Assembly (NCBI GenBank): GCA_026993045.1
Contig: JALWWR010000062.1
Coordinates: 10,268-22,148, forward strand
Length of the DNA stretch: 11,881 nt
Direction: 5' to 3'
Origin: Thermodesulfatator sp.
Lineage (GTDB): Bacteria > Desulfobacterota > Thermodesulfobacteria > Thermodesulfobacteriales > Thermodesulfobacteriaceae
Below the pieces are notes generated by a model. The model ran no database searches. It had not been told where the DNA came from and was given only the letters and a program-made list of their open reading frames with translations. The translations under genes and the position numbers were made by a program. Below, piece after piece: positions 1-11,881 of the stretch (positions are counted from its first letter, which is position 1; each line of letters begins with the position of its first letter).

Positions 1-608
1 AGGAGTTGCGTTACCGCGGGGGCCTCCTGGAGGGCCTTTTCAGCGGCGGCGATTTCTTCTTCGGTGGCCGAAGGCATACGCTGGATCAAAAAGCCCCCGG
101 CCTCTTTCACCGAGCCGTCGATCTCTACCAGGACTCCCAGGGCCACCGCTGAGGGGATCTGCTCCGAAACCGTAAGATAATAGGCGAGGTCCTGGGCGAT
201 CTCTCCCGAAACCAATTTCACCGAGCTTTGATAGGGCTCCTTTAGTCCCAAATCTCTAACCACGGAAAGGAAGCCGTTTTTTCCTACGGCGGCTCCTACG
301 GCAAGTTTTCCTCCTTGAGGCTCAAGATGCACGTGTGGGCGCTGAACTGTGCCCCGGAGATTCCCTTCGGCATCCCCCTCGGCCAGGATTTCCCCCAGCG
401 GCCCGCCTCCGTTTATCTGGAGCATGACGCGGCCGGTCTTAAGATCCGCGGCCAAAAGCGCCGCCCCGGCCAGCGCCCTTCCTAGGGCGGCGGTGGCCGT
501 AGGGGAAAGCCCCTGGAGCCTTCGCACCTCCTCCACCACCTCCCGACACTCCACGGCAAAGACCCGAAAACTTCCCTCCCGTGCCAGCCCTCGCACCACA
601 TAGGCCAT
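1..608 (-). CDS. hslO: Hsp33 redox-regulated chaperone (N-terminal part; C-terminus outside window)
   Basis: From the ATG at 608 the protein begins MAYVVRGLAREGSF and carries the Hsp33 core: SPTATAALGRALAG, MLQINGGGPLG, GNLRGTVQRPHV, LVSGEIAQDLAYYL, and SEQIPSAVALGVLVE followed by GGFLIQRMP. This is the substrate-binding domain of a cytosolic holdase that is switched on by oxidative unfolding. About 202 residues of the usual 290 or so are present. The C-terminal zinc switch (CxC plus CxxC) lies beyond base 1 and cannot be verified. An AGGAGG lies 9 nt upstream, with AAAGGA closer, so independent initiation is likely even though the same frame is also the continuation of the sirtuin reading frame. 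The ribosome-binding site doubles as the sirtuin's final codons (Leu-Leu-Arg-Arg-Tyr-Lys-Gly). Family assignment is confident; start use as a separate protein is inferred. Confidence 0.88.
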   Translation of the reverse strand, partial: MAYVVRGLAREGSFRVFAVECREVVEEVRRLQGLSPTATAALGRALAGAALLAADLKTGRVMLQINGGGPLGEILAEGDAEGNLRGTVQRPHVHLEPQGGKLAVGAAVGKNGFLSVVRDLGLKEPYQSSVKLVSGEIAQDLAYYLTVSEQIPSAVALGVLVEIDGSVKEAGGFLIQRMPSATEEEIAAAEKALQEAPAVTQL

Positions 609-1313
609 TCCTTTATACCTCCTTAACAGCTCCTTTACCCATTCCGGGACCTTTTGGCTCGCCGGGCCATAGCGGTGTTCATGGAAGAGGTGAGCGTTTT
701 CCGCGGGTTTAAGGTTGATCTCCACGCAATAGGCCCCGCTCGTGCGGGCCACTTCCACGAAACCGGCTGCCGGATAAACCGTTCCCGAGGTCCCGATGGC
801 CACGAAAAGATCGCACCTGGTAAGGGCCTCGTAGACCTCGGGAAGACAGAAGGGCTCCTCCCCGAACCAGACCACATGGGGCCTCAAGCCCCCGGATCTT
901 CCGCAGGCCGGACACGGGGTCTCGGGAAAGACCTCCCCGGTCTCCCGAAAGACCCCGCCGCAGAGTTCACAGCGTACCTTGAGGAGTTCTCCGTGGATAT
1001 GGATCAGGCGCCGGCTTCCAGCCCGTTCATGAAGGTCGTCCACGTTCTGGGTCACCAGCAGGAATTCCCCGGGCCAGGCCCTCTCGAGTTCGGCCAGAGC
1101 ATAATGGGCCGGATTGGGCTTTACCCGCAAAAGATCGCGCCTTCTTGCGTTATAGAACTCGTGCACCAGACGGGGATTCTGGCGAAACCCCTCCGGAGTG
1201 GCCACTTCGTTAAGATCGTACTTTTCCCAGAGCCCGCCAGCGTCCCGGAAGGTGGGAATGCCGGATTCGGCCGAAATGCCCGCCCCGGTGAGGATCACGA
1301 GCCTTTTCTTCAT
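1..1313 (-). CDS. cobB: CobB-like sirtuin (NAD-dependent protein deacylase) reading in frame into Hsp33; 3' end outside window
   Basis: From the ATG at 1313 the frame is open to the window edge (437 codons) with no stop between the two domains; I read every codon from 1313 to 606. Residues 1-235 are a complete Sir2 catalytic core: GAGISAESGIPTFR (10-23) for NAD, TQNVDDLHERAG (88-99), catalytic His107 in HIHGE, zinc cysteines C115, C118, C134 and C137, and IGTSG-VYPAAGF near the end. Y54 and R57 (FYNARRR) match the YxxR pair that marks CobB/SIRT5-type sirtuins, which remove succinyl as well as acetyl groups. The C-terminus, GPASQKVPEWVKELL, is where CobB normally ends; Hsp33 begins at residue 236. 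The start overlaps the hepT stop (ATGA). In enterobacteria CobB reactivates acetylated Acs, and acs lies upstream on this strand. The domain calls are secure; whether one fused protein is made is uncertain. Confidence 0.85.
   Translation of the reverse strand, partial: MKKRLVILTGAGISAESGIPTFRDAGGLWEKYDLNEVATPEGFRQNPRLVHEFYNARRRDLLRVKPNPAHYALAELERAWPGEFLLVTQNVDDLHERAGSRRLIHIHGELLKVRCELCGGVFRETGEVFPETPCPACGRSGGLRPHVVWFGEEPFCLPEVYEALTRCDLFVAIGTSGTVYPAAGFVEVARTSGAYCVEINLKPAENAHLFHEHRYGPASQKVPEWVKELLRRYKGMAYVVRGLAREGSFRVFAVECREVVEEVRRLQGLSPTATAALGRALAGAALLAADLKTGRVMLQINGGGPLGEILAEGDAEGNLRGTVQRPHVHLEPQGGKLAVGAAVGKNGFLSVVRDLGLKEPYQSSVKLVSGEIAQDLAYYLTVSEQIPSAVALGVLVEIDGSVKEAGGFLIQRMPSATEEEIAAAEKALQEAPAVTQL
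609..625 (-). promoter_or_regulatory. Internal Shine-Dalgarno for hslO inside the sirtuin frame
   Basis: On the minus strand the bases read AAGGAGGTATAAAGGA directly before ATG at 608. AGGAGG is 9 nt from the ATG and a second purine run (AAAGGA) abuts it. The site lies within codons that are in phase with the sirtuin, which argues that hslO retains its own start in addition to any read-through. Confidence 0.75.
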
Positions 1314-1723
1314 AAATGCTTCTCAAGCTCACGGAGAAATATCTCCACCTCCACAAGTCGGGGCAGTATCTCCTCGCAGACGAGATCTTTCTTTACCTTT
1401 TCGTATCCGTGAGCCAGGAGGTTTCTCAACCCGGCTATGCGGGAAAATTCGTAAGCGAAATTCGAGGGAAGCAAACCTCGATCCCCAAGCATCTCCACGG
1501 CTTCCTGATAGGACTGAGGGATACCCAGATCCTTGAACCGAATCATCATCTGGGCCAGAGCCACGCAGCTATCCGCAATAAGGTAAAGATAGTGGAGAAA
1601 GGCTCCCCGATAAAGGGGATCGCTTTCAAAACGCTCAAGGCAGTCCTTCTCTATACTTCGAATAAGGGTCAAGTATTCCCGCACTCTTTCTATTGTCTTG
1701 GCGATACGTTCCCTATCGTTCAT
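1310..1723 (-). CDS. hepT: HepT-type HEPN toxin (MntA/HepT toxin-antitoxin)
   Basis: A 137-residue, largely helical protein of the HepT (DUF86) family. The HEPN ribonuclease motif RX4HXY is seen as RNLLAHGY, with R100, H105 and Y107, towards the C-terminus as usual for the family. In characterised homologues HepT is an RNase toxin and the tyrosine of this motif is AMPylated by the partner MntA, which silences it; that behaviour is inferred here from motif conservation. The start codon overlaps the mntA stop (ATGA at 1720-1723) and its own stop overlaps the sirtuin start (ATGA at 1310-1313). The three genes are therefore likely translationally coupled, with the antitoxin made first. The length is normal and the motif intact, so it is probably functional. 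Confidence 0.87.
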   Translation of the reverse strand: MNDRERIAKTIERVREYLTLIRSIEKDCLERFESDPLYRGAFLHYLYLIADSCVALAQMMIRFKDLGIPQSYQEAVEMLGDRGLLPSNFAYEFSRIAGLRNLLAHGYEKVKKDLVCEEILPRLVEVEIFLRELEKHL

Positions 1724-2115
1724 CTTCCCAGGATCCGGCGGCGGGTCTCCCGAAAGTCCAGGGCCAAGTGCAAAGTCTCCACCTCGAATTCGAAGCGGAC
1801 TCCGGGGTCTCTCTCAAAGAGGAGTTTCCCTTCCCGGATGATGCTCTCAAGCAGGATGAGGTTTTCCGTACGGTTGAGCACCACCAGATCCAGGTCGTCC
1901 CGCTTCAGGGCCCGAGAGCAGGCGGCGTAAAGGTCAAGAAAGCGCTTATGGCTATAAGGCTCAAGATAGACCGCAAGGTCGAGATCGCTAAGAGGCCCGG
2001 CCTTTCCCCTGGCGAGCGACCCGAAAAGATAGGCGAACTTTACCTCTGGAAAGCTTTCCCAGACCGGAGAAAGCTTCTGACGAATCTCCTCTATTTGCCT
2101 GGTATTTTCTGGCAT
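1720..2115 (-). CDS. mntA: MntA-type minimal nucleotidyltransferase antitoxin
   Basis: A 131-residue minimal nucleotidyltransferase. The signature GSX10DXD is clear: G32-S33 in LFGSLARG, then D44 and D46 in LSDLDLAVYL. A likely third metal ligand is D76 in DDLDLVVL. Known MntA enzymes transfer AMP from ATP to the HepT tyrosine and so neutralise the toxin; the intact partner motif directly downstream supports the same role here. The ATG at 2115 follows the acs stop by 59 bp. There is no classical AGGAGG; the only G-rich stretch is the right arm of a hairpin (2120-2162), 6 nt from the ATG, so access to the start may depend on that structure. A housekeeping nucleotidyltransferase is unlikely because of the overlapped hepT. 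Confidence 0.85.
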   Translation of the reverse strand: MPENTRQIEEIRQKLSPVWESFPEVKFAYLFGSLARGKAGPLSDLDLAVYLEPYSHKRFLDLYAACSRALKRDDLDLVVLNRTENLILLESIIREGKLLFERDPGVRFEFEVETLHLALDFRETRRRILGR

Positions 2116-2119
2116 AAAT

Positions 2120-2162
2120 AACCCCCGGCCTTTCCAAGTATATCCTGTCCGGGCCGGGGGTT
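2120..2162 (-). terminator. GC-rich hairpin between acs and mntA (possible acs terminator and mntA leader structure)
   Basis: An 11-bp perfect inverted repeat, AACCCCCGGCC (2120-2130) and GGCCGGGGGTT (2152-2162), encloses a 21-nt loop. Transcribed from acs, the stem is followed by TTATTT, which is only weakly U-rich, so termination may be partial. The 3' arm sits immediately before the mntA ATG and contains its only plausible ribosome-binding G-run. The loop contains TATACT on the minus strand, which is -10-like, but I see no matching -35. Confidence 0.6.
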
Positions 2163-2174
2163 GAACCGCGGGTC

Positions 2175-4163
2175 TTATTTTCCTTCCATTTCCTTTCGGG
2201 TGCGGATAAGATCCTCCACCACCGAAGGATCGGCCAAAGTGGAAGTGTCTCCCAGGTCTTCGTACTGACCGGTAGCGATCTTTCGAAGTATGCGCCGCAT
2301 GATCTTTCCGCTTCTGGTCTTAGGAAGTCCTGAGACGAACTGGATGAATTCCGGGGTGGCGATAGGACCGATGACCTTCCGCACGTGCTGTTTGAGATCC
2401 TTTTCCAGTTCCTCCGAAGCCTCATAACCTTCACGCAGGATGACGAAGGCGTAGATGGTTTCGCCCTTCACCTCGTGCGGTACCCCGATCACCGCAGCTT
2501 CGGCTACCGCCGGGTGGGCCACGAGCGCACTCTCAAGCTCCATAGTACCCAGCCGGTGCCCAGAGACGTTGATCACGTCGTCAAGACGCCCGATGATCCA
2601 GATGTAGCCGTCCTCGTCCCTCCTGGCCCCGTCACCAGTATAGTAGTAGCCAGGGAACCGACTGAAATAGACCTGTTTGAACCTTTCTGGGTCTCCCCAT
2701 ACGCCACGGAGCATTCCCGGCCAGGCCCGCTTCATACAGAGATGCCCTCCCTCGTTCACCTCCGCCGGGGTTCCGTCGTCCCTCAAGATAATCGGCTCTA
2801 CACCGGGGAGAGGGAAGGTAGCGGAACCCGGCTTCTGCGGGATGGCGTAAGGGAGAGGTGAGATCAGAAAACCGCCGGTTTCGGTCTGCCACCAGGTGTC
2901 TACAATGGGACAGCGTCCGCGGCCCACGTGTTTGTGATACCAGAGCCAGGCCTCGGGATTGATGGGCTCGCCAACCGAACCGAGAATCCTCAGAGTCGAA
3001 AGATCGTACTTGTGAGGCCATTCGTCTCCGGCGCGCATGAGGGCTCGGATGACGGTAGGGGCAGTGTAAAAAAGCGTTACTTTGAACTTCTGGCAGAGCT
3101 CCCAGAAACGTCCGGGATGAGGATAGGTGGGTACTCCCTCATACATAATCTCCGTAGCCCCTAGAGCCAGCGGCCCATAAACGATGTAGGAGTGACCAGT
3201 GATCCAACCGATGTCGGCGGTGCACCAGAAAATGTCCTCCGGTTTGAGATCGAAAACCCACTGTAGGGTATGCGCTACATAAACTAAGTATCCCCCGGTA
3301 GTGTGGAAAACCCCTTTAGGCTTTCCGGTGGAACCCGAGGTGTAGAGGATGAAAAGGATGTCCTCGGCGTCCATCTCTTCGCATTCGCAGTAATCTGAGA
3401 TATCCGGGTCGTTTATTAGCTCGTGATACCAGAGATCCCGCCCTTCAACCCAGTTGATCTCGTTTCCCAGGCGCTTGACCACCACACACTTTTCCACCGT
3501 GGGGCAATCTTTGAGGGCCTCATCGGCGTTTTTCTTGGAAGTCACCTGTTTTCCCGAACGCCAGTAGCCGTCGGCGGTGATCAGCAGTTTAGCCTCACAG
3601 TCCTGAATACGGGTCTTGAGCGCTTCAGCCGAAAATCCTCCAAAAACTACCGAATGTATGGCCCCGATCCGGGCGCAGGCCAGCATCACGATGGGAAGCT
3701 CCGGAATCATCGGGAGATAAATAGCCACCCGATCGCCCTTCTTTATACCCAGTTTCTTGAGAGCGTTAGCAAAGCGGCAGACCTCCCGGTGAAGCATCTG
3801 ATAGGTATAGACCCGGACCTCCTCATCGGGTTCTCCTTGCCAAATAATGGCGGCTTTGTTCCGATTAGGACCTTGAACGTGACGGTCCAGACAGTTGTAA
3901 CAAGCGTTGAGCTTCCCCCCCTCGAACCACCGGATCTCAGGTTTGTTAAAGTCCCAGTAACAGGTCCGATCCCAAAACTTGAACCAGGAGATCAGCTCCT
4001 TGGCCCGTTCGCTCCAAAAGCCTTCCGGATCTTCCAAAGAGTACCGATAAATCTCTTGATACTCATACTTGGAAGAGATAAAAGCCCGATCCCTTTCCGC
4101 CTGAGGAGGATAAAAGATCCGTTCTTCCTTTAATACCGATTCAATCTTGCTGGTTTCTCCCAT
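2175..4163 (-). CDS. acs: Acetyl-CoA synthetase (AMP-forming)
   Basis: A cytosolic enzyme that makes acetyl-CoA from acetate, ATP and CoA through acetyl-AMP. At 662 residues it has the normal Acs length. Motifs in order: P-loop [10 protein letters not shown] (275-284), acetate-pocket tryptophan motif WWQTETGG (424-431), [13 protein letters not shown] (508-520), hinge region [16 protein letters not shown] (525-540), and C-terminal [17 protein letters not shown] with catalytic K620. That lysine is the one acetylated by Pat-type enzymes and deacetylated by CobB in Salmonella, and a CobB-like sirtuin is encoded downstream on the same strand. The ATG at 4163 has GGAGG 6-7 nt upstream. The divergent plus-strand operon encodes a symporter of the acetate type, so uptake and activation are clustered. 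The upstream leader holds several inverted repeats. Confidence 0.97.
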
Positions 4164-4193
4164 AGCACACCTCCTTCGATCTTGGCCTAAATT

Positions 4194-4271
4194 CTTCCCC
4201 CTCTGGGAGGGGGGTAAAGAAGGGAAAGCAGCCGCTTTTTACCCCTCCCATCCTCCCCCTGGGGAGGAAAG
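4194..4271 (-). repeat. Overlapping GC-rich inverted repeats in the acs leader
   Basis: Three pairings compete. Locally, CCCCCTC/GAGGGGG (4197-4203 with 4207-4213) and CCTCCCC/GGGGAGG (4252-4258 with 4261-4267) form tight hairpins. Over a longer range, GGGAGG...GGTAAA (4205-4218) is complementary, with a 2-nt bulge, to TTTACCCCTCCC (4238-4249). The block lies 30-110 bp upstream of acs. It could be an attenuator-like leader, the terminator of the upstream hydrolase gene, or a small dispersed inverted-repeat element; sequence alone does not decide. Confidence 0.5.
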
Positions 4272-4276
4272 TTTTT

Positions 4277-4292
4277 AGCAGAATTTTCTGCT
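4277..4292. repeat. 16-bp palindrome upstream of acs
   Basis: AGCAGAATTTTCTGCT is a perfect inverted repeat (7-bp arms, 2-bp centre) in the stretch between the hydrolase gene and acs. It could be an operator or the stem of a weak terminator; there is no adjacent T-run on the minus strand. Confidence 0.45.
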
Positions 4293-4390
4293 CTTAAAGC
4301 GCTCTCCCTTAGAGCTTACACCCCTCAAGCCCCTCTCTTCCAAAGGCCCTTTCAACCTGAAAATTCTTAAAGTGTTAAACCCGGCCGTTT

Positions 4391-4936
4391 TTAAAGGTTT
4401 TTAACATAAGGTAAAAGTTCTTTGAAGGCCGGGGTGCCAGCCTGACCTAGCCACTCGTAGATTAACATCTCGGTGGAGACCACCGCCGCCCCTATATCCC
4501 GCATTCGGTCCAGTCCATAGCGGAAGTTTTCAGGGCTGCGAGAGGAGGTGGCGTCGGCTACTACCACCGCCGAATAACCAGCTTCCAAAGCGGAGACCAC
4601 CGATTGATATACACAAATATGGGTTTCAGCCCCGCACATCACCAACACCGAACGGTCCTGAGCCTTAATTTTGGCCACGATCTCCGCATTTTTAAAGATG
4701 CTAAACTCCACTTTATCCAGGATCTCCGTTTCTCCTAAAACCTCTTTTACCTGGGGCACATAATCCCCCAGCCCCTTGCGATACTGGGTGGTAGCCAAGA
4801 TAGGGACTTTAAAGACTTGGGCCGCCTTTAAAAGCACTACCAGGTTCTTGACCAATCTTTCCGACTCAAAAAGGGCCTGAACCAATTTCTCTTGAGGATC
4901 AATCAAGACCAAGAGAGCCTCTTCCGGGGTTAGCAT
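4391..4936 (-). CDS. Isochorismatase-family cysteine hydrolase (YcaC-like)
   Basis: A 181-residue single-domain protein of the isochorismatase/nicotinamidase superfamily, normal in length. Counting from ATG at 4936, the catalytic triad is D13 (VLIDPQEK), K75 (LDKVEFSIF) and C108 (GAETHICVYQ). The family's cis-peptide region falls just before the cysteine. I prefer this ATG over an in-frame TTG two codons upstream because GGAGG lies 6 nt before the ATG, whereas it would almost touch the TTG. The closest resemblance seems to be to YcaC-type hydrolases of unknown substrate; nothing shows isochorismate or nicotinamide specificity. It has its own promoter (4963-4991) and is separated from acs by about 230 bp, so a metabolic link to acetate is not evident. 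Confidence 0.85.
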   Translation of the reverse strand: MLTPEEALLVLIDPQEKLVQALFESERLVKNLVVLLKAAQVFKVPILATTQYRKGLGDYVPQVKEVLGETEILDKVEFSIFKNAEIVAKIKAQDRSVLVMCGAETHICVYQSVVSALEAGYSAVVVADATSSRSPENFRYGLDRMRDIGAAVVSTEMLIYEWLGQAGTPAFKELLPYVKNL

Positions 4937-4962
4937 TTTCAACCTCCTCCAGTCTCAGGGCC

Positions 4963-4991
4963 TTTATAGCAGCTCCCTTAGGGCTTGACAA
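4963..4991 (-). promoter_or_regulatory. Sigma70-type promoter for the isochorismatase-family gene
   Basis: On the minus strand TTGTCA (4986-4991) is followed by exactly 17 nt and then TATAAA (4963-4968). The expected start site lies about 20 nt before the ATG, with a strong GGAGG between. The -35 hexamer is embedded in a CTTGACAAG site. Confidence 0.7.
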
Positions 4992-5025
4992 GAGGGATTG
5001 CTCATTTTTTCACAAACTTGACAAG
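4984..5025. repeat. Two CTTGACAAG copies in the divergent promoter region
   Basis: Identical 9-mers CTTGACAAG occur at 4984-4992 and 5017-5025, 33 bp apart. Each is an odd palindrome (CTTG-N-CAAG), so it offers a -35-like hexamer on both strands. The left copy supplies the minus-strand -35 and the right copy the plus-strand -35. The symmetry is also compatible with a paired operator. Confidence 0.5.
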
Positions 5026-5046
5026 GCTTAGAAAAAATGAAATTAA
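5018..5046 (+). promoter_or_regulatory. Candidate promoter of the plus-strand acetate-transport operon
   Basis: TTGACA (5018-5023), a 17-nt spacer, then AATTAA (5041-5046) as a weak -10. The predicted start site would fall at or within a base or two of the ATG at 5054, giving a nearly leaderless mRNA. This agrees with the absence of a Shine-Dalgarno sequence before that ATG. Confidence 0.42.
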
Positions 5047-5053
5047 AGCCTAA

Positions 5054-6955
5054 ATGGTCATTTATGAAGAAGTTAAAGAATTTTTAAAAAAAGTTCCTCC
5101 CTTCCAGTTTTTAGAAGAAGAAACCCTTTATAGCATAATTCCCTATTTGCAGTTGGATTTCTACCCCAAAGATACGGTGATTTTAAAAGAAGGAGGAGAA
5201 AGTAGTAACTTCCTTTATCTTATTAAAAAGGGAGCGGTCAAAATCACTCTAGAAGGAGAAAAAGGAGAAGAAATCCTCGTAGATATCCGAGGCGAAGGAG
5301 AAACTTTCGGTCTATGGTCTTTGCTAGAGGGACGCCAGCAGACCACCATTCGGGCCTTGGAAGACACCCTCTGCTATCTCCTACCCAAAGAGAAAGTCCT
5401 AGAATTGTTAGATCAAAAAGGTCTATTTAGTGAATTTTTTCTCAAAAAACATATCTCCAAATACTTAGACCGTTTAGTTAAGGAAAGGCTCCCCCGAAAG
5501 GGACTAGATACGGGTTTTGAGAGGGCCTTTTATAGCACCCGAATTGAGGACATCGCCAGCCGCAAAGTCTTCACTGTACCGGCGGAAGCTACAATTCAAG
5601 AAGCGGCGGCCCTCATGGCCCAGGAGAGGATCGGCTCTTTGATTGTGACCGAGGGAGAGCGTCCCGTAGGAATCGTGACCGACCGGGATCTGAGGGAGAA
5701 GGTGGTGGCTTCAGGAAGACTTATTTCTGAGCCGGTAAAGAGTATCATGAACGCCCCTTTGATTACCATTGAAGCCGACCATTTGGTATTTGAAGCCGTA
5801 GCCCTCATGGTTAAAAACCGCATTCATCACCTGCCGGTGGTAAAAGACGGCCGACTTTGCGGCATGCTTACCAACCACGATCTTCTCCTCCTTCAAGGCA
5901 TCTCCCCCCTTACCATCGCCCAAGAGATTCAAAAACAGGACACCATCGAGGGCCTTAGTAAGATTCCTTCCAAGATCATCTCCTTTTTAGGCCTTCTCCT
6001 CAAAGAAGATGTCCCCATCCCCAGCCTCTTGCACGTGATCGTGGAGATGAACGATAGCATCGTGGCCCGCATTTTGGACTTGGTCTTAAAGGACCTGGGA
6101 CCTCCGCCGGTTCCCTTCTGTTGGATAGCTTATGGTTCTGAGGGCCGGCGGGAACAGACCTTTACTACGGATCAGGACAACGGTTTGGTTTATCAGGATC
6201 CAGCCACTCCTGAAGAAACCGTCACATGCGAAAACTACTTTCGAACTCTTGCCAAAAAGACTGTGGAAGCCTTGGTGCAGTGCGGCTTTGCTCGCTGCCC
6301 GGGAAACTACATGGCCAGCAATCCCCGCTGGTGCCAGCCCTTAAAGGTCTGGAAAGATTATTTCCGGCGCTGGATTAATACCCCCACCCCAGAGGCCATT
6401 CTGCAGTCCGTGATCCTTTTTGACTTCCGGGGCCTTTACGGAGAGATCTCCCTGGCGCAAGAATTGAAAGATTTCCTTTTAAAGGAAGTCCGGGGTAAGG
6501 ATATCTTCTTGCTCCATATGGCTAAGCTAACGGTCCAATTCAAACCCCCCTTGGGCTTCTTCCGCACCTTTGTAGTGGAAAAAAGCGGGGAGCATAAAGA
6601 CGAGCTCAACCTTAAATACCGGGGGCTGGCCCCCATTGTAAATATCGCGCGCCTTTGGGCCTTGGAGACCCCCATTGCCGAAACCTCTACCTTGGAACGT
6701 CTTGAAAGGCTTAAAGAAATTCACCCCCTGGCCAAAGAATACGGGCCGGAACTTATGGAGGCCTTCGAATTTCTGATGTCTCTGAGGCTTCACCATCAAT
6801 ATGAACAGGTCCAAAGAGGAGAAAAACCTGACAACTACATCAACCCCAAACACCTTACGCAACTAGAAAGGAAGTTTTTCAAGGAAGTGTGCAGTCTGAT
6901 AAGCAAGGTCCAAGACCGAATCGAAAACAAATATATGTTAGGACGGTTGGGATAA
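5054..6955 (+). CDS. cNMP-binding/CBS-pair/DUF294 nucleotidyltransferase signalling protein
   Basis: A 633-residue cytosolic multidomain protein. Residues about 12-125 resemble a cyclic-nucleotide-binding beta-roll (VILKEGGESSNFLYLIKKG, then GEGETFGLWSLLEGRQQTT). The phosphate-binding cassette lacks an obvious canonical glutamate, so the ligand is unclear. Two CBS domains follow (about 165-218, ending GIVTDRDLREKV; about 227-280, ending CGMLTNHDL). Residues about 300-450 are a DUF294/GlnD-like nucleotidyltransferase with GSX10DXD (G361-S362, D373, D375) and an LFDFRGLYG segment; the rest is the DUF294 C-terminal helical domain. Proteins of this build commonly sit next to acetate symporter genes and are presumed regulators; the modified target is unknown. 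The stop is 1 nt before the exonuclease ATG. The first 450 bp are visibly more A-rich than later genes. No clear ribosome-binding site is seen. Confidence 0.88.
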   Translation: MVIYEEVKEFLKKVPPFQFLEEETLYSIIPYLQLDFYPKDTVILKEGGESSNFLYLIKKGAVKITLEGEKGEEILVDIRGEGETFGLWSLLEGRQQTTIRALEDTLCYLLPKEKVLELLDQKGLFSEFFLKKHISKYLDRLVKERLPRKGLDTGFERAFYSTRIEDIASRKVFTVPAEATIQEAAALMAQERIGSLIVTEGERPVGIVTDRDLREKVVASGRLISEPVKSIMNAPLITIEADHLVFEAVALMVKNRIHHLPVVKDGRLCGMLTNHDLLLLQGISPLTIAQEIQKQDTIEGLSKIPSKIISFLGLLLKEDVPIPSLLHVIVEMNDSIVARILDLVLKDLGPPPVPFCWIAYGSEGRREQTFTTDQDNGLVYQDPATPEETVTCENYFRTLAKKTVEALVQCGFARCPGNYMASNPRWCQPLKVWKDYFRRWINTPTPEAILQSVILFDFRGLYGEISLAQELKDFLLKEVRGKDIFLLHMAKLTVQFKPPLGFFRTFVVEKSGEHKDELNLKYRGLAPIVNIARLWALETPIAETSTLERLERLKEIHPLAKEYGPELMEAFEFLMSLRLHHQYEQVQRGEKPDNYINPKHLTQLERKFFKEVCSLISKVQDRIENKYMLGRLG

Positions 6956-6956
6956 G

Positions 6957-7603
6957 ATGTGGCCTCTTTTTCGAAAACCTCCTGACCGGCCCCTTAATGA
7001 AACCCTCTTTACGGTGCTAGATACCGAACTTACGGGACTTAATCCCAAGACCGATGAGCTTCTTTCTATCGGGGCCTTAAAGATGCAAGGGACCCGAATC
7101 CTCTTGAGCGAAATCTTTTATCGCGAGGTCTATACTACCCGAAACTTTGATCACACCGTCCCCATTCATCAAATATTACCCTCTGATATTCAGGAATCTC
7201 CGGAAATACAGCGCATTCTTCCTGAATTTCGAGACTTTATTCAAAATACCGTATTAGTAGGTTACAACCTGCAACTTGATTTATCTTTCATAAAAAAGTA
7301 TTTCAAGAAGTGGCGTCTAGAGCTTCCCTCGTTACCCAAGGTAGACATATACCGGGTTTATCAATGGCATAAAAAAAAAGTTTGGGCTCGGACGCCTTTT
7401 TCGAGCCTAAGAAAGAATATGTCTCATTGATCCGAATGGCGGGGGAATACGGGGTGGAGACCAAAATTTTACACCACGCCCTTTATGACGCCTACCTTAC
7501 AGCCCAGATCTTTCAGAGACAACTTTGGCAACTCCAAAAACAAGGGGTTCGGAAACTCTCAGAACTTTTAATTATTTCTAAAAAAGGAGGTGATATGCTA
7601 TGA
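6957..7603 (+). CDS. DnaQ-family 3'-5' exonuclease, split by a frameshift at an A9 run
   Basis: The zero frame (6957-7430, 157 residues) begins with Exo I, TVLDTELTG (D22, E24), and has Exo II, VGYNLQLDLSFI (D108), then stops after a short tail. The remainder of the fold is in the -1 frame (open from 7373, stop at 7601-7603) and contains Exo III, HHALYDA (H173, D178 in the joined 215-residue protein), completing a DEDDh active site. The crossing point must lie between 7373 and 7430, and the A9 run at 7371-7379 is the obvious place. Joined there, the protein reads WHKKK-SLGSDAFF and has a normal single-domain length. Exonucleases of this kind accompany DUF294 proteins in acetate-symporter operons; their role there is not established. 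The break may be programmed, a true lesion or a homopolymer sequencing error. Confidence 0.8.
7371..7410 (+). promoter_or_regulatory. Candidate -1 frameshift signal: A9 slippery run plus stem-loop
   Basis: Nine adenines (7371-7379), read as AAA AAA AAA in the zero frame, are followed after 5 nt by GGCTCG (7385-7390), an 11-nt loop and CGAGCC (7402-7407). The stem can be extended outwards to TTGGGCTCG/CGAGCCTAA with one G-U pair. The layout matches known bacterial -1 ribosomal frameshift or transcriptional slippage sites such as dnaX, and the shift direction is the one needed to complete the exonuclease. Confidence 0.5.
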
Positions 7604-7656
7604 GATGAAGACTCCAAAATCGGATTTAAAAACAATCCTTTATAAGGAGGTGGATT

Positions 7657-7920
7657 ATGGCCCTTTCCAAAGAACAAATGAGTGCTTACTGGCGAAGAAA
7701 TCTCAAGTATATCGTTTTTCTCCTGGCTATTTGGTTTACCGTCTCTTACCTTTTCGGAATTATCTTTGTTGACCAGTTAGACCAGATAAAGATGGGAGGG
7801 TATCCCTTGGGCTTCTGGTTCGCTTGCCAGGGATCGGAGATGATCTTTGTAGTCTTGATTGCCATCTACGTGAAGCTTATGAACCGGTTAGACCAAGAGT
7901 TTGGGGTAGCGGAAGTCTAA
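7657..7920 (+). CDS. DUF4212 small subunit of a sodium:solute symporter
   Basis: A small inner-membrane protein (87 residues) of the DUF4212 family, which is found directly upstream of VC_2705-type sodium:solute symporters and is regarded as their small accessory subunit. Two hydrophobic segments are visible: about residues 17-37 (YIVFLLAIWFTVSYLFGIIF) and about 50-71 (LGFWFACQGSEMIFVVLIAI). A YWRRNLKY motif at the N-terminus and a NRLDQEFG tail are typical of the family. The ATG has AAGGAGG 6-7 nt upstream (7644-7650). The gene ends 26 bp before the symporter start, so the two are surely co-transcribed. No transport function of its own is indicated. Confidence 0.9.
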   Translation: MALSKEQMSAYWRRNLKYIVFLLAIWFTVSYLFGIIFVDQLDQIKMGGYPLGFWFACQGSEMIFVVLIAIYVKLMNRLDQEFGVAEV

Positions 7921-7946
7921 CCATTTCGGTTTAGGGAGGTGTAGCC

Positions 7947-9743
7947 ATGGGCATTATGACCTGGACTTGGATAATGGTAGGTCTTACCTTTGCGCTTTAT
8001 ATTGGCATCGCCATCTGGTCCAAGGCTCGGACCACCGGGGACTTTTATGTAGCGGCCCGGCAGGTCCATCCCGTGTTAAACGGGATGGCCACCGGAGCGG
8101 ACTGGATGTCAGCGGCTTCCTTCATCTCTATGGCCGGGTTGATAGCTTTCCTGGGACGGGACGGTTCTATGTATCTTATGGGGTGGACCGGAGGGTATGT
8201 GCTTCTAGCCATGCTCCTGGCCCCTTACCTTCGGAAATACGGAAAATATACCGTCCCTATGTTCGTGGGCGAGCGCTACTATTCTCAGACGGCCCGCACG
8301 GTGGCGGTGATCTGTGCCATCTTCGTCTCTTTCGTTTATGTAGCCGGTCAGATGCGAGGGGTAGGAGTGGTCTTCTCCCGGTTCTTGGAAGTAGATATTA
8401 ACACTGGAGTTCTGATCGGAATGGCCATCGTCTTCTTCTACGCCGTATTAGGGGGCATGAAGGGCATCACCTACACCCAAGTAGCTCAGTACTGCGTATT
8501 GATTACAGCCTATCTGATTCCGGCCATCTTTATCGCCTTAATGTTTACAGGGATCCCTATCCCTCAGATTGGTCTGGGAGCGGCCCTGAGCGAAGCCGGA
8601 CAAAGGCTTCTTAACACCGACGCCGGCTATCTTCTAGAAAAATTGGATCAGATCCAGCGGGATCTAGGACTTCCAGCCTTCACCTCCGGGCTCAAACCTC
8701 GAATCGACGTCTTTGCCATTACTCTTACCCTCATGGTAGGAACCGCCGGGCTTCCTCATATCATCATCCGTTTCTTCACTACGCCCAAAGTCCGAGACGC
8801 CCGGGCCTCGGCTGGATGGGCCTTGTTTTTTATCGCCATCCTTTACACCACGGCCCCGGCGGTGGGAGCCTTTGCCAAGCTCAACTTCATCAAAACGGTG
8901 CACGGCAAAACTTACGCGGAAGCCCCTTCGTGGTTCAAGAACTGGGAAAAGACCGGTCTTATCATTTGGGTAGACAAAAACGGGGACGGCCGGATGCAAT
9001 ACGGCCCTGGCAAACCTTTCAAGGGCAAACCCATTCTAGTAAAAGATGAAAAAGGCAATCTGGTGCGGGGCAAATACGGTCAGGTAGTAGTCAAAAATGA
9101 AGTTATCCCCAACACTCCTAACGAGCTCTATGTGGACCGCGATATTATGGTCTTGGCCAACCCTGAGATCGCCAAACTCCCGGCCTGGGTGGTGGCCCTG
9201 GTAGCGGCTGGCGGTCTGGCAGCGGCCCTTTCCACTGCGGCCGGGCTCCTCCTGGTCATCTCCTCGGCCCTTTCCCACGACCTTCTCAAAAACGTTATCG
9301 CCCCTCAAATCTCGGAACGAACCGAACTTTTTGCGGCCCGGATCGCAGCCGCCTTGGCGGTCTTGGTGGCCGGATATTTCGGGATCCATCCCCCGGGATT
9401 CGTGGCTCAGGTGGTGGCCTTTGCCTTCGGGCTAGCAGCCTCTTCCTTCTTCCCCATTATCGTTTTAGGAGTCTTCTGGAAACGAACCACCCGGGAAGGA
9501 GCTATTGCCGGCATGCTTACCGGGATCATCTTTACCGCGGCCTACATCATCTACTTCAAATTTATCAACCCTGCGGCTAACACCCCTGAGCATTGGTGGT
9601 TCCGGATCTCCCCGGAAGGCATCGGTATGATCGGGATGATTATCAATTTTATAGTCACGGTTCTCGTCTCTTTGGTCACCAAAGAGCCTCCCAAACAGGT
9701 TCAGGAAATGGTCTTGAGCCTGCGCTATCCCAAAGAGATGTAA
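7947..9743 (+). CDS. Sodium:solute symporter of the acetate (ActP/VC_2705) type
   Basis: A 598-residue polytopic inner-membrane protein of the SSS family. Visible hallmarks are the early ATGADWMSAASFISMAG segment, the GGMKGITYTQVAQY region, GLPHIIIRFFTTP, and late helices LAAALSTAAGLLLVISSALSHD and AFGLAASSFFPIIVLGVFW. The preceding DUF4212 gene places it in the VC_2705 branch, whose members are annotated as cation/acetate symporters. Acetate is inferred from the divergent acs gene rather than from specific residues. Residues about 320-395 form a hydrophilic insertion between membrane segments that includes DKNGDGRMQY (from D343), an EF-hand-like loop. The start has GGGAGGTG 7-8 nt upstream. 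It is the last gene before a strong terminator. Confidence 0.9.
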   Translation: MGIMTWTWIMVGLTFALYIGIAIWSKARTTGDFYVAARQVHPVLNGMATGADWMSAASFISMAGLIAFLGRDGSMYLMGWTGGYVLLAMLLAPYLRKYGKYTVPMFVGERYYSQTARTVAVICAIFVSFVYVAGQMRGVGVVFSRFLEVDINTGVLIGMAIVFFYAVLGGMKGITYTQVAQYCVLITAYLIPAIFIALMFTGIPIPQIGLGAALSEAGQRLLNTDAGYLLEKLDQIQRDLGLPAFTSGLKPRIDVFAITLTLMVGTAGLPHIIIRFFTTPKVRDARASAGWALFFIAILYTTAPAVGAFAKLNFIKTVHGKTYAEAPSWFKNWEKTGLIIWVDKNGDGRMQYGPGKPFKGKPILVKDEKGNLVRGKYGQVVVKNEVIPNTPNELYVDRDIMVLANPEIAKLPAWVVALVAAGGLAAALSTAAGLLLVISSALSHDLLKNVIAPQISERTELFAARIAAALAVLVAGYFGIHPPGFVAQVVAFAFGLAASSFFPIIVLGVFWKRTTREGAIAGMLTGIIFTAAYIIYFKFINPAANTPEHWWFRISPEGIGMIGMIINFIVTVLVSLVTKEPPKQVQEMVLSLRYPKEM

Positions 9744-9760
9744 GATCGGATTCTAGCGTT

Positions 9761-9800
9761 TAAAATAAAGGGAGGGCCGCCTGGCCCTCCCTTTATTTTA
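9761..9800 (+). terminator. Rho-independent terminator after the symporter gene
   Basis: A perfect 18-bp stem, TAAAATAAAGGGAGGGCC (9761-9778) with its complement at 9783-9800, around a GCCT loop. The 3' arm ends CTTTATTTTA, supplying the T-rich tail. The symmetric A/T ends could make it work in both directions. It closes the 5054-9743 operon 17 bp after the stop; the folC ribosome-binding site begins at its edge. Confidence 0.9.
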
Positions 9801-9817
9801 GGAGCCTAGAAGTTTTA

Positions 9818-11101
9818 ATGGATTTCAAAGAGGCCTTAGACTGGCTAAATAGCTTCCAATTCCACGGGATAAAGCCCGGACTTGAAAGGATCGAGAAGCT
9901 CCTTTCTTACTTAGGGCACCCCGAAAAAAAATTTCCGGCTATCCATATCGCGGGCACTAACGGGAAGGGCTCCACCGCGGCCATCTTGGCGACGGCCCTT
10001 TCAGCCCAAGGGCTTAAAGTAGGCCTTTATACCTCGCCCCACTTGGTCTCGGTAAGAGAACGGTTTCAGATCAACGGAAACCCCATTGAAGAATCTTCTT
10101 TAGCCGCCCTTCTCAACCAGATCAAGAAAGGCCTTGAAGAGCTGGCGCTGCCGGCCACCTATTTCGAGATTACTACCGCAGCGGCTTTCCTTTATTTTGC
10201 GCAGGAAAAAGTAGATCTGGCGGTGGTGGAATGCGGCCTTGGCGGGCGGCTTGACGCCACTAACGTGTGCCATCCTCTTCTCACTCTCATCACCAACGTG
10301 GCCTTAGACCACCAGAAATATTTGGGACCCACCCTAGAGGCCATTGCCCGTGAAAAAGCCGGTATCTTCAAACCCGAAAGACCAGCTTTGGTAGGCAAAC
10401 TTAAGCCCCCGGCTTTGAAAGTAATAGAAGAAAGGGCCCAAAGCCTCAAGGTCCCTTTATTCCGTTATGGGAAAGATTTTCGGATCCGGAAAAAGGACGG
10501 CCTCTACCACTATTATGGCCCGGAGCTCAGGCTGCAAGCCCTGGAACTCTCCTTGTCCGGCCCCTTTCAAAGAGAAAACCTGGCCTTAGCCTTGGCCGCT
10601 TTGGAAAAATTGAAAGCCTGGGGGTGGCCCTTAAAGGAGGCCCTCCTTCGGAAGGCCCTTAAAAGGGTAAATTGGCCTGGAAGATGTGAATATCTAGCGG
10701 TGGGCCCGGGGGTCCTTTTAGACGGGGCCCACAATCTAGAAGGGAGCCGGGCTTTACTTAAAGCCCTAAAAGAAAGGGAGTTCCGGGACTACACCTTAAT
10801 CTTTGGGGCCACTGACGAAGGAGGGGACAAGCCCTACCGCAAGATGCTAAGCCTCCTTTCGTCCTCGGCCTCGCAGGTCTTTCTTTGTGAACCGCCTGGC
10901 CCTCGCCACCCGGTAACTCTAAAGGAATGGGAAAAGGTCCGACCTCAAGGAGCCAGAACCTTTAAGAGCTGGGAAGAGGCCCTGGAAGAGGCCTTAAAAG
11001 AAGATCACCCCATTTTAGTAGCCGGTTCTTTATACCTTGTAGGAGCGGTTAGAGAGAAACTACGCGGGCTGAGCCCCAAGAGACGGCAAAACTTGCCATG
11101 A
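9818..11101 (+). CDS. folC: Folylpolyglutamate synthase / dihydrofolate synthase
   Basis: A cytosolic Mur-ligase-family enzyme that ligates glutamate to dihydropteroate and/or adds glutamates to folates, using ATP. At 427 residues it has the normal FolC length. Seen in order: HGIKPGLERIEKLL, P-loop GTNGKGS (46-52), YTSPHLVSVRERF (about 71-83), FEITTAAAFLYFA, VVECGLGGRLDATN, NVALDHQKYLG, AREKAGIFKP, and in the C-terminal domain VNWPGRCEYL and LLDGAHNLEGSRAL. Whether it is bifunctional cannot be read from the sequence. The ATG at 9818 follows the previous terminator by 17 bp; the best Shine-Dalgarno, AGGAG, lies 13 nt upstream, which is rather far, so initiation may be modest. The stop overlaps the next start (ATGA). 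Confidence 0.95.
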   Translation: MDFKEALDWLNSFQFHGIKPGLERIEKLLSYLGHPEKKFPAIHIAGTNGKGSTAAILATALSAQGLKVGLYTSPHLVSVRERFQINGNPIEESSLAALLNQIKKGLEELALPATYFEITTAAAFLYFAQEKVDLAVVECGLGGRLDATNVCHPLLTLITNVALDHQKYLGPTLEAIAREKAGIFKPERPALVGKLKPPALKVIEERAQSLKVPLFRYGKDFRIRKKDGLYHYYGPELRLQALELSLSGPFQRENLALALAALEKLKAWGWPLKEALLRKALKRVNWPGRCEYLAVGPGVLLDGAHNLEGSRALLKALKEREFRDYTLIFGATDEGGDKPYRKMLSLLSSSASQVFLCEPPGPRHPVTLKEWEKVRPQGARTFKSWEEALEEALKEDHPILVAGSLYLVGAVREKLRGLSPKRRQNLP

Positions 11102-11881
11102 AGATTTATCCCCATCCTGAGAGAGCGCCGCGTTTAGTTTTTGCGGACCGGGAAGGACGCCTTTATGATCATCCTTACCTTTGGGCTTTGGGGCTTTCGG
11201 GCTACGACCTAATCCTGCCGGAAACCGAAGATTTTATCCCTGTACCCTTGGGCTCGGCCCTTTACGTCTTACCTCATCGCTATCCCATCGGACTTGATCC
11301 CCAACGAGGCCAGCCGGTCACCCTTTATGAAAACCCCTTCCATCCCGGGGAGCCGGCCTTTGCGGTGGCAGTTTTCCTGGCCCCGGCTCACACCCAGCTC
11401 TATCTGGCCCCTTATGAGCCGGCCGAAGAAGACCTCCCGCCCCTGCCCCTTTATTCTTACGCCGGAGTAGGCTGGTGGCGGGGGAGGTTCTGGGCCACGG
11501 CCTTCCGTTCCGACTGGGATGTCCGCCAAGAGGCCCGGCTTTTTGACCCTCAAAGGATTGAGGCCCGGGCCCGGGAAATGCTTCAACGGTTTCCCCAAAA
11601 CCGCTTAATGCGACACCTGGTGGAAAACTGCGTGCGGCGTTACCAGTGTCCCGCGGCCCGGAATTTTGTCCTAGATCGTTTCGAAGCCCCAGTCCCGGTC
11701 TCCCCGGGTTGTAACGCCCGTTGCCTAGGGTGTCTTTCCGAGCAGCCCGAAGAGGGACCCCATGTGGCCCAGGAACGCCTTACCTTCACCCCTTCCCCGG
11801 AAGAAATCGCCGAGGCCATGGTGCCCCATCTTAAAGGCCCGGGTCCTAGAATGGTCTCTTTTGGCCAAGGTTGTGAAGGAG
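11098..11881 (+). CDS. Radical SAM protein (5' part; runs off the window)
   Basis: An open frame of 261 codons from ATG at 11098, overlapping the folC stop by ATGA. Residues 1-195 have no motif I can name; they are rich in Pro, Tyr and Leu and may be a substrate or partner domain. The radical SAM cluster motif CX3CX2C is present as CNARCLGC (C205, C209, C212), preceded by APVPVSPG. It is followed by SPEEIAEAMVPHL and VSFGQGCEG, which resembles the glycine-rich SAM-binding segment after the first strand. It therefore binds a 4Fe-4S cluster and S-adenosylmethionine, but the reaction cannot be assigned. The N-terminal domain ahead of the cluster is unusually long for a minimal radical SAM enzyme. 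Coupling with folC is positional and need not mean a folate substrate. Confidence 0.85.
   Translation, partial: MKIYPHPERAPRLVFADREGRLYDHPYLWALGLSGYDLILPETEDFIPVPLGSALYVLPHRYPIGLDPQRGQPVTLYENPFHPGEPAFAVAVFLAPAHTQLYLAPYEPAEEDLPPLPLYSYAGVGWWRGRFWATAFRSDWDVRQEARLFDPQRIEARAREMLQRFPQNRLMRHLVENCVRRYQCPAARNFVLDRFEAPVPVSPGCNARCLGCLSEQPEEGPHVAQERLTFTPSPEEIAEAMVPHLKGPGPRMVSFGQGCEG

Follow-up and report, generated by a model that had tools for sequence, protein, structure and literature searches.

An open frame from a CobB-like sirtuin gene into hslO in a thermophile draft genome, most likely a one-base slip between two adjacent genes

The sirtuin–hslO frame and its gene neighbourhood

The window, i.e., the whole analysed stretch of 11,881 nucleotides, corresponds to positions 10268-22148 of contig C62 in a draft genome of Thermodesulfatator sp. 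(1.18 Mb, 235 contigs, 64.8% complete). At its left end, on the minus strand, lie a CobB-like sirtuin gene (609..1313) and the first 202 codons of hslO, the gene for Hsp33 (3..608). The open reading frame starting from the ATG at 1313 is free of stops up to the window edge (437 amino acids), and the sirtuin frame reaches the hslO ATG at 608 as its codon 236 (offset 705, phase 0). An earlier note had claimed this uninterrupted passage through the 235 sirtuin codons into hslO and on to the window edge, and both the ORF and the codon-by-codon reading bear it out: as a reading of the letters, the observation is correct.

The gene identities proposed in that note also stand. The Pfam profile SIR2 (PF02146) matches residues 10-181 over its entire length (1-180 of 180) with 159.9 bits against a cut-off of 24, and HSP33 (PF01430) matches residues 238-436 with 228.2 bits against 21.4. 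The sirtuin falls below the cut-offs of both NCBIfam equivalogs (NF001755, 316.1 bits vs. 318; prot_deacyl_CobB NF040867, 214.5 vs. 320). It bears the motifs HIHGELLKVRC, FYNARRR, and CELC...CPAC, which we take to provide the catalytic His, the Y-x-x-R acyl pocket, and the zinc cysteines, respectively; the first two align to the solved CobB chain. Its best structural relatives are the solved chains 6rxj and 1s5p, the latter presumably being E. coli CobB (E=1.6e-85, residues 2-232 aligned), and the conserved part of the window sirtuin likewise extends to residue 232 (base 618-626 region). The solved protein terminates within a few residues of this position, whereas the window frame runs on into the next gene.

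The Hsp33 part, in contrast to what had been claimed for both domains, is not intact: the Pfam match covers only positions 2-198 of the 273-position profile, because a 10-N scaffold gap (C62:10258-10267) within hslO immediately precedes the first base of the window; the ten Ns there are probably a placeholder. The cut-short gene also scores 205.5 bits against the cut-off of 244 with NF001033, while full-length Hsp33 of relatives comprises 290-291 amino acids. The solved chains of the 33 kDa chaperonin, 1vzy and 1vq0, align with the window Hsp33 from its first residue (E=2.1e-48), but here only the first 202 residues are present, with a sirtuin in frame ahead of them. The zinc/redox end of hslO is found past the gap, outside the window and in a different scaffold frame (C62:10025-10257). 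The C-x-x-C motif is CHFC there, and the C-x-C site reads C-R-G vs. C-R-C in all six aligned relatives, which could reflect either a genuine change or poor sequence at the end of a contig.

Upstream of the sirtuin gene, on the same strand, are a HepT-like gene (1310..1723; PF01934, 84.0 bits), which overlaps the sirtuin start by 4 nt, its MNT-type nucleotidyltransferase partner (1720..2115; PF18765, 77.5 bits), and acs encoding the AMP-forming acetate-CoA ligase (2175..4163; TIGR02188, 1029.2 bits), so that the run here is acs-(MNT-HepT)-cobB-hslO. In all seven relatives examined, acs lies upstream of the sirtuin gene on the same strand. The MNT-HepT pair is inserted between them in G006, G009, G012, and G015, as here, but was not found at this place in Thermosulfurimonas dismutans (G002), T. 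marina (G003), and Thermosulfurimonas sp. (G018), where acs and cobB adjoin. T. dismutans and T. marina share the acs-cobB-hslO order with the window, cobB and hslO being directly adjacent, but, unlike the window, retain a stop between the two. The acs-cobB-hslO run is thus conserved in Thermosulfurimonas-type bacteria, a mildly useful finding in its own right. CobB is known to reactivate acetylated Acs; since acs is a constant upstream neighbour, the predicted sirtuin most likely serves to deacetylate Acs, as gene order and the biology of CobB suggest. hslO is probably a neighbour co-transcribed with cobB, and Hsp33 would act as a separate chaperone. A literature search on hslO, cobB, and operon yielded, judging by its title, a Listeria transcriptome study.

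The junction in relatives and databases

Among 41 genomes searched, including the source genome itself, 38 gave a match, and seven relatives (G002, G003, G006, G009, G012, G015, and G018) carry the sirtuin gene and hslO close together on the same strand; the sirtuins of G009, G012, and G015 are 90-91% identical to that of the window. The sirtuin stop is kept in all seven, and in six of them its position ranges from 10 nt upstream to 13 nt downstream of the hslO ATG. In T. dismutans (TAG) and Thermosulfurimonas sp. (WFPH01000216.1; TAA), the stop precedes the ATG by 3 nt, and the two genes share one phase. G015 has TAG at codon 234, 2 nt before the ATG, and T. marina has TGA at codon 233 from the match start with a 1-nt overlap, hslO being in phase 2 in both cases. 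The phase also differs from the window's in the three remaining genomes, where the stops are TAG at codon 239 with a 13-nt overlap (G009), TGA at codon 240, 10 nt before the ATG (G006), and TAA at codon 237, as far as 611 nt before the ATG (G012), with another ORF in between (locus L006, 2200-2820; function unassigned). G009 has lost the stop used by G015, and its sirtuin is five codons longer. According to the earlier note, close relatives with a stop at about residue 230-236 and hslO in a shifted frame would speak against a fusion. Exactly this is seen in G015 and T. marina; T. dismutans and G018 show the stop but not the shift, and G009, G006, and G012 show the shift with stops slightly further downstream (239, 240, and 237).

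In the sirtuin frame, the sequence across the junction is GAG CTG TTA AGG AGG TAT AAA GGA ATG, where the six codons from TTA to GGA (609..626) occupy the place of the relatives' sirtuin stop. As had been noted, hslO keeps its own AGGAGG (618..623), the likely ribosome-binding site, with AAGGAGG being common to G015 and G009, and both other frames meet a stop here (TGT TAA, 623-628; GTA TAA, 613-618). In one of them, AAG GAG GTA TAA (613..624) encodes K-E-V-stop ending 4 nt before the hslO ATG, which matches the end of the G015 sirtuin, AAG GAG GGC TAG (K-E-G-stop), 2 nt before its ATG. When the last 27 nt were aligned pairwise with five relatives, the gapped score exceeded the ungapped one in every case, and four alignments (G015, G009, T. 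dismutans, and T. marina) placed a one-base gap in the window sequence at the same spot, residues 230/231, while in the fifth (G018) a two-base gap appeared on the G018 side instead; the score settings were of our own choice, and all five alignments need another gap beyond AGGAGG. Since the K-E-V-stop matches G015 and four of the five alignments put the gap there, a one-base slip suffices to account for the missing stop.

Once the stop is lost, an in-phase run free of stops is, by our estimate, not improbable: only about five extra codons lie past the shared sirtuin end, and the chance can be put at roughly 1/3 for the phase multiplied by 0.8 for meeting no stop.

A draw of 297 genomes across the phylum gave matches in 255, and among the listed rows no genome but this one spans both domains stop-free. 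A protein search with the joined frame, limited to proteins of about 240 amino acids or more, scored 8000 candidates, and the best 120 include no protein with both Pfam domains. Because of this length limit, the sirtuin was also searched alone; the nearest among the matches listed is 88% identical, and proteins P0121-P0129 end 2-5 residues beyond the conserved hydrophobic-Leu pair. Neither search listed a second copy of this species among its matches. Nor do the matches listed include the protein of the joined frame itself, though the database holds a protein from the same contig (P0198); the N gap could account for the absence of the joined-frame protein. When contigs of named genomes were scanned, a single locus among the 80 kept gave matches to both parts, the Thermosulfurimonas sp. 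G018 record, where the stop is present. Taken with the stops of the seven relatives, the absence of a two-domain protein among the best 120 matches argues against the sirtuin–Hsp33 fusion product proposed in the earlier note. The titles and abstract beginnings returned for Hsp33, sirtuin, and fusion mention no such protein, and we know of none previously described.

Two rows of the phylum draw in which the match appeared to extend across the junction (G097, query 114-419; G312, query 194-421) were rejected, as both genomes have their sirtuin matches elsewhere; judging from match positions rather than DNA letters, they are read as over-extended Hsp33 alignments. Separately, Hsp33 matches were seen inside unusually long stop-free frames of 834-908 amino acids in G229:C234, G056:C1, G271:C171, and G293:C4, which are either other fusions or merely stop-poor flanks.

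Origin of the missing stop

The lost stop is most likely the result of a one-base slip between two ordinary adjacent genes, with no new fused protein. The sirtuin would normally terminate at the start of hslO, where ribosomes would initiate or reinitiate by means of AGGAGG; a frame slip of one base just after the conserved end (...VKELL) would move the usual stop into another frame, so that on paper the two genes become continuous. The earlier note had offered an indel of one base close to the junction as its alternative, and it is this alternative that the evidence favours. It is somewhat more probable than not, at about 0.57, that the slip is a sequencing or assembly error. This preference rests on the gap inside hslO and on one other clear frameshift found in about 127 kb of the draft.

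That frameshift comes from 40 sampled stretches of the genome, the window's contig included, of which 22, from short contigs, read wholly as N, leaving 168,703 bases, 127,322 of them with a homolog. Nine raw frameshift signatures were obtained, five at N gaps, and the other four were read by eye, all calls of true or spurious frameshifts being our own judgement. One was clear (L198, about 657-678, contig C42, away from N gaps), in a gene carrying LSGGQQ, which we take to be the signature of ABC-transporter ATPases. The remaining three (L198 at 5695, L200 at 1992, L207 at about 6245) appear to stem from reference ORFs that are too long or from neighbours joined together and were dropped. Two further non-gap rows obtained with a wider reference set (L133 at 1506 and the opposite strand of the L207 site) were likewise judged spurious, as were all three signatures in the control, T. 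dismutans contig C1 with 261,778 aligned bases. The low measured rate, resting on one case, also counts against an error, since one falling exactly at the junction is in itself unlikely.

A 2.3-kb part of C62 carries three 10-N gaps (7974, 8706, and 10258), the last of which interrupts hslO, whereas the 9.7 kb sampled on the other side have none. However, some 600 bases separate the junction from the gap, and it does not lie at a contig end. The stretch following the gap was considered as a possible site of errors towards G, but the excess proved slight: in the first 80 nt, 10 of the 39 invariant columns differ from all six relatives (seven of the ten to G), vs. 11 of 66 further away (three of the eleven to G). 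No clear excess of errors is thus seen after the gap, which lowers the odds of an error and raises those of a true loss. As a side observation, the response-regulator-like ORF L114 (8114-8902), which contains the 10-N gap at 8706, has VAEAFR repeated on both sides of it, as if two overlapping contig ends had been joined.

A one-base event may be a real mutation, and a true recent loss of the stop is the principal alternative to a sequence error, possible at rather worse than even odds. It would yield a run-on sirtuin–Hsp33 protein of about 525 residues, while internal initiation at the AGGAGG-ATG would still supply free Hsp33. Such a loss is consistent with the open frame and the conservation of both coding parts, with T. 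dismutans and G018, where both genes share one phase and a single stop separates them, with the natural movement of this stop in G009, which also weakens the case for an error, and with the rarity of frameshift errors in the draft. Against it, none of the seven relatives with both genes nearby shares the loss, and the draft gap lies within hslO itself. Fusion-like ORFs did not turn up in either control direction (0 of 271 and 0 of 307). Compared with T. marina, one of 118 ORFs of this genome is of this kind, the sirtuin–hslO frame, and compared with 400 kb of T. dismutans, two of 45 are, i.e., the same frame and a DUF294-type gene at 5054. The latter gene, a DUF294-type CBS/nucleotidyltransferase (5054-6955, plus strand), is one ORF in the window and two ORFs in T. 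dismutans at about 179627.

An established, selected protein coupling NAD-dependent deacylation to a redox-sensing chaperone is very improbable: the maintained sirtuin-hslO neighbourhood in seven relatives could speak for it, but the fusion is found in no relative and among none of the best 120 protein matches, the linker has only about 5 residues, the other frame still has a stop at the homologous place, and Acs, as the constant upstream neighbour, accounts for the position of the sirtuin.

It is rather unlikely that this uncultured thermophile truly lacks the cobB-hslO stop and makes a redox-switched chaperone with a deacylase tethered to its N-terminus, along with free Hsp33 from the internal start. 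If it did, a two-domain protein would have been caught at birth from a tightly spaced gene pair, and it would be the first sirtuin–Hsp33 protein known to us. With no support from any of the seven close relatives, such a protein is probably not made in this form. Under the preferred reading, a one-base sequence error, the case illustrates how a single slipped base between close operon genes can mimic a new two-domain protein.

A conserved frame break in an exonuclease gene

The window also contains a broken frame, which is, in our view, more interesting than the sirtuin–Hsp33 frame. A gene for a DnaQ-type exonuclease (6957-7600, plus strand) is interrupted at a run of nine A (7371-7379), and its C-terminal part with HHALYDAY, presumably the third exonuclease motif, continues in a different frame. 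This break was considered as proof of indel errors in the window and rejected, because the same break is present in two relatives at the same run, with A9 in Thermosulfurimonas sp. (G018, L256) and A8 in T. dismutans (G002, L255); being conserved, it lends no support to an error at the sirtuin–hslO junction.

A search of the exonuclease family matched the second half in six of 30 genomes, strongly in three (this genome, G018, and T. dismutans), while the other three matches, at about 30% identity, were set aside as other proteins by length and identity. An out-of-frame tail of the same kind was recognized by eye in P0199. The titles and abstract beginnings retrieved on slippage cover general work and include none on this exonuclease gene. 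The conserved break looks like transcriptional slippage or programmed frameshifting. To rejoin the two parts, A9 requires a shift of −1 and A8 one of +1 (or −2), and this difference suggests that slippage of RNA polymerase would fit better than one fixed ribosomal shift.
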